Source: Aphrocallistes beatrix
Lineage: Eukaryota > Porifera > Hexactinellida > Sceptrulophora > Aphrocallistidae
Direction of reading: 5' to 3'
DNA: 64,000 bases
Assembly (NCBI GenBank): GCA_963281255.1
Contig: OY725488.1
Coordinates: 186,001 to 250,000 of the forward strand
The notes beneath the pieces were generated by a model, which worked only from the letters and a program-made list of their open reading frames with translations, ran no database searches and was not told where the DNA came from. A program made the position numbers and the translations under genes. Shown here piece by piece: positions 1 to 64,000 of this stretch; position 1 is the first letter of the stretch; each line of letters begins with the position of its first letter.

Positions 1-112
1 GATTAAGCGGAGAACCCTATTAACCGAAAATATTTTGTATTAGCTTCTATGTGTGAGAGCTATTCCGGTCCTGCCAAAAGTGGCCCGATTAAGCGGAGTC
101 GACTGTATTTAC
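1..112. mobile_element. Partial MITE/pogo-like transposon end
   Basis: A 12-base word GATTAAGCGGAG occurs at 1-12 and again at about 88-99. The second copy runs into GTCGACTGTA, so the reverse complement begins TACAGTCGACTCCGCTTAAT. A CAGT start after a TA is typical of Tc1/pogo-type terminal repeats in marine invertebrates. The element would extend left of the window, so only this end is visible. The family is inferred from the terminus alone; no transposase is present. Confidence 0.4.
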
Positions 113-701
113 CCAGGGTCAATAGTATTAATATTTTTTTCGGTAACCTAAGGTTAATGCGCCGCCCACGACATAATAGCAACAAGAACATGTACCCAGT
201 GGTCCCCACAACAGTAGTTTTTCAAATGTTGCTTTTTGAGAAGGAAAATTATAATTTGACAAAACCAATCATAAACTCTTCGATAGATATCAAAAAAGAA
301 AAATGGTGCACGACAGTAATAGCAGTATTTTTTCACACCTTTGAATTAATTGATTCTTTTCATTATGTGGATTTCAAATTTGAAAGTAAGTACGCGTAAA
401 TGAACTCGATTGTTATTGTTTGCCCTGTCACTCCTCTCAATGACAAATTATTTGAAAACTTATTTGTTCCCTAACAACCATTAGCTGTAATGGAATACAT
501 TGTAAAACCTAGCAACTGATTCCTTCTAACCTTAGCTAACTCCTTGGTTTTAGCTTCGCTGTTGCTGGCATATTAAAGCACTATGGTCATATATAAACTA
601 CTTGAAGACTGCTCAAAGCTCGAGCTTTTATATCAATCAATTTTTGTAAATCAAAATTAGTTGATCCCTCTTCTAAAGTGACATTCGCACAAACATACAC
701 C
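113..701. other. Intergenic region upstream of KDM5
   Basis: AT-rich sequence with no credible coding region. A 116-codon open frame beginning near 49 starts inside the repeat and shows no domain or coding character. This stretch should contain the promoter and 5' UTR of the KDM5 gene, but no TATA box or other motif can be called with confidence. Confidence 0.4.
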
Positions 702-3700
702 ATGCACTCCGAATGCCCTAATCAACTTTCTGACATTCAAGATTGTCCGATTTTTGAACCGACCAAGGAAGAATTCACGGACCCTATCGATTATATCACA
801 AAGATCCGTCCCATAGGAGAGAAAACAGGAATTGTGAAAATAAGACCACCCTCGGATTGGAAACCTCCTTTTTGTCGACACCCAGAGCAGTTCCTCTTCT
901 CCCCTCGGATCCAATGTCTGAAAGAGGTCGAAGGTGTCAACAGAATGAAACTGAATTTCACAGATAACTTCATACACTTTTGGGATCTCCATGGGCAAAA
1001 GATAATAAAACCGATTGTAGGGGGACAGCCTCTTGACCTTTACAAATTCTTTGACCTGGTCAACAAAGAGGGGGGATACAATCTGACTTGCACTCGTAAA
1101 CTTTGGTCCGGTATCGGCAGACAATTAGGACTTAATTCTGATGTCCAATGGTCCAGTGTACTAAAGGATAAGTACCGCAAGCTACTCTACCCCTTTGAAT
1201 ATTTCATAAAACTCCGCTGCTTACTTTACAGGGGAGAAAAGTTGAACGATTGTTTTTATTCCAGTCCTAGAGGTAAGATACGCCCTCTCTTTCCTGTCTA
1301 CATCCAATATGAGGAGGTGATGTGCTATGCAGTGGAGAGCAAGTCCAACAAATCTGCTCCGGACCTAGGACCCATTGTTCCCGCTTCCGCAGACAACAGT
1401 GGTACCATCCCCTCCCGCTCGGGACAGGGTCGGGATATAATGTGCCAGGCTTGCAACAAAGGAGATGAAGAACATGTGCTACTCATCTGTGAGAGCTGCG
1501 AAGCTGGCTTTCACACATTTTGTCTCTACCCCGCCTTGGAATCTGTCCCCCCTGGGGACTGGCGCTGTCCGGGCTGTATCCACAGGTTGTATACCCCGTC
1601 GAGTTCCTTTGGGTTTGAGCATTCTAAGCAAACCTACACACTCAGCACTTTTTCACACCTTGCAAACTTGTTCAAACGCAACTACTTCGACCAGCCTATA
1701 GACGAGGTTCCCTACAGCCTGGTAGAGAGGGAGTTCTGGTGTCTTCTCGCCTCGCCTGAGACCCCTGTCGAAGTCCAGTACGGGGCGGACCTGCACTCCT
1801 CCCAGCACGGGAGCGGGTTCCCTTGTTCCCCCAGTGATTGCTACCCTTCTGAGGAGCACTACATTGAGAGCGGTTGGAATTTAAACAACATCGCGTACCT
1901 GGAGGGGTGTGTCCTGAAACACGTGCCGGGAGACATCAGCGGACTAAAGAAGCCCTGGCTGTATGTCGGTATGTGTTTCTCCACCTTTTGCTGGCACGTT
2001 GAGGACCACTGGAACCACTCGATCAACTACCTGCACCATGGAGAACCGAAGAGTTGGTACGGGGTGCCCCCGTACGCTGCAGAGAAGTTCGAGGCCTGTT
2101 TCAGGAAGTATGTCCCTGGACTCTTCGTGAATGACCCACAGCTCCTGCACCACCTGATCACCATGATCCCCCCCACTGTCCTCATGGACTCAGGCGTGCC
2201 TGTTTTCCGCACGCATCAGAAGGTGGGAGAGTTCGTGGTCACTTTCCCGCGCGCCTATCACGCCGGATACAATCAAGGGTTTAATTTCGCAGAGGCTGTC
2301 AATTTCGCAACCAAAGACTGGTTCCATCTTGGCAGGGAATGCGTTCAGATTTACAAGGAAATTCAGAAGTCTCCGATATTCAGTCACAACGAGTTGGTCT
2401 GTAGGTGCTTCGCTTGCCCCAAAACTCCCGGCTCATTTTCCCCCTCCCTCCTTGCGGACATTCGGAAAATGGTGACAGTGGAACTCGAGAACAGAAACCG
2501 CGTATTCCAAACGACCATGGATCACGCGCAGATGAACTTCGAACTACTGCCAGAGCGAGAGAGGAACTGTCGCGTCTGTAAAGAGATGCTCTTCCTCTCA
2601 GCTGTTGTGTGCGACAGCTGTAAGATTAATCGTTTCTGTCTGGACCACATAGAGGAGCCTTGCCCGTGTGACGGCTCCAGTCGCGTGTTCCAGTACAGGT
2701 ACTCGGGCCAGGATCTTCTCTCCATCCTCGAGAACGTCAACAAGAGAAGTGAGGAATACAAGGAGTGGCTTGGACAGGTGGAGGCAGTCGTCTCATCTCG
2801 GGAACAGAAGCGGGCTCTAGGAGACGTAGAGGAGTTGTACGAGCGAGGAAAATCTCTCAATTTCGATTCTTATAGTCCTGGAGAACTCGAACTTGTCATC
2901 AACAGGGCTAAGCTCGTTTCAAAGCGAGCTCAGCAAATTCTTTCTCGACGCAGTAGAGCGAAGAGATCTGGCAATTCCCTCTGGTTGTACGAGTTGGAAG
3001 AACTCCAGCAGTTGGCAGATGAGTTAGACTGTCTCCCCTGTACCGTCCCACAATCCCAGTCCATCCTGGAGAAGTTTCTAGAAGCCGACACAATGCTCCA
3101 GTCCATAAGGCAGCTGCTAGAGAGCAACTGCCTGATTGTAGGGCAACTAGCAGAGAGTCTGTCTCAGATTCAGCAGTTACAGGTGCACTCGCCTCTATGC
3201 GATCAGCTGTCTGACCGTCTCAAGACTGCCGCCTGGATGCAGCAGTACATGGCGATATACGACCGGTGTCAGGAGGATGGCAGCTACAAGCCACAGCTCC
3301 AAGAGGTGCAGACAATCCTCTCCATGAGCCAGGAGCTGCCCGTCACCTGTGAGCAGGTGCAGGCAGGCGTAGTCTGGCTGCACGAAGCGATCTCTCAAGC
3401 TAAGCAATGGCAAGACATCTCCAGCACTGCTCTGAACGGTGAGAACAAACGCAGCTTACAGATACTGCAGGAGATATACGAGGAGAATGCCAAGTTAATG
3501 ATTGCCGTTCCCGTCCCTTGTGAACTTACGAAAGCCATTCAGGACGCTCAGACTTGGAGCCAGAACTATTCTACCCTCTCCTGTTCCCCTTCCCTGTCCC
3601 AGGTCCAGGTGCTCGTGGAGGAAGCTAGCATCCTACCTGTCTACCTCCCGGACGTAGCAGCGCTCAATCGGATCAATTCAGAGGCGGAGAATTGGATCCA

Positions 3701-4772
3701 CCGTCTCTCGGAAATGTTCCTCCTCGAAGACACAGAAACAGATCTCATTTTCTCTCTCCTGCCTAAGGGGGCTGCATCCCAGGATCCCACCACGATAACC
3801 CAGACGTGTCAGAGCATCATGGACTGCCTGAACTCCAGATCTAGACACAGCTACCAACAGGAGGCTCAGCTCCTCAAAACTCTCTGGAAACAGGAAGTCT
3901 CTGCCATTCGCGAAATTCGAAAGACGAATATGGCAATCCTTCACACCGCCTCCGCCCCCTATCCTCCTCTGGATAAGATCACCTGCGTCACCTGTGACAA
4001 GTGCGCTTCGGAGCAGATGATATTCTGCAACCTCTGTCTTTCTCTCCAGCACGGGCCTTGTGCGGGCCTCTCTCTCTCCAACATAGAAGTCACTCAGAAT
4101 ACTTTCGTGTGCACAAAGTGCGTCCGGACTAATAGACCGCTTCTCTCAGAGGCAAAAGCCATCCTCGCCACCTGGTCTCTGGAACTCAACTGTTCCTATA
4201 CGAGGGTACTCGAAATTTTGATAGAGAGAGGAGAGAGGTGGGAGGAGAAGTCGACTCGGATGTTGGATTCCTTCAGGCAGGTTGAAATGGAGATTGATTA
4301 TCCAGAGGGATCGACTCCTCCTCAGACTGATCAGTCCCCCCTGCACCTAGCTCAGCACTACAAGAGTATAGAGGAGCACCTGGTGGAAGGACTCAGTATC
4401 GAGCTGACTCTAGAGCACACGAGCTCTTGCGTAGAGCTGTGGAGAGAGGCGTATCGGCAGAGCAGGAAGGGGCGTGAGCGGGGGAGGAAAGGGATCCGGC
4501 ACTCCAGCAAACCAGCTCTCTACCATCCTCGGAAGCACCGGATGATCGAGAAGAAGGAAGCTGACGCCTCGGCAGATCGATGGAGTGACAGCAGTGAGGA
4601 CACCTGTGCAGCTCTCAACTGCACCTGTGTGCAGGAGGAGAATGTGGATTGGATTCAGTGCGATGTCTGCGAGGCCTGGTTCCACTTCATCTGCGTGCGC
4701 CTCACTCGATCAGAAGTGAATACCATGGATGATTACACGTGTCCTACCTGCAGCTTAGTCGAGCCCAAGTAA
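702..4772 (+). CDS. KDM5: KDM5/JARID1 histone H3K4 demethylase
   Basis: A nuclear Fe(II)/2-oxoglutarate dioxygenase that removes methyl groups from H3 lysine 4. The 1,356-residue frame has the full family order: JmjN (about 18-58), ARID (about 82-170), PHD1 (about 247-293), JmjC, C5HC2 zinc finger (about 619-672), PLU-1 helical region, PHD2 (about 1094-1140) and C-terminal PHD3 (about 1300-1350). The iron ligands are visible as H432 and E434 in WHVED and H520 in AYHAGYN, so catalysis is expected to be intact. The start was set at the ATG at 702 because family members begin JmjN about 15-20 residues after the initiator; an upstream GTG at 678 was rejected. The whole coding region is one exon, which is unusual for a 4-kb animal gene. 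Length is close to vertebrate KDM5 proteins (about 1,500-1,700). Confidence 0.97.
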   Translation: MHSECPNQLSDIQDCPIFEPTKEEFTDPIDYITKIRPIGEKTGIVKIRPPSDWKPPFCRHPEQFLFSPRIQCLKEVEGVNRMKLNFTDNFIHFWDLHGQKIIKPIVGGQPLDLYKFFDLVNKEGGYNLTCTRKLWSGIGRQLGLNSDVQWSSVLKDKYRKLLYPFEYFIKLRCLLYRGEKLNDCFYSSPRGKIRPLFPVYIQYEEVMCYAVESKSNKSAPDLGPIVPASADNSGTIPSRSGQGRDIMCQACNKGDEEHVLLICESCEAGFHTFCLYPALESVPPGDWRCPGCIHRLYTPSSSFGFEHSKQTYTLSTFSHLANLFKRNYFDQPIDEVPYSLVEREFWCLLASPETPVEVQYGADLHSSQHGSGFPCSPSDCYPSEEHYIESGWNLNNIAYLEGCVLKHVPGDISGLKKPWLYVGMCFSTFCWHVEDHWNHSINYLHHGEPKSWYGVPPYAAEKFEACFRKYVPGLFVNDPQLLHHLITMIPPTVLMDSGVPVFRTHQKVGEFVVTFPRAYHAGYNQGFNFAEAVNFATKDWFHLGRECVQIYKEIQKSPIFSHNELVCRCFACPKTPGSFSPSLLADIRKMVTVELENRNRVFQTTMDHAQMNFELLPERERNCRVCKEMLFLSAVVCDSCKINRFCLDHIEEPCPCDGSSRVFQYRYSGQDLLSILENVNKRSEEYKEWLGQVEAVVSSREQKRALGDVEELYERGKSLNFDSYSPGELELVINRAKLVSKRAQQILSRRSRAKRSGNSLWLYELEELQQLADELDCLPCTVPQSQSILEKFLEADTMLQSIRQLLESNCLIVGQLAESLSQIQQLQVHSPLCDQLSDRLKTAAWMQQYMAIYDRCQEDGSYKPQLQEVQTILSMSQELPVTCEQVQAGVVWLHEAISQAKQWQDISSTALNGENKRSLQILQEIYEENAKLMIAVPVPCELTKAIQDAQTWSQNYSTLSCSPSLSQVQVLVEEASILPVYLPDVAALNRINSEAENWIHRLSEMFLLEDTETDLIFSLLPKGAASQDPTTITQTCQSIMDCLNSRSRHSYQQEAQLLKTLWKQEVSAIREIRKTNMAILHTASAPYPPLDKITCVTCDKCASEQMIFCNLCLSLQHGPCAGLSLSNIEVTQNTFVCTKCVRTNRPLLSEAKAILATWSLELNCSYTRVLEILIERGERWEEKSTRMLDSFRQVEMEIDYPEGSTPPQTDQSPLHLAQHYKSIEEHLVEGLSIELTLEHTSSCVELWREAYRQSRKGRERGRKGIRHSSKPALYHPRKHRMIEKKEADASADRWSDSSEDTCAALNCTCVQEENVDWIQCDVCEAWFHFICVRLTRSEVNTMDDYTCPTCSLVEPK

Positions 4773-5229
4773 TTCGAAATGGATCAGATTTGACGAATGA
4801 TTTCCCAATTGGTTGATTGTACCCGTATTCATGGCACATAAGTAACAGACGCTCAATCACTCCAGTATTGTATTACCAGCTAGCTATATCAGTTAATTTA
4901 TATTGGTACGTTACATAATTGGTAGAGATAATAACACAGCTGCTTTTTATACAAATAATTGTAATGTGTTGCTGTTCTTGAATACATGAATTAACAGATA
5001 CATAACACTATACATGCTCAGATTAAGATTAATTTTGTACATGTCCTTAATTTATACAAAAAAAGTCTCGCCAATCAGTGCAATCTGCAAAATAATCAAT
5101 GTGATCTGCTTATTTTAGACAAAGTGATCTTAATTTCACTATAATTAATGGCTTCAATTGTTTGATAAGACTGGCCTGAATTAGTGAACTAATTGGTAAT
5201 TGCTATGCATATCATTAAATCGCTATAGG
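4773..5229. other. Intergenic, KDM5 3' region and EFHB upstream
   Basis: AT-rich DNA without a supported gene. It holds the 3' UTR of KDM5 and the upstream region of EFHB, which lie in the same direction. No perfect AATAAA was seen just after the KDM5 stop. Confidence 0.4.
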
Positions 5230-7233
5230 ATGTCTAAAGGGATCCTTGAATCCCCGGTAGCTGGGAAGTTGAATCAGAGAAACCCCACTGCCAGGGACTG
5301 TCTCTCCGAGTCCGACAAGCGACCGACCACTCCTCCGCTTGTGAAGGTGTTTGAGGGTCAGACACGCCCAGACGTGGGGAAACCCCGGGTGTTTCATTCA
5401 TTTGCACAAGATCCTCTCCATTCAAACACGACTGCTCATGGTGTCACCACGAAGCCCTCAGTACAGGCGAAGGATCTCCTGAACCCTATTCCCAAGACCA
5501 GGTTCCAGCAGACGCTGAACGAGATGAATGAGGCCGGCTACCTCCGGAATAAGCTGACCAGGCTAGGTACAAGTTGACAGAACTAGACTAAGGTTTGTTT
5601 GATGCGCGTTTCAAGTGTGCTCCCTTCAGGTGTCTATCCAGACCCGAGTAAGAACCTCCCTAACAACCCAGAATTGCTCCGGAATGAGATTCCTTTCGGC
5701 AACCCGACAGAGTATGACGACACAGCCGGAGAGATTGTGAATCCTGAGAAAAACCGCGATCAGGTAGAGGAAGAATGGAAGCAGGGGCAAGAGCTCTACA
5801 AACAGAGCCACAGCAGCTATCCGGTCGGAGAGATGCCGGACCGCAATTATGACTGGTCGGTGTTTCCCAAAGACTACAAATACGGAGTGGAGACCCCCCA
5901 CGACGTGAGGGGCACGGGTGTGAGTGGCGCTTTGAAGTGGTCCCATGAGGCGGAGGAGGAGCAAGCTACTCATATCGTGCAGAAGAGGCTGGATGACTTC
6001 AGAGAGAGGACTCAGCCTCAGATTGGGAAGGTAGATCTCATAACACGCATTGTATGCGCTACGCTAGGTAGAGCTGCGTTGTTATGGAATGTGTTAGGTT
6101 CACGATCCTATACGTGACACCATCGATGTGGATCCTTCTCACGCATTCGGAGTCTTTGTGAAACCAGACAAGTTCGGAGCAGGGGACCTGATTCACATGA
6201 GAGACCCGGACGGGTTCCTGAGGGGGCAGGACAGAGACAGAGGGATAATCGCCTTCATACGGCAACAACTTAAGAAGGCGAATTACCACAATTTTGAGTC
6301 TCTGAAGGCTGCGTTCGAGCATTACGACAAGTCCCGTAGTGGCAAGATCAGCAAGGAGGACTTGAAGGAAATTTGTTTCCAGTTTGGCTTGCCTCTCGAT
6401 TTTCATTTTCTGGAGCTGCTGATGAGCTACTGCGACTCAGACAACAAGGGATACATCGACTATGTACGGTTCAGCAACTTCCTCAACTGGAAGGACAAGC
6501 TACCCTCTGGCTTTCAGTTGGTGACTGTAGCAGAGGAGATAGCTGAGACTGAGCGGATCCACCAGGTGCTGACATCTGTCAATTATCTGTGTTGTGTACT
6601 ACTTATATTGTTATGTTTCTTCGTATCTGTTAGGAGGAGGAGGGAGCTTTGCCTACCTCACGAGATGATGTGAATAAGTCAGACACAAGCTCAGGCGTTG
6701 GAGAACAGAAAGAAGGAGAGTACGGCAGCGATCTCGTCAAGGAAGGAGATATTGTGTTTGACGCGAAAACGCAAAAGCTCACACCGAAAACTCTGCAAAA
6801 CCAGATCGACAGGAGCGCTGCCCCCATCAAGACCTCTTCCCAGGCCATCTCCGCCACTGTGGGCGGGGTCCCTACCAAAGACTTCAGAGCATTCGGTGTC
6901 CCCACCGTCCGATCTGACCTCCCAGCTCCCAGGGTGAAGCGAGTTTCGGATTATACAAACTACGGCGACGAATCGGACGCATTCGGCCTCCTGTACCCCT
7001 CCATCTACTCAACCAGGGGCGTGCACGAGATTGACTTCTTCATTCCTCGCACTCAAGAAGAAATTCTGCGGATTTTTACAAGTATCGGAGTAGAGATGGA
7101 AGAGAAGGTGTTTGAGGAGCTCTGGAAGAGAGCAATGGAGTTGGGGAAAGGACAGGTATCTGTCGAGGTGTTCAGGACGCTATTGGACAGTTTCGCTTCG
7201 GATCGCACTGAAGAGAGTGCAGCCAGGTCCTGA
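5230..7233 (+). CDS. EFHB: EF-hand domain family member B (EFHB), ciliary/microtubule inner protein
   Basis: Four coding exons, 5230-5566, 5630-6030, 6098-6565 and 6634-7233, join in frame to 601 residues; all introns are 63-68 bases with GT-AG ends. The family is known as a calcium-binding microtubule inner protein of ciliary doublets and as a STIM1 partner. Blocks recognisable against vertebrate EFHB include RTQPQIGKV, GAGDLIHMRD, an EF-hand pair around HYDKSRSGKISKEDL and YCDSDNKGYIDYVRFSNFL, then NWKDK, GVPTVRSDLPAPR and TNYGDESDAFGLLYP. The first EF loop (DKSRSGKISKED) and second (DSDNKGYIDYVR) retain several acidic ligands, though the second ends in R rather than E. The protein is shorter than vertebrate EFHB (about 830) mainly at the N terminus. 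The ATG at 5230 is the first good start. Confidence 0.92.
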
Positions 7234-7473
7234 CTCATGAACTAACTGGATTCTTCGTATTTATGCACCCCGATGCACTTCATATGTTATTCGAATAATG
7301 TTTCATCTCATCAATACACGCACTTTGTACTCTTTTCGATGATATTGGATAAAATGCATATTAAGAATTAGTACTTTGTCGGTTCGTTAAAAAAGTGAAG
7401 TATAAGTGTTGTTATGTACGTTTGTGTTTATTTATTTGTTAATTTTAGCAACCAGATAGGTATATATACTCTA

Positions 7474-8808
7474 ATGGCCAATAAGCCTCGCGTGGTCTGC
7501 CACAAAGAGAGAGTTCCCACCAACACCAACAGTGAGATTCAGTTCGAGAGTAGCGCAGAGCGGTTCATCTCAGCAGATGAATTCTTGAAAGAGTTCTCCT
7601 TTTCTATCGACTCGGAAGAGTCCAAGAGATTTACGAATAATTTCGTGGACATTCCTGGTATCAAGGATTCGAACGGTCCCCCTTTTTCTAACAAGTCCCC
7701 GTTAAACCCGTTTTTAGCTTCAAGTCTCCAAGACCTGACCTCTAACTCCGACACTCAGCTACGTACCAGCCAGTCGGATTCTAGCTCTCTCAAACTCGTG
7801 AAAGGCAAGCAGCAGTCCCTGACAGACATCAGTGGAGAAGCTGCACATCACGCTAAGAAGAAACCTCAGCGGAAACCAGTCTCCAAACCCCAGCGCCCTC
7901 CAAGCTCAGTCAAAACGAAGAGACCTGATGCGGTCACATTAGAGAGGAGAACTGTGACAACATCCAGAGGAAGGACTACCCCTCCTTCAGAGTATAGGTC
8001 TAAGTCAAGAAACACGACACTACAGAAGTACATCCTTGAACCCAATTCACAAGCTCCTCCCCTTGACACCTTCAGCTTGCACAGCACCCCCTTCCCTCAA
8101 CCACATAAGCACCCGCAGATTGAGGTGACGCTCCCTCCTCATGAGGACAAGAACCCAGGCCTCCCCCTAGATCTACAAAACGGCCTCCTCCTCTCTGCCA
8201 TACACCTCAACCTCTCAGCTCAGAAGACGTACGCAGATACGGAGAAAGAGGCTCTACTGCAGTTATCTAAGTTACACGCCTACAAACAGAAGCTGATCGA
8301 GGAGAACTACAAGCTACGGAGAGAGCTAGAGCGACTGGAATTCGAATTGGTGGCTAAGTTTGCGGGAGACGAGCTAGTGTCAGTGGAAGAAGTGATAGCG
8401 AAACTAAACCTGGCCGGAGCACAGATACAGAAACTCTCAGAGGCGCTAATCAAGGCTCAGAGCACTGTGAGGCTGCGAAGGATCCAGCTGAGTGAGAGAG
8501 ACAGAGAGCAGTGCGAGAAGAATCTGAGGGAGCTCAGCTCTGCTGCAACCCACTCACTTACCAACATGCGCGCTCTACTGGGTCAAGTCCCAGGTGTCTG
8601 TGATAGGGTGCAGAAAACCGCAAAGGATAGCGAAGAAGACCTGGAAAGAGTGAAAGAAGCGAATAAAAAGTTGGATGAGTTTGTTTCTGTTATGCTCTCT
8701 AAGGTGAGTCTGCAGTCTCACATCTCCTTGCTGGAAGAAAACATAACTTTAGCCAAGGACCCGACCAAATACTTTTCTTTTGATATGAATGATATCGATC
8801 CATTCTGA
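7474..8808 (+). CDS. Coiled-coil protein, HAUS augmin subunit 8-like
   Basis: A single 444-residue open frame, taken from the ATG at 7474. The N-terminal half is basic and rich in Ser, Pro and Lys. From about residue 235 it becomes helical and heptad-like (SAIHLNLSAQKTYADTEKEA, then LRRELERLEFEL) and ends with KYFSFDMNDIDPF. This plan, a basic microtubule-binding N terminus with a short RxxxLQKY-type motif followed by a coiled coil that includes a leucine-rich start, resembles HAUS8/Hice1. HAUS8 anchors the augmin complex on spindle microtubules to nucleate branches. The similarity is structural and weak, so the assignment is an inference; a generic coiled-coil protein remains possible. NIF3L1 follows only 119 bases downstream on the same strand. 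Confidence 0.5.
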   Translation: MANKPRVVCHKERVPTNTNSEIQFESSAERFISADEFLKEFSFSIDSEESKRFTNNFVDIPGIKDSNGPPFSNKSPLNPFLASSLQDLTSNSDTQLRTSQSDSSSLKLVKGKQQSLTDISGEAAHHAKKKPQRKPVSKPQRPPSSVKTKRPDAVTLERRTVTTSRGRTTPPSEYRSKSRNTTLQKYILEPNSQAPPLDTFSLHSTPFPQPHKHPQIEVTLPPHEDKNPGLPLDLQNGLLLSAIHLNLSAQKTYADTEKEALLQLSKLHAYKQKLIEENYKLRRELERLEFELVAKFAGDELVSVEEVIAKLNLAGAQIQKLSEALIKAQSTVRLRRIQLSERDREQCEKNLRELSSAATHSLTNMRALLGQVPGVCDRVQKTAKDSEEDLERVKEANKKLDEFVSVMLSKVSLQSHISLLEENITLAKDPTKYFSFDMNDIDPF

Positions 8809-8927
8809 TATATACTCCAGACATTCTCAAATGTATATTCAATAATGTTGCCTGTATATGAATTGGAACGAAATCAATTAGAGCACGTGTGTTCAGGTGT
8901 TGAGTAGCCTCTAACGTGTGTAGCTTG

Positions 8928-9836
8928 ATGATGTACAAATTATCCAGACACCTGGTAAGCTCTTCCCACAGGTTTAGCCTAGGACGATTAATATACTTGT
9001 GTCGACATAACTCAGACCTGATCATGAAACTGGGAACTGTAACCAGCGTGCTCAACACGCACACGCCCCCTCGTCTGTCAGAGAGTTGGGACAATGTGGG
9101 AGTACTGGTAGAGCCCAGCGCAAAGCTGGTGGTGAGTAGGATCCTGCTCACCAATGACCTCACAGAAGTGGTGTGTAGAGAGGCGGTGGAGAGGAGTGTA
9201 CAGCTGATCATAGCCTACCACCCTCCTATCTTCACACCGTTCAAGCGACTCACACAGTCCACTGCTAAAGAAAGAATTATTTTGCAATGCATCAGGGAAG
9301 GAATGGCCGTCTACAGTCCTCACACAGCTCTGGACAAGATTCAGGGGGGAGTGGGGGACTGGATGCTGGCGGCTTTCAAAGGGGTGGGAGGGGATCAGGT
9401 GGTTGCTGTCATCAATCCACTGCCTGATGACGAGACCATAGGGAGTGGGAGGAAGTTGGCGTTCAGTGAGAAGGTCCCATTATCTAAGTGCATTGATTTG
9501 ATAAAGTCATTCTTGAACTTGAAAGCAGTCAGAGTAGCCACACCTGAGCTGAGTGCGGATGTGTCTGAGCATCTCATCGCTTCTGTGTGTGTGTGTCCAG
9601 GATCAGGGGCCAGCGTGCTGAGGAGTGCAACGGGGGACCTACTTTGGACCGGGGAGATGTCACACCATGAAGTGCTGGACGCAGTGTCTAAGGGAAGGTG
9701 TGTTGTCCTGTGTGAGCACACGCACACCGAGCGGGGATATCTTCAGACGTACAGGGATCTCCTGCTGGCGAAGCTGGAGAACAAGGTGGAGATCCTCTTG
9801 TCCACAGCGGACAAAGAGCCGTTGTCTATAGCTTAG
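8928..9836 (+). CDS. NIF3L1: NIF3-like protein 1 (NGG1-interacting factor 3 family)
   Basis: A 302-residue single-exon member of the conserved NIF3/YbgI metal-binding family, whose molecular role is still unclear; animal members are linked to transcriptional co-regulation and mitochondria. Family hallmarks are WDNVGVLV, the metal-site histidine in AYHPPIF, SPHTALD, the C-terminal GEMSHHEVLDAV and CEHTHTERGYL. The residues preceding MKLGTV are rich in R, S, H and L without acidic residues until NSD, which could be a mitochondrial presequence. The ATG at 8928 was chosen; an internal ATG (MKLGTVTSVL) would give the bare core. The protein is shorter than human NIF3L1 (about 377) in the variable middle region. 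Confidence 0.93.
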   Translation: MMYKLSRHLVSSSHRFSLGRLIYLCRHNSDLIMKLGTVTSVLNTHTPPRLSESWDNVGVLVEPSAKLVVSRILLTNDLTEVVCREAVERSVQLIIAYHPPIFTPFKRLTQSTAKERIILQCIREGMAVYSPHTALDKIQGGVGDWMLAAFKGVGGDQVVAVINPLPDDETIGSGRKLAFSEKVPLSKCIDLIKSFLNLKAVRVATPELSADVSEHLIASVCVCPGSGASVLRSATGDLLWTGEMSHHEVLDAVSKGRCVVLCEHTHTERGYLQTYRDLLLAKLENKVEILLSTADKEPLSIA

Positions 9837-10522
9837 CTGTTCTCTAATTTTCTAGCTGTATTTTATGATGAATGAAAAATATTTTAACATTTGGTAAAAT
9901 GGGGGGGGGGGATTTTGAATATTTCAAAATCTACCCATTTTACCGAATGCTAACCTACAATACAAATGGTATGGGAATAGATGTAGTTTCTCAGCTAAAA
10001 GAATGTGTGACTTGACATATTTCCTAAATTAGGGTCATTCTTTCATTTTGAAATGTGTAAGAAATAATTGACTATTGGAACTAAGCGCACATACTTGCTT
10101 ACTTGAAGCTTGTTTCCCATAACTGCTGTGAGAATCACTCTTTCAAAGGTATTTTTCACAGTTGACTGTTGAGAAACTGGACTACGTATAAAACTGAATT
10201 ATCTAGCTCCAACGCAATCGTAATCCAATTAATGTATTTCTTAGACTCTCTGAGCTCATCAAAACAATGTTCGAAAGGAAACCGCTGTAAACAACTTCGG
10301 TTTTGATTCGTAACCTCGATTGCTAAATGTCCTGTCACGTAAACAGAAAGTAATTATTTTTTAGAATCTCATTTTTTATGAGGTAATAACCTTGATCGTC
10401 ACTTATTGGATAATTTCACCGCAAACACAAACGATATTTAAAACCAATCTTTTTTCTTTCATAGCTATTTTCCTTGAGTGATGCTAACATAATTACAGAT
10501 TCTCAACTCACCACTCAAACTG
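9837..10522. other. Intergenic, NIF3L1 to giant RasGEF gene
   Basis: AT-rich, no supported gene. It contains the palindromic element at 9884-9952 and must include the promoter of the large RasGEF gene. The only longer open frame (- strand, near 10156-10338) shows no recognisable features. Confidence 0.4.
9884..9952. repeat. Palindromic hairpin with G-run
   Basis: The left arm TAACATTTGGTAAAATGGG is followed by a run of 11 G, then the near-palindrome GATTTTGAATATTTCAAAATC. The right arm CCCATTTTACCGAATGCTAA is the reverse complement of the left with a few mismatches. The unit could fold into one long hairpin and may be a decayed miniature transposon. No clear target-site duplication was found. 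Confidence 0.6.
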
Positions 10523-13500
10523 ATGCTTCGAACAATCTTCAATCGCAAACAAAACTTTATTCCTGTCAGCGCGACTGCTGACACTTTCGAGATTGAGTAT
10601 GATCCTGAGATTGTTCTGCCCCCTTCTTCAGGACAGCCCAAGCCTCCTGGTGCCCTCCAGACAACCTACGAGGTCTGGTACCTCGGGAGCAAGCAAATTC
10701 CTGAGGCCAAATCCATATCGACTCTTTTTTATACCATCAAACAGGTTTTAAACTCAATCACAGTTTTCTATTTGGAATTTGAAGTTTCTGTTGACTATTG
10801 GTTGTTCTAGATGAGGAAGAAACCTAAACGAAGGATTCGCGTCCAATTCAACTTCGCCCACGGAGTTCTAACCGTAACGCCCTCCAACAGGATCAACGAA
10901 TCCCTCCTGGCACTCCCTTTCTACGCAGTGGCGCTCTGTGTGCTAGACCCAGACCGAGGGGAGTCCGGCTGCATCGCCATCAGCTCCACCGTGAAGATGG
11001 TGCACGAGGTGCACATATTCCAGGGACTATCACACGAGCAGGTAAGAGGACCACTGGCCTATCGTGACGTCACAAGACTGCACCCTGTTGTTACTACGTT
11101 GGTTTTCGCTAGGCTAAAGATGTCATTCTGGGACTTGGCTTTGCTTTCAGCGAGACGGGGCGGGGACAGGCTCAAGTTATTCCTGTGAATCATTCCCGCC
11201 TTCAATGGGACATCCAAGAGTCCGGTAGCAGGAGACCGCCTCCCATTCCCCCCACTCAGTCCTCTCCTCTCCTCTCGAGCGCATCTACTTGGAACCCGCA
11301 GAGGACGCCCTCGTACAATGCTCCCAAAGCGATGAGACCCAAACTGAAGCAAGACCAGGAGCTAGTGTGAGTCTCGTTGCTTGCAGGATTTAGTAACTGT
11401 CTTTCTGACACATACTATACTTGTACGAACTTGTTCCATAGGACCAAATCCTATTCAGTATCATCCCCTTTCCCCCCTCACTCCTCGCATCAGGAAAAAG
11501 CAGCTGAAATTCAATCTGGCCCCAGGAATAAGTATCGAGCTCTAGAAGAGTCAATCAACATTGTGAGGGAGAACAACGGACAGCTACTGAGCAGCTTCAG
11601 GTAATGCAGACCTAGGAAATTGACATTCCTACCGTAATGTGATGTCGTGTACGCCTGTATAGAGATGAAAGGACAGCTGGTTTCGCTTTCTTATCTCAAG
11701 CAGTGAGAGCTGTGTTCACCAACAACACTCAGAAGCTGACTGAACTGTTCAGAAGGAGGCATATTGATCCCAACACCAGGGATGCGGGAGGGAACTCCCT
11801 GATTCACTTTGCAACGCTGCAAAACGACCCGAAGATGGTCTTCTTTCTCCTCAAGCAGTGAGTGCACCTCCCTGTCCTGCCTAGGCAGGCATTTATCAAT
11901 TCTTATTTGGTGCCGCATAGGAATGCTGACATCAACCAGGGAGGGACCTACGGCATCACAGCTCTCCACCGAGCCACAGCAAATCGCTCGACTCAGATGA
12001 TCAAGTGCTTGCTACGGCACAGCGCGAATGTTAACGCTCTTGATGACAATCAGTGAGTTATTTTTCGCAAATGCCATGAACAGTGTTGTACTATTCCCAT
12101 ACTATCCTCTAGGCGTACTCCTATCTTCTTGCTGCACACAGAGAGTACTCCCAAAGACGAACTAGCCATGTATCTGGTTGAGAATGGAGCTGAGATAACC
12201 TGTCAGGACGTAAATGGACTCAAGCCAGTTCACATTTGGCTAGACCTCCAGAGCTACCAGCAATCGCTGGTGACTTCTCTCTGCAAGGGCTTCATGCAGG
12301 CTGTTCCTGTGGGCTACAACCCCGGAGCGTTCCTCGAGTCCACCTCTGTCAGCATCTCTGACAGTCTTCAGACCAATACGATCCACACCAGACACGACTC
12401 ATCCATTTCTTTCCCACAGGTCAGTTAGATCCGTGCAACTTTATAATGATAAATCAGGTTAATTCTATTTGCTGATACAATTCAGAGCGAAGCGGGGACA
12501 GTCCTCATGTTCCACAACGAACCCCTCAGTGAAGAGGAGAGAATAGCGAAACTGGAGAAACTTCGCCTCTCTTCTTCTCAATTCTCTCTCGTTTCTGAGG
12601 ATCCGATAGCAGGAGAGGCGAAGAAATTGTACGAGAACACAGCTGCCATGATAAAGGTTGGAAATAAGGTAGGATGTTAAATCAATTCTAAGTTTTAGGA
12701 ACTTTCTATTACACTTACAATATACCTCAGATGGTACAGCACTTGGAGAAAGACCAACATTTTAAACCTTTGGATTTCTCCGACTTAGACGAGGTGTTGA
12801 GACAGGTGGGAGTGAGTGAGGACTTATCCATGAGTCCTAACTTCCACTCACAGCTGAAGAAACTGCAGGGGGACGCGAAGAGGAGAGAGTGGGAGCGGCG
12901 GAAGTACGGACACAGTCTCAAAAAATCTCAGAAGGGGGGGTATCAGGAGGGGGACCTGGGAATTGAGTGGGTCGCCCCGAGAGAGTTCTACCTCCCTGAC
13001 GGCACTAAACTCGCTCAAATGAAGAAATCTTCTTCGGAGACAATGCTGCACTTGATCAATGCTTCTAAGGAGGTGTGTACGTAGAAAGTGTTAGAATGTG
13101 CGCCTACCAGTATCTTATTCGGCTCATCGCAGGTAACTAAAAGGCACAGCCAGACCATGGATGACACGGTGGTAGAGGCTCCCGCACAAACTGTATTGAA
13201 ACCGGGATTCATGCGGGCGATGCGACAGCTCCGGAAGCCTATCTTCTCACTATTTACCAGCGACAGTGCTACGTCCCAGGAAGCTAGCAGGAGTAAAGCG
13301 AAGAGTAAAATCCATCGAAAACTGACTTCTAACTCTAAGTCTCCCAAGCTGGGGAAGAGACCTTCGCATGCTCCGAAGCCGTTGATCCCGGAGGACCTGG
13401 ATAGCTTGCAGGGAGACTCTCTCTCCTCTGTGCCCGAGACTGGGAGTGAGAACAGCGAGATATTCAACAAGCTGGTCTCTGAGTTGGACCCACAGGGGGA

Positions 13501-16500
13501 CCGCATGGGTAAGATCACACAACTCCCTCTCTTGGAGCACCCCTCCCTCTCCGATATCTTTAGGATGAAGCCATTCTCTGGAGCTGAGTCAATAGAAGGT
13601 TTGTGTGAATAAAAGCAACTAGATATGATATAATGAGCTGTGTTCATCCGATTAGACAATCAGCTCTCAGCTGGACAGGCCATACCTGAGGGCTGGCTCT
13701 CCTCCCAGGGACAAGAGGGCGCTAAAAAGCATTGCCAGGTAGACCCTGACACCGGTAGAGTCCGGTACCTACTTTCAGACGAGAGCAGACAGAGAGCGGA
13801 CTCGGAGCCGCTCAAGAAACAGCTAGGTCCTCAGGTCAGTCATCACAGCTGATAGTCTAGCGCCATATCCTGTCAGCTGTGTGATGTAATCCCCTACTTG
13901 CTAGGTACAGCCGGCGGGTGGAGGTGTGAAGAGGGAGGACGCTATCAAGAGGAGAACAGGGAACTACTCGGACAGTACAACTAGCTACCAAGGGAGCAAG
14001 ACCAACAGGCCCGCCCATCTCTCCTTAGGACTGAGGTATGTGCCACACAGACTAGAATATCCTAATTGCTTCACTGGGATAATGGAGTTCCTGTCTTGTC
14101 TAGACAAAACGAATATAATTCTCAGAGCAAGAGCAACGTTTCAGGCGGGGGAAGCACCATAATCGCACATCCTCTTGGCCTGGGGGAGACTAGCTCGGAG
14201 CCTGGCGCCTCATTCATTTACAAACTCCTGAAGCTGTCCGCTAACTCTGAGTGTCTCAGTCACCTGCTGGCTCACATGGGCCTAACCAAGTTCTTTAAGA
14301 GGTTCTTGTTGTTCGCGAAGGCGTCCGGCGTAAGTGAAGAAATGCGAATCAATATGGGGGTACTTGTGAACAATTTGTTTGAGGTAAACGGTTGCTCAGT
14401 CTTCTCCCCAACCTCCAGCGCCTTTAACGGTATCTGCTTATAGGTGATGCACTCCGAGAGTCAACGCAAGGCGATAGAAGCTGGAATGTTGGAGCTGGTA
14501 GTGCAGCTCGTCAATTCGTACTGGCCTCTTCCCGTTAGTACACATTTCATTTCCAATCAACCAATTATGTAATTGATCCAATTCTGTTAACAGGGCGTGG
14601 CACTGTCCATTCTGAACAGTGTGATCGACTCTCAATGGCCTCACGAATACTTGGTGACGATTGCTAAGTCCCCCATTGCTCCTCTCCTCCACTGTCTGAG
14701 CTCCGGAATCACGGAGAATGACAGTGGGATTGAGAGTGGAAGAAAAAGCTTAGGAAAAATCCACAGGTATCCTCAATTCTCAAAGATTAGTGTAGACTCC
14801 AGCCTCGTACTTTATTGTCCTTGTCTCAAGGGGTCAAGGAGGAAGTTTCGACACGTCTAGTGGGAGTGTATTCTGGTCAGAGTCGTCTCCACTCCACAGA
14901 CTTCAACCCGGTCACTTACCCCAGTCTAGGTCAAGTCGAGACAGCGTGGACGACTCTGGGAAATATAGCTTTGCTTATAAGAGCAAACTTGAAGAAACTA
15001 GGTGATTTTCTGTCTTATAATAGATTGGATGGTATTTAGAAATTGTCAAGTATTGACATCTCTCCTTTCTAGTGAACCTCTACGCAGTTTGTTGTATCCC
15101 TTCACAGACCCCAAGACACTCATCCTTCAGATAATAACCTACACCAGCCACATAGCCCTCATGAAGGAAAAACTGACAATTGGGCACTCCCTCAGTCTCA
15201 TCATCGAGTTTCTCTACGACTCCAACGAGGAACACGTCTTGCTAGCTCTCAACACCATCGCCAATGTGGCTCTCAGGACTTCTAGCCACCGAGTACGCTA
15301 CTACGTTAGAATTATTCTTTTCTGGTAATTAATATCTCTTACGTGCATCGGTTGCTGGCTAGATTCTCGCTGAAGCTACGCTAGTGAGGAAGCTGAGGTC
15401 CTTCCTGAAGCAGGAGTCTATGGCTGCGCACCATGCAGCTCGAGCCCTTGTCTACATGGGAGAGTTTGATGTGGAAGATGTCTATCTGTTCGACCAAGTT
15501 GGGCTAGAAAGATCGAATTCTATCCAGTATTCCAGCACGGAAGGTATAAACAGCTAAGTTTGATTTTATTCATAATTATTTGGACAGTTAGTATAATACG
15601 AATCCATCAAGATAAGCATCCATATACTACGGAGGTCTAGATATGTTTTGTCTTCTACTAATCCTAGATTATTTATATAAATACCTCACAACTTATCTAG
15701 CACCCTCGTATGCATACTCATACATACAAGTAAAAGCAATATGAAATCTAAATTTTAAATATAAACATATAAATCCACCATGGTAACAGCTTTACAAAAC
15801 ATCCATACATCTTCACTACACTAAAAGTATTAGTGGGATTAAAATTGACAGTTGGCATCTTCTCCAATTTCTGTTAGTGATTTTGGGCACACATGTAAAT
15901 TTACAAACTTAACTAAATGACAATTTTCTCTGAGTTGAGTCTTCATTGATTGGAAAATTAATTGATTATTCACGATTGATTCGGCGCACAGCGTTTTTAA
16001 TGGTCTTAGCAGCATTGAAGGTCTGAGAGTTTCGATCATACTTTTCCCCATAGCTTGTAATTCTTTATCCAAAATGGACCCCTCAACGCTTTGCAAAATG
16101 TCTAGGAAGGTTTGGTATCTGTTGTCAATCGCGTATAAATACACACCCTTCTCGAAAACCAGGTAAGCTAACTGTTTGATATTGAACGATGCTGCAGAGA
16201 AATGAAGCGCTGTACCACCATCGCAGTATGTCCCGAATCCTTCTCTGCTCCTATTGACAGCTTGGGGGATAAGAAAGTCGATCAATTTTAAAACTACATC
16301 CTCTAAATTTAGAATATAGTGTTTGTCCTGTTCTAGCTCTATGAATGAAGTTAAATTGCGATCATAGTATGCCTTGGTGTTTGGGAGTTGGAGCAAATAG
16401 TGTAAACTGCAGTGTCCTTCGAATATATTTTCTAATTCTTGTCTTAACAGTTCCCCTGAACTGAAATCTTCAGGGCGATGCTCTAACCAAATAATAATGA

Positions 16501-19500
16501 AGAGGTAAACTTGTATTAGACTATTTTCATAGATTTCTAGATAAAACATTATCTTTGCAAAGCTACTTGAATAACGATGTCGTTTTGCGTAGTGTTTGTG
16601 TACATAGTTTAGTAATCCTGGTTGAAGGTCAATGAGCGTAATCGAGTCCACATTCCTCAATCTCAAAAGCAAGCTCAGATATTTACTATACTCGATTCGA
16701 GTAACTTTCTTGATAATTTTGAAGATTTGCAATAACTGGGAGATAACAGTCTTGTCTTTCTTACATGTGTTCTCCAAATATCTCCACACATCAGTTATAG
16801 TATTGTCTTTCTGACATATGTCCTCTGCATATCCCCACACATCAGTTAGATTAGCAAGAGGGGTACACCTGAAGTTGGTCAATTTTTTTAGTTTTTTGAT
16901 TGATACAGAATGATCCAGCTCTATTAGCAAGTTCATGAAATAAAATGGTTCTCTCATCGAGTACAAGTTCATATTCGTTTGTTTTCCGTGTTTTATAGCT
17001 GCTAGTAGGAATACTTGGAGCAATCTCTCTCCCATTAGAGATCTCAATAATGTTACGTTGATGATATGCTCAGGCGTTATTTCTAAAATCCCGAATACTT
17101 CTGTCAAGTACTTACCTATCGGCATGTCTATCATTGCATAGTTTGACAGCCATGAAGAGTCCCAGTTTTGGTTTCCTATTCTTCTGGCATAGTATTTAAC
17201 TAATACTTTGGTTAGTTCTCCCATTTTCCTGCAAGCGTTCTGACTGTCCATTCCATACGGAGAATAAAACAATTCGACAACTGGTTCCTCCCCTGTCTTC
17301 GTTTCAGAATGCGATTCTAATTGGTGAAGCGGGACTCCATACAACATTGCTCCTTCTAAAGGTGTATGTCCAAGATTATTCTTTATCATAATATCAGCTC
17401 CGGCCTCGATCAGGATTTCAATACAGGAGAGAATCGGTTTCTCTTTTCTGTCAAAGCAATTCCTGTAAGCGTCCACACAACAGTGCAGTGCTGTCATTCC
17501 AAGTCTGTTTCTCAAATTAAGAGGATAGCCTTTTGATATCAGCTCGCGAACTTGATCCTCTAGCCCTAGCCAAGCTGTGTCATGCAGGACTGAATACTCT
17601 ACACATCTTGCCATTGCCTATATTATTAATAAAATTAACGACTAAAGTCTTATTTAACGTAAAATAAATGCCTACCTAATATTTGGTAATGTTATACTAT
17701 AGCTCTCATAATTTATTAATTTCACATCCTCCGTTAGCTAAGCACCTTCGTTGGTTATTCCCACTAAAAAAGTGATGTCAACTATCGATATTCAAATTTG
17801 GTTTTATTAGGTAATAGACCACTTTCTAATAGCTCTCTGACACAATATACATTGTTACCCTAAATTCAAAGATTTTGAGATATAGGACGATTTGTCAAAT
17901 ATGACCAATGCAATATATTGTTCCATATCTCGAAATTTTTTGAATTGGAGAGTTACAAAATATATCAACATGTCAGAAAATCGCCAAAATTTGAAATAAA
18001 TTTGCCTATTGTGCAATAATGTGATGACTTATCATATATTGCCAACGGATATGTGTACTTTAGCATCATGTTTATAAATGCTCGTAATACATTATTATAA
18101 GGTCTGCTGCATGGTTGACGATTTTAGGTTAATCATGTATTACCTCGATGGCCTTCTTTGGTATCCATGGCCCAGATTTCTAAGTAGGTGACCAGGCATT
18201 ATTATAGCGTAGGGTACGACCCGACTTAAGAATCCTAATCCTAAATACTACTCATTCCATTATGTTTCTATTTCTCCAGATGGAACCCCGTTTGTAAAGG
18301 CAGGCAATCTCGAGGCACTGGTAGAAGTGCTAACCAACCTTCCCCGAAAACTTTGGGGAGGGATTCAACTGATGTCCCCAGGTCCTAAAGGGAATTACAA
18401 CGGTCAGTTATCATTCGCAAAGAGTAGATCGAAGGCAGTCAAAGTGGAGCCTACAGAAGAGAAAATATTTGAATTTTTCTTGACTACTTGTCGCTCCTTC
18501 TGCGAGCCGATTATTCTATTTCGTCTTCTAATCCATAGGTTAGCGGCTTCAACTAGTTCCTAGGCATAAATGAATTTCTCTATTTTCTTATGCGATTCTG
18601 CGTCCGTAGGTTCAGGGATCGGTTTACTTACTCCATATTTGATTGGAATCTGGTCGACCTCCCCGCCTCTCGTCTGGTCTACCACACTCTACCCGCAACT
18701 GCCCCCATCCCCAAAACACAGAGACTCGTGCTAGGCGTAGTTCAGTCGTGGCTGAGGAATTTTCCTGAGGATTTTAAGAAGTTTGATTTTATGACAGACG
18801 AGGTGAAGAGGCTGTTACTCTATCCGCTGAAGAAAGTCAAAGGACCTTATTATAGCTATGCTCAGAGCATTAAGAACCTTCTTAGTCAAATTCAAGTAAT
18901 TGATTTCGTTCCAATCTTAAATATTTACTAAGGATTGTTTTTCAGATTTAATTGAAAAATCTTTTAATTCTGAATAGATCAAGCAACGCTTCAAAGAGCC
19001 AGAACCAGTTGTGGTCAGGAAGCCTCACCACAACCATCTATACCAGCTAGTGAGCTCAAATTTATAATTTGCCATTAATTAACTAAGCAATTTAATTTAA
19101 ACTGAGGCTTTATACGGAATGTCGTAGTATGGTACACACGTACCATACTTATTTACTTGTCGTGTTCTTTAGTGCAAGAAATACATCTCTGAGAAGATGC
19201 TTCCTGTCAAACTGGATGATATTATCTTCTTATCTGCTCTACAAATGTTTATAGAGGTAGTTCATAATTGATAAATGCCATATGTTCACATAACTTATTC
19301 TCACTTTTTAATATTTTCAAATTTTTCAGACAGTTGCTGAGAAAAAGCATAAGAGACTTTCAGCATTCTCTCAGGACGGGTAACATGATAATCCATTATT
19401 TTGATATGCTAGTCTACTCTTAGAGATTATCACACAGTTTTAAGACATCCATGGTACATATTTATATTCGTATCTACCTAGAGCCAAACTGAAGAATCTC

Positions 19501-22500
19501 ATCCCGTCAGAATATAGTAAAGTAAAGAACATCTGGAAAAGGTAATTTTATGCAAATAACTTATGGATTAGGGTTGTCGATGATTCCACGTTACTTGATA
19601 GAATTAAAGAGAAGCAAATCGACTTTTCGAGTCAACACCTCAACGAAAGAGACAGTAAGCACCTCTACATTGAGTATTGTCATGCGCTTCCTGGATTCGG
19701 TGGCACTTTCTTTACAATTAAGGTATGATTCTCTCCCGCAGTACTGGATTAGTGTATACCGTCTCAATGCTGCTCTCTGGCAGGAAATCATCTTGAAAAG
19801 AAAATACTCCCCGGTTCAAACCCGACTGCTAGGAATCAGTTCAAGTAAGATCGTAGTCTTGGATATTCAGACCAAGGTACTTATAGCTACACCCGTAACT
19901 ACTAAGTGCAGTTGTCTATGAAACACGAAACATAACTATACATACAATGATTTCTAGGATAACCTGATCGAGTTTCCGTTTCCCTCACTAAAGTCTTGGT
20001 TCCCAAACACAAACGACAATACAATCGTCCTCAACTTCAAAAAACGGAGATATCTATTTCTAGTTGAAGGCGACAGGTACCTTGATACGATAGTGTATAA
20101 CTATTTAGCTAAGTTTTAATTACATTTATTATGATTTAAAGGAAATAACTTGTGACAAATTTTAAAAAAAGTTATTATTAAACAGAAAGCATAATTAAAC
20201 ATGACCTCTTTTCTAATCCTCATCCGTGTTTAACATCATGTGAATGAACTCCTTGTAGTCGATCTGGCCATTCCCATCTTGATCTGCTTCTCGGATCAAC
20301 TCTTCGATTTCTTCCTCCCCGAATTTCTCCCCAATCTGTTGGAACATCTCCTTGAACTCGTCTGTTGTTATATACCCATTCCCGTCGCGATCTAACTGCA
20401 CGAACAGATCCATAATCTGTTCCCGCCAGTTTGATTCGCTCAGACGCTGAGATGCGAATAGAATGAATTCGCCCTGGTCGATTTTTCCATTTCCATCCAC
20501 GTCCATTTCATAGTAGAGAGAGCCCAGTTCATCTTCGGTTGGATGGTATCCCATTCCGGCAAGTAATGAAGCCATTTCTGACATACACAACCCCTCTTCA
20601 CTCTCTGGCATGATTGTGTTAAATTGTTCTACCATCTCGTTTAGCTTTGGCATGGAAGTATTGGAGCTTGGGTTTGAATATCCTGCTGCCATAGCTTCTA
20701 TCTCTAAAAGTCTTTTATTAACCTTATTAAAATTGAAAGACTGGTAATTATTTTTGAAGTTTATGGTATTCGTAAGGAACTCGGCACTAAAATATTGATT
20801 ATTTATTTAATGAATACGTAAAATACCAGTAGTATGTATATACATTGTAACCACGCTATATTTTGTAATTAGCAGATATTATATACAAAATAGCGAAACC
20901 AAGGCCTAGTTTGCGCACTGCAATATGATGATCCATTGAGTTAGGTTGCATAATTCAGCTGCGGGGGTAGAACGTAATTGCTTCGATTCAGTTTCGATTC
21001 AGTTGGCTTTCTCCTGGTAATGGCATTGAAGGAGGTACTCCATCTCAATCGGTTAAAACTAATACAGACTGGGGTTGTAGTAAATATTTTGGAACGAAAC
21101 GTTGGGGCATTTTTCTACATCTCTAATATCGCCATTTACAGTAATGCGCCACATAACGTCATCGATTCCATTTATAGTTAACCATACGTCATCACCTGAA
21201 TTGAAAGCGTAGCTCAGGCCTCGATCAAGCACGTACTTTCTTGATGAGCCACAAAGCTTGATTGTCTGATTACCGTGATTGTGTATGATCATTTGATAGC
21301 GTTCTGACTGGTTCCGAAATTTGAGGATGAATTGCTGGCCTGATACGTGTGGTTCTCTCATCAGCACATGGACATCCGATAAACGCCTCCCAAAAATTAT
21401 TTCGTCTGTTATTCTCAGTGAGGAATGGAATGGTTTCATGTCTTTCAATAATATACGAGAGTTCTTACAGATTGAATTGATGTCATGCCCGCTAGTCAAA
21501 TGAGTACAAATGACGCATGTGAGTTCTGTCACTTGGTTAGAGTGTATCTGATAAAATTCTGTCGCAATTGTTTGGGGAACATTCTCGAAGTATTTCCCAT
21601 CTGCCTCGAAGTTACCATCTCCTTCAAGGTTGTCAAAATGGCCGTATAATAACGGGGCCTGTACGTTCTCATTCTCTTGAGACATATTGTAAGGTTGCGA
21701 TAATATTTTCCTGGTTGGCGTCGGAGCTTGATAAATATTGTGATCTGTCATATCTTGTTTCGATTCAGAAGTTGAGTAGAAGGGTGCTGAAGACCCTCGT
21801 GCATATGTCGGTGTAGAATAGTAAGGCTTTCTATGGTCTGAGAATATCTCAGCTGTGTCAAGTTTGAAACTATGAATGGGATACGGAAGCTCCGGTATTG
21901 AGTATCCTGAACCTTCAGGTCCGCAGGAGCTGTTTGTGTTAGGTTTGACATCGTAATATCCTCCTGTTGTCATCTCTAAAGTTGCTATTCGGGCTACAAA
22001 ATCTGATTACGCTACTGCGATTGTAAAATATTTGTTGCTGCTGCAGTGGTTATTTGTAATGCTCCTCACCGTTTTATACTTACTTTATGATCTAATTTCG
22101 AATCTGTTATAGTACTCCACAATGGTATCTTATTTTCCCTGGTGAAATCCAGGCTAGGGTAAATGCATTTGTGCATATTTGATTGCAAAAGCAACTACCT
22201 CAGCATTATCGAAAGTGAAGCTTTCTCTCTAAGAATTTCCCCAGCGAGATAATGCTATACTAAACACTTTTATACGATATCAACTTCAAAAACTATTTTT
22301 AATTATTTTTACAAATTATCCCGTTCCTGCATAATACGTATTCCTCTTTGAAGTTAAGCAACCCATCAGTATTATCAGCTATTACATGTGAATATTGTAG
22401 ATTCAACACGTGTAGTGATACTTAGGCTTCTACTGATGATATTTTATTTTATTATGCTAGCTTGGTGACTGAGATATCCAATGTGTTACAGCAGTGTGCT

Positions 22501-24416
22501 GATGAAGTAAATGTAAGTTGAACTATTGTGCAAATTGTAAATTGAATTAAATTTATTATTACATATTTGTTGTTTATTAGAATCTCCCCACTGAAGAGAG
22601 GAACCCGCTCTATACTTCATCCGAGCAATCACCTCGTGAAAAGAAACTCTCTAGCTCCTTAGCTTACGAGGACTCTCCCATCAATCGAATGGCAGTCGAT
22701 AACGCTCCTACCAAATGGAAAAAGCCCTCCAAATTACCACAATATATGAGTGCTGAAGACATGGAGTCCAATTCATCTACGATTGCTTCAAAGTCGATCC
22801 TTCCATCCGCAGAGGAGAGCTCGGATGACAACAGCTCTTCCTTCGAGGAGCTGTTGGTTTTGGCCGCCGGAGTACAGACGTCTCCCCTCGCCTTCATGCA
22901 CAACTCAGAGGGGATCCATCTCACTCCCAAGCTCCATCAGGTCTCTTCGCAGAACGGTGTCAGTCGCCGGAAATCTCGAGTTCCTTTAGCAAATATGCCA
23001 GCAGACCCGAGTCCTTCCAGAGTGAAACGTCTCTCTGCTAAACTCTCGCCTAGACGAAGAAAAGGAGACAAGTTCAAAACCCTAACTCCAAAGGGCTCAG
23101 TCAGTAGTCGAGTACATTACCGCGAGAAAGAAGAACTCGCCGCTGAAAGAGATATCATGCATTGGTTATCTCAAACTCGGACATTTGATCCCTCAGAACA
23201 GCAGATCGCTGACGTAGAGGACGTGGGGGTGTTTGGGGGAGTGGGGTTGGGTAGACAGGTCTTCTGTAACTGTCCTCCTGTTCCAGAGTTCTCTCCCACT
23301 CTTAGACTTGATCATATATGGTAAGTTTAGTATTCTGTATCTACCTACTACCAGGCTAGAATTCAATTCATCTGACTCTTTATAATGGAAGTATATACGT
23401 ATGCCTAATATTATATCCAGTTACATGTGTCAAATAGAATCAATTGATATTCTAATTGTTAGTTTGGAGGATTTGTTGCAGAGTCCTAGAGAACTGGCTC
23501 GACAGATCACTTTGATTGACTTCGACCTGTTGGGCAGAATAACACCTGAGGATTGCCTCAATTACGTCATTCCGGAGCAGAGAAGAGGTGCGAGAGAGAG
23601 ATATCAAGACGACGCTATGAAGCTGTTTGTAGATAAAGGGAACTTGGGGAGGTTTGCTTTCAGGTTCGGACAGCTGAGTTCATGGGTGGCGAGCAGTGTA
23701 CTCGTGTTTGAAGGGCTTGAAGATAGAATCGAGGCTCTACGCCTGTTCATAGAGACTGCAATGGTGAGTTAAGGATTTGAATAAATTGCCGCATATTACC
23801 TAAATCAACTCTATTTCATCAGCGTAATCACTAGGAATGCTACCACCTGAAGAACTATCACGCTGTGCACGCCATGGTTGTAGGTGCTCTCCAATCCCCG
23901 CCCATCAAACACCTCGAAAAGACTTGGGACGGAATAGCTCCGAATTACAAAGCCTTTATTTTGGAAATGTCTGAGCTATTTGAGGCTAAGGGCAATTATG
24001 TCAAATATAGACAGTGTATCCAGACGACAGAAGTGCCAGCTGTCCCTTTCTTCCTTCTCTACCTGAAAGACCTCACTTACATCGTTAACGCTAATCCCGA
24101 CTTCCTCAAAGGGGGCCTGATCAATTTCGACAAGCGGCGTCTAATCTACGCCAGGCTCGAGGAAATACAGTATTTCCAGAGTCACAAGTACCAGCTCAAA
24201 AGGGTCACTGAGATAAGGAATTATTTGTGTAACGCACGGTTTGTAGCGCAAGGGAAGTTGCTTCAGGTCGCACTTGGGCTAGAAAGTCGAGACGGTCCGT
24301 TAGGAGAGTCTCAAGGGTCTCTCAACTCCGAAACATCATCTGGCAGAGAACTAGCTAATTTTTATGGTACAATTTCGCGGAATATTTCACGGCGTGGTTT
24401 CTTCTATAAAAAGTGA
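10523..24416 (+). CDS. Giant multidomain Ras/Rap exchange factor: PTB-ANK-ARM-REM-FERM-CDC25
   Basis: I joined 31 coding exons by splice signals and phase: 10523-10744, 10811-11041, 11113-11366, 11442-11600, 11663-11857, 11921-12052, 12113-12419, 12486-12668, 12731-13072, 13133-13598, 13656-13834, 13914-14035, 14104-14383, 14444-14533, 14594-14766, 14831-15001, 15073-15292, 15363-15543, 18280-18538, 18610-18895, 18978-19049, 19173-19256, 19330-19379, 19482-19541, 19602-19722, 19784-19876, 19958-20076, 22461-22512, 22581-23320, 23463-23763, 23835-24416. The total is 6,726 bases, an exact codon multiple, giving 2,241 residues. Domains: PTB/PID about 45-180 (YEVWYLGSKQ); ankyrin repeats 300-450 (GITALHRATANR); armadillo-like helices 960-1300; REM 1303-1485 (VKAGNLEALVEVLT, WLRNFPEDF); FERM F2/F3 1500-1700 (YIEYCHALPGFGGTFF); a Ser-rich basic linker; CDC25 1945-2180 (ARQITLIDFDLL, VPFFLLYLKDL, GLINFDKRR). 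It should activate a Ras/Rap GTPase at membranes or receptor tails. I recall no vertebrate protein with this order. Two genes rather than one is the main alternative. Confidence 0.8.
15839..17614 (-). CDS. Ankyrin-repeat protein with FEM1-like C terminus, nested in a RasGEF intron
   Basis: A single-exon 591-residue protein lying wholly inside the 2,736-base intron 15544-18279 of the large + strand gene, on the opposite strand. N-terminal ankyrin repeats are visible (GMTALHCCVDAYRN, EAGADIMIKNNLGHTPLEG), and another near the end (GTALHFSAASF). The region around 230-450 is helical and unassigned. The last 50 residues (LLRPLKTLCAESIVNN, then VKFVNLH) resemble the C-terminal element of FEM1 proteins, which are substrate receptors of CUL2 ubiquitin ligases, and also loosely a SOCS-box-like helix. 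That resemblance is inference. Coding DNA is distinctly AT-rich compared with the host exons, suggesting an independent origin. The ATG at 17614 is the first in frame. Confidence 0.85.
   Translation of the reverse strand: MARCVEYSVLHDTAWLGLEDQVRELISKGYPLNLRNRLGMTALHCCVDAYRNCFDRKEKPILSCIEILIEAGADIMIKNNLGHTPLEGAMLYGVPLHQLESHSETKTGEEPVVELFYSPYGMDSQNACRKMGELTKVLVKYYARRIGNQNWDSSWLSNYAMIDMPIGKYLTEVFGILEITPEHIINVTLLRSLMGERLLQVFLLAAIKHGKQTNMNLYSMREPFYFMNLLIELDHSVSIKKLKKLTNFRCTPLANLTDVWGYAEDICQKDNTITDVWRYLENTCKKDKTVISQLLQIFKIIKKVTRIEYSKYLSLLLRLRNVDSITLIDLQPGLLNYVHKHYAKRHRYSSSFAKIMFYLEIYENSLIQVYLFIIIWLEHRPEDFSSGELLRQELENIFEGHCSLHYLLQLPNTKAYYDRNLTSFIELEQDKHYILNLEDVVLKLIDFLIPQAVNRSREGFGTYCDGGTALHFSAASFNIKQLAYLVFEKGVYLYAIDNRYQTFLDILQSVEGSILDKELQAMGKSMIETLRPSMLLRPLKTLCAESIVNNQLIFQSMKTQLRENCHLVKFVNLHVCPKSLTEIGEDANCQF
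17615..18279. other. Intron remainder upstream of nested ankyrin gene
   Basis: The rest of the large intron between the start of the nested ankyrin gene and the REM exon at 18280. It is AT-rich, holds the probable promoter of the nested gene and an imperfect inverted repeat at 17860-17948, and shows no further coding region. Confidence 0.5.
17860..17948. repeat. Imperfect inverted repeat
   Basis: Left arm about 17860-17888 (AAATTCAAAGATTTTGAGAT onward) and right arm about 17920-17948 (CATATCTCGAAATTTTTTGA onward) are reverse complements with several mismatches, separated by about 30 bases. This could be a decayed miniature element or a fortuitous AT-rich hairpin. It lies in the intron that hosts the ankyrin gene. 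Confidence 0.45.
20213..20692 (-). CDS. Calmodulin-like EF-hand protein, nested in a RasGEF intron
   Basis: A single-exon 159-residue protein of calmodulin/troponin C type. Three canonical calcium loops are visible: DVDGNGKIDQGE, DRDGNGYITTDE and DQDGNGQIDYKE, each with D1, D3, N5 and E12. The first EF position is degenerate (ESEEGLCMSEMA), so three calcium ions are expected rather than four. The end, YKEFIHMMLN, parallels the calmodulin C terminus. It is more divergent than true calmodulin, so it is a calmodulin-like sensor. It lies within intron 20077-22460 of the large RasGEF gene on the opposite strand, 366 bases from the next nested gene. The absence of introns is compatible with a retrocopy origin. 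Confidence 0.92.
   Translation of the reverse strand: MAAGYSNPSSNTSMPKLNEMVEQFNTIMPESEEGLCMSEMASLLAGMGYHPTEDELGSLYYEMDVDGNGKIDQGEFILFASQRLSESNWREQIMDLFVQLDRDGNGYITTDEFKEMFQQIGEKFGEEEIEELIREADQDGNGQIDYKEFIHMMLNTDED
21059..21973 (-). CDS. TIFA-like FHA-domain protein, nested in a RasGEF intron
   Basis: A 304-residue single-exon protein. The C-terminal part (about 148-285) aligns by eye with TIFA: TELTCVICTHL corresponds to the first strand, IIFGRRLSDVHVLM to the FHA glycine-arginine turn, and HVSGQQFIL to the TIFA VSRVQF segment, followed by a strand-rich end. TIFA proteins are FHA adaptors that oligomerise on phosphothreonine and recruit TRAF6 downstream of the ADP-heptose sensor ALPK1. The threonine equivalent to human TIFA Thr9 is not obviously conserved. 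The first 145 residues are a Tyr-, Pro- and Ser-rich extension absent from vertebrate TIFA. The protein ends NPSLY without an evident TRAF6-binding motif. It shares intron 20077-22460 with the calmodulin-like gene. Confidence 0.65.
   Translation of the reverse strand: MTTGGYYDVKPNTNSSCGPEGSGYSIPELPYPIHSFKLDTAEIFSDHRKPYYSTPTYARGSSAPFYSTSESKQDMTDHNIYQAPTPTRKILSQPYNMSQENENVQAPLLYGHFDNLEGDGNFEADGKYFENVPQTIATEFYQIHSNQVTELTCVICTHLTSGHDINSICKNSRILLKDMKPFHSSLRITDEIIFGRRLSDVHVLMREPHVSGQQFILKFRNQSERYQMIIHNHGNQTIKLCGSSRKYVLDRGLSYAFNSGDDVWLTINGIDDVMWRITVNGDIRDVEKCPNVSFQNIYYNPSLY
21974..22460. other. Intron remainder upstream of the TIFA-like gene
   Basis: AT-rich DNA between the nested TIFA-like start and the RasGEF exon at 22461. 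It probably carries the promoter of the nested gene. No other feature is evident. Confidence 0.4.
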
Positions 24417-24464
24417 CATCCATTTTTCACTTCAGCACTCGTCTTCATTGTCAGTTATACATTA

Positions 24465-24470
24465 TTTATT
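24465..24470 (-). promoter_or_regulatory. Candidate polyadenylation signal for ALDH
   Basis: TTTATT on the + strand reads AATAAA on the - strand, about 155 bases past the aldehyde dehydrogenase stop codon. It lies in the 208-base gap between two convergent genes, so the transcripts of RasGEF and ALDH may overlap at their 3' ends. Confidence 0.4.
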
Positions 24471-24624
24471 TATATCTTGTAATTCCAAATTTTAATACCT
24501 AAATTAATAATATGAATTCTGAGATGCAGTTCGAGTCAGTGACTACGAAAGACATCGAATCTACGTATCTTATTTACTAAAAAGTTAAAATATACTATAA
24601 ATCTATCAAGTAACGTTTTGGATT

Positions 24625-26115
24625 CTATGAATTCTTATTGCTGATTTTCATTATAGTCGTCTTCACCTCGCAGTATTGCTTTAGTCCCTCTTTTCCCAAT
24701 TCTCTGCCGATACCGGACATTTTGTACCCACCAAACGGTGTGCTATTTTTCACCACATCGAAACAGTTGATCCAGACCATCCCCACCCTGAGACGTCTAG
24801 ATACATACATTGCACTCTCTAGGTCTCGGGTTATCACTCCTCCAGCTAGCCCATACTTAGTGTTGTTTGCTCGTTCTATAGCTTCATCGACTGTCTTGAA
24901 TTTGATGATAGACTGAACTGGACCGAAAATCTCTTCTTTCGCTATTTTCATATGGTCTAGTACGTTTGAGAATATAGTCGGCTGGAGAAAGTACCCCTTT
25001 TCTCCGTGTCTGCTACCACCACATTCAAGCTTGGCGCCTTCCTCCTTCCCACTCTCAATATGCTCTAGAATTCCTTCGAGGCGTTCTTTCGACACGATGG
25101 CTCCCATCGTGGTGTCTGGACTAAAAGGGTCTCCTACTCGGACCTTCATTGCTAACTCGACAGATTTCCTTACAAACTCGTCATAGATTTCCTCTTGAAC
25201 AAAGGTTCTCGACCCTGAGGAACAAGACTGTCCTTGGTTATAGAAAACCGTTTCTTGACTGATCTCCACCGCTAGGTCAACATCTGCGTCTTTCAGTATA
25301 ATGTTTGGACTCTTCCCGCCTAGTTCTAAGGTCACGTTCTTCAGGTTGGTTCTCCCAGCTGCCTGCATGACCAGATGTCCTACCTCGGTGGAACCTGTGA
25401 ATGCCACTTTATCCACATCGAGATGTTCTGCTATCGCTGCTCCAGCTGTCGGACCGTATCCTGGTATGATGTTAACCACGCCTGGAGGGAAGCCAGCCTC
25501 TCTGACCAGTGAGGCCAGGTAGAGACCTGAGAGAGGAGTCTGCTCGGCGAGTTTTAGAACGACGACGTTGCCGGTTGTTAGGGCTGGAGCCAGCTTCCAT
25601 GCTGCCATGGACAAAGGATAATTCCAGGGGATTATCTGGCCGACTACACCTATTGGCTCGTGTTGTGTGTAAGCGAATAGATCTCCTTCCACAGGAATAG
25701 TCTTTCCTTCTAACTTATCGGCCCAGCCAGCGTAGTATTCGAAGCACTTGATGGTGTCCTCAATGTCACTGAGCGACTCCTTCAGTGGCTTACCGTTGTT
25801 GAGGGTCTCAAGTTCTGAGAGATAGTTTGTATCTCTCTCAATCAGCCTAGCTAGCCTATTCAACATCCTTCCTCTTTCTGAAGGTTCAGTTGTACGCCAA
25901 ACACTGTCTAGTTGGAATACTTTCTTAGCTGCTTCAACGGCTTTGTCGACATCAGGTTTCCTACCCTCTTCAACATCGCAAATCTTCTCTCCAGTCACAG
26001 GGCAATATGTCGGGAATTTATTGCCGGTGATGGATGGGACAAATTCATTGTTGATAAATATTCCCGTGTACTTGATGTTGATTATTTTTCCAGTTAGTAA
26101 ACGATATGCAGTCAT
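24625..26115 (-). CDS. Aldehyde dehydrogenase, ALDH1/ALDH2 class
   Basis: An NAD(P)-dependent enzyme oxidising aldehydes to carboxylic acids, probably cytosolic as no targeting peptide is evident. The 496-residue single exon shows the full fold: Rossmann segment [19 protein letters not shown], the NAD loop FTGSTEVG, general base E264 in [10 protein letters not shown], nucleophile C298 in [11 protein letters not shown] and the late EEIFGPVQ and [15 protein letters not shown] motifs. In ALDH1/2 the nucleophile sits among three cysteines; here its neighbours are serines, leaving only the catalytic one. The ATG at 26115 was used instead of a TTG three codons earlier. Retinal, acetaldehyde or lipid aldehydes are all possible substrates. 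It is convergent with the RasGEF gene. Confidence 0.95.
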
Positions 26116-26628
26116 TGAAATCAAGGATATACGTAAATCTAAGTGAAAACAAAATTCAATCAGGTCACCAACACTTGGATAATTTGTTCTAGGGGTTTAT
26201 CTAGGTGCTTTCAGTGTGATTCGATTTGGTGCCGGGTTCCCACCACCCCTGGAATTACAAGATAAACCACTGTTTGGGTGCCATATAACCTCTATCACCT
26301 TCAAAAAAGTGCCGGACTGGAAAATCCTAGATAAACCCATGATTTGTCCCATCAAATATGATTTCTCGGCCCTGGCTTCAATCGAGTATACCAGTGGTTG
26401 GATATTTAAACTTTATTTTATTCTGTAGTAGTGTAATATTGACCATTATAGACATCAGGTAATAATAAATTAGAATAATTAAGTGTAGTATAAACATACA
26501 AACGATTAAACAGTACAGGTAGTTGAGTATTTTAAAGTATTGTTACTTGTTAGAGATTAGCATTCGTTGATGTGAACTTAAAAATGGCTCCCAGGCTTGC
26601 TGATACCTTCCCTATTGGATTGCAGTCG
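26116..26628. other. Region between ALDH start and patatin-lipase 3' end
   Basis: Noncoding sequence carrying the ALDH promoter and the 3' end of the patatin lipase gene. It includes the inverted-repeat element at 26193-26338. A 70-codon open frame through the element has no coding character. Confidence 0.4.
26193..26338. repeat. Short inverted-repeat element (MITE-like)
   Basis: A 13-base perfect inverted repeat, GGGTTTATCTAGG at 26193-26205 and CCTAGATAAACCC at 26326-26338, encloses about 120 bases that are less AT-rich than the surroundings. This looks like a miniature transposable element inserted between ALDH and the lipase gene. No flanking duplication was convincingly identified. Confidence 0.45.
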
Positions 26629-28639
26629 TTAATTAATCGCTCTTAGATCGTCGCATGATTTGAAGCACCTACCTGATATATAGCTGGTGATTCCAGAGAC
26701 CTTTTTCTTTGGTTGAGACAGAGTTTCCCAAACTTGTAGCATGTACCTTTCAACATGGTATAATTGAAGATCAGCGCAGCATTTATTTAATGTAAAGCTC
26801 AATAATCGATCATTCCTGAAATAACCATCATAGTACATGATACCAATGACTGTGATTAGAGTGAGAAGTTCATCTTAGCTTCTTGGAAACTTGTGTACAA
26901 TTTAATTTATTAATTATTATGTGCAAAATTGGAATACAGGTATGAGATCATGAGATCAAGAAATCTCATGACATTGGTTTGGTACAAAGTATAAATCTAG
27001 GTTCAAATCAAAAGTGCTCCCTGCCTCTTCTCAAAAGTATCTATCAAAAGATATTTCCTTTCACAGGAGTGGTAATACACCCCCTAATGCTGGTGCTTAC
27101 GCCTGTAATGACAAATTTTTGATTACACAGTCACTTTAAGTCATTGTAAACCAGTAATTTAGGGAATGTGATGTGGGGGACTTTTAATTTGAAATTAAAA
27201 GGCTTTATAAACTAATAGCACATCTTTTTAGAATCATATTATTCCTTACACTAATTATGTAAAATTAACATTTATTACTTACCATCTTTTCCATATTTGA
27301 AGCACCTCAAAGATTCTCAATCTACTAGCTGTTTGTTTCTCAAAGCCTAAATAAATAGAATTAAATACAATTATTATGAACCACGGCCGAACCTTTCATA
27401 AAGACTGATGACGCAGTCTTGTAAACTACGCTCAGCTGCAATCAATCAATGCATTCAAGCCTCAACAACCCACGACAACGGACTGAATGGGGGTGGTACT
27501 TTTGTGGTGAATTGATTAACATGTCTACATACGTACCCATTTCAATAATCGGATATGATCTGGTCTCTCCATTTTCATCTACGCCTAGCTGATTTTGTGC
27601 TGCTGATTGAATAATTTCTAAAATGAATGTAAATACTTAATTGAGACTAATAAAAGAACAGTCATATATATACGTATATATGTATGTAGATTGTAATTTA
27701 CATATAATCTACACACTAGCTATAGTATTGAATTGTATAATTCACCTGGATGTGAATCCAAGAACACCTGACAGTCTTGCTTCCCCTCTTTATAAAGCTC
27801 GTCTAGTTTGTCTCCTGACATTGGAAAGAGAGCCGACAGAATCCGAAGAATGTTGGTACAGCTAACCTCCAGGATGTGACCGGCGACTAGAATGTTTGCA
27901 AAAGTAAAGAAACTTGACTTGGGACAAATATCTATACATCCTGAAAACGGCGCAATAGTCCAGACAGGATCTTCACCATGCGGCATATTGTTAGTTAGGC
28001 CTCCATCATAAAAGTACTGTAGAAGAGAAGTTGTTTAGATGCTGTCTATACTATTAATATTTCGTTACGAAATACCTTAACTGACCTCTCCTCTATACTC
28101 CGGGAACTTCCATCCAGCGTATCCGGGTATGTAAGACGAACCTATCATCGCCTAGTGATTGAATTTGCTCATTGTAAACTCAGAATAAATACTTTCTCAC
28201 ACTTGCTCTAGTCTACACTAACCTCGATTAATTCCTCTTTTGAATTAAATTTAGAAATTATTTTATTTTCATATGGGAATTTTGTACTAGAGATGAATAG
28301 TTTGTCAGTTGCTATCAGATGCGCATTCTCTGGCAAGAGTTTATCCAAATTCATTCTCATCGCTTCTGAAAAATTGACTGAGTAATTGAGCGGGCCCCCC
28401 CATACCTCACTTAGCTCAACCACCACATCCTTCACGATTGTTAGGCATTCCGACATCTGTTTGTCACACAACAGCATCATCCCTACGAGACAGCCTGCAG
28501 AACAGCCATATATCTTGTCGATCTTCTCTTTCAGATTTGGAATGTTCTTCCTGAGGCAGTCTACCACTCCTAAGTGATAAATCCCCAAAAACCCACATCC
28601 AGAGAAGGAAAGCTGGATTTTGCTATTCATTGATGACAT
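26629..28639 (-). CDS. Patatin-like phospholipase, adipose triglyceride lipase type (PNPLA2 group)
   Basis: Six exons on the - strand, 28639-28223, 28151-28086, 28016-27746, 27617-27537, 27346-27283 and 26815-26629, give 1,086 bases and 361 residues with consistent phases. The patatin core is clear: oxyanion loop SGCGFLGIYHLG, nucleophile serine in YGCSAG, and catalytic aspartate in YDGG. Segments SKFNSKEEL, IGSSYIPGYAGW and IAPFSGCIDICPKS match the ATGL/PNPLA1-3 pattern closely. The enzyme should hydrolyse triacylglycerol on lipid droplets. It is shorter than human ATGL (504 residues), lacking most of the C-terminal droplet-targeting region. The final exon could instead splice on at a GTAGGT site inside it, so the extreme C terminus is less certain. 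The start is the ATG at 28639. Confidence 0.9.
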
Positions 28640-30125
28640 ATTCACAAATTTCTATGAAAAAATATAATAATAGAAAATAAGAATAGAAAATGATTTGTAT
28701 TCAAGCTTTCTCTGCCTACTATTTGATATGATATATAATGAATGTGAAGATAACAGAACATCTCGCCCCTTGTCGCAGACTGGTTGACTAAATAGCCACC
28801 ACATTAATTGTATCCGAGCTATGCATTGCATTTGAGGAATTTTTTCGAAGGGATAAGTTATCAATTACAAAGCACATACATGGCATTAAACATACGTAGG
28901 CTAACTGCTCAGATTCCATTTGCAATTAGCTTATTTAAGAAATTTGCGAATTAGATTATGACATTCTCTTTTGATTAATATTCTGCTTCATTTCAATGTA
29001 TTATCAACGCATGAGATTATAATTGTAGAAACTAGAGTAGTTAGATGGGATTTATTTAGATGCAGAGAACAATCTGAAAATAATGCTTACAGCAAGATTT
29101 ATACTAAACGAGTGGCCTTTTAAAAACAGCCAAGGCTCTACGTAGTCTCTATAATCATTTGAAGTTAGTCTCATCGGATTTATACTGAATAAAATTATCT
29201 AGTCTGCACACTTAGAAGTTTGTATCTACTACAGTCATTCTTAATCGCATATAATGAATAAAATCTGCTACTGAGATTATATGGACGTGGTTACATAATT
29301 TAACCATTTTACTGCATACTTTAATGAATAGGAATCGCGACTCGTATATGTATGTGTAATTGTATATGTATGTATTAATTAATTTATGCTTGAGGATCAT
29401 CATCATGTCTATAATACAATATTTTGAGATTTACGATTCAAATTCCATTTCGTCTCTATTAGTAGACAGACTGTACCTAGCCTGCCTTATAGGAAATAAT
29501 GAGTATCCTAAACTCAAAGTCTAAGTTAGTCGTTAAGTCAGGTAAACTGGGGGCGCCTGCCTTTGCCAGAAATTTACCTTAATTTTTAGAAGTTCTACAT
29601 TTGTAAAATCATTGGAAGCTGAGCTTTTGACAATATAAATGTTCGGGAGTTCGACATTTGTAAAGAATGGACTTTGGCTTTATTAGCTAAATTTTTAATA
29701 TCTTACTTTTCATGATAATTGTATACATTGGCATAAAGAATTAATCAATTTGTAAATATCTGTCAACTTCATTGAACAAACATATTTAATCAATCTATAG
29801 CCAATATTGCTTCAAAAAGTCCTTTTGGACAAAAGCAAAACTTCATTTCAGACATTAGACTATTCGGATAAATGGAGCTTCTCCAAGTAGACTAGACCAC
29901 AAATGATTCTACCTCTACCAACTAACAAGTTATCCATAAAAAACATAGATGACAAATAACGATCATTGAAAATAATAATAATAATAATATTCATCTCAAT
30001 TTCTCACCTTAGTAGATTCCCGCTATGCTCCATTTCAAGGAAAAAGTTGTTAGTGCTGAACAATTTTCTAGTTTTAGAGTACTGAAATTTGAAATACTAT
30101 TTTCTACTTTTGTATTAGAATCAAA
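28640..30125. other. AT-rich intergenic region between divergent genes
   Basis: About 1.5 kb separating the lipase (-) from the MFS gene (+). It contains short runs such as the AAT repeats near 29970-29990 and pairs of similar short words, but no supported gene or tRNA. Both promoters must lie here. Confidence 0.5.
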
Positions 30126-31673
30126 ATGAAGAGTGATATTCTTTCCAAGAAGCCAACCCCAATTCCTTTCGTGAAAGTATTCATAATATCCATGATACTC
30201 TTTGCAAACATTTTCGGACTCATGATTATATTTCCTATCCTCCCCTTCATAACACACGATTTCTTCCCGAATTTGGACAAGAGTGAATTGGGTTATAAGC
30301 AAGGCTATCTTGGAAGTGCATTTCAGTTTGGGAAACTATTCGGTGTCCTTTTTTGGGGCCGACTCTCTGACATCTACGGGAGGCGTCCTACCATGCTCTG
30401 TGGATTGATGGGTAGTATTGCCAGCATGTTAATGTTTGGCTTCAGTCCCAGCTTTTTCTGGGCGTGCACAAGTAGGTTTCTTTGGGGACTTCTAAATGGG
30501 AATTTTGCGATTGCTACGACTTACCTTACTGAGATCCTTGATGACACAAATCAAGCGAAGGGCTTCACCTCTATTGGGATATCTTCTGCCCTCGCTAGGA
30601 TGGCAGCACCTGTTATAGGTGGTTTTCTCAGCCAGCCCGCGAGCAAATACCCATCATTGAATATTGCGTTATTTAGAAAATTTCCTTACCTCCTACCTTG
30701 TTTGTTTGGAGTAACTGTTGGCATAATTTCTTTGATTGGGGCATATAAGTATCTCACTGAGACATTAGAGAAACCAGAAAAGGCGAAAGAACGTTTATTA
30801 GAGAGTAGTATTGAAACGAATGAAAACGATGTGAAGGGGAAATTGTTACGTCCTGGATTTATTAAGAGAATATATCAACAGCTTTTATTGATCATTCTAT
30901 TATTCTTACAACGTAACACCTTGCTCTCCATCTTGATGTACGGAGTAATTGCCTTTATAACGATACTAAGCCAAGAAGTTGTCCCACTGATCATGGTAAC
31001 AGACTACGTGAACGGGGGCTATTGTATGGATGGCAATGAAGTAGGGTTATTATTTATTGCTGGGAGTTTCTTCTTCCTTTTTAATCACTTATTCTTATTC
31101 TCAAGAGTAATCAAATGGTTCTCATACAGGAGAACTATCCGTATCTACTTCGTAGTCCATCTCGTATCGATCCTCATGCTCCCATACTCCTCGGCGATCA
31201 CGGGCCCTGTTCCCATTTCCAGCACCTCATCTTCAAGCGAGAACATGATGGAATGTCATTTCTCGGACGAAAAAGGAAAAGAAGCACTCAATGTTAACTC
31301 GATCACCAGGATACCGTTTCATTTCTGGCTGTTAATGTTCATAATTATGTCCTTACTAATTGCCTCAAGAAGTACTCTCCTAAACGCAACACTGATCCTG
31401 GTCAGCAATTCGAGCGAACCTCATGTCCGTGGTACAGTCAACGCAATGGGTCAATTCGTAGCTTCTTTTATGCGCGTTTTGGCGCCTGCCTTCGGCACAC
31501 TCGTGTTCGCATGGAGCCAGAGCAATGGAATGGCGTACCCCTTCAATCACCATTTCATCTTCCTCGCCCTTGGCGTACTGATTGCAATCACGTTCCTCAT
31601 GTCGTTTGGATTAAGTCGGGAGATCGAGACTAAGAAGAAATCAACGAATGATACAGCCTTTCGCCACAAATAA
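30126..31673 (+). CDS. Major facilitator superfamily transporter, ZIFL/multidrug-proton type
   Basis: A single-exon 515-residue membrane protein with about 12 hydrophobic helices. Helix 1 carries IIFPILPFI; the loop 2-3 signature GRLSDIYGRRPTML is the MFS motif A, and GLLNGNFAIATTYLTEI plus the following SSALARMAAPVIGG resemble the antiporter helices 4-5 of the drug:H+ group. A long cytosolic loop near residues 215-250 separates the two six-helix halves. The combination is closest to plant and fungal zinc-induced-facilitator-like carriers, with related proteins in some animals and protists. The substrate cannot be deduced; zinc chelates, organic anions or drugs are possible. The start ATG directly follows AATCAAA. 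Confidence 0.88.
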   Translation: MKSDILSKKPTPIPFVKVFIISMILFANIFGLMIIFPILPFITHDFFPNLDKSELGYKQGYLGSAFQFGKLFGVLFWGRLSDIYGRRPTMLCGLMGSIASMLMFGFSPSFFWACTSRFLWGLLNGNFAIATTYLTEILDDTNQAKGFTSIGISSALARMAAPVIGGFLSQPASKYPSLNIALFRKFPYLLPCLFGVTVGIISLIGAYKYLTETLEKPEKAKERLLESSIETNENDVKGKLLRPGFIKRIYQQLLLIILLFLQRNTLLSILMYGVIAFITILSQEVVPLIMVTDYVNGGYCMDGNEVGLLFIAGSFFFLFNHLFLFSRVIKWFSYRRTIRIYFVVHLVSILMLPYSSAITGPVPISSTSSSSENMMECHFSDEKGKEALNVNSITRIPFHFWLLMFIIMSLLIASRSTLLNATLILVSNSSEPHVRGTVNAMGQFVASFMRVLAPAFGTLVFAWSQSNGMAYPFNHHFIFLALGVLIAITFLMSFGLSREIETKKKSTNDTAFRHK

Positions 31674-32401
31674 TTTACGTAGACCACCCGATCGCTTAAC
31701 TCTATGTTAGAACAAATTCAGAGTTTGATCTTTATCTACTGTTTAATGCCATGGCATGAACATTTAATAAATTTTATTTCTACTTATCCGTCACACTTGT
31801 GTATAAAGTAAACAACTCTCGGTTCCCCAATGAACTGTGCCACAGTGCAATTCCAAATATGTTAGTACGATCTGGCACAAAGTGTTAATTCAAGATAACA
31901 TATAACAACTCGTGAATACGTGCTATAAATAAAATTTATTTTTAAAAGAATTTTCAGATCAAATACGAGTGTGGAGACATGTTTGGAGAAAAAATGTCTC
32001 GGCACTTCGATGTCGAGATAATTTAACTAATTTATTTTACGAATTTACTCTTATCTGACAAAAAGTTCGGACTTTCTTAGAAACGAAACGTCGTGAAGAA
32101 ATTTAATTTGCACTTGATATAACTTTGTAATTGTATCCATAAGTTATTAGTTATCTAATCATTCCAGCTAGAATATCAATAATAGTATTAGTAGATGAAC
32201 TATGGTCAGAAGTATAGATTTTCAACACAACTAACGAGACAGTTGGAATTTGGTTAGACAGTGGTGTACCAGGAATAGACTATATTGGTGGTTGAATGTC
32301 TCCAATTTCAACCACTATTATTCATAAGGCAAGAGAATGGCTGTTATAAAGAGACCGACGTAAAGACTGTTTTATTATTATTGTAAAATACTTCCCAATA
32401 A
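31674..32401. other. Intergenic, MFS to TRPA-like channel
   Basis: AT-rich spacer between two co-directional genes. It begins with the MFS 3' UTR, including AATAAA at 31766-31771, and ends with the upstream region of the channel gene. A short hairpin (GGTGGTTGAA with TTCAACCACT) lies near 32288-32317. No gene is supported. Confidence 0.4.
31766..31771 (+). promoter_or_regulatory. Polyadenylation signal of the MFS gene
   Basis: A perfect AATAAA about 95 bases after the MFS stop codon, in the expected place for cleavage of a short 3' UTR. Confidence 0.5.
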
Positions 32402-35400
32402 ATGGCTGATCACATTTCGCATGACATAATCACTGCATGCAAACTTGGCAGAGATGCTGACGTTCTTGAAATGATCAGGAACAGCCATGATGTCAACCAG
32501 AGAGACAAGAACGGGTACATGGGTCTCCATTGGGCGGCTTTCCATGGACACTATGCCTGCATTGAAGCTCTGCTCACTGCGAAGAACCTTGATGTAAATG
32601 CAATCGACAATCTTGGAGGAACGGCTCTGATGAAAGCTTCTTTCAAAGGCAACACTCCGGTCGTCAACTTGCTTCTGTCCAACGGAGCTAACGTGAATAT
32701 GAAGGACAACAAGGGAATGCTGGCTCTGCATTTTGCATCTGAAAGAGGGCACATCGAATGTATTGACGTATTGGCCGACAACCAGGCTAACATCAATGAA
32801 TCCGGGAATCCTCTCATGTACACGCCCCTGCACGTGTCAGTAAGAAACAATGAAGAGGACTCGTGTCGGACGCTCATTAAATTGGGGGTGGATGTTAACT
32901 GCATTGACTCCAGCCAGAAGACTCCTCTCATGATGGCTTGTACTAACGGCCACCTGGAAATAACGCGTCTTCTTTTGGAGAAAAATGCAAGAATGAATGC
33001 TCGAGACAGTCACAGCCTAACTGCATTGCACTACGCTTGTAAATTCGGACATCCTGAATGTGTCGAGTTTCTGGTTAGCTCGATTAAAAAGTTTCCAAAT
33101 AGTAATATAAGTGTGATGGACACTGCGAATGAAGAGGAAGAGTTCAGATACACACCTCTCCACTACGTGGCAGAGGCTAACACCCAATGCGGGGCTCCAG
33201 CTCCTTCTGAAGAGGACCAGGAGCGGTTCTCCCGGTGCGCCGAGATTCTGGTAGAGAACGGAAGTGACATCGAGGTTCTGGCTACCAAGTTCGTCACCCC
33301 TCTACACATTGCTAGCGAAATCGGCAGCACATCAGTAGTGCAGTTCCTCCTTTTGAAAGGCGCGAATCCTAACGCAGAGAATAAGGTCGGAGAGACCCCG
33401 CTCCACTACGCGCTGCGGAAAAAGCACGACAGCGTGATCTCACTCCTCGTGACACACGGAGCCTCTCTCTACGCTGAGAGCTACGACGGGATCTCTCCCA
33501 CACAGCTGGTGGGACTGGAGGAGATTGTGGCTATCGTGTTCCGCGAAGTGTTTAATGGGAGCATCCTGGAGGAAGATGGGAAGGGGTTCAGCATTCTACA
33601 CTACGTGTGTAAATGGGGGCAGCTGGAGTGGTTGGATAGGTTCTTGGAAGGGTTCAGTGATGAGGATAAAATAACCAAACTATTCAAAAACTCTGATAAC
33701 AACCATCAGTCGCACGCGCCCTTCACTATCTGCGTCCGCGCGGGTAACGACGAGCTGGGAGCCAGAATGCTCAAGCATTACTTCGCAGGACAGAATACTA
33801 AGGCGATTGAGATTCTGGAGAACGAGGAGTACTGTGGTAAGAACATTCTGCACCTGATAGCTGAGATGAAGTGCTACAAGACCCTGGAGACAGTGTTAGA
33901 CCTGTTGGTACATGAAGCTGATGATAACAAGGGTGAGAAAGCTATGCTTTGAATACTGCTTAGTGCTTACCATTCAAATTTTATTATTTTCGCTTTGTAG
34001 TGACACTCTTGCCTGAACTGCTAAACATCAACGAGTACGGACAGAAGCCGCCTCTCTACGCGTACTCGGACAAGGTGGTGCAGAAGTACTCCCGAGCTAA
34101 CCCTACGCTCTACCACAAACTCAACTCTCTATCTCGGAACGAGCTCACCTTCCATCCAGTCGTGAACATGCTGACAGAGAAGAAGATATCCGTGTACAGT
34201 GTTTGGTACATTTTCGCGTTGTGTGGCTACCTCGTCTACCTGCTGCTGCTCTACAGTCTGCTCTACACCCTGGCATACGACGACTCTCCCCCTATTGGAT
34301 TCAGCGCCGGACTGGCAGTTCTCTACTTTCTGCTGATTCTAAGTATCATATTTGATGTTTTGTGTGAGATCGCGGAATTCTTCACAATCTCGTATCGGTA
34401 CTTCAAGAAGATGCCAAGCTTGGATTATCTGGAGCCCGATGAGGTCAGGATATCCGGACGGAAGGCTGGTACGGACGTTGAAATATATACTTGGATAGAC
34501 GCCATGAAGAAAGGCAAGAAGATCCCGAGATTTTTGGCATTTTTCTTTCTTTTCTCCACGCCGAGAAAGTTTAAAGGATGTTTCCAGCTCTCAAAACATA
34601 TCATTGCAGAATATTTTCTAGACTTCCTAAATATATTGGATCTAATGGGAATCTTTTTCACTATTCTCTTCCTGATACTTCACTTCTCTTCGTCAGAGGC
34701 TCAGTGGGTAGTAGCCTCTCTTGCCTATCTCTTCAACACCATTCGAGTGGCCAAGTACCTCCGTCTGTTCATATACACTGGACCGTACGGCTACACTGTG
34801 TTCAGGGGGCTCCTGAGTGATTTCCCAAAGTTCCTCATCATGTTTCTGATCCTACTGTCCGCATTCACTGGTTCATTCACTCTCTCGCTGAGAGGCAGTT
34901 TCAACACCACCACGCTCTGTTCCAACAGCCTAGAAGACTCCACTCTCTGTAACGCAGCCCAGGTCTTCATCCATGGTATCCGCGTATTGCTCTCTCAGGG
35001 AGAGATTTTATCTAATCCCAACTACTTTCTGGTTTTAGGCTTTTATCCAACTCTCTTATCTCTGTTGTTTGTTGTGTTTACTGCTATTTTCCTCCTAAAC
35101 ATCCTAATTGCCTCTCTCACTAAAACCTACGATGAAACGTTACAGAGTCCGCAGCAATACAAGTTCAAGATTGCAGTGGAATTCGAGACGAAATCTCTCC
35201 TATTTCTACTTTTTGGGAAGTTAATTCAACCACTAACTGCTATCTTGAAAGCTAAAGTTTCTAAGGATTACTGGTCTAGATACCTAGTTCTAGGTAAGTA
35301 CTACTTCATTCATTTTTTTCCTATTCTCTTACTCTGCATTAATATTATCATTGATCTATAGAGACTCTCCTGAATACAAGAAAAACCGAAGAGATGGTCT

Positions 35401-35507
35401 ACGACCTAGCCCAGCACGTGGAGAGGCTAGAAAAGCAGGGAGTGGAAATCAAGAAAGAATTACTCCTGTTGAGAGCAAACCCTCAGCTCCTCTCAGACGC
35501 TGTCTGA
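32402..35507 (+). CDS. TRPA-like ankyrin-repeat cation channel
   Basis: Three exons, 32402-33932, 34001-35293 and 35362-35507, give 2,970 bases and 989 residues in phase. The first 480 residues are about a dozen ankyrin repeats (GYMGLHWAAFHGHYACIEAL, TALHYACKFGHPECVEFL, ETPLHYALRKKHDSVISLL). Six hydrophobic helices follow, from about 578 (VWYIFALCGYLVYLLLLYSL) to S6 about 860-880 (FTAIFLLNILIASLTKTYDE), with a re-entrant pore stretch at about 810-845 carrying two cysteines and FIHGIRVLLSQGEI. The last exon encodes a coiled coil (LAQHVERLEKQGVEIKKELL). This is the TRPA plan of a tetrameric, stimulus-gated, non-selective cation channel. The N-terminal reactive cysteines of TRPA1 cannot be matched by eye, so electrophile sensing is not claimed. 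Confidence 0.9.
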
Positions 35508-35893
35508 TTGGCACTTAGGAGCTCTGGTTTAATGTTTGCAGATATGTAGATTCATTTTTTACAAGTTTTTGTTTGTATATATACATGCATCCATACACTG
35601 TTTGTATTTAACAATATTTTACACCTCGGTATTTTACTATAGATATAGCAATTAAATCTGTCAATAAAATGTTAAATTGATTTCTTCTGACTATATTATT
35701 CAACAAGTATTATGTAATACCAAATAGAAAGACTGTTAATAATAGAAACCTAATATAAGGTAGTAAGTAAGTGCTTTTTCCCAGGAGTTGTATCAATTGT
35801 ACCAGAAAGTAATTACTGTTTGTAATACCATATGTAATCCAGCAATTTGATTAGTCGACACACTCATCTGAAGAGTTTCTCTAGAATTATAAC
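35508..35893. other. Convergent intergenic region
   Basis: AT-rich sequence between the 3' ends of the TRPA-like gene (+) and pyruvoyl-tetrahydropterin synthase (-). It is presumed to hold both 3' UTRs. Nothing else is visible. Confidence 0.4.
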
Positions 35894-36322
35894 TTAAGAT
35901 TTCAAATATTCTCCTCTGAAAAGAAAGACATTTTTCTCAGTTTCCTCAACTCTTACCTCAAGAACTAGATCTTTCGGAATGAACGTTATTATCCTTTCCC
36001 ATAGGTAGATACTTAGGTTCTCTGTGGTGCTCACTCTCTCTTTAAAATACTCAACATCTAAATCTAGGTTTTTGTGATCAACATCTTGCAATATTTGTTG
36101 CATTGCTCGCTTTAGGTCGGATATATTGTACACCATACCTGTCTCTGAATCAACTGGGCCTCTCAAGGTTACTGTCCATTTATAGTTGTGTCCATGGAAG
36201 TTGGGATTGTTACATTTCCCGTATATTTCTGCATTTTTCGCGTCTGAAAGCTGTATGGAATGAAGCCTATGAGCAGCATTGAATGTCTCAGTTCTCATAG
36301 TGTATCCTACGGGAGTCATCAT
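35894..36322 (-). CDS. PTS: 6-pyruvoyl-tetrahydropterin synthase
   Basis: The second enzyme of tetrahydrobiopterin synthesis, converting 7,8-dihydroneopterin triphosphate to 6-pyruvoyl-tetrahydropterin. The 142-residue frame has the zinc ligands H18 (AAHRLH), H43 and H45 (FHGHNY), the catalytic C37 in GKCNNPN, the DHKNLD segment with the catalytic Asp/His pair, STTENLS, and the final VEETEKNVFLFRGE. Length and order match animal PTS (about 145). I started at ATG 36322, which places the first strand as in the family; a longer frame upstream begins with TTG and contains a possible splice acceptor just before the ATG, so an extra 5' exon is possible. The gene is divergent from the unknown gene at 36457, with 134 bases between starts. 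Confidence 0.95.
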   Translation of the reverse strand: MMTPVGYTMRTETFNAAHRLHSIQLSDAKNAEIYGKCNNPNFHGHNYKWTVTLRGPVDSETGMVYNISDLKRAMQQILQDVDHKNLDLDVEYFKERVSTTENLSIYLWERIITFIPKDLVLEVRVEETEKNVFLFRGEYLKS

Positions 36323-36456
36323 TCTTCTGAAATCAGAAAGTGCAGAAAAACTGCTAAACTTAATCAAACTAGGTACGTATTAAGAATCTTATTATTAAAA
36401 TTTTCTGTACAAAAAGTTATCAATAAGTAGACGTAAATATATTAAACAGCGGAGTA
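36323..36456. promoter_or_regulatory. Compact bidirectional promoter region
   Basis: Only 134 bases separate the start codon of pyruvoyl-tetrahydropterin synthase (-) from that of the unrecognised gene (+). Both transcripts must start within or near it, so shared regulation is likely by position. No TATA box or other motif was identified. Confidence 0.5.
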
Positions 36457-37299
36457 ATGTCAATTTCTAACACTAATCCTGGTAATAACAACTATTCTTC
36501 CGAGGATCAGCGCAAGTTCAATGACTTTCTTGCAGAACTACTTGACATGGGATGCACCAAGGGGTTCAGACATTTTTCCACTCATCTCAGAGGTCGGGAA
36601 GAGATGACTGTCAAAATTGTCAACGAGCCTTCAGTGCCTGTTGTCCTATCCTCCCAGTTTGCATCTCCAGGATTCTCCCTCAACCAAAGCATTCTCAGAG
36701 AGAATCTCCCTCGCTCGAGACAGTCCATGCTTTTATCCAGTCGCTGGCAACGGAGACTGTCTGGTTACGGCTTTCTTAACGTTGGTCTACTTCCTGCCTC
36801 GCCGTCTGAGCATGAAATAGAGCAGGATAACGGCTGCACCATCTTTCTCCTAGCCTGCTACGCCAAGTACCACAGACCTTATGCATGGATACGTACTAAC
36901 CACCACCGACTCATCAGACTCAACACACAAGACGCGAATGAGAAAGACCACCCTCTCAAACTTAGATCCACCTCACAATGGAATCTCCCTGGCAGAGTGC
37001 GAGTATGGGACATAATGGCTGAGCTCGTCACCTTAAGTTGCCAGCCTATGCCTCCGAACCCGTTTCAGATTGATCTCGACTACTTCGACTCACTGGAGCC
37101 GCACGAGAGAGCACTAGCCTCTGGAGCAATGACTCGGATTTTGCTACACATATTAACGACTGGTGCTCGAAGGTACAACGTCAAGGTGAAAGATGACCTC
37201 TTGTTGGTCTCTCAGAGACATTTTTCTTCAATGGTCTATGTAATGAAGTGTGCAAAAGATAATGAGAATACGCAGAATCAAAGAGAAAATAGGAACTGA
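36457..37299 (+). CDS. Unrecognised 280-residue protein
   Basis: A single-exon protein I do not recognise. It has no signal peptide or membrane helix. Residues 12-30 look helical (SSEDQRKFNDFLAELLDMG). The middle (about 125-225) is mixed, with clusters of aromatic and histidine residues (AKYHRPYAWIRTNHHRLIRL), and the C-terminal part contains a hydrophobic helix (GAMTRILLHILTTGARRY). The coding quality is good: the long frame begins at an ATG shortly after the divergent PTS gene and ends 13 bases before an AATAAA at 37313-37318. The head-to-head arrangement with PTS suggests shared regulation. No function is assigned. Confidence 0.75.
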   Translation: MSISNTNPGNNNYSSEDQRKFNDFLAELLDMGCTKGFRHFSTHLRGREEMTVKIVNEPSVPVVLSSQFASPGFSLNQSILRENLPRSRQSMLLSSRWQRRLSGYGFLNVGLLPASPSEHEIEQDNGCTIFLLACYAKYHRPYAWIRTNHHRLIRLNTQDANEKDHPLKLRSTSQWNLPGRVRVWDIMAELVTLSCQPMPPNPFQIDLDYFDSLEPHERALASGAMTRILLHILTTGARRYNVKVKDDLLLVSQRHFSSMVYVMKCAKDNENTQNQRENRN

Positions 37300-37956
37300 T
37301 TAAATAAAATTATATTCATTATTTTATCACTTAAATTTTAATTGATTCATTATATAGGTACTTAGATATAATCTCAATACTCCTGATTCATTCAAATCCG
37401 ATACCAACTTCCAAGTCTAATACATTCAATGAAAAATTGCTTGTATTAGCAACATGCTTGCGAGAGATCAATTTTTAAGTTGCGTAACTTCAACTTCCAC
37501 ACACATACAGTACACGTACCTAGAATGTTAAAAGATGTTGACATAATTATCCATTTAAATTTCAAATGTACTTATGGTTTCACTTGCATTGAAATGTGAA
37601 ACTGTTCTCATTCATTCCATTGAATGAATACTAAGGTTGAATGCATTACGTACATGTCGTCATGAAATACAATCGTTAATATTCGGAAAAGTTCTAGTTC
37701 AGCCAGTAAGAACATACGCATACATGCGCATATATCCAAACCTCGGAAGTTCTAATTTATCTTTTCTCAACGTTCCGTGAAAATATTCAACAAGTCATAT
37801 ATGCAAACGCTATCTCGATCAGACTATGTACGTAGTTTCATTGTCTATTATACGGAGAGCAATTCAACCACCCAGTTGTTCCCTATCTCCACGTGCTGCT
37901 AGTCACATTGGGTGATTCAAACCCTGAACAAATGAGTTGAGTATAAATGCCATCGT
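37300..37956. other. Intergenic, unknown gene to two-pore channel
   Basis: AT-rich, beginning with AATAAA at 37313-37318 and then mostly featureless. The region near 37600-37800 is less AT-rich and may belong to the channel promoter or 5' UTR. No gene is supported. Confidence 0.4.
37313..37318 (+). promoter_or_regulatory. Polyadenylation signal of the unknown gene
   Basis: AATAAA beginning 14 bases after the stop codon at 37297-37299, implying a very short 3' UTR. Confidence 0.5.
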
Positions 37957-40431
37957 ATGATCAACTTTTTTGGATTTACTAACCTAAGCTTCTTTATATC
38001 CTCCGTACAAATGTCAATGAAATCAGAAGACGAGGGAAATCTGCTAGATTATAGTCTCAGTCCAGATAAGAAGTTTCCTGGTTATGGGGCTTTCAGCTCT
38101 CCCGACTCTCAATCGCAAGCTCCTTGCAACATCTACCCCAATATCCAGGAAGAGCCTCAAATGGGACTGGTTCATTTCACGAATCACGGAAGCCGCATTC
38201 TCTCTCAGACCTCTTCAATCGGATCATTCGTGTCACCTAGCGACGAGGTTTTCCTCCGAGCTGCTGTGCTGATAGAAGATGCTATGCGCTACCGCCCCAC
38301 ATATCACAGACTCAGTTATACCGCTCTCAAGTTATACAAGTTCTACCACTCCCGACTGGTTCAGTTCACTCTCGGCCTGTGTATTGCAGTAAATCTAGCT
38401 CTAGCCTTCTTCGAGAAACCTTCTTCTATCAGTGAAACCTCTGATTACCGGTATAAGCAAACTAAAAATTCATCCAGATCGATAGAGCCTCCCTGCGGGC
38501 TGACCGAGGCTATCGAGCTAGTCACGCTTCTCGTCTTCCTCGTCGACTACATTGTGGTATTCTATCAAGTGGGATGGCGCGCTGCTCTAACTAAGATCTG
38601 GCTGCACCTGTACGTCTGGTCTATTCTCATATCCATTGTAGATCTTACCGTGTCGCTCGGTCTCGTGTGTGGCAGCTATATCGGGGTTAGGAAGTTGCTT
38701 AGGCCCATCTTCCTTTTCCAGCACTCTTCCTACATGAAGAAAAGCCTGAAGGCCATCCGGTTGACAGTTCCACAAATGTTCGCTGTATTTTTCATGCTTT
38801 GTTTGCATATATTCGTATTCGCAATCCTCGGAATGTTGCTGTTTCCCAAAAGCAGTAGCTATAACGGTACGAATCTAAACTGTTCGAGATCGTTTCAAAG
38901 AGGTGTAAATGAAACACACTGTACGGAGGGAGATCTCTACTTCTCAGGGCTTGTGGACTCCATCCGTAATTTGATTTTCCTTCTCTCCACCGCAAACAAC
39001 CCTAACTTCATGATTCCGGCCTACCAAGAAAATCGTCTCTACGCGCTTTATTTCATAACTTTCTTCACAATCGGTAGTTATGTTCTCCTCAACATTTTCA
39101 CAGCTGTCGTGTACAACCAGTTCCGTCGCTACCTCCAGACCTCGATGGAGCAAAGCAGCTTTATGCGTCGCGTGGGGATGAGAGCTGCTTTCCTCGTTCT
39201 GGAGCGGATGGAGCGAGACGAGGAGCTTGGTATTGTGGACAAAGTTAGCCTTGACACCCTTACGAAGTTGGTATCCCACCTTGGATTCGTGAGGAAGCAA
39301 TCTTTGGAAGTGTACAAAGAAGAGATCAGCCTGTGGCGTAGTCAGGAGGTTTTCTACTTGAAGTGGGGTGATTTCCAAGGATTAATAAACAAACTGTTCC
39401 AACTGCCTCAATCTTATCACAGAAAGCGAGGAATTATTTACCACAACAACCACTTAATTCGCATGATTCAATGGGCAATCTTGTCTCCAATCGGCCTCAT
39501 ATTCCAAAATTTGATTTCCTTACTGAATACTGTCATAATATGCGTGGAGCTAGAGCTGTACGACGCAGATTATCCTCAAATCTTCAGCCTCATCAATTTC
39601 ATTTTTGTCTGCTACTATATCATGGAGTTGTTTGCAAAGTTTATTTTCCTTCGAGCACAATTCTTCAAACGGAAAAATAACATTTACGATTTAATTGTAA
39701 CAAGTGCAATCGCCATTATCCAGTTTGTCATAATCTGCTATGTGGGTGTTCCTTTTAAGAATCCACCACCTGCCGCCCTACAAACCACTCGAATCCTCAT
39801 TAAAGTTCTCTGCATGCTCATCGTCCTAAGGCTTTTGAGACTTTTGACGGTTCTTAAAACGTTCAGCTTCATCATTGAGATAATCTTCACTATCATGAAG
39901 AAGTTCAAGTCATTCGCCGGACTAATGCTATCTCTATACTATTTCTTCGCATTCCTGGGAATGATGCTCTTCTCTGACGTGGATAAAAAAGTAGTGGACG
40001 GGAAAAGACAGAAAGAATGCGGTACTTTTGAAGAATTAGAATTTTTTGCGAATAACTTTAAAGATTTTTACGCAGCTATCATTCTTCTCTGGGATCTGAT
40101 GATCGTTAATGATTGGAATGTTTTCGTGGAGGCGTATCGCAAAGCGTACACAGAATGGGTGGTTATTTACTTCTTCGCCTGGTACATACTTTCCGTCATT
40201 ATTGGGGTGAACCTTCTCATTGCTATCATTCTAGAAGCATTCATAACTTGCTGGGATGAGCGAAACAATAAAAACGAACCAACACTTGAACAAGTCGAAC
40301 CATTACGTGATAATGTAGAGCATGATCCGGAAATGCATCAAAATATCTCTGTCAGAGGTTTTTTCCGATCTAGAGCAGAACCTGATTCCAATCTTTTAGG
40401 AAGAGCGATAGAGAAGCATCCATTTCTCTGA
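37957..40431 (+). CDS. TPCN: Two-pore channel (TPC), endolysosomal cation channel
   Basis: A single-exon 824-residue protein with two repeats of six transmembrane helices. Repeat I ends with the filter segment LSTANNPNFMIPAY near residue 340, matching the family TANNPD-type signature; repeat II has LLWDLMIVNDWNVF near 710, matching the family LWxxMVVNxW signature. The intervening segment and a long cytosolic linker (about 390-500) with EF-hand-like helices separate them. The second voltage sensor, RILIKVLCMLIVLRLLRLL, keeps few arginines. An acidic dileucine motif (DEGNLL) near residue 28 would direct the protein to lysosomes. Family members conduct Na+ or Ca2+ in response to PI(3,5)P2 or NAADP. 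Paralogue (TPC1, 2 or 3) is not decided. The first ATG (37957) precedes an alternative at about 38011. Confidence 0.94.
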   Translation: MINFFGFTNLSFFISSVQMSMKSEDEGNLLDYSLSPDKKFPGYGAFSSPDSQSQAPCNIYPNIQEEPQMGLVHFTNHGSRILSQTSSIGSFVSPSDEVFLRAAVLIEDAMRYRPTYHRLSYTALKLYKFYHSRLVQFTLGLCIAVNLALAFFEKPSSISETSDYRYKQTKNSSRSIEPPCGLTEAIELVTLLVFLVDYIVVFYQVGWRAALTKIWLHLYVWSILISIVDLTVSLGLVCGSYIGVRKLLRPIFLFQHSSYMKKSLKAIRLTVPQMFAVFFMLCLHIFVFAILGMLLFPKSSSYNGTNLNCSRSFQRGVNETHCTEGDLYFSGLVDSIRNLIFLLSTANNPNFMIPAYQENRLYALYFITFFTIGSYVLLNIFTAVVYNQFRRYLQTSMEQSSFMRRVGMRAAFLVLERMERDEELGIVDKVSLDTLTKLVSHLGFVRKQSLEVYKEEISLWRSQEVFYLKWGDFQGLINKLFQLPQSYHRKRGIIYHNNHLIRMIQWAILSPIGLIFQNLISLLNTVIICVELELYDADYPQIFSLINFIFVCYYIMELFAKFIFLRAQFFKRKNNIYDLIVTSAIAIIQFVIICYVGVPFKNPPPAALQTTRILIKVLCMLIVLRLLRLLTVLKTFSFIIEIIFTIMKKFKSFAGLMLSLYYFFAFLGMMLFSDVDKKVVDGKRQKECGTFEELEFFANNFKDFYAAIILLWDLMIVNDWNVFVEAYRKAYTEWVVIYFFAWYILSVIIGVNLLIAIILEAFITCWDERNNKNEPTLEQVEPLRDNVEHDPEMHQNISVRGFFRSRAEPDSNLLGRAIEKHPFL

Positions 40432-40739
40432 GCTAGAAGTCTCCTTACTTATTAAAACCTGTTCTTTTAGCTGAATTGCATGATAAGCTGCAAGCATTCA
40501 TGATTTTTACCTAAATAATGTAATTGTGTTGTAATTGGCTTTTATTCATGAATTACTATACATGTGATATGCTAGCTAGCTAGCCGTATTATGTATCTGT
40601 ACTATACATATGTGTGTACTCTAGTCTAATCGGGATTAAATAAGTATTGAACCAGATAGTACAGAATATTAGAATTGAGCAAACTGTATTTTGGGTAAGA
40701 GTAATTTATTGCTTTAAAAATATATTCTAAGCTATCTAA
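40432..40739. other. Intergenic, two-pore channel to aminotransferase
   Basis: AT-rich co-directional spacer. No perfect AATAAA was seen and no gene is supported. Confidence 0.35.
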
Positions 40740-42186
40740 ATGAAAAGAAGATCTTTTGGCATTATTCCTACTATGCTAAAATATAGAAGAGCCCTTCTGT
40801 CTCATAGATTCATAATACAACTGCGGGATTTTCATCTCAGTGGCTGCAACATACCAACTTATCAGAAACAAAGAAAGAAATTCCTATTAAACGCAAATCA
40901 AATGTAAGTAAATATTTTAATAGATACATAATTATAATATGTATTTCTCGTCAAAGTATTTAAGAAATTGTTTATATTAAACTAGCAATTTGAGTGTTGC
41001 AAGTGTCGTCATTTATGAAAATGGTACGCATGTTTGAAAAATGTTGTTTAGAACAAATATTGAGCAAACTAGTACATAACTTTCGTATCTCTGTAAACAA
41101 AGTGGGCGAGGATCTGGGAGTGAATTACCCTTCATGACCGCCATACTATGTATTTACTTACATGTGTACGTCGCATAGTACTACTTATGTTCAATTTTTG
41201 CATGATTTCAAGTAATATTTATTTTCGTTAGGAAAGCGAAGCTTACTGACGGTATCTCGGGTCTATATGATTCTTTATCTGCGCCAGTACTCGTGAACGG
41301 GGAATTTATGGAAAGCCAAAATGTAGGCGTTTCTGTTTGGGACAAGACGGTTCAACGAGGTTATGGAGTATTTTCCGTCATTCCCATTTCTAAGAATGTA
41401 GAGAATGGAAAGCTAATAGCTTCGGGAATTGACCTGCATCTAGAGCGGCTATTTAAACATGCTGAAATTCTGAAGGTCGATATTAGAGTGAAAAGAGAAA
41501 CTGTCCATGCCTGGGTTTACAAGTTAGCGCATAAAATGGATGTCGAATGTCTCATCCGTGTGATGGTAACCCATGGAGCTACACCTGGCAGCATCTGCTT
41601 AAAAGGAGAGATATCTCATTTTCAAGTAGCACCTCCTAACATTTACATGCTATGGTATCCTAAGCTCCCTAGCCCGACAACCACACTGAAAACCTTCATT
41701 AACCCTTGGCACCCAGTCTCTGCCCAAGAATATCCAGCCATTAAATGGCTTAGCTATGCTCCTAATGTATTTTTCATTCAAAAAGCAAAAGAAAATGGAT
41801 TCGGTGACGCTCTTTTTATCTCTGCTGACCAGTATGTGCTTGAAGGTCCACTGTTTTCAATCGGCTGGTTCAAGGAAGGAGAGCTCTGCACTCCTTCCAC
41901 ATATCAAAACGGCATCCTGCCATCAACTACAATGGCGATGACTACCACTATCGCCATTGAAAGTGGAATTCGTGTCAACGTTAGGAAATTCAAATTAGAA
42001 GAAATTCTGACAGCAGATGAAGTGTTCATTAGCGGTACTCATGACCTATCTCCTGTGACCTGTATTGACCAAACTTTTTATAAGACGCAACATTTAACAG
42101 AAGTTCTTGATAAGAAATTGAAAGAGCAAACCCAAAAAAAGGAATTCTGGATTCCTAACCTTTGCTCAGATTATGATTTTATGTGA
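40740..42186 (+). CDS. Class IV PLP aminotransferase (branched-chain aminotransferase-like)
   Basis: Two exons, 40740-40903 and 41232-42186, join in phase (ATG split by the intron) to 372 residues. The fold-type IV core starts with VNGEFMESQNVGVSVWDKTV and includes the arginine of LERLFKH, the pyridoxal-phosphate lysine in PAIKWLSYAPN, and YVLEGPLFSIGWFKEGELCTP, equivalent to the cofactor-binding E-G-T/S-N segment. That last segment is altered here (EGPLFSIGW instead of EGTxSNxF), as is the usual GxxR region, so substrate range or activity may differ. The first 30 residues are basic and hydroxylated without acids and could act as a mitochondrial presequence. Branched-chain transaminase, D-amino acid transaminase and aminodeoxychorismate lyase share this fold; I cannot choose firmly. 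Confidence 0.8.
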
Positions 42187-42367
42187 ATTCCTCCGAGCCC
42201 CTTTATGCTCCAATAGAACATTACTAATTAGATTTTTACCACAAACACGTATTGTTGCACGTATTGAAACATACGTATTGTTTATCAATCTACCAATTTC
42301 TTAAATGTATCCCATTGTATCATAGAGAAGCATCAAACAACTAGGGTTGATGCTTAGCTACTTTATT

Positions 42368-42462
42368 ACAGACACTAGGTCCTCTCTCATTGTCCACCAT
42401 TGGGTAATGGGATCCTAAGTGGACGATTAGAGAAGTGGACAATTAGAGAGGACCTACTGTAA
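42368..42462. mobile_element. Pogo/Tc1-like MITE, about 95 bases
   Basis: The ends are inverted repeats. Left reads TTACAG, then an extra ACAC, then TAGGTCCTCTCTCATTGTCC; the right end reverse-complemented reads TTACAG then TAGGTCCTCTCTAATTGTCC. The termini are TACAG, as in pogo/Tigger-type elements that duplicate TA. The interior has a further copy of the GTGGACRATTAGAGA-type word, so the element is nearly all terminal repeat. It encodes nothing. Confidence 0.65.
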
Positions 42463-42737
42463 TGGGAAATTGGACATGACATCCCTCTATTATTCTAATA
42501 TTGCCAGATGATTTGCCACATTTTCACTGTCAAATCTATTCCTTTTTCTATGAACTATTACTACTGATGGAGTGGTTCGTAAATGGCAGTATGCCGAAAC
42601 ATGAAATATTACCTATAATATATATATGATATCGCTTCAAATCTCCCTGATTGTAAGATTTCACACTACGTGTAATATGCCTAAATTCTAATGTTCTTAT
42701 ACTTATTTTTGCGTCAATCAAATCTTAGAAATACACA

Positions 42738-42830
42738 ATGAAGATGATTTCACCGTTACCAGATGTAGGAAAAATCATCAGCACCGAAGAGGGATTGAAG
42801 AATTGGGAATGTTTTGGATCGAGTCAAAGG
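42738..42830 (+). other. Possible orphan coding exon
   Basis: An ATG at 42738 opens 31 codons (MKMISPLPDVGKIISTEEGL and on to NWECFGSSQR) ending at a GTAAAT donor. A TTAG acceptor-like site lies nine bases before the ATG. The composition looks more protein-like than the surrounding DNA, but no partner exon was found before the Ig-like gene. It may be a first exon, a degraded gene fragment or chance. Confidence 0.25.
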
Positions 42831-43127
42831 TAAATTTCCATATCTATATAAAAATATTCGATTAGAAAGAATGAATTCATATAATATAACATAACATGAC
42901 TAATTTACGAACAAATTAGGTTTAATATTCGAAACGAGAACTATAGAAATGTCCGTAGATCATAGATAACACAGGCTTCATGTTAAAGAAATAATTTCCT
43001 TTCAAACTCTCTTGCGATTGTTTTCACTTGCTTCACTATTGTCCAAATAGCGATAGTATCAGGATTAAATGAGTATAAATTGAAGAATTTCAGTTTGTCT
43101 GATGTGAAACTCAGGAAATAGGTCGAC

Positions 43128-43216
43128 TAGAGCTGTAGCCACTAGGTTTGAAGTGGTCCGGTTTAGACAAAATTCGAATTAAAAAGTGGACCAATCGTAC
43201 CGGTGGCTACGGCCCT
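43128..43216. mobile_element. MITE-like inverted repeat (CAGGGCCGTAGCCACC terminus)
   Basis: The right end reverse-complemented reads CAGGGCCGTAGCCACCGGTA and the left end reads AGAGCTGTAGCCACTAGGT, an imperfect inverted repeat of about 20 bases, with inner arms around GTGGTCC and GGACCA. CAGGG-CGTAGCCA termini are common in nonautonomous DNA transposons of invertebrates. The copy looks old; no clear duplication remains. Confidence 0.45.
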
Positions 43217-43442
43217 GATCGATAGTAAGATGACCCAGTAATCCTTAATGCAAGTTCCATGAAATTCTGGTCACATTTTACAAATGAATTCAACAAAGTT
43301 CGATTTTATCATCGCATAGTTTTCAGGAATACCAAAATCGCATCGAAGTATAAATACTCAAATAAATAATTTGTGCAAAGTGCAATTCCTAAACCCTTCT
43401 ATCAATATTAATATATAAGTATCTGTTTTATTTCAGTAGAAA

Positions 43443-44817
43443 ATGAACCTCTCACACTCAATAATGATCTTGGCATTACTGGCCTTAATCCTCCACTGTG
43501 AGAGTCAAGGTAAGATGGAACTACGTATAGTTTCATGGTATTTTTAAATTGTTATTACAATATTGATTAAACAAACCATTTTCTCCAGACAGTGCCACTG
43601 CAACAATCGACAACATGCAACCATTCGTCGGAAATACAATAAGGATGAGTTGCACACTCGTGAGACAGCAGCGATTCAGAAGGGAGAGTGTGAGTTACAT
43701 CGTTAACGATGCATTCAACGTAGATTCGAGTTTGATCAACGCGAACTCCGGGACTGTGGGAGGGATAGATGTGTCAAGAATGCAAGCGAGCACTGCTGCT
43801 AGCGTCGATAACAGAGTTACATTGACGGGGCAAATAATACTGACTAATGTGCAGATGAGTGATGCGGTTGGCGGGAATATCAAACTGGGGTGTGTGGGGA
43901 TATTTGGGAGTAATCAAGAGGATAATATCAATGCCACTGATTTAGCCACCATCCAGGAAGAGCCGGTGACTCCAGGTGAGTTATTTGTGAATCTACGCGA
44001 AGATTGAGTACAAGGCTAATCAATTACTGTTTCATAATATATGTGAATCAAGTTCTTGATCTGTAGACAGGGCGGAGGCAATGCTGAACAATGATAGACC
44101 AGTTGTTGGGGAAACTCTCGAGGTGAACTGTGTACTGTTTACACAGCGGGGATTCACAGAGGACACAGTGAGATATATCGTAAATGATGCGTACGGAATA
44201 CTCGCTAGCATGATCAACCAAAACTCGGGGAGTGTGGGAGGGATCGAAGCAGCAAGATTGCAAGCCAGTGCTGATCCTAGCGAGGATGGAGTTACTCTCA
44301 GCGGACGAATCACACTGAGAAATGTACAAATAGGGGATGCAGTTGATGGGAGCATTGAGCTTGGATGTGTGGGAGTGGTCGGGGATAATCCAATTGATAA
44401 TTTAAATGCCAGTAGGACTGCGGACGTTCCTTGTTCAGGTGAGATCCCGACTTGATGCAGCCCATGTACGAACTGTTCTTATGAATTAATTTTGTGTAGG
44501 AGCTTCTCAAACTTCTCTCACATTCTCTATCGGTAAGTACCGTAATTTCACGAATACTGTTATTTAGTATAGATATAGCAAACAATGGCGGGGTGATTTT
44601 TTTCGAATAAAAAAGATACTATCTTAGATCGCCGTAAATTATCAACAATTGAGTGCACTGCACAGCAACAACTTTTAAACTGTTACATACGTATATGCGC
44701 TCTGTTACACAGAGATCTAATATTACATTGATTTATTTTTTATTTAAATTAACTTTTATTTTTGTAGTTATCAGCAGTTTTTTCTTTTCTCTATTTAGCC
44801 AACTTATTTTTCTGTGA
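43443..44817 (+). CDS. Secreted, probably GPI-anchored protein with two tandem Ig-like domains
   Basis: Five exons, 43443-43509, 43589-43975, 44067-44438, 44500-44532 and 44768-44817, sum to 909 bases and 302 residues. All introns are phase 1. Exon 1 encodes a signal peptide (MNLSHSIMILALLALILHCE). Exons 2 and 3 each encode one copy of a 125-residue domain; the copies share YIVNDA, NSG-VGGI and GCVG and are clearly duplicates. Each has two conserved cysteines about 80 residues apart and an Ig-like LTNVQMSDA segment before the second one. Exons 4-5 encode small residues followed by a strongly hydrophobic terminus (VISSFFFSLFSQLIFL), typical of a GPI-attachment signal. Symmetric phase-1 domain exons are usual for Ig superfamily proteins. 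It is likely a cell-surface recognition or adhesion protein; the Ig assignment is inferred. The last intron (235 bases) is the least certain. Confidence 0.7.
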
Positions 44818-45493
44818 GCTCTTCACACCCACGATTTCTTATTATTTCAATTCCAAAACTAGCAATTATTATTTATGATATTATATATTCAGTTATAAAC
44901 AGTTGGATTTTTCAAAATAAAACAATTCATTCACCATAAATAATTGACTGTGGGTTCAACCTTGAATGATACAATGTACCTGGATTATTTGAGAATATTT
45001 TAGCATGATCCAGACAGTTGGGATCATCAAAGTTCAAAGAAAGTGGAAGAGTTATATAATGCCAGCAAATCAATATTTATTTCCTCGTCTATCAATGCAT
45101 GAACAATCTTACGCAATCTATGTTGTAATAGCACATACACGACTCGAGTTATTTGACTCGATCGCTGGATTCTATTGCAGTATGTGGCATCATAACGAGA
45201 GCTAGAATAGGAATTCGAGCACTTTTTGAATGATGCACCATTTTAGAGGGACTCAGAACCATTTACAAACTGGATTGTTTTGTTCCCGTTGGGGGTGGAT
45301 TAAAATAATAGTAATTCTACTCGTATAGTCCAATAAGAATATACGTATACGTATAGTACGTACAATTTCATAAACGATTGTCTAATAATTCAGACTACTA
45401 AAATTGTTTAACAAAACCTTCACTAAAAACTAGTAAGAAAACATGACAAATATACAAAAATGGAATGATGTATGACGGCTGTAACTAATTGGT
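44818..45493. other. Convergent intergenic region
   Basis: AT-rich DNA between the Ig-like gene and the 3' end of the TTC28-like gene. A 66-codon frame at 45005-45205 lacks coding features. Nothing else is seen. Confidence 0.4.
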
Positions 45494-48400
45494 TTAGAGA
45501 GTTTCTTCTGTTGAGTGGGAATCAAACACAATCCTAGGCAGTTGCTCTTCAGGCCCGAACAGTGCGTGTAGACAGGAAATGATGGATTTGAGGTAGGAGT
45601 GAGTGAGGTTCTGTTTCTGTATCTGCAGCTGCACGTCTGTAGCGCTGACTGATTTCAGCCTGTACCCGATGTATTTGAGCATTTCTTGGCAGGGCAGTAC
45701 ATTCCAAACGTACATCTCTGTCCCTACTGTGATTGTATCAGATTCCCGACGCTTAGACTCAGTGCCAGGACTGGGCAGCTGAAATAAGCTAAGCTTCAAA
45801 AGTCGGAGGAGAGGGTAGATGAGGATTTCGCGATTCTTCATGTTGCGTAGGTACTCCAGCATATACTGATCCATCTCCAGGAGACTGGCTACAAAGGATA
45901 GACACGTGTGCAGAGAATGGGACTCGTCTTTGCTGGGGTATACGAGGCAATCTGGAATGTCTGGCGGTATCCCCGCGTTAAAAACGAAGCCAGCACACTT
46001 CAGCAATTCCTTACAACCTTCAGAGCTTGCGAACTCTGCTTCAATGTTAGCCTGGGGCACCACATTAGGACTCGTGTTCCCTTCTAGCACTAGCGATTCC
46101 GCTTCTAGCATGAACTCTTTGAGGAAGTTGAGTGCATTCTTAGTTTCGTCGGAAGAGTTCAGAATTAGTCTTTGGAAGTGAGGAGTGGGGTTCATCTCCT
46201 GTAGAGTGACGTCACTACCTAGCAGCAGGTGGCCCGCCCAATTGACGGGGTGAGAAAAACTGGAAAAGTCCTGTACTCCTCTCATCGCCTTCTGAAACGC
46301 TGTTGCCATTCCCCCGCCCTTAGCCAAGCTGTTGAAGAGGGAGGTGAGAAAGGTTCTTCCCGAGTTGTCCGGGACAGTCCAGAGGGGCAGGAGTACAGAC
46401 TTGACGCCTGCTGAGAAGAGCACGAGTGCGAGGGAGAGTAGATCGTTAATGTCCAGCTCAGAATCGGAAGGCAGACAGTGACCAGAGAACGCGAACAGCT
46501 TCAACTTGTCCAGGTTGTAAGCGAGCAGGCCCTCATAGCTGATAGTGTGGTACTCGTCTCTCTCAGATCTAGACTCGTCCCCGTCCGATTCCCCATCCCC
46601 CCGCCCCCTCTCCTTCAAACTCAGCCTGTCCAGCCCCACACTCTCCTCTCTGTCCATCTTATTATCTGAACGTGAGGCGAAAGATTTCGCGATCAGAACC
46701 AACTCCTGTTTTTCCCAAGAAACCTGTCCTGAGTAGAAGACACAGTTGGTTGTTTGCAGTTGCTCTGCCACCTTATCACGAATGGCTTTATTCCGCAGAA
46801 CTGGCTTCACTTTCAGAATTCCGCCGAGTCTCCTGGCTTCCTTCTCGGCGGCTGGTTTCATGTACCAGGTGCGCTCACCTGTGGAGCCATCGAGACACAG
46901 GAAGTGGGGGCTGGCGACCACTAGAGGGGATGAGGGCCTCTGTGCCAGCATCACTGAATAGTCTTCTGGGAGGTCCAGGTCACGTGTGATGTTCCGCAGG
47001 AGAAGGAATTGAGAAGCGTTGTCTTTCTTAGAAGACGAGTGTATCGTAGTCCACTGCAACATTTCGCGTTTCCTGAATGGAGACAGCAGTGAGTGCTGCT
47101 GCAGGAGGACTTGCAGGGAGAAAGTGGATTGGAGTTTGTACGCGCGTAACAGAGCGGGGTGGGCGGGGTTACGCGGGGCGAGCAGAGAGAAGGGGACGAG
47201 GTAGAGCTCCCTGTCCAGGATAAGTGTGAGGGACTCCTGTCTGTGAGGGGACGGGAGGCTCTGCTCCACTGGTTCTATCAGCAGGGAGTGGAGCCGCGCT
47301 ACCAACACCTCAGTGGAGGGCTGGTACTCCACGCTAGAGGAGACGGAGCGCTTAGAGGAGCCCGAGCTGAGCGAACTCCTGCTCACGGACTCCGTCTCCG
47401 AGTCTGAGTTGCAGGAGAGAGGTGTGAACGGGAGGACGGGGGAGAGGGGCATCTTCTTGGAACTGAACAGAATGGACACGCCGAGAGACTCCCTGAGCTG
47501 TGAGATGGTTTCGGCCAGGCCCGGGTAGAAGTCGGAGAAAAGGAAGGACTCCCCGGACAGAGAGGACAGAGAGGAGAGAGAGGAGAAGTGGACGTGTCGC
47601 TGGGTGGGTGTGGCCTCGCTGAGGTCGACCTGCTTGAACTGCACCAACCCCTCCCTCAGCACCCACACGTGCAGCTTGATATACGCCACCGAGTAGACCA
47701 GTGTCGTCTGAGTAAGGCGCTTCACAAGTTTGGAGACGTCCTGGCTGATCAGTGGCTGGTGGAAGAATCCCGCGCTTTTCAACACCTCTGGACTGGCGTT
47801 GTGCTTGTATATGACGTGCTTCAGGAAGCCTGTGTGCTTCTTGCAGTCAGCTGCTACCAGCGCTTCTAGCGGCCGGTCCAGAGCTGCGAGTGCCAGCTCC
47901 AGGCCGAGGTACAGGTTCTCCTGAATGTGGAGCAGCTCCACCAGCTGCTGCTGGTTGAGAAGAGATTCCGACACGAGTCCGGCGATCAGAGGCTGCGCGG
48001 TGCGGAGACTGGATTCTGCCACCTCCATCTCCCCCAGGTGCAGACTCACCAGCCCCAGGTAGTAGCGGACTCTGGCTTCCAGCCCTCGCCTGTCGCAGGT
48101 GTAGCCCTCTGCCACGGCCTCCCTGAGGGCGGCGGCCGCCTGGGAGAACTCACACCTGTAGAACTGACACCTGCCCAGCCCCAGGAGTCCCGACGCGATG
48201 TGTGAAGAGTCGCGGAGGTTGCGGGCTAGCTGGAGGTGAGTCACTCTGAAGTTGATTGCTTCGTTAAAGTTTCGCATCTTCTCGTGAATTTCCGCGAGAG
48301 AGCCGTTAGCTCGCATTTTCTCCTCCTCTCCTCCCAGCTGGTTCGCTACCTCCAGTCCCTTGTGCTGGTTCTCCAGAGCCTTGTTGTACACCTCCTGCTG

Positions 48401-51380
48401 GAAGTACATGTCCGACAGCCCGGAGAGGGCGTGGTACAGTCCCCTCTTCGCGTCCACACACCCAGGGTCTGCCTCCAACATGCGGCGAGCCAGGTCCTTC
48501 TGGTGTCTATAGCAGGACACCGCGTGCGTCCAGCCCTCAGTGGAGATGTACACCGCTGCCATCTCCCCGTACACCTCCAGCTCCTCAGCCTGGCTCTCCA
48601 CCTTCCTGGACAGCCTCTGCTTCCGCTCGTAGCACATGAGCGCGTCATCATGCTGCCCCATGCGGAAGTGCACCTGTCCGATGGACCCGTACGCGCGGAT
48701 CTGGAGGCGGGGCTGTCCCAGCTGCTGCACCAGGGCCAGGTGCTTGGTGTGGCAGGATAGGGCTTCGGGGAGGTTGTCCATTCTCAGGTGGATGTCCCCC
48801 AGGTGCGCACAGCACTCCGCTTGGTCCTGCACCTCTCCAATGCTCACGTTGTTCGTATAAATAGCCAGCTGCTCGTTGTAATAGCCGAGCGCGTCTTCCA
48901 GTCTGCTTAGCCTCACCAGGACCCGGCCCAGCTTCCCCAGAGCCCTCACCTCCCCCATCCCCGCCTTGGCCTGCCTCGCCACTTCCAGCTGATTCTCGTA
49001 GTGAGTGAGCGCATCGCTCAGCATTTCTCCTTCGGAGCAGAGGTCTCCCAGTCTCTCCAGGGAGGAGACCTCTCCGCTGAGGTCGTGCAGGGTCCTGCGT
49101 ATCAGGACGTCGTTCTTCAGGTGGAATATCGCCTCCTGGAACTCGCCCTTCTTCTGGTAGATGCGAGCCAGGCCCGCACAGGCCACGCCTTCCAACAGCG
49201 GCTGCTCCTCCGCCCGGGCCTTGTCCAACAGGTCCTCGAAGCACTGACACGCCTCCTGGAGTTGGCCCTTCTCGATGAAACTGTCTCCCCTCCTGGCCAG
49301 CTCTGCGATGGAGACAGAGCGAGAGGGAGAGCTGGAGGCCAGGCTCAGGGACTCAATCTCCAGCACTTGTCTCTTGTTCTCGTAGACAGCGGCCTGGGCG
49401 GAGTCCCCCAGAGTCTGGTAGATGCTCTGTAACCGCTCCAGAGCTTCCAGCATCAGGTCCCTCTCCCCCTCATCCTTCCCTCGCCGGAACAACTCCTTGT
49501 AGAAGCAGACCGCTGCTTCCAAGTTCCCCAGAGCCTCGTAGCACACGGCCAGCTCCCGGCACACCCTCCTCCTCACAGTCATGGCTTGGCTGGAGGCAGC
49601 GGTCATCTCCAGACAGCATTCCAGGCGAGTCAGCGCGTCGCTGTACATCGCGTTCACGCACTGAAACCGCCCGTAGTGCTCCAGCGTGTGGCAGAGCATC
49701 TCCTTGCTGCAGTTCTCTGTCTCCGCGAACCTCACCGCTCTCTCGAAGTTCTCCTTCGCGCTGATGATGTCCCCCGTGTCGGCGTAGCAGGAGGCGAGCT
49801 CGCACAGGGTGGAGAGGTGGAGGTTCGGGTTGTTCACGGCGTGACGCAGCCCGACCTGGAGCCGGTAGAACTGGAGCGCTTCGGAGAAACTGCCGAGGCT
49901 GCTGTAGTTCTTTCCGAGGATGCCGTACGCCTTCGCTTGTAGGGAAGTGAGCCCTAAGCTCTGGCTCACCCCCAGCAGGTCGTACCCGTACTTGAGAGAC
50001 ATGGAGTTGTCCCCATTGGCCTCGTACGCGTAGGCCAGGTTGGCCAGGGCCTTGGTCTGGGGGACTAAGTCAGAGATGTCTTTGCTGTGCTTGAGCTGCT
50101 CTGTGAAGAGTCTGATCGCCTCCTCACAGTTCTCCATGGCCTGCTGAGCCTTGCCCATGCCGGCGTAGGCCCGCGTGGTCATGGCCTGGTCGAAGCTCTG
50201 CGTGGAGAGCGTGAGGAGGGACCTGGAGAAGCTGAAGGACTCCTGGTATGCTCCGATCATGAAATAGCTCTGAGAGAGGTTGGAGAGAGCTCGCTTCTCT
50301 TCATCTGTCTCCCCCAGCTCTCGGGACAGCTGCAGATGCTCCTGAAGGTGGACCAGGGACTGCTGAGGCCTTCCTACGGAGATGAGAGCGCAGCCTGTGT
50401 AGCAGTGCTCCTTCGCCTCTGACAGTTTGTCCCCTATCCGCTGTGCGTAGAGAACCGCCCTCCGATGGCAAGAGACGGCCTGCGCGTGCTCCTTCATGTT
50501 CGTGTAGCACTGCCCGCGGCTGCTGCTGGCGATAACCGCAGTCTGCAGGTCGCTGATGGAGAGAGCCGTGTTGAGTTGGCGCGCGTACACTTCCACTGCC
50601 TTGCTCCAGTTGCTCAGGGATGAGTAGCACTGACCGAGGGTGGAGCAGCTGTGAAGGAGTGAGAGTTTGTCTTGAATATCTTCACACACCTACAAGTAAA
50701 TAACTTGATTGTTAGCAGACACAAAGCAATTGTGAAACTAGATCGTGAATAACCTCTAAATTCTCCTCCAAAACTTCAATCGCGTTCCCCAGCTCTTTCA
50801 GCCGCCAGTAGAGTTCGGCGAGAGAGACGAGAAGAGTAGATTTCACCTTCATTTTGTCTGTTGGGATATATCTCGCAGTTTGTAACACTACAACTGCCTT
50901 TCTAACCTCGTCCAGTTTCACTAACTCATTTCCAATACTGGAGATGAGAATGAAAACGTCGTTTTCAAATCCCAGGGATCGTAACCTGTTGTAGGTAACC
51001 GTGAATTCTCCAAACCTCCCACTGAGAACTATTTCAGTCAGCTCACTGGCACAGCTGCGGTCAGTGGGGTCTCGTGCGAGGGACTGGCACAACGCGACGA
51101 TAGCCTCGAGGTCAGATTTGTTATTCTTCAGAGCTAGGCCTAGTCGGTAGAAAGGAAGGGAGTGATCGGGTTGTAGGGAAACAGCTGTCCGCGCGTCACG
51201 TATGGCTTCTTGAGGCTTTCCTGCAGACAAATAGGCGGACGATCTGTTGCAATAGAGAGAGGGGTTGTTAGGGTCTAATGCGATTGCTTCATTATAATGG
51301 TCAACTGAGTTGAATTCTGAGTCTGATATTGACCTTTCATGTCTGTGTGGAATAGTTGAATCGTCGGAATGTTTGGACAT
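45494..51380 (-). CDS. TTC28: TTC28-like tetratricopeptide/CHAT protein
   Basis: Two exons on the - strand, 51380-50754 and 50689-45494, separated by a 64-base intron, encode 1,940 residues. The N terminus holds classic TPRs (YNEAIALDPNNPSLYCNRSS). From about residue 210 to 1100 there is an array of roughly 20 forty-residue TPRs of the Rapsyn/LGN type (LGQCYSSLSNWSKAVEVYARQL). A CHAT domain follows (about 1250-1720), then a TTC28-type C-terminal region. Order, spacing and both ends parallel vertebrate TTC28, a large protein of the midbody and spindle midzone. The CHAT domain appears non-proteolytic: the usual His is Q in YSGQVSW and the SAC cysteine position is H in FSGHC. Coding DNA is markedly GC-rich relative to neighbours. 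The shared upstream region with the polybromo gene is about 1 kb. Confidence 0.93.
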
Positions 51381-51606
51381 GTGCCCTCTTCGGATCCTTT
51401 CGTTTCTAAGTTTGTGCTAAATGTAAATTTCTAACAGCAGGACAATGTAGGTAGTATTAAATTTGCTCAAATGATAGGACGTTATTAGCCTGAGTGTGAG
51501 TATATAGATAAAGTCTATACCCCACAATATGCACAATCATTGCAAGATATTTTTATTGTTCACAAAAAATATATTTCAATGTCATATTATTATGAGTGAG
51601 GCTATA

Positions 51607-51974
51607 ATTGCCACCGACCGTCGATGCGCAATAAGAACCACGGATTACGGACATACCTAATTTACGGAACCTCCGTAAAATAGGCATTTATAATATCCGG
51701 AATGGAATATTCCGTAAAATAGGCATTTAAAATTCCGGAACCGTTCCGTTCCATTTCGTAAATTAGGTATGTCCACGGATTAGGGAGATATTTCCTAGTA
51801 CCTAGCGCATGCTCTAGGTACTTTTAATATATGCGGATTAGTTGTTCCCACCGACCGGTCTTGTACTAAAATACACTACACGGTACACACCTCATCTGAG
51901 AGTTGTTACCATCGCTGAGAAGACCATAGCGATAGCTAATATGTTGTCCCGCGTTCCGATCGGTCGGTGGCAAT
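51607..51974. mobile_element. MITE, 368 bases, with 14-base TIRs and 7-base target duplication
   Basis: Left end ATTGCCACCGACCG (51607-51620) is the exact reverse complement of the right end CGGTCGGTGGCAAT (51961-51974). GGCTATA flanks it on both sides (51600-51606 and 51975-51981), a target-site duplication of 7 bases, or 8 with one mismatch if the ends are shifted by one. It has no coding capacity. Without the inner insertion it would be about 230 bases. A hAT-like mechanism is suggested by duplication length only. Confidence 0.8.
51648..51774. mobile_element. Second MITE inserted within the first, 127 bases
   Basis: The ends GGACATACCTAATTTACG and the reverse complement of CGTAAATTAGGTATGTCC match, and ACGGATTA is duplicated on both sides (51640-51647 and 51775-51782), the 8-base signature of hAT elements. 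Inside, a 19-base word TCCGTAAAATAGGCATTTA occurs twice (51672-51690 and 51711-51729). Because it interrupts the outer element, it inserted later. Confidence 0.8.
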
Positions 51975-52435
51975 GGCTATAATTTAGCTTTTGATACCGA
52001 CCAAACAGAATGACAAGGACGAAACATTAGCTATTGCTATTGACCTCTGTCTCAGCAGTTATAATATTCCCACTCAGATAAGGTGTATAGGACATTTTAG
52101 TACTAAGACTGTTGGTGATAGCCACTTCGTATCATACATTTTACATATTTTCAGTCAAATCAGAGTCCATAACTTTGTAGTAGAATGTGTGTTCCTACCT
52201 AAATAGTATCTAAAGTGTGACAGCTAAGTGTAATTAACGAGAGGTCCACTGTTCACATGATTTGGAATAATTGCTAGAAGTCCATTCCCTCACGGACCAA
52301 TACAAATAAAAACCGCTTCCCTAAGGCATATTGTTTGTGAGCAAAATCCACAGGAACAGAATTCACACAAGGACCATTGTGTGAGTTCTGTTTCGAGATC
52401 ATTTGAGTAACAGCTCAGGTATCTCACTAGTTATT

Positions 52436-55400
52436 ATGAGCCGTCAAAGCAGAAACAGTAAGCGCACCTCCACTCCCTCCTCCCAACCCTCGAAACTATG
52501 CAAACTGTCGCCTCCCTCTTCCCCCTGTTCCGAGACGAGCATTCCTGAGAACAAACAGCCTACCGAGATGCTCCCTGTTAGTTCCGAGGATATGCAGACT
52601 CTCTTCTACTTCCTCCTCGACCTGATGGTCTCATTTGAAAATAATTTCATTCATAACAATGGAGGAATGAGCAATGACTGGGCTAGCACAGTTCGGACAG
52701 AAATAGCTTCTGGAAACATCGATTCTCTTCCCTCCTTCCAGCAGCTCCTCAACCGCTCACTCCCGCTCCAAGACTCATCTCTCAGATGTTTGGTTAGTAG
52801 AGTGAATCGTTAGTAAAATTTAACTGTTCTGGCATTTCAGCATTGCATCCCAGTAGATTGAGTTCTCTGACTACCTTAACATGACGATGTCAATGAGGAA
52901 CCCCACCCCCTCCAGTCTCCTCGACATTCTATCCCCCCTGTTAGAGGCTAGAAACTCGGCTGACTTGGATAATCCTCTCCTCTGTCAGTCCATCCTGGAC
53001 CCCCTCTGTCCGACAGAACACAGTGGCTTCTACGCCACTGCCAGGAGGCGGGAACTGAGTATGAATATCGTGAAGGAGAGAGCACTCGCTGCCAACTACC
53101 AGGGGGTGTGGGCTATGGTGTTAGAGCTGGTAATCCTCCTAGAAGATACTCGCAGGTAGGTCTTTCATCTATTCACACCTATACATTCTAGCTAACATTA
53201 ACTGTTCGCATAGCTACTACTTCCGAGAGAATAACTCGATGCATATTCACATCTCCAAGCTGATTGAGATACTGCACCAGTCGATACACGCCTCCTTCCA
53301 ATCGAGCACTCAGCCCTCTAACATCGACTCAACCCCCCTCTCCTCCCACGCCACGGCCTCCCCTGCCACCCCCGATGTCAAGAATGTGATCCAGAGACAA
53401 CTCAGTGAATCACAGAAGTCTCACCATTACTCCATTATCAACCATATATACCAGCACATTTCCACTGCTACTAACGAACAGGTATTACGTGTCTCTATGT
53501 CCTATTGGAAATTACTATCAGTATTCAACTTCTAGTTTCTAGGGAGTGCCGTACAGTTCTCACTTCCAGAATGTGCCCACTAAGCGAGCCAATCCGGAGT
53601 ACCACCAGCGCATCAAGAAGCCGGTAGACCTGACCCTCATAGCGGAGAGGATCCGGTCTTGCCACTACCTGCACTACAACGAGCTCATCTCAGACCTGCA
53701 CCTCCTGTGCTATAACGCCACAGTCTACTTCTCGCACACGCACTCCACGCACGTGCTAGCCATTTCTCTCATGCGGGAAGTGATAGACAAGTTGGACTCT
53801 CTCCTCCCTGAGAGGGGCGATGCCTTTCCCGACCCACATCGGTGGCTGAGGGACACGATCTCCGAGCTGTTCGGAGGGCTGAAGCAGTACAAGGACGAGA
53901 CAGGGAGGGAGCTGGGGCTTCTCATCTACGGAATCAAGTGGAAATCTCGACAAACTGACTCGGAGAGCATCGCACTCTCAACCATGGAGGAGTCGGTGTT
54001 AGCTGGGAGGTACAAGCGATTCGAGACGTTCCAGAAGGACATACTGCTCGTGTTCAGAAGGGTCCAGTGCACCTTCTCCCCTTCCTCCCCCGAGTACAAG
54101 GCCATGCTGAAGCTGCAGTGCGCCTACTTCCAGCTGCGAGACAGACTCTGCGCTCCTCTCATCAGCTCCTGTCTCAAGGTGACCATGTTCGAGTTCGAGG
54201 CTGAGATGAACGGATTCAGTCCTAGCAAAACTCAGAAGTGAGAATCGATCCGTCCCTTTGGACTCCTATGCCCTACTATTTATCTCCTTTCCCTGTAGGT
54301 GGGCTATAACGCAGAGGTCAGATTGCACCTCTGATCCTATCTCCACCCAAGAAGACGACGTCCACTGTAACGTAATTGTAGACGAACCATGGATTCAGAG
54401 ACAGACAGACGGATACGAGTCTCACGATGAGTGTGATGAAGTGTCTCGACGGATTCTGCGCTCTTTCACACGTCAAGGTGTGCAGTACAAGCCCGGGGAC
54501 TACGTGTACATCGCCTCCCGTGCCGCGACCAGTCAACCGCACATCGTGCTGATCGAGAACATCTGGCAGACACCGACGGGGGAGTGCTGGCTCTTTGGAC
54601 TCTGGTTCTATCGACCTGAAGAGACTTTCCACCTCGCCACCAAGAAGTTCTTCGAGAAGGAAGTTTTCAAGACTGATGACTTCCACATGTGCCGATCCTC
54701 TCGCGTGTTGGACAAGTGCTACGTGATGCATATCCGGTCCTACAGCAAGTTCATGCCTCCAGGCTACTCCCAAGAGGACGTGTACGTGTGCCAGTCGAAG
54801 TACAACATCAAGACGCGCACCGAGAAGAAGATTAAGACGTGGCCGGTTGGGGACAGCTGCGAGGCAGACCTCGTCCCGAGGGACACTCCCCTCCAGCTGC
54901 AGCGCGTCCCCTCGGTGTTCGCCATGGGCGTAGGTGTGGCGGGAGAGGGAGGGGCAGAGGGGGAAGAAGTCGGTGGGGAAGAGAGTGAGGAGGGGGACGG
55001 GGAAGAGACTAATGTTCCTTGTCAACACCTACCTAACGGAGCTGTGAAGGGGTTCTCCTACTTCGACCAGTATCTGATAGACGGTGTGAGGTGAGTAATT
55101 ACGGAGACTAACCCAGTGCTGAGTAGTAATCATTAACTTTACAGGTTCAAACTTGGAGATTTCGTCTATGTGCAAGTGCAAACTGGAGGCAAGTACATTG
55201 TGCGCATCGACCAGATGTGGTACGATAAAAACAACGATCCCTTCTTCACCGGACCATGGATACTGAACCCTTCACAGACGCAGCACCCTCCGACTCAGCT
55301 CTTCTACAAGAAAGAAGTGATCATGAGTACGACTATTGACACCAATCCTATGCGCTCCATTACTGGCAAGTGCTGCGTGATGCCTCTGAAGGACTACTGT

Positions 55401-56624
55401 GATTCGAGGCCGTTGGAGTACCAGGAGAGAGATGTGTACGTGTGTGTGTACAGGTATTATGAGACGGGAGATAAGGAGTTCAAGAAGATTAAAACATTCA
55501 AGTCATTCACTCTCGCCTCCCAAGTGCAGAGATATGAATACTATAAATTTGATAACGAAATAATTCCAGAATTTTACTTGTCGCCCAATATTGAAGATTA
55601 CATAAGTGGAAAACGAAAGTTCACACCTCTAAGCCTGGTTCCAGCGCCGTCTAACATCCAGAGCATCCCAGTGCGGAAGATCCTCCCTACCCACGGCTAC
55701 GGAATGTTCTGCTCTTTCAACAGAAACAAACTCCAGCAGAAGAACCCTAACCTCACCGTGCCACTGCTCACCAAGATGCTGGCAGCGGAATGGCGCTCCC
55801 TCAACCCCGAAGAGAAGGGCCGGTACGAGAAGATGGCTAGCGAGAGGAACCTTCAGATTGAGAAGCTGAAGAGCTCCCCGGGGGCCATGGTCATCTACGA
55901 GTGCAGCTGGGAGGACTGCGACTTTCAGTTCGAGAATGTGCAGGACCTGTTCAACCACGCGAAGAGCAAGATTGTGGAGCAAGGGGTGTGCAAGTGGAGG
56001 GGGTGCCATAAGAATGCCACAGAGTTCCTCTCTGCGGCTAAGCTGCTCAAACATGTAAAAGAGGCTCACGTGCGTACCTCCAGCAAGCTTATCCTTCCCA
56101 GTCAGAAGTCGAAGCACTTCGTCCTCAGCTCTAACATCACCTCAGTTTCGAACACCTTTCCCTCCACCCCCAAATCTTCCTCCTCATTCAACTCCCTGTA
56201 CCCATCTACTTCTTATGGTGCCTCTCTCGCCAACACCTCCCATAAGCCGCCTCTTGGTACCCAGACAGTGCTGGAGGCCCTGTACTCCAGTCTCGATTGC
56301 ACCACTAACGCGTTCAACATCCAGAATCGATCATCTGATTCTTCTCTAGCAGCTTTCGAGCTCGGGAATGAAGACGTCTATGATAAGTATATTGCTAGCC
56401 TTCAGCGCCCCTGTACTCATCCCATTTACGACCTCTCTGAGATAGAGACACCTCGTGAAGAGGAGTCTTCGGAACTCTGTCCGGAGGCTTCCCCCGACTC
56501 TCTTCTCCTTGAGGAGATATTCGATTCGAGATTACTGGCGCATTCTCCCCAGACTGGAGAAGACCTACTGCTCCACTTGAGGGAGTACATGGACCAACTC
56601 ACTTACTCGCCTTCTTCCAAGTGA
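52436..56624 (+). CDS. PBRM1: Polybromo/PBRM1-like SWI/SNF subunit, reduced bromodomain set
   Basis: Six exons, 52436-52792, 52857-53155, 53214-53481, 53543-54237, 54299-55090 and 55145-56624, total 3,891 bases, 1,296 residues, in phase. The C-terminal half has the polybromo order: BAH1 (about 604-725, YKPGDYVYIASR), BAH2 (about 809-925, FKLGDFVYVQVQ), an HMG box (about 986-1049, AAEWRSLNPEEKGRYEKMA) and Cys/His finger-like repeats (about 1055-1115). The N-terminal half has one canonical bromodomain (about 285-390) with acetyl-lysine asparagine in LLCYNATVYF, flanked by two degenerate helical regions that may be decayed bromodomains. Vertebrate PBRM1 has six bromodomains in about 1,650 residues. 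The role would be a PBAF chromatin-remodelling subunit. The stop TGA lies inside a perfect GTGAGT donor, so a further 3' exon is possible. Confidence 0.88.
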
Positions 56625-56944
56625 GTTCTCTCATACCTAACTTTGCTTTTCAATTATTACTTTTCTTGAATTTGAATGTTGTCATTGTTATAAATTTATT
56701 TTAGTTCTGGTTCTATTACTGCTCGTGTTGTTGTCATAACTACCATCATTTCCAAGTTGTACATACACTCATACGTAGATACTTGTTATACGTTTATTAT
56801 TAAACTACAACTGCTGTGTTTACATCGCGAAGATATTTTATCTTTAAATCCGGTAGCTATTTACTTAAAATTTACAAACTACTTGTGTTCTGAACTACGA
56901 CAGAAGGCATTCCTTGTGAAAATACACTCCTGTCCATCCCAATA
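56625..56944. other. Short spacer between polybromo and GPAT, possibly with an alternative last exon
   Basis: A TTTTAG acceptor at 56701-56704 is followed by about 80 open codons in the phase that would continue the polybromo frame after the GTGAGT donor at 56621. They end at a TAA whose last base is the first base of the GPAT ATG. The peptide shows no domain. Otherwise this is a 320-base spacer that must contain the GPAT promoter or leader. Confidence 0.3.
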
Positions 56945-59359
56945 ATGAACAGCAAGTCTGTGAACAGCGGTCTCTCAGAGGAGAGCGCAGCCCTCGAGAA
57001 CGTTTACAGGAAATGGGAGTCACGGGGCCCCGCTAGAGTCACTGACAAGGATGGTAGCACTTTCTACAAAACTTCTACTCTGGCTGGAAGTACGAATGAT
57101 CCGTCTCAGAAGATTCCTTGCGTGTCTATACATGACATTCCCCTCAAGGTGCATCTCCCAAATCTTGGAATGCAAATGACCTTACCCACCAGCTGTTTAC
57201 CGCCAAATTACGCTCACATTCAACAGATTCCTTCCTGCCAGACTTGCACCCCGAACAGTCGACACAACGCGCCCTATGTCTATCAAATCGGCATGCGAGA
57301 CGTGTTCAGTCTGTCTTCTGCTGCGCTGAGCAAGAGTTGGATTGCCAAGCTATTCCCAATCACGTACCAGTCCCTCACCCGCAACTGTAGCCACCACTTC
57401 CCCAATCTCACGAAACAGATCATGTCCTCTCGCTCGCTAGAGGAAGGGGTGGAGCAGTTGTTGCAAGATGATGACGATATGGAGAGGGAAAAGAAGAGAA
57501 CGAAGTGCATGCAAGAAGCTCGTAAGCTGTTAAAGAAGATTAGTGCGAAACTTAGCAGTTGGTCGTTGCGTTTCGTTGGACACATTTTCTACACTTTCAT
57601 GCCGCTGTTTATTAAAAACCTCTATGTGAACAGAACCCAGATCAACACTCTGAGGGAAGTGTACAGACAGCATCCACGGACCTCCTTCCTATACCTGCCC
57701 ACGCACCAGAGCCACCTCGATTACTTCCTCATCACTTTCTCCCTGTTCGACGCGGGCCTCCCGACCCCCCTCATTGCGGCCGGCATGAACCTCTTCATTC
57801 CATTCTTCAGTTCGCTCCTGCGTTCAGTTGGCGCTTTCTACATCTACAGGGCACGCGGCGCTTCCAACCAACCCATGTACTCCCTGGTGCTCAAGGAATA
57901 CGTCACCGCAGGTCTGGAACAAGGCTGTCATTTAGAATTCTTTCCGGAAGGAACTCGATCCCGGTCTGGCAAGGTTAACATCCCTAAGAACGGACTCATG
58001 TCCATCGTGCTGGACGCTATCTTGGACAGGGGAGTGCCTGATGTGTACATTATTCCGACTACTATCTCATACGACTGTGTTTTTGAGGAGGGGATCGTTA
58101 GGGAGATGATGGGGCGTGAGAAGGTGCCAGAGAGTTTCCTTCAGGCCATCCAAGGGATGTTCAAGATATTCGCTCGCTATGTTGGGACGGCTCGAGTTGA
58201 TTTCGGTCAACCGTTCTCTTTGCAGGAATTCGCGAGGACTGGAGCGATGGTTGATGCGAATGATGAGAAAGTCACCCGGTTCTGTCCTCATATCGAGAGT
58301 GACAGGTTTCGCAAGGTCAAGTGTCTGATGAATCACGTGCAGTATGACTGGACGCGCATTCAACCGACCCCAGGGACGGCAATCGTGTGCTATTTGCTGC
58401 TGAATGCGTTCAGAGAGGGAGCCACGCTGCTTCAGATCGAGACTGCGTACTCCACGGTACAGCAGGAAGCCCTGCTGCAGGGACGGATATTCCTCAACCA
58501 CGAGCAGGCGTCACAGGTCGTGAGGAACTCTCTTGATCTCCTTTCTCACCTGCTTTTGCAATCAGCTGATGAGCTACCTGTCTACAAGCCTAACCTGCGT
58601 TTGGAACAGAACCTAGAGCTATTCTACTACAGCAACAAAGCGATCTATCTCTTCATCAATGAGTCCATCATCGCGTGTGCTCTCGCTGCACTCCAGAACG
58701 AATTCAGCAACCTCGCATCAATCCATCTCATTTCCAGACAACAGCTGCTCTTGAAAGCACGCAGCCTGTGCCAGATCCTGTCTAAAGAATTCATATTCGT
58801 CGCTCCTTGTCAGGATCTGAGCTCAGTGGTGCTAGACGCAGTGGAGAGAATGGTGACTCAGGAATTGTTCCAAGTGAGAGAACACAATGTCCTCACTTCG
58901 CAGGAGCGCGGGTTGTTGCGGGTGGTGGCAGTGACTACCAGCCACGGGGAGGAAGATTGGGAGCCAGAAGGTGAGACGATGCTCTCCGTCAGTCAGGCCC
59001 CAGAGCATCAGAAATGGCTGAGTATGTTCAGATCGGCTCTGGCTCCGTACATACTCTCCTACTCTCTCAGCGGACAAGCAATGCAGCAGATATTCAGGGA
59101 AGAAGAACCCACGGTCTGGCCTATGAACAGAAAGGTGTTAGAGAAGAGGATTCATACTGCCGTTTGCAAGGGTGCGCTGAACGAGGGACTCCCTGAATCC
59201 TGTTCGATTGAAATCGTGCGCAGCTGGCTCTTGCACATGGTTGACTCAGATATCTTGACCACAGAGAGTGGGGAACAGAACTACATGCTTAGCTCTGCTG
59301 ATAAGCTGGAGCGGTGGCGGCTGTCTATAGACTCTTTCAGAAGTGTCAATCTGTCTTAA
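56945..59359 (+). CDS. GPAM: Glycerol-3-phosphate acyltransferase, GPAM/GPAT1-2 type
   Basis: The enzyme makes lysophosphatidic acid from glycerol-3-phosphate and acyl-CoA, the first step of glycerolipid synthesis, on the mitochondrial outer membrane or ER. The single-exon 804-residue frame has all four acyltransferase blocks: block I HQSHLD (H254 and D259), block II GAFYIYRARG, block III FPEGTRSRSGK near 332, and block IV IIPTTISYDCVFE. Pre-catalytic residues SRTQ-like NRTQINTLREV, the paired hydrophobic segments around 300 and the long C-terminal helical region match mitochondrial GPAT. Length agrees with human GPAM (828) and GPAT2 (795). The ATG at 56945 is the first in frame. The patatin lipase elsewhere in the window acts in the opposite direction of the same lipid pathway, but the two are not adjacent. 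Confidence 0.95.
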   Translation: MNSKSVNSGLSEESAALENVYRKWESRGPARVTDKDGSTFYKTSTLAGSTNDPSQKIPCVSIHDIPLKVHLPNLGMQMTLPTSCLPPNYAHIQQIPSCQTCTPNSRHNAPYVYQIGMRDVFSLSSAALSKSWIAKLFPITYQSLTRNCSHHFPNLTKQIMSSRSLEEGVEQLLQDDDDMEREKKRTKCMQEARKLLKKISAKLSSWSLRFVGHIFYTFMPLFIKNLYVNRTQINTLREVYRQHPRTSFLYLPTHQSHLDYFLITFSLFDAGLPTPLIAAGMNLFIPFFSSLLRSVGAFYIYRARGASNQPMYSLVLKEYVTAGLEQGCHLEFFPEGTRSRSGKVNIPKNGLMSIVLDAILDRGVPDVYIIPTTISYDCVFEEGIVREMMGREKVPESFLQAIQGMFKIFARYVGTARVDFGQPFSLQEFARTGAMVDANDEKVTRFCPHIESDRFRKVKCLMNHVQYDWTRIQPTPGTAIVCYLLLNAFREGATLLQIETAYSTVQQEALLQGRIFLNHEQASQVVRNSLDLLSHLLLQSADELPVYKPNLRLEQNLELFYYSNKAIYLFINESIIACALAALQNEFSNLASIHLISRQQLLLKARSLCQILSKEFIFVAPCQDLSSVVLDAVERMVTQELFQVREHNVLTSQERGLLRVVAVTTSHGEEDWEPEGETMLSVSQAPEHQKWLSMFRSALAPYILSYSLSGQAMQQIFREEEPTVWPMNRKVLEKRIHTAVCKGALNEGLPESCSIEIVRSWLLHMVDSDILTTESGEQNYMLSSADKLERWRLSIDSFRSVNLS

Positions 59360-60374
59360 TCCAAACTCATTCTCGTAGCTTGCAATCATCCTGTAAATAA
59401 TTAACGGCAGAGACGATGCTTCTCGTTTATTGGATCACCTTTTGTATCTGGTAACGATATACGATTGATTGTTTATTGATTTGATGAGCCCTTTGTTACT
59501 TTGTTTCTTTGTTAGTAATTTCAAATGATTTCGTTCGCATTCTAGAAAATAGTTTCGTATTACCCCTTTGACTTGGTTTGTAATGGTCTGTAATTGCACA
59601 TAATTTGTATTGTTCTCTCATTCAATGCTTCTCTAACGAGAAGATAATATGGAGAAACGCTTGGTATCATTATCTCTTAGCCATTAGCTAACCACTCAAC
59701 TATTATCTAACAACGATACCTTGCGTTGTGTTTTGTTGAGCTCGTTCTACTACTTGATAGTCCTAGGCATCTGTACACAACGATCTATGCTCTTGACTCA
59801 GCTGAAATGAATAGACAGCACAAGTTCAGAATTAGGAACTTGCTTTACTCTAAATGGAGCAAAGTGTATGTACGTTTATAATTATTAATTAACTCCTAAC
59901 AAGCCAAATTAAGTCTTCTTTCTTAGATTTCCATTCTCCTACTGTAAATGTAATGTTGTACATTTGTTCGTTAACATACGTATACTAGCATTCTACCAAT
60001 GTATATGCATAGTACGATTATATGCTCACCAGCTACCTTTTCACGACTTGCAACTACCAGTACCCTTGTACTGTTTTGCTTAACGGCCCATATTTAATCG
60101 AAAATGTTAGTTTTTGTCTTTGTTGAGGTTGACATTCTAATCTACTACATATTGTCCGAGATAAGCACTTGTCTGTCGATACTCGCTCATTTCAAAAGTT
60201 CTTTACTTAAATTATTCATTTATCAACGCTAATAATACACTCATACATATTTAATAAGCGAAACTCAACTAAAAATAACTAAATTGTAAACTTCGATATT
60301 TAGGATTCGAATAGGAATTAGAAAGGGATGTTAAAAAGCGCATATACTACGATGTCCCCACTGTGTATCTAGAA
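59360..60374. other. Convergent intergenic region, about 1 kb
   Basis: AT-rich sequence between the 3' ends of GPAT (+) and the HNF1-like gene (-). No open frame, RNA gene or repeat could be supported. It presumably contains long 3' UTRs. Confidence 0.45.
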
Positions 60375-61784
60375 TTAATGCAAGTTGTTACAGGGATAGT
60401 GGTACATTTTGTTTAAGAGGAGAGGAGCGGTCTCCACTTTGTTGACACAGATGCCGCCGGTAGGGATCATAGTCCTGTGAGTCAAGTCGTTAACCGCGAG
60501 AGTAGAAGTGTCAATTTCTGAAACTTCGCGCTTAATCTTCAAAGTATCTTGTCCAATATGCCCTATTTTCGCACTTGTAGCAGACATCATCGGAAAATCA
60601 ACCATATCTTGACGACTCTCCAGTTTTCTCTTGTTCGTGAACCAAGTGTATATCCTAGTCTCGTTAATCCGTTCCCATTCTCCATCTGGAATGTTCCACG
60701 GCCGATCTTCCGCAATCGCTTGTTCCGCTTCATTGCAGATCCTTGACAGCTCCAATCTCTGTTCACGCGTAGGGAAACGATTTTTCTTGTAAGCTTCAGT
60801 CAAAATCTGAATTGCAATGTTGGACCATTTCCATCTTGGTCTTCTTCGCTTTGCAGACTGGCTCGTGCTAGGCGCAGAAGGTTCTTGCCGGTTTCTTATC
60901 TGATGACGCTCAAACCAATTGTACAGCTTGACTCGTTTAGAAGTTTTCATGGGAGTTCCCCGGTTAAAATGTTGGGAGAGGTGGCTCTGATTGAGGTTCG
61001 TAGCTTCAACCAGTTCTCTCTGTAACACGTTGTTTTGGGTCATGTAGCTCTTTATTACCTTCGCCACAGCCAGCGGTTCCTGCTGGAGCAGCTCGTTAGC
61101 GAGAGGGCCTGGCGCTTCGTCTTCGTCTTTCTGTAACTGCGTATTGTTGCATTTTACGTTATCTTCCTCACTCTCAAGAGAGGATTGGTTGCTGCTAGAG
61201 ATGGCTTCCTGCTCACCGGGCTCATTTTCATCGAGTATTTTCATCAAGATGTCTTTCGTAATCCCCTTTTCCTTCAACAATGCCCTCACAGTCTCTCTCT
61301 GATCCCAATTCGGCCTGCCTTCACTGGGCTGCACGGATATATATATGTTTTCTTCGCCGATAAGTGCATTGCATGGCAACGATATTTGCGCTGTGGTGGA
61401 GTTTGTGGTAGTAACAACTGCAAGAGATGGACTCAGCTGAAAATCAACTTTTACTTCTTGTAAATCGGGTCCATCGAAGACATCATTCGTTATTTCGTAG
61501 GTGTGTGTGTTGTTAGAGTTGTTCCCGTTGAGTTCACTGACACTTATTGATGAGATTTCATCGTTCGAATCTATTGGTGCGAAGGGGCTGAGTATTTCAG
61601 TAGAGGAAATACTGGTGCTATGTGTTTCTGAGTTATTATTGAAGGTTATCGAGGTGCATTGATTGGATGCAAATCCGTTTTCAATATTGATCTGGTCTTC
61701 ATTTTGTGTGAACCTATCAGTATAGAGAGTGCCATCAGAACAAGTTTCTATCATTAAGGACTGTGAACTAGTCTGAGACTCCAT
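60375..61784 (-). CDS. HNF1: HNF1-class homeobox transcription factor
   Basis: A 469-residue single-exon protein. Residues about 163-187 (QRETVRALLKEKGITKDILM) resemble the HNF1 dimerisation helices. The atypical POU-specific domain is at about 228-298 (AVAKVIKSYMTQNNVLQREL, LNQSHLSQHFNRGTPMKT), nearly identical to the family in its core. The divergent homeodomain is at about 312-390, with the long insertion between helices 2 and 3 characteristic of HNF1 (RPWNIPDGEWERINETRIYT) and the recognition helix WFTNKRK, where vertebrates have WFANRRK. The first 160 residues are Ser/Thr/Asn-rich and probably activating or disordered. The start ATG 61784 was used rather than a TTG one codon earlier. A spliced 5' non-coding exon is possible. 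Confidence 0.93.
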   Translation of the reverse strand: MESQTSSQSLMIETCSDGTLYTDRFTQNEDQINIENGFASNQCTSITFNNNSETHSTSISSTEILSPFAPIDSNDEISSISVSELNGNNSNNTHTYEITNDVFDGPDLQEVKVDFQLSPSLAVVTTTNSTTAQISLPCNALIGEENIYISVQPSEGRPNWDQRETVRALLKEKGITKDILMKILDENEPGEQEAISSSNQSSLESEEDNVKCNNTQLQKDEDEAPGPLANELLQQEPLAVAKVIKSYMTQNNVLQRELVEATNLNQSHLSQHFNRGTPMKTSKRVKLYNWFERHQIRNRQEPSAPSTSQSAKRRRPRWKWSNIAIQILTEAYKKNRFPTREQRLELSRICNEAEQAIAEDRPWNIPDGEWERINETRIYTWFTNKRKLESRQDMVDFPMMSATSAKIGHIGQDTLKIKREVSEIDTSTLAVNDLTHRTMIPTGGICVNKVETAPLLLNKMYHYPCNNLH

Positions 61785-63355
61785 CAATGATGTGTTAGTA
61801 TTGCTATGGTATGCAGGAAGAATATTGTCAGATATACTATTATTAACTTAATATTAATGCAAGTTGATAGTATTTATACTACTATCTTCTAACGTAACAG
61901 AGTTAGTGCTGTAGTCGAGTTAAACTAACTTTTGTTTAGTATAAGCAACTCAAACAATAGTATACCATGTATATGAGTATCGATTTCAACTTATTTTTCA
62001 GCATTAACTCCTCGACTTGATAGATTACATTAAATAGAAGATTTTTGTCTATCAAAATTGTATTTATTGTTTTTTATGTACACCTTAAATAATGTTGAAA
62101 TGATTGCATATATTCTAGAGCTTATATATCGGCAGCTTAACTAAATTTGAAGATGTCTATGTGAGGGATTAAAAAAACAGAATTATAACACTATGTTAAG
62201 AAAAAATTGGATATATTTTTTAGTGATAAAATAAATATGGGCCACTCTAAAGTTATACTGTCAGAACTTACTCCAGGATAATTATATGGGAGTGTACGTA
62301 TATAAAGTTACATACGTGTTAGCGCAACCCTAGTTTATCTAAAAGATTACACTTATTGATGAAACTTCATATTTCAATATTACGTAGTGTGCACTGAATT
62401 CTGAAGTTTGCAATTGAACTAATGTGCTTTAAATTAGAAACTTTTTGTTTAGATAAATTTCCAATCGGACGAAAAAAAGGTTAGAAATATCCATTAAAAA
62501 ATTAATTAATAAACAAACTTAGCCATTGATGCTATCAGGTAAACACCTAAATGTTTTCAACGTTTAAAGTTTGTGAATGTCCAAAGGTTATAAAAGATAA
62601 TAAAACAGATTAAAATCGTAGAACCTGCTTTTAAAGTATTTTGGATAATTTTCGTTTTGTCAAACGTTATTAAAAGAAAATTGTAGAAGACAATGGAATA
62701 AAAATTAACCCTTCAATTTTTTTAATTTATCACAACCTAAATTTTCAAAGAGCACCTTTATTTGTAACTGACTGTAAACGATAGAGAGTAAACCACAATT
62801 CTAAAGATTTGAAAAACTTTGCAACAAATCATTAATGATGTTGGTACATATTTTAATAATCTTGTAATTCTGGTTTCTGCAATAAAGCAGTGAAAACCAC
62901 AGTAACCAAGGTTGTTAATTTGAGTTTTATTAACTAATGAATCAATTGTTACGAGAATAAGACCGAGAAACGAATATTTAAGTTTCTGTCTCAACATTCA
63001 TAGATTAATCCACTTGAAATTAATATCAAAATAGTGTCGTTTTGAAGAATCAGATTTGTACCTTACCTGATAGAAGGGATCAATTGTTTCGGCAATTTGT
63101 TTGCAATATTCGCGATATCGCATTTTGCCTAGAGTTGCACAAATATTTATTATTAATGGATCGTTAAGAAAGATTTGTGGTTCAATTGGATGCTATTATA
63201 AGCGTTGATTTCCTCACATTCCTATTTATATAATTATTCATATACGATACGCGGTAGCACTTGTCATAGACTATTTTATATTGGAGATTGATTAGGATTG
63301 TTGGATAGCTTTACTTCTGCTCTTTACAATCAAATTAGAACTTTTTTGAAATTTA
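61785..63355. other. Divergent intergenic region, HNF1-like to FMN reductase
   Basis: About 1.57 kb, very AT-rich. It must hold the promoters of both divergent genes. A possible short - strand exon lies at 63066-63122; a 79-codon - strand frame at 62758-62997 lacks coding signals. No RNA gene is seen. Confidence 0.45.
63066..63122 (-). other. Possible first coding exon on - strand
   Basis: On the - strand an ATG opens 19 codons (MRYREYCKQIAETIDPFYQ) that end at CAG followed by a GTAAGG donor. The peptide looks protein-like. I could not connect it to the HNF1-like frame, because every acceptor upstream of that start has the wrong phase. It may be a short upstream frame, the start of an alternative transcript or chance. 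Confidence 0.25.
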
Positions 63356-63952
63356 ATGGCATCTAAGGCAGCCTTAAAGATAATGGTATTTATGGGTTCG
63401 GCCAGAGAAGGTAGATTAGGGGAGCGAGTAGCCAAATTGGTGAAGAGGAAATTGGAAACAAAGAAAGCAGAGGTATTTTACATTGACCCCCTCACACTCA
63501 ATCTTCCAATTGTTACGCAACCCATACAGTTCATGAAGGATCCTTCCACTGCGTCGGACATCCTTAAGAAGTACCACGAGGAGATTAAGAATGCAGACGG
63601 GTACTTCCTGATATCAGCCGAGTACAACGGAGCCATTTGTCCAGGTCTTACTAACTGCATTGACTATTTCCCTCCGCCTGCATACAAACACAAACCCTTC
63701 GCAATCTCGACCTACTCCGCAGGGCCGTTTGGTGGTACAATTGCAGGGAGTCAGCTCCGTCAAGTCGTTTCAGTTCTCGGAGGTTTCCCCCTTCCCGGAT
63801 CTTTCACAATCCCCTCTGCATACGACCAAGTGAGTGAAGACGGCCAAGGAAACGAGAGAATTGAGAAGAATGCAGATAAAATAGTTGATTTGTTGTTATG
63901 GTACGCAGAGGCGATGATTAAGCACAAAGAAGAGAATCCCACTCCCAATTAA
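63356..63952 (+). CDS. NADPH-dependent FMN reductase family protein
   Basis: A 198-residue flavodoxin-fold protein. The phosphate-binding loop MGSAREGRLGERVA near residue 12, the NAEYNG-type motif SAEYNGAICPGLTNCIDY, and the late AGPFGGTIAGSQLRQVVSVLG are the hallmarks of the NADPH:FMN reductase/azoreductase-like family. These proteins bind FMN and reduce quinones, azo dyes or chromate with NADPH; the natural substrate is unknown. The protein is probably cytosolic, with no targeting signal and a single exon. The ATG at 63356 directly precedes the first beta strand. Little sequence remains downstream in the window. Confidence 0.92.
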   Translation: MASKAALKIMVFMGSAREGRLGERVAKLVKRKLETKKAEVFYIDPLTLNLPIVTQPIQFMKDPSTASDILKKYHEEIKNADGYFLISAEYNGAICPGLTNCIDYFPPPAYKHKPFAISTYSAGPFGGTIAGSQLRQVVSVLGGFPLPGSFTIPSAYDQVSEDGQGNERIEKNADKIVDLLLWYAEAMIKHKEENPTPN

Positions 63953-64000
63953 GCTCATGATTAATTTTAGTGCTAGAGAGTAGTGATTATTTAGATTTCA

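What the first reader, a model, noticed from the sequence alone, without database searches (positions are those of the whole stretch)
10523..24416. A 2,241-residue PTB-ankyrin-armadillo-REM-FERM-CDC25 exchange factor
Thirty-one exons join with consistent phases, and the total coding length is an exact codon multiple. The domain order links a phosphotyrosine-binding-type module, protein-interaction repeats, a FERM module and a Ras-family GEF in one chain. I know of no described animal RasGEF with this order (SOS, RasGRF, RapGEF, RalGPS, PLC-epsilon, RGL and BCAR3 all differ). If real, it would connect membrane receptors directly to Ras/Rap activation in an early animal lineage.
Basis: partly seen in the sequence, partly recalled or inferred. 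Interest (0 to 1): 0.9.

Follow-up and report, generated by a model that had tools for sequence, protein, structure and literature searches.

The report
Glass-sponge talin-like Ras exchange factor
The gene is real and encodes one very large signalling protein that joins a talin-like adhesion module to a Ras-activating enzyme; relatives sit uncharacterised in sponges and cnidarians, so it looks like an old animal gene family for which no description was found.

Summary
A 31-exon, all GT-AG model at 10523-24416(+) gives 2,244 residues (reader: 2,241) with ankyrin, RasGEF_N, FERM_M and RasGEF domains by Pfam. The N-terminal PTB is not called here, but it is in eight relatives and aligns. The armadillo stretch is supported more weakly. 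The FERM part is not a full FERM: it is an F2-F3 pair, closest by sequence to talin (E 8e-22). Sixteen relatives come from sponges, cnidarians and unnamed sources; 16 of 16 have FERM_M and 13 of 16 also RasGEF in one chain. The RasGEF domains form their own clade (95/90, after dropping four rows) apart from the SOS, RasGRF, RalGPS and RapGEF sequences tried. No bilaterian member appeared, within limited sensitivity, and eight literature searches showed none described. Most likely it is an NPxY/membrane-recruited Ras-type exchange factor; substrate and receptor are untested. A new subfamily of a known kind.

The parts
10523..24416 (+). whole gene, 31 exons, 2,244-aa protein
   Evidence: splice model; collinear with P0001 and P0002
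10655..11169 (+). N-terminal PTB/PID-type domain, about residues 45-170 (exons 1-3)
   Evidence: not called by Pfam here; aligns with P0002 where PID is called; three-row profile finds PTB domains of LDLRAP1 (8e-5), ANKS1B and APBB2 among solved structures
11682..12299 (+). ankyrin repeats, about residues 296-460 (exons 5-7)
   Evidence: Pfam Ank_2 2.1e-11
14195..15482 (+). helical repeats, probably armadillo type, about residues 965-1285 (exons 13-18)
   Evidence: profile matches designed armadillo proteins, best 1.8e-9; Pfam Arm in relative P0121 just under cut-off, 20.5 against 20.6 bits; no Pfam call in this protein
18280..18895 (+). REM (RasGEF_N) domain, residues 1306-1487 (exons 19-20)
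   Evidence: Pfam RasGEF_N 3e-8
19014..19713 (+). FERM F2 lobe, about residues 1500-1613 (exons 21-25)
   Evidence: Pfam FERM_M 4.6e-7; talin-2 F2-F3 8.2e-22 for the F2+F3 profile
19714..22512 (+). FERM F3 (PTB-like) lobe, about residues 1614-1704 (exons 25-28), split by the 2.4-kb intron
   Evidence: aligned to talin F3; Trp at the talin KRW position in 13 of 14 family rows
23491..24140 (+). CDC25/RasGEF catalytic domain, residues 1961-2153 (exons 30-31)
   Evidence: Pfam RasGEF 7.9e-45; found independently in six frames
15544..18279 (+). intron 18, holding an antisense 591-aa ankyrin ORF (15839-17614 -)
20077..22460 (+). intron 27, holding two antisense ORFs: 159-aa EF-hand protein (20213-20692 -) and 304-aa ORF without Pfam match (21059-21973 -)

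Best explanation
This is a single-copy gene for a large scaffold-type Ras-family exchange factor, a member of an undescribed subfamily with the order PTB - ankyrin - armadillo-like repeats - REM - talin-like F2-F3 - CDC25. Most likely working (inferred): the N-terminal PTB and the talin-like F3 lobe, both PTB folds, dock on NPxY-type tails of membrane receptors such as beta-integrins and on the inner membrane leaflet; ankyrin and armadillo-like repeats hold partners or keep the chain closed; docking puts the REM-CDC25 unit beside membrane-bound Ras-family GTPases and swaps GDP for GTP. The catalytic domain groups with the Ras/Ral-type side of the tree rather than with Rap exchange factors, so a Ras-type substrate is my first guess. 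Shown: gene structure, domains, conservation, own clade. Inferred: docking partner, autoinhibition, substrate.
For: Gene and domains. One chain in other lineages: 13 of 16 relatives carry FERM_M and RasGEF together; P0002 has a 6,504-nt reading frame in a 7,362-nt contig and P0011 4,560 nt in 4,827, and P0007's name gives transcript-assembly coordinates, all as expected of cDNA (inferred). Talin relation: best 19 chains for the F2-F3 profile are all talin, ahead of kindlins and KRIT1; Trp of the talin KRW site kept in 13 of 14 rows. N-terminal PTB nearest LDLRAP1, ANKS1B, APBB2, Numb. Own genome has integrin-beta tails (2 matches), one read here with two NPxY motifs (L016), and three talin places. 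Own RasGEF clade 95/90, and a 94/93 fork from the RapGEF/EPAC rows.
Against: Nothing shows exchange activity or any receptor. In this glass-sponge copy the acidic residue at the SOS1 E942 place is Asn (D or E in 9 of 11 family rows, His in P0011), and other conserved Asn sites read Gly and His (SOS numbering and its role recalled), so this copy might be weak. With all 39 rows the RasGEF clade took in a short PLC-epsilon row and was not exclusive; the clean clade is from 35 rows after I dropped four. RasGRP, RalGDS/RGL, C3G and RasGEF1 rows were not in the trees. The nearest solved RasGEF structures are yeast Cdc25 and RasGRF1, both Ras-directed as I recall, but the Ras-versus-Rap call is weak. 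Three relatives lack a RasGEF match: P0001 and P0119 end just before it, P0122 (2,207 aa) has none found. The armadillo match is to designed proteins, natural ones scoring 0.076 at best.
Confidence: 0.72

Rival explanations
1. Two genes were joined: a PTB-ankyrin-armadillo-REM-FERM protein ending in intron 27, and a separate RasGEF gene after it.
For: Intron 27 is 2.4 kb and holds antisense ORFs. The Oopsacas minuta predicted protein P0001 stops exactly at that junction, and P0119 and P0122 lack RasGEF.
Against: The junction cuts the F3 lobe, so the upstream product would lack its last part. P0002, P0007, P0011 and ten other relatives carry both parts in one protein. P0119 ends within the conserved stretch just before RasGEF, as a clipped prediction would.
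Confidence: 0.06
2. It is a Rap exchange factor working beside talin in integrin activation, not a Ras one.
For: The F2-F3 part is talin-like; Rap1 acting upstream of talin is established in vertebrates (recalled). Tree backbones for the catalytic domain are weak (37/10).
Against: In the 35-row tree the family lies across a 94/93 fork from RapGEF2/6 and EPAC2; nearest solved structures are Cdc25 and RasGRF1.
Confidence: 0.25
3. In glass sponges the catalytic domain has lost activity and the protein is now a scaffold.
For: Substitutions at otherwise conserved sites in the model alone or nearly so; long branch of the model in the family (0.93).
Against: Pfam RasGEF 7.9e-45 over the full profile; the P-A-V-P-F-F, NPDF and LINFxKRR stretches are kept. 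The Oopsacas catalytic domain was not seen, so conservation within glass sponges is untested.
Confidence: 0.15

Closest known systems
RasGRF / SOS / yeast Cdc25 (REM-CDC25 Ras exchange factors)
   Same: REM and CDC25 domains; nearest solved catalytic domains are yeast Cdc25 (5e-43) and RasGRF1 (7e-40)
   Different: no DH-PH or SH3; F2-F3 stands between REM and CDC25; separate clade
Rap exchange factors (EPAC, PDZ-GEF) with REM-RA-CDC25
   Same: a ubiquitin-fold or FERM-type module between REM and CDC25 (RA position recalled); relative P0011 also has a DEP domain, as EPAC does (recalled)
   Different: no RA, PDZ or cyclic-nucleotide domain called; catalytic domain not in their clade
Talin FERM (F2-F3)
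   Same: best sequence match for the F2-F3 part, 8.2e-22; KRW-type Trp kept in 13 of 14 rows
   Different: no rod domains, no F0/F1 seen; joined to a RasGEF
KRIT1 (ankyrin-FERM)
   Same: ankyrin followed by FERM; weak match of F2-F3 (4e-5) and of ankyrin in relatives (0.0014, below cut-off)
   Different: no exchange domain in KRIT1 (recalled); talin scores far better
Uncharacterised cnidarian proteins, e.g. Rhopilema LOC135695275, Nematostella LOC5521422, Hydra LOC100197014
   Same: same domain order in one chain
   Different: linker lengths; N-terminal PTB not called in all

Membership tests
CDC25-type RasGEF with REM | CDC25 homology domain over cut-off | tested here: met
   PF00617 7.9e-45
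CDC25-type RasGEF with REM | REM (RasGEF_N) upstream | tested here: met
   PF00618 34.2 bits against 28.3
CDC25-type RasGEF with REM | catalytic hairpin acidic residue (SOS1 E942 place, recalled) | tested here: inconclusive
   Asn in the model, D/E in 9 of 11 family rows, His in P0011
CDC25-type RasGEF with REM | nucleotide exchange activity | not testable with these tools
   needs protein
Undescribed PTB-Ank-Arm-REM-F2F3-CDC25 subfamily | FERM_M together with RasGEF in one chain | tested here: met
   model; 13 of 16 relatives
Undescribed PTB-Ank-Arm-REM-F2F3-CDC25 subfamily | catalytic domains form one clade | tested here: met
   95/90 in 35 rows; not exclusive in 39 rows because of a short PLC-epsilon row
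Undescribed PTB-Ank-Arm-REM-F2F3-CDC25 subfamily | N-terminal PTB | tested here: inconclusive
   no Pfam call here; PID called in 7 of 14 relatives scanned and listed for P0118
Rap exchange factors (RapGEF/EPAC) | catalytic domain inside the RapGEF clade | tested here: not met
   94/93 fork between them
SOS | DH-PH before REM, catalytic domain in the SOS clade | tested here: not met
Talin | talin rod domains after the FERM | tested here: not met
   no talin rod family
Full FERM domain | F1 lobe before F2 | tested here: not met
   no F1 family called; about 60 residues between RasGEF_N and FERM_M

The most novel reading that the evidence does not exclude
A pre-bilaterian class of adhesion-receptor-coupled Ras exchange factor: a talin-type F2-F3 lobe pair inserted between REM and CDC25, with an N-terminal PTB, would let NPxY receptors (integrin or LDL-receptor type) switch on Ras directly without adaptor relays. 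It would date to the ancestor of sponges and cnidarians and have been lost in bilaterians.
Probability: 0.3. Interest if true: 0.75.

Novelty: new variant of a known kind. Interest (0 to 1): 0.56.

Why it matters
RasGEF types are usually told from bilaterians and yeasts. A deeply conserved type in sponges and cnidarians, joining a talin-like adhesion module to a Ras-activating domain, would change the list of Ras regulators of the first animals and suggest a direct adhesion-to-Ras route. Because Nematostella, Hydra and other laboratory cnidarians carry it, the idea can be tested. It is also a caution about gene prediction: the sister-species protein loses its catalytic domain at an intron that here holds antisense ORFs.

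Tried and rejected
Considered: two fused genes (rival; not favoured). Considered: a Drosophila relative, CG34393, from memory; the search lists four papers that merely contain the name and the one passage seen is a gene table, so this lead stayed untested; a fly protein of this kind did not appear. Bilaterian members: not found, but the protein searches take only candidates sharing exact five-residue words and of 0.55-1.75 times the query's length; one search scored only the 7,977 candidates sharing most words. Sycon-like P0122 at 31% identity was reached, which gives some idea of reach. Which organism P0002, P0007, P0011 and P0120 come from: not found. NCBIfam on the F2-F3 part gave nothing of use. 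Structure prediction was not run: the spliced protein is not contiguous in the window and the relatives exceed the size limit. Trees: the first (39 rows) was rebuilt after dropping PLCE1_Anguilla, OWN_L005, Aimless_Sporisorium and P0072_DOCK as long, short or stray rows (35 rows).

Full report
What is there. At 10523-24416 (+) the window holds one gene of 31 exons. Pfam places ankyrin repeats at 322-430, RasGEF_N at 1311-1450, FERM_M at 1508-1613 and RasGEF at 1961-2153, each over its cut-off. The genome (100.5 Mb, 28 contigs, unnamed) is probably that of a glass sponge: the nearest protein is from Oopsacas minuta. That identification is inferred.

Is it one gene. Oopsacas minuta P0001 (1,681 aa; 79% identical over 40% of the searched part) matches from the first residue through the end of exon 27 and bridges the 15543/18280 junction. 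It stops at the 20076/22461 junction, where the intron in our window holds two antisense ORFs, one an EF-hand protein. The other long intron holds an antisense ankyrin ORF of 591 aa. P0002, an unnamed sequence of 2,168 aa, aligns with our protein from end to end, including exons 28-31; its 6,504-nt reading frame fills most of a 7,362-nt contig, as a cDNA would (inferred). P0007's name gives transcript-assembly coordinates. No cDNA of this species was available.

The family. Three protein searches gave 16 distinct relatives: 2 of 6 hits, 6 of 108 (the query P0002 among them), 11 of 13 (the query P0008 and P0009 among them). I counted as relatives the hits with FERM_M beside RasGEF_N or RasGEF. 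The other hits were ordinary RasGEFs and two tapeworm talins. All 16 list FERM_M; 13 list RasGEF. Of the three without, P0001 ends at the intron, P0119 ends just before the domain, and P0122 shows none in 2,207 aa. I scanned 14 of the 16 with Pfam; P0115 and P0118 are known from precomputed lists only. PID was called at the N-terminus in 7 of those 14 (P0002, P0007, P0009, P0011, P0114, P0116, P0119) and is listed for P0118. Named hosts are Oopsacas (sponge) and Oculina, Acropora, Actinia, Nematostella, Actinostola, Rhopilema and Hydra (cnidarians). P0122's name prefix is that of the sponge Sycon and P0121's that of the hydrozoan Clytia, both recalled. P0011, of unknown origin, also has a DEP domain. 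No bilaterian relative appeared, though the searches reached 31% identity (P0122) and returned many bilaterian RasGEFs.

The parts. The F2-F3 profile (three sequences) finds talins first, 8.2e-22, then kindlins, FRMPD4, myosin VII and KRIT1. The Trp of the talin KRW site, which I recall as part of the integrin-binding face, is kept in 13 of 14 rows. Between RasGEF_N and FERM_M there is no room for an F1 lobe. The N-terminal profile finds PTB domains of LDLRAP1, ANKS1B, APBB2 and Numb at 8e-5 and weaker. The 965-1285 stretch matches designed armadillo proteins at 1.8e-9 but natural ones only at 0.076, and Pfam Arm is just under cut-off in P0121; I call it armadillo-like.

The catalytic domain. 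Nearest solved structures are yeast Cdc25 and RasGRF1. In a 39-row tree the family sat in a 97/97 clade with one intruder, a 142-residue PLC-epsilon piece. After I dropped four long or stray rows, the 11 family rows formed one clade at 95/90, and a 94/93 fork set them, with SOS, RasGRF, RalGPS and fungal Cdc25, apart from RapGEF2/6 and EPAC2 (root drawn at the midpoint). RasGRP, RalGDS/RGL, C3G and RasGEF1 were not included. Some conserved positions are changed in the glass-sponge copy, so its activity is a real question.

How it may work. Two PTB-fold modules, one next to the exchange unit, suggest docking on NPxY tails. The own genome has two integrin-beta-tail matches, one read with NPAY and NPIY motifs (L016), and talin-middle matches at three places. 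The gene looks single-copy: of 11 matches with the F2-F3 query six fall in this gene and the other five score far lower. Docking, closed state and substrate are inference.

Known or new. Eight literature searches listed no paper that appeared from title or abstract to describe such a protein; I saw listings and abstract starts only. Of the Oopsacas genome paper (PMC10280926) I saw passages: neither RasGEF nor FERM nor talin occurs in its main text, and it reports three beta-integrin chains. The library holds open-licence papers only. I file this as a new subfamily of a known kind.

Noticed in passing
window 15839-17614 (-) and 20213-20692, 21059-21973 (-): Three antisense single-exon ORFs lie inside the two long introns: an ankyrin protein, an EF-hand protein and a 304-aa ORF without Pfam match.
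   Followed up: partly
window 24625-26124 (-): Aldehyde dehydrogenase ORF of 499 aa next to the gene's 3' end, convergent with it.
   Followed up: yes
window about 9600-9836 (+): Last exon of a NIF3/DUF34 gene just upstream.
   Followed up: partly
window 23835-24140 (catalytic domain) and relatives: One extra residue before the conserved A-L stretch (AIVVAAL type) in 9 of 11 family rows, in none of the other 24 rows of the alignment; a possible mark of the subfamily.
   Followed up: no
protein P0011 (unknown organism): A relative with a DEP domain between PTB and ankyrin; its source might show how old the family is.
   Followed up: no
G000:C9:4544701-4584144 and C1:12136525-12137970: Talin-middle matches at three places, so this genome seems to have more than one talin gene.
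   Followed up: no
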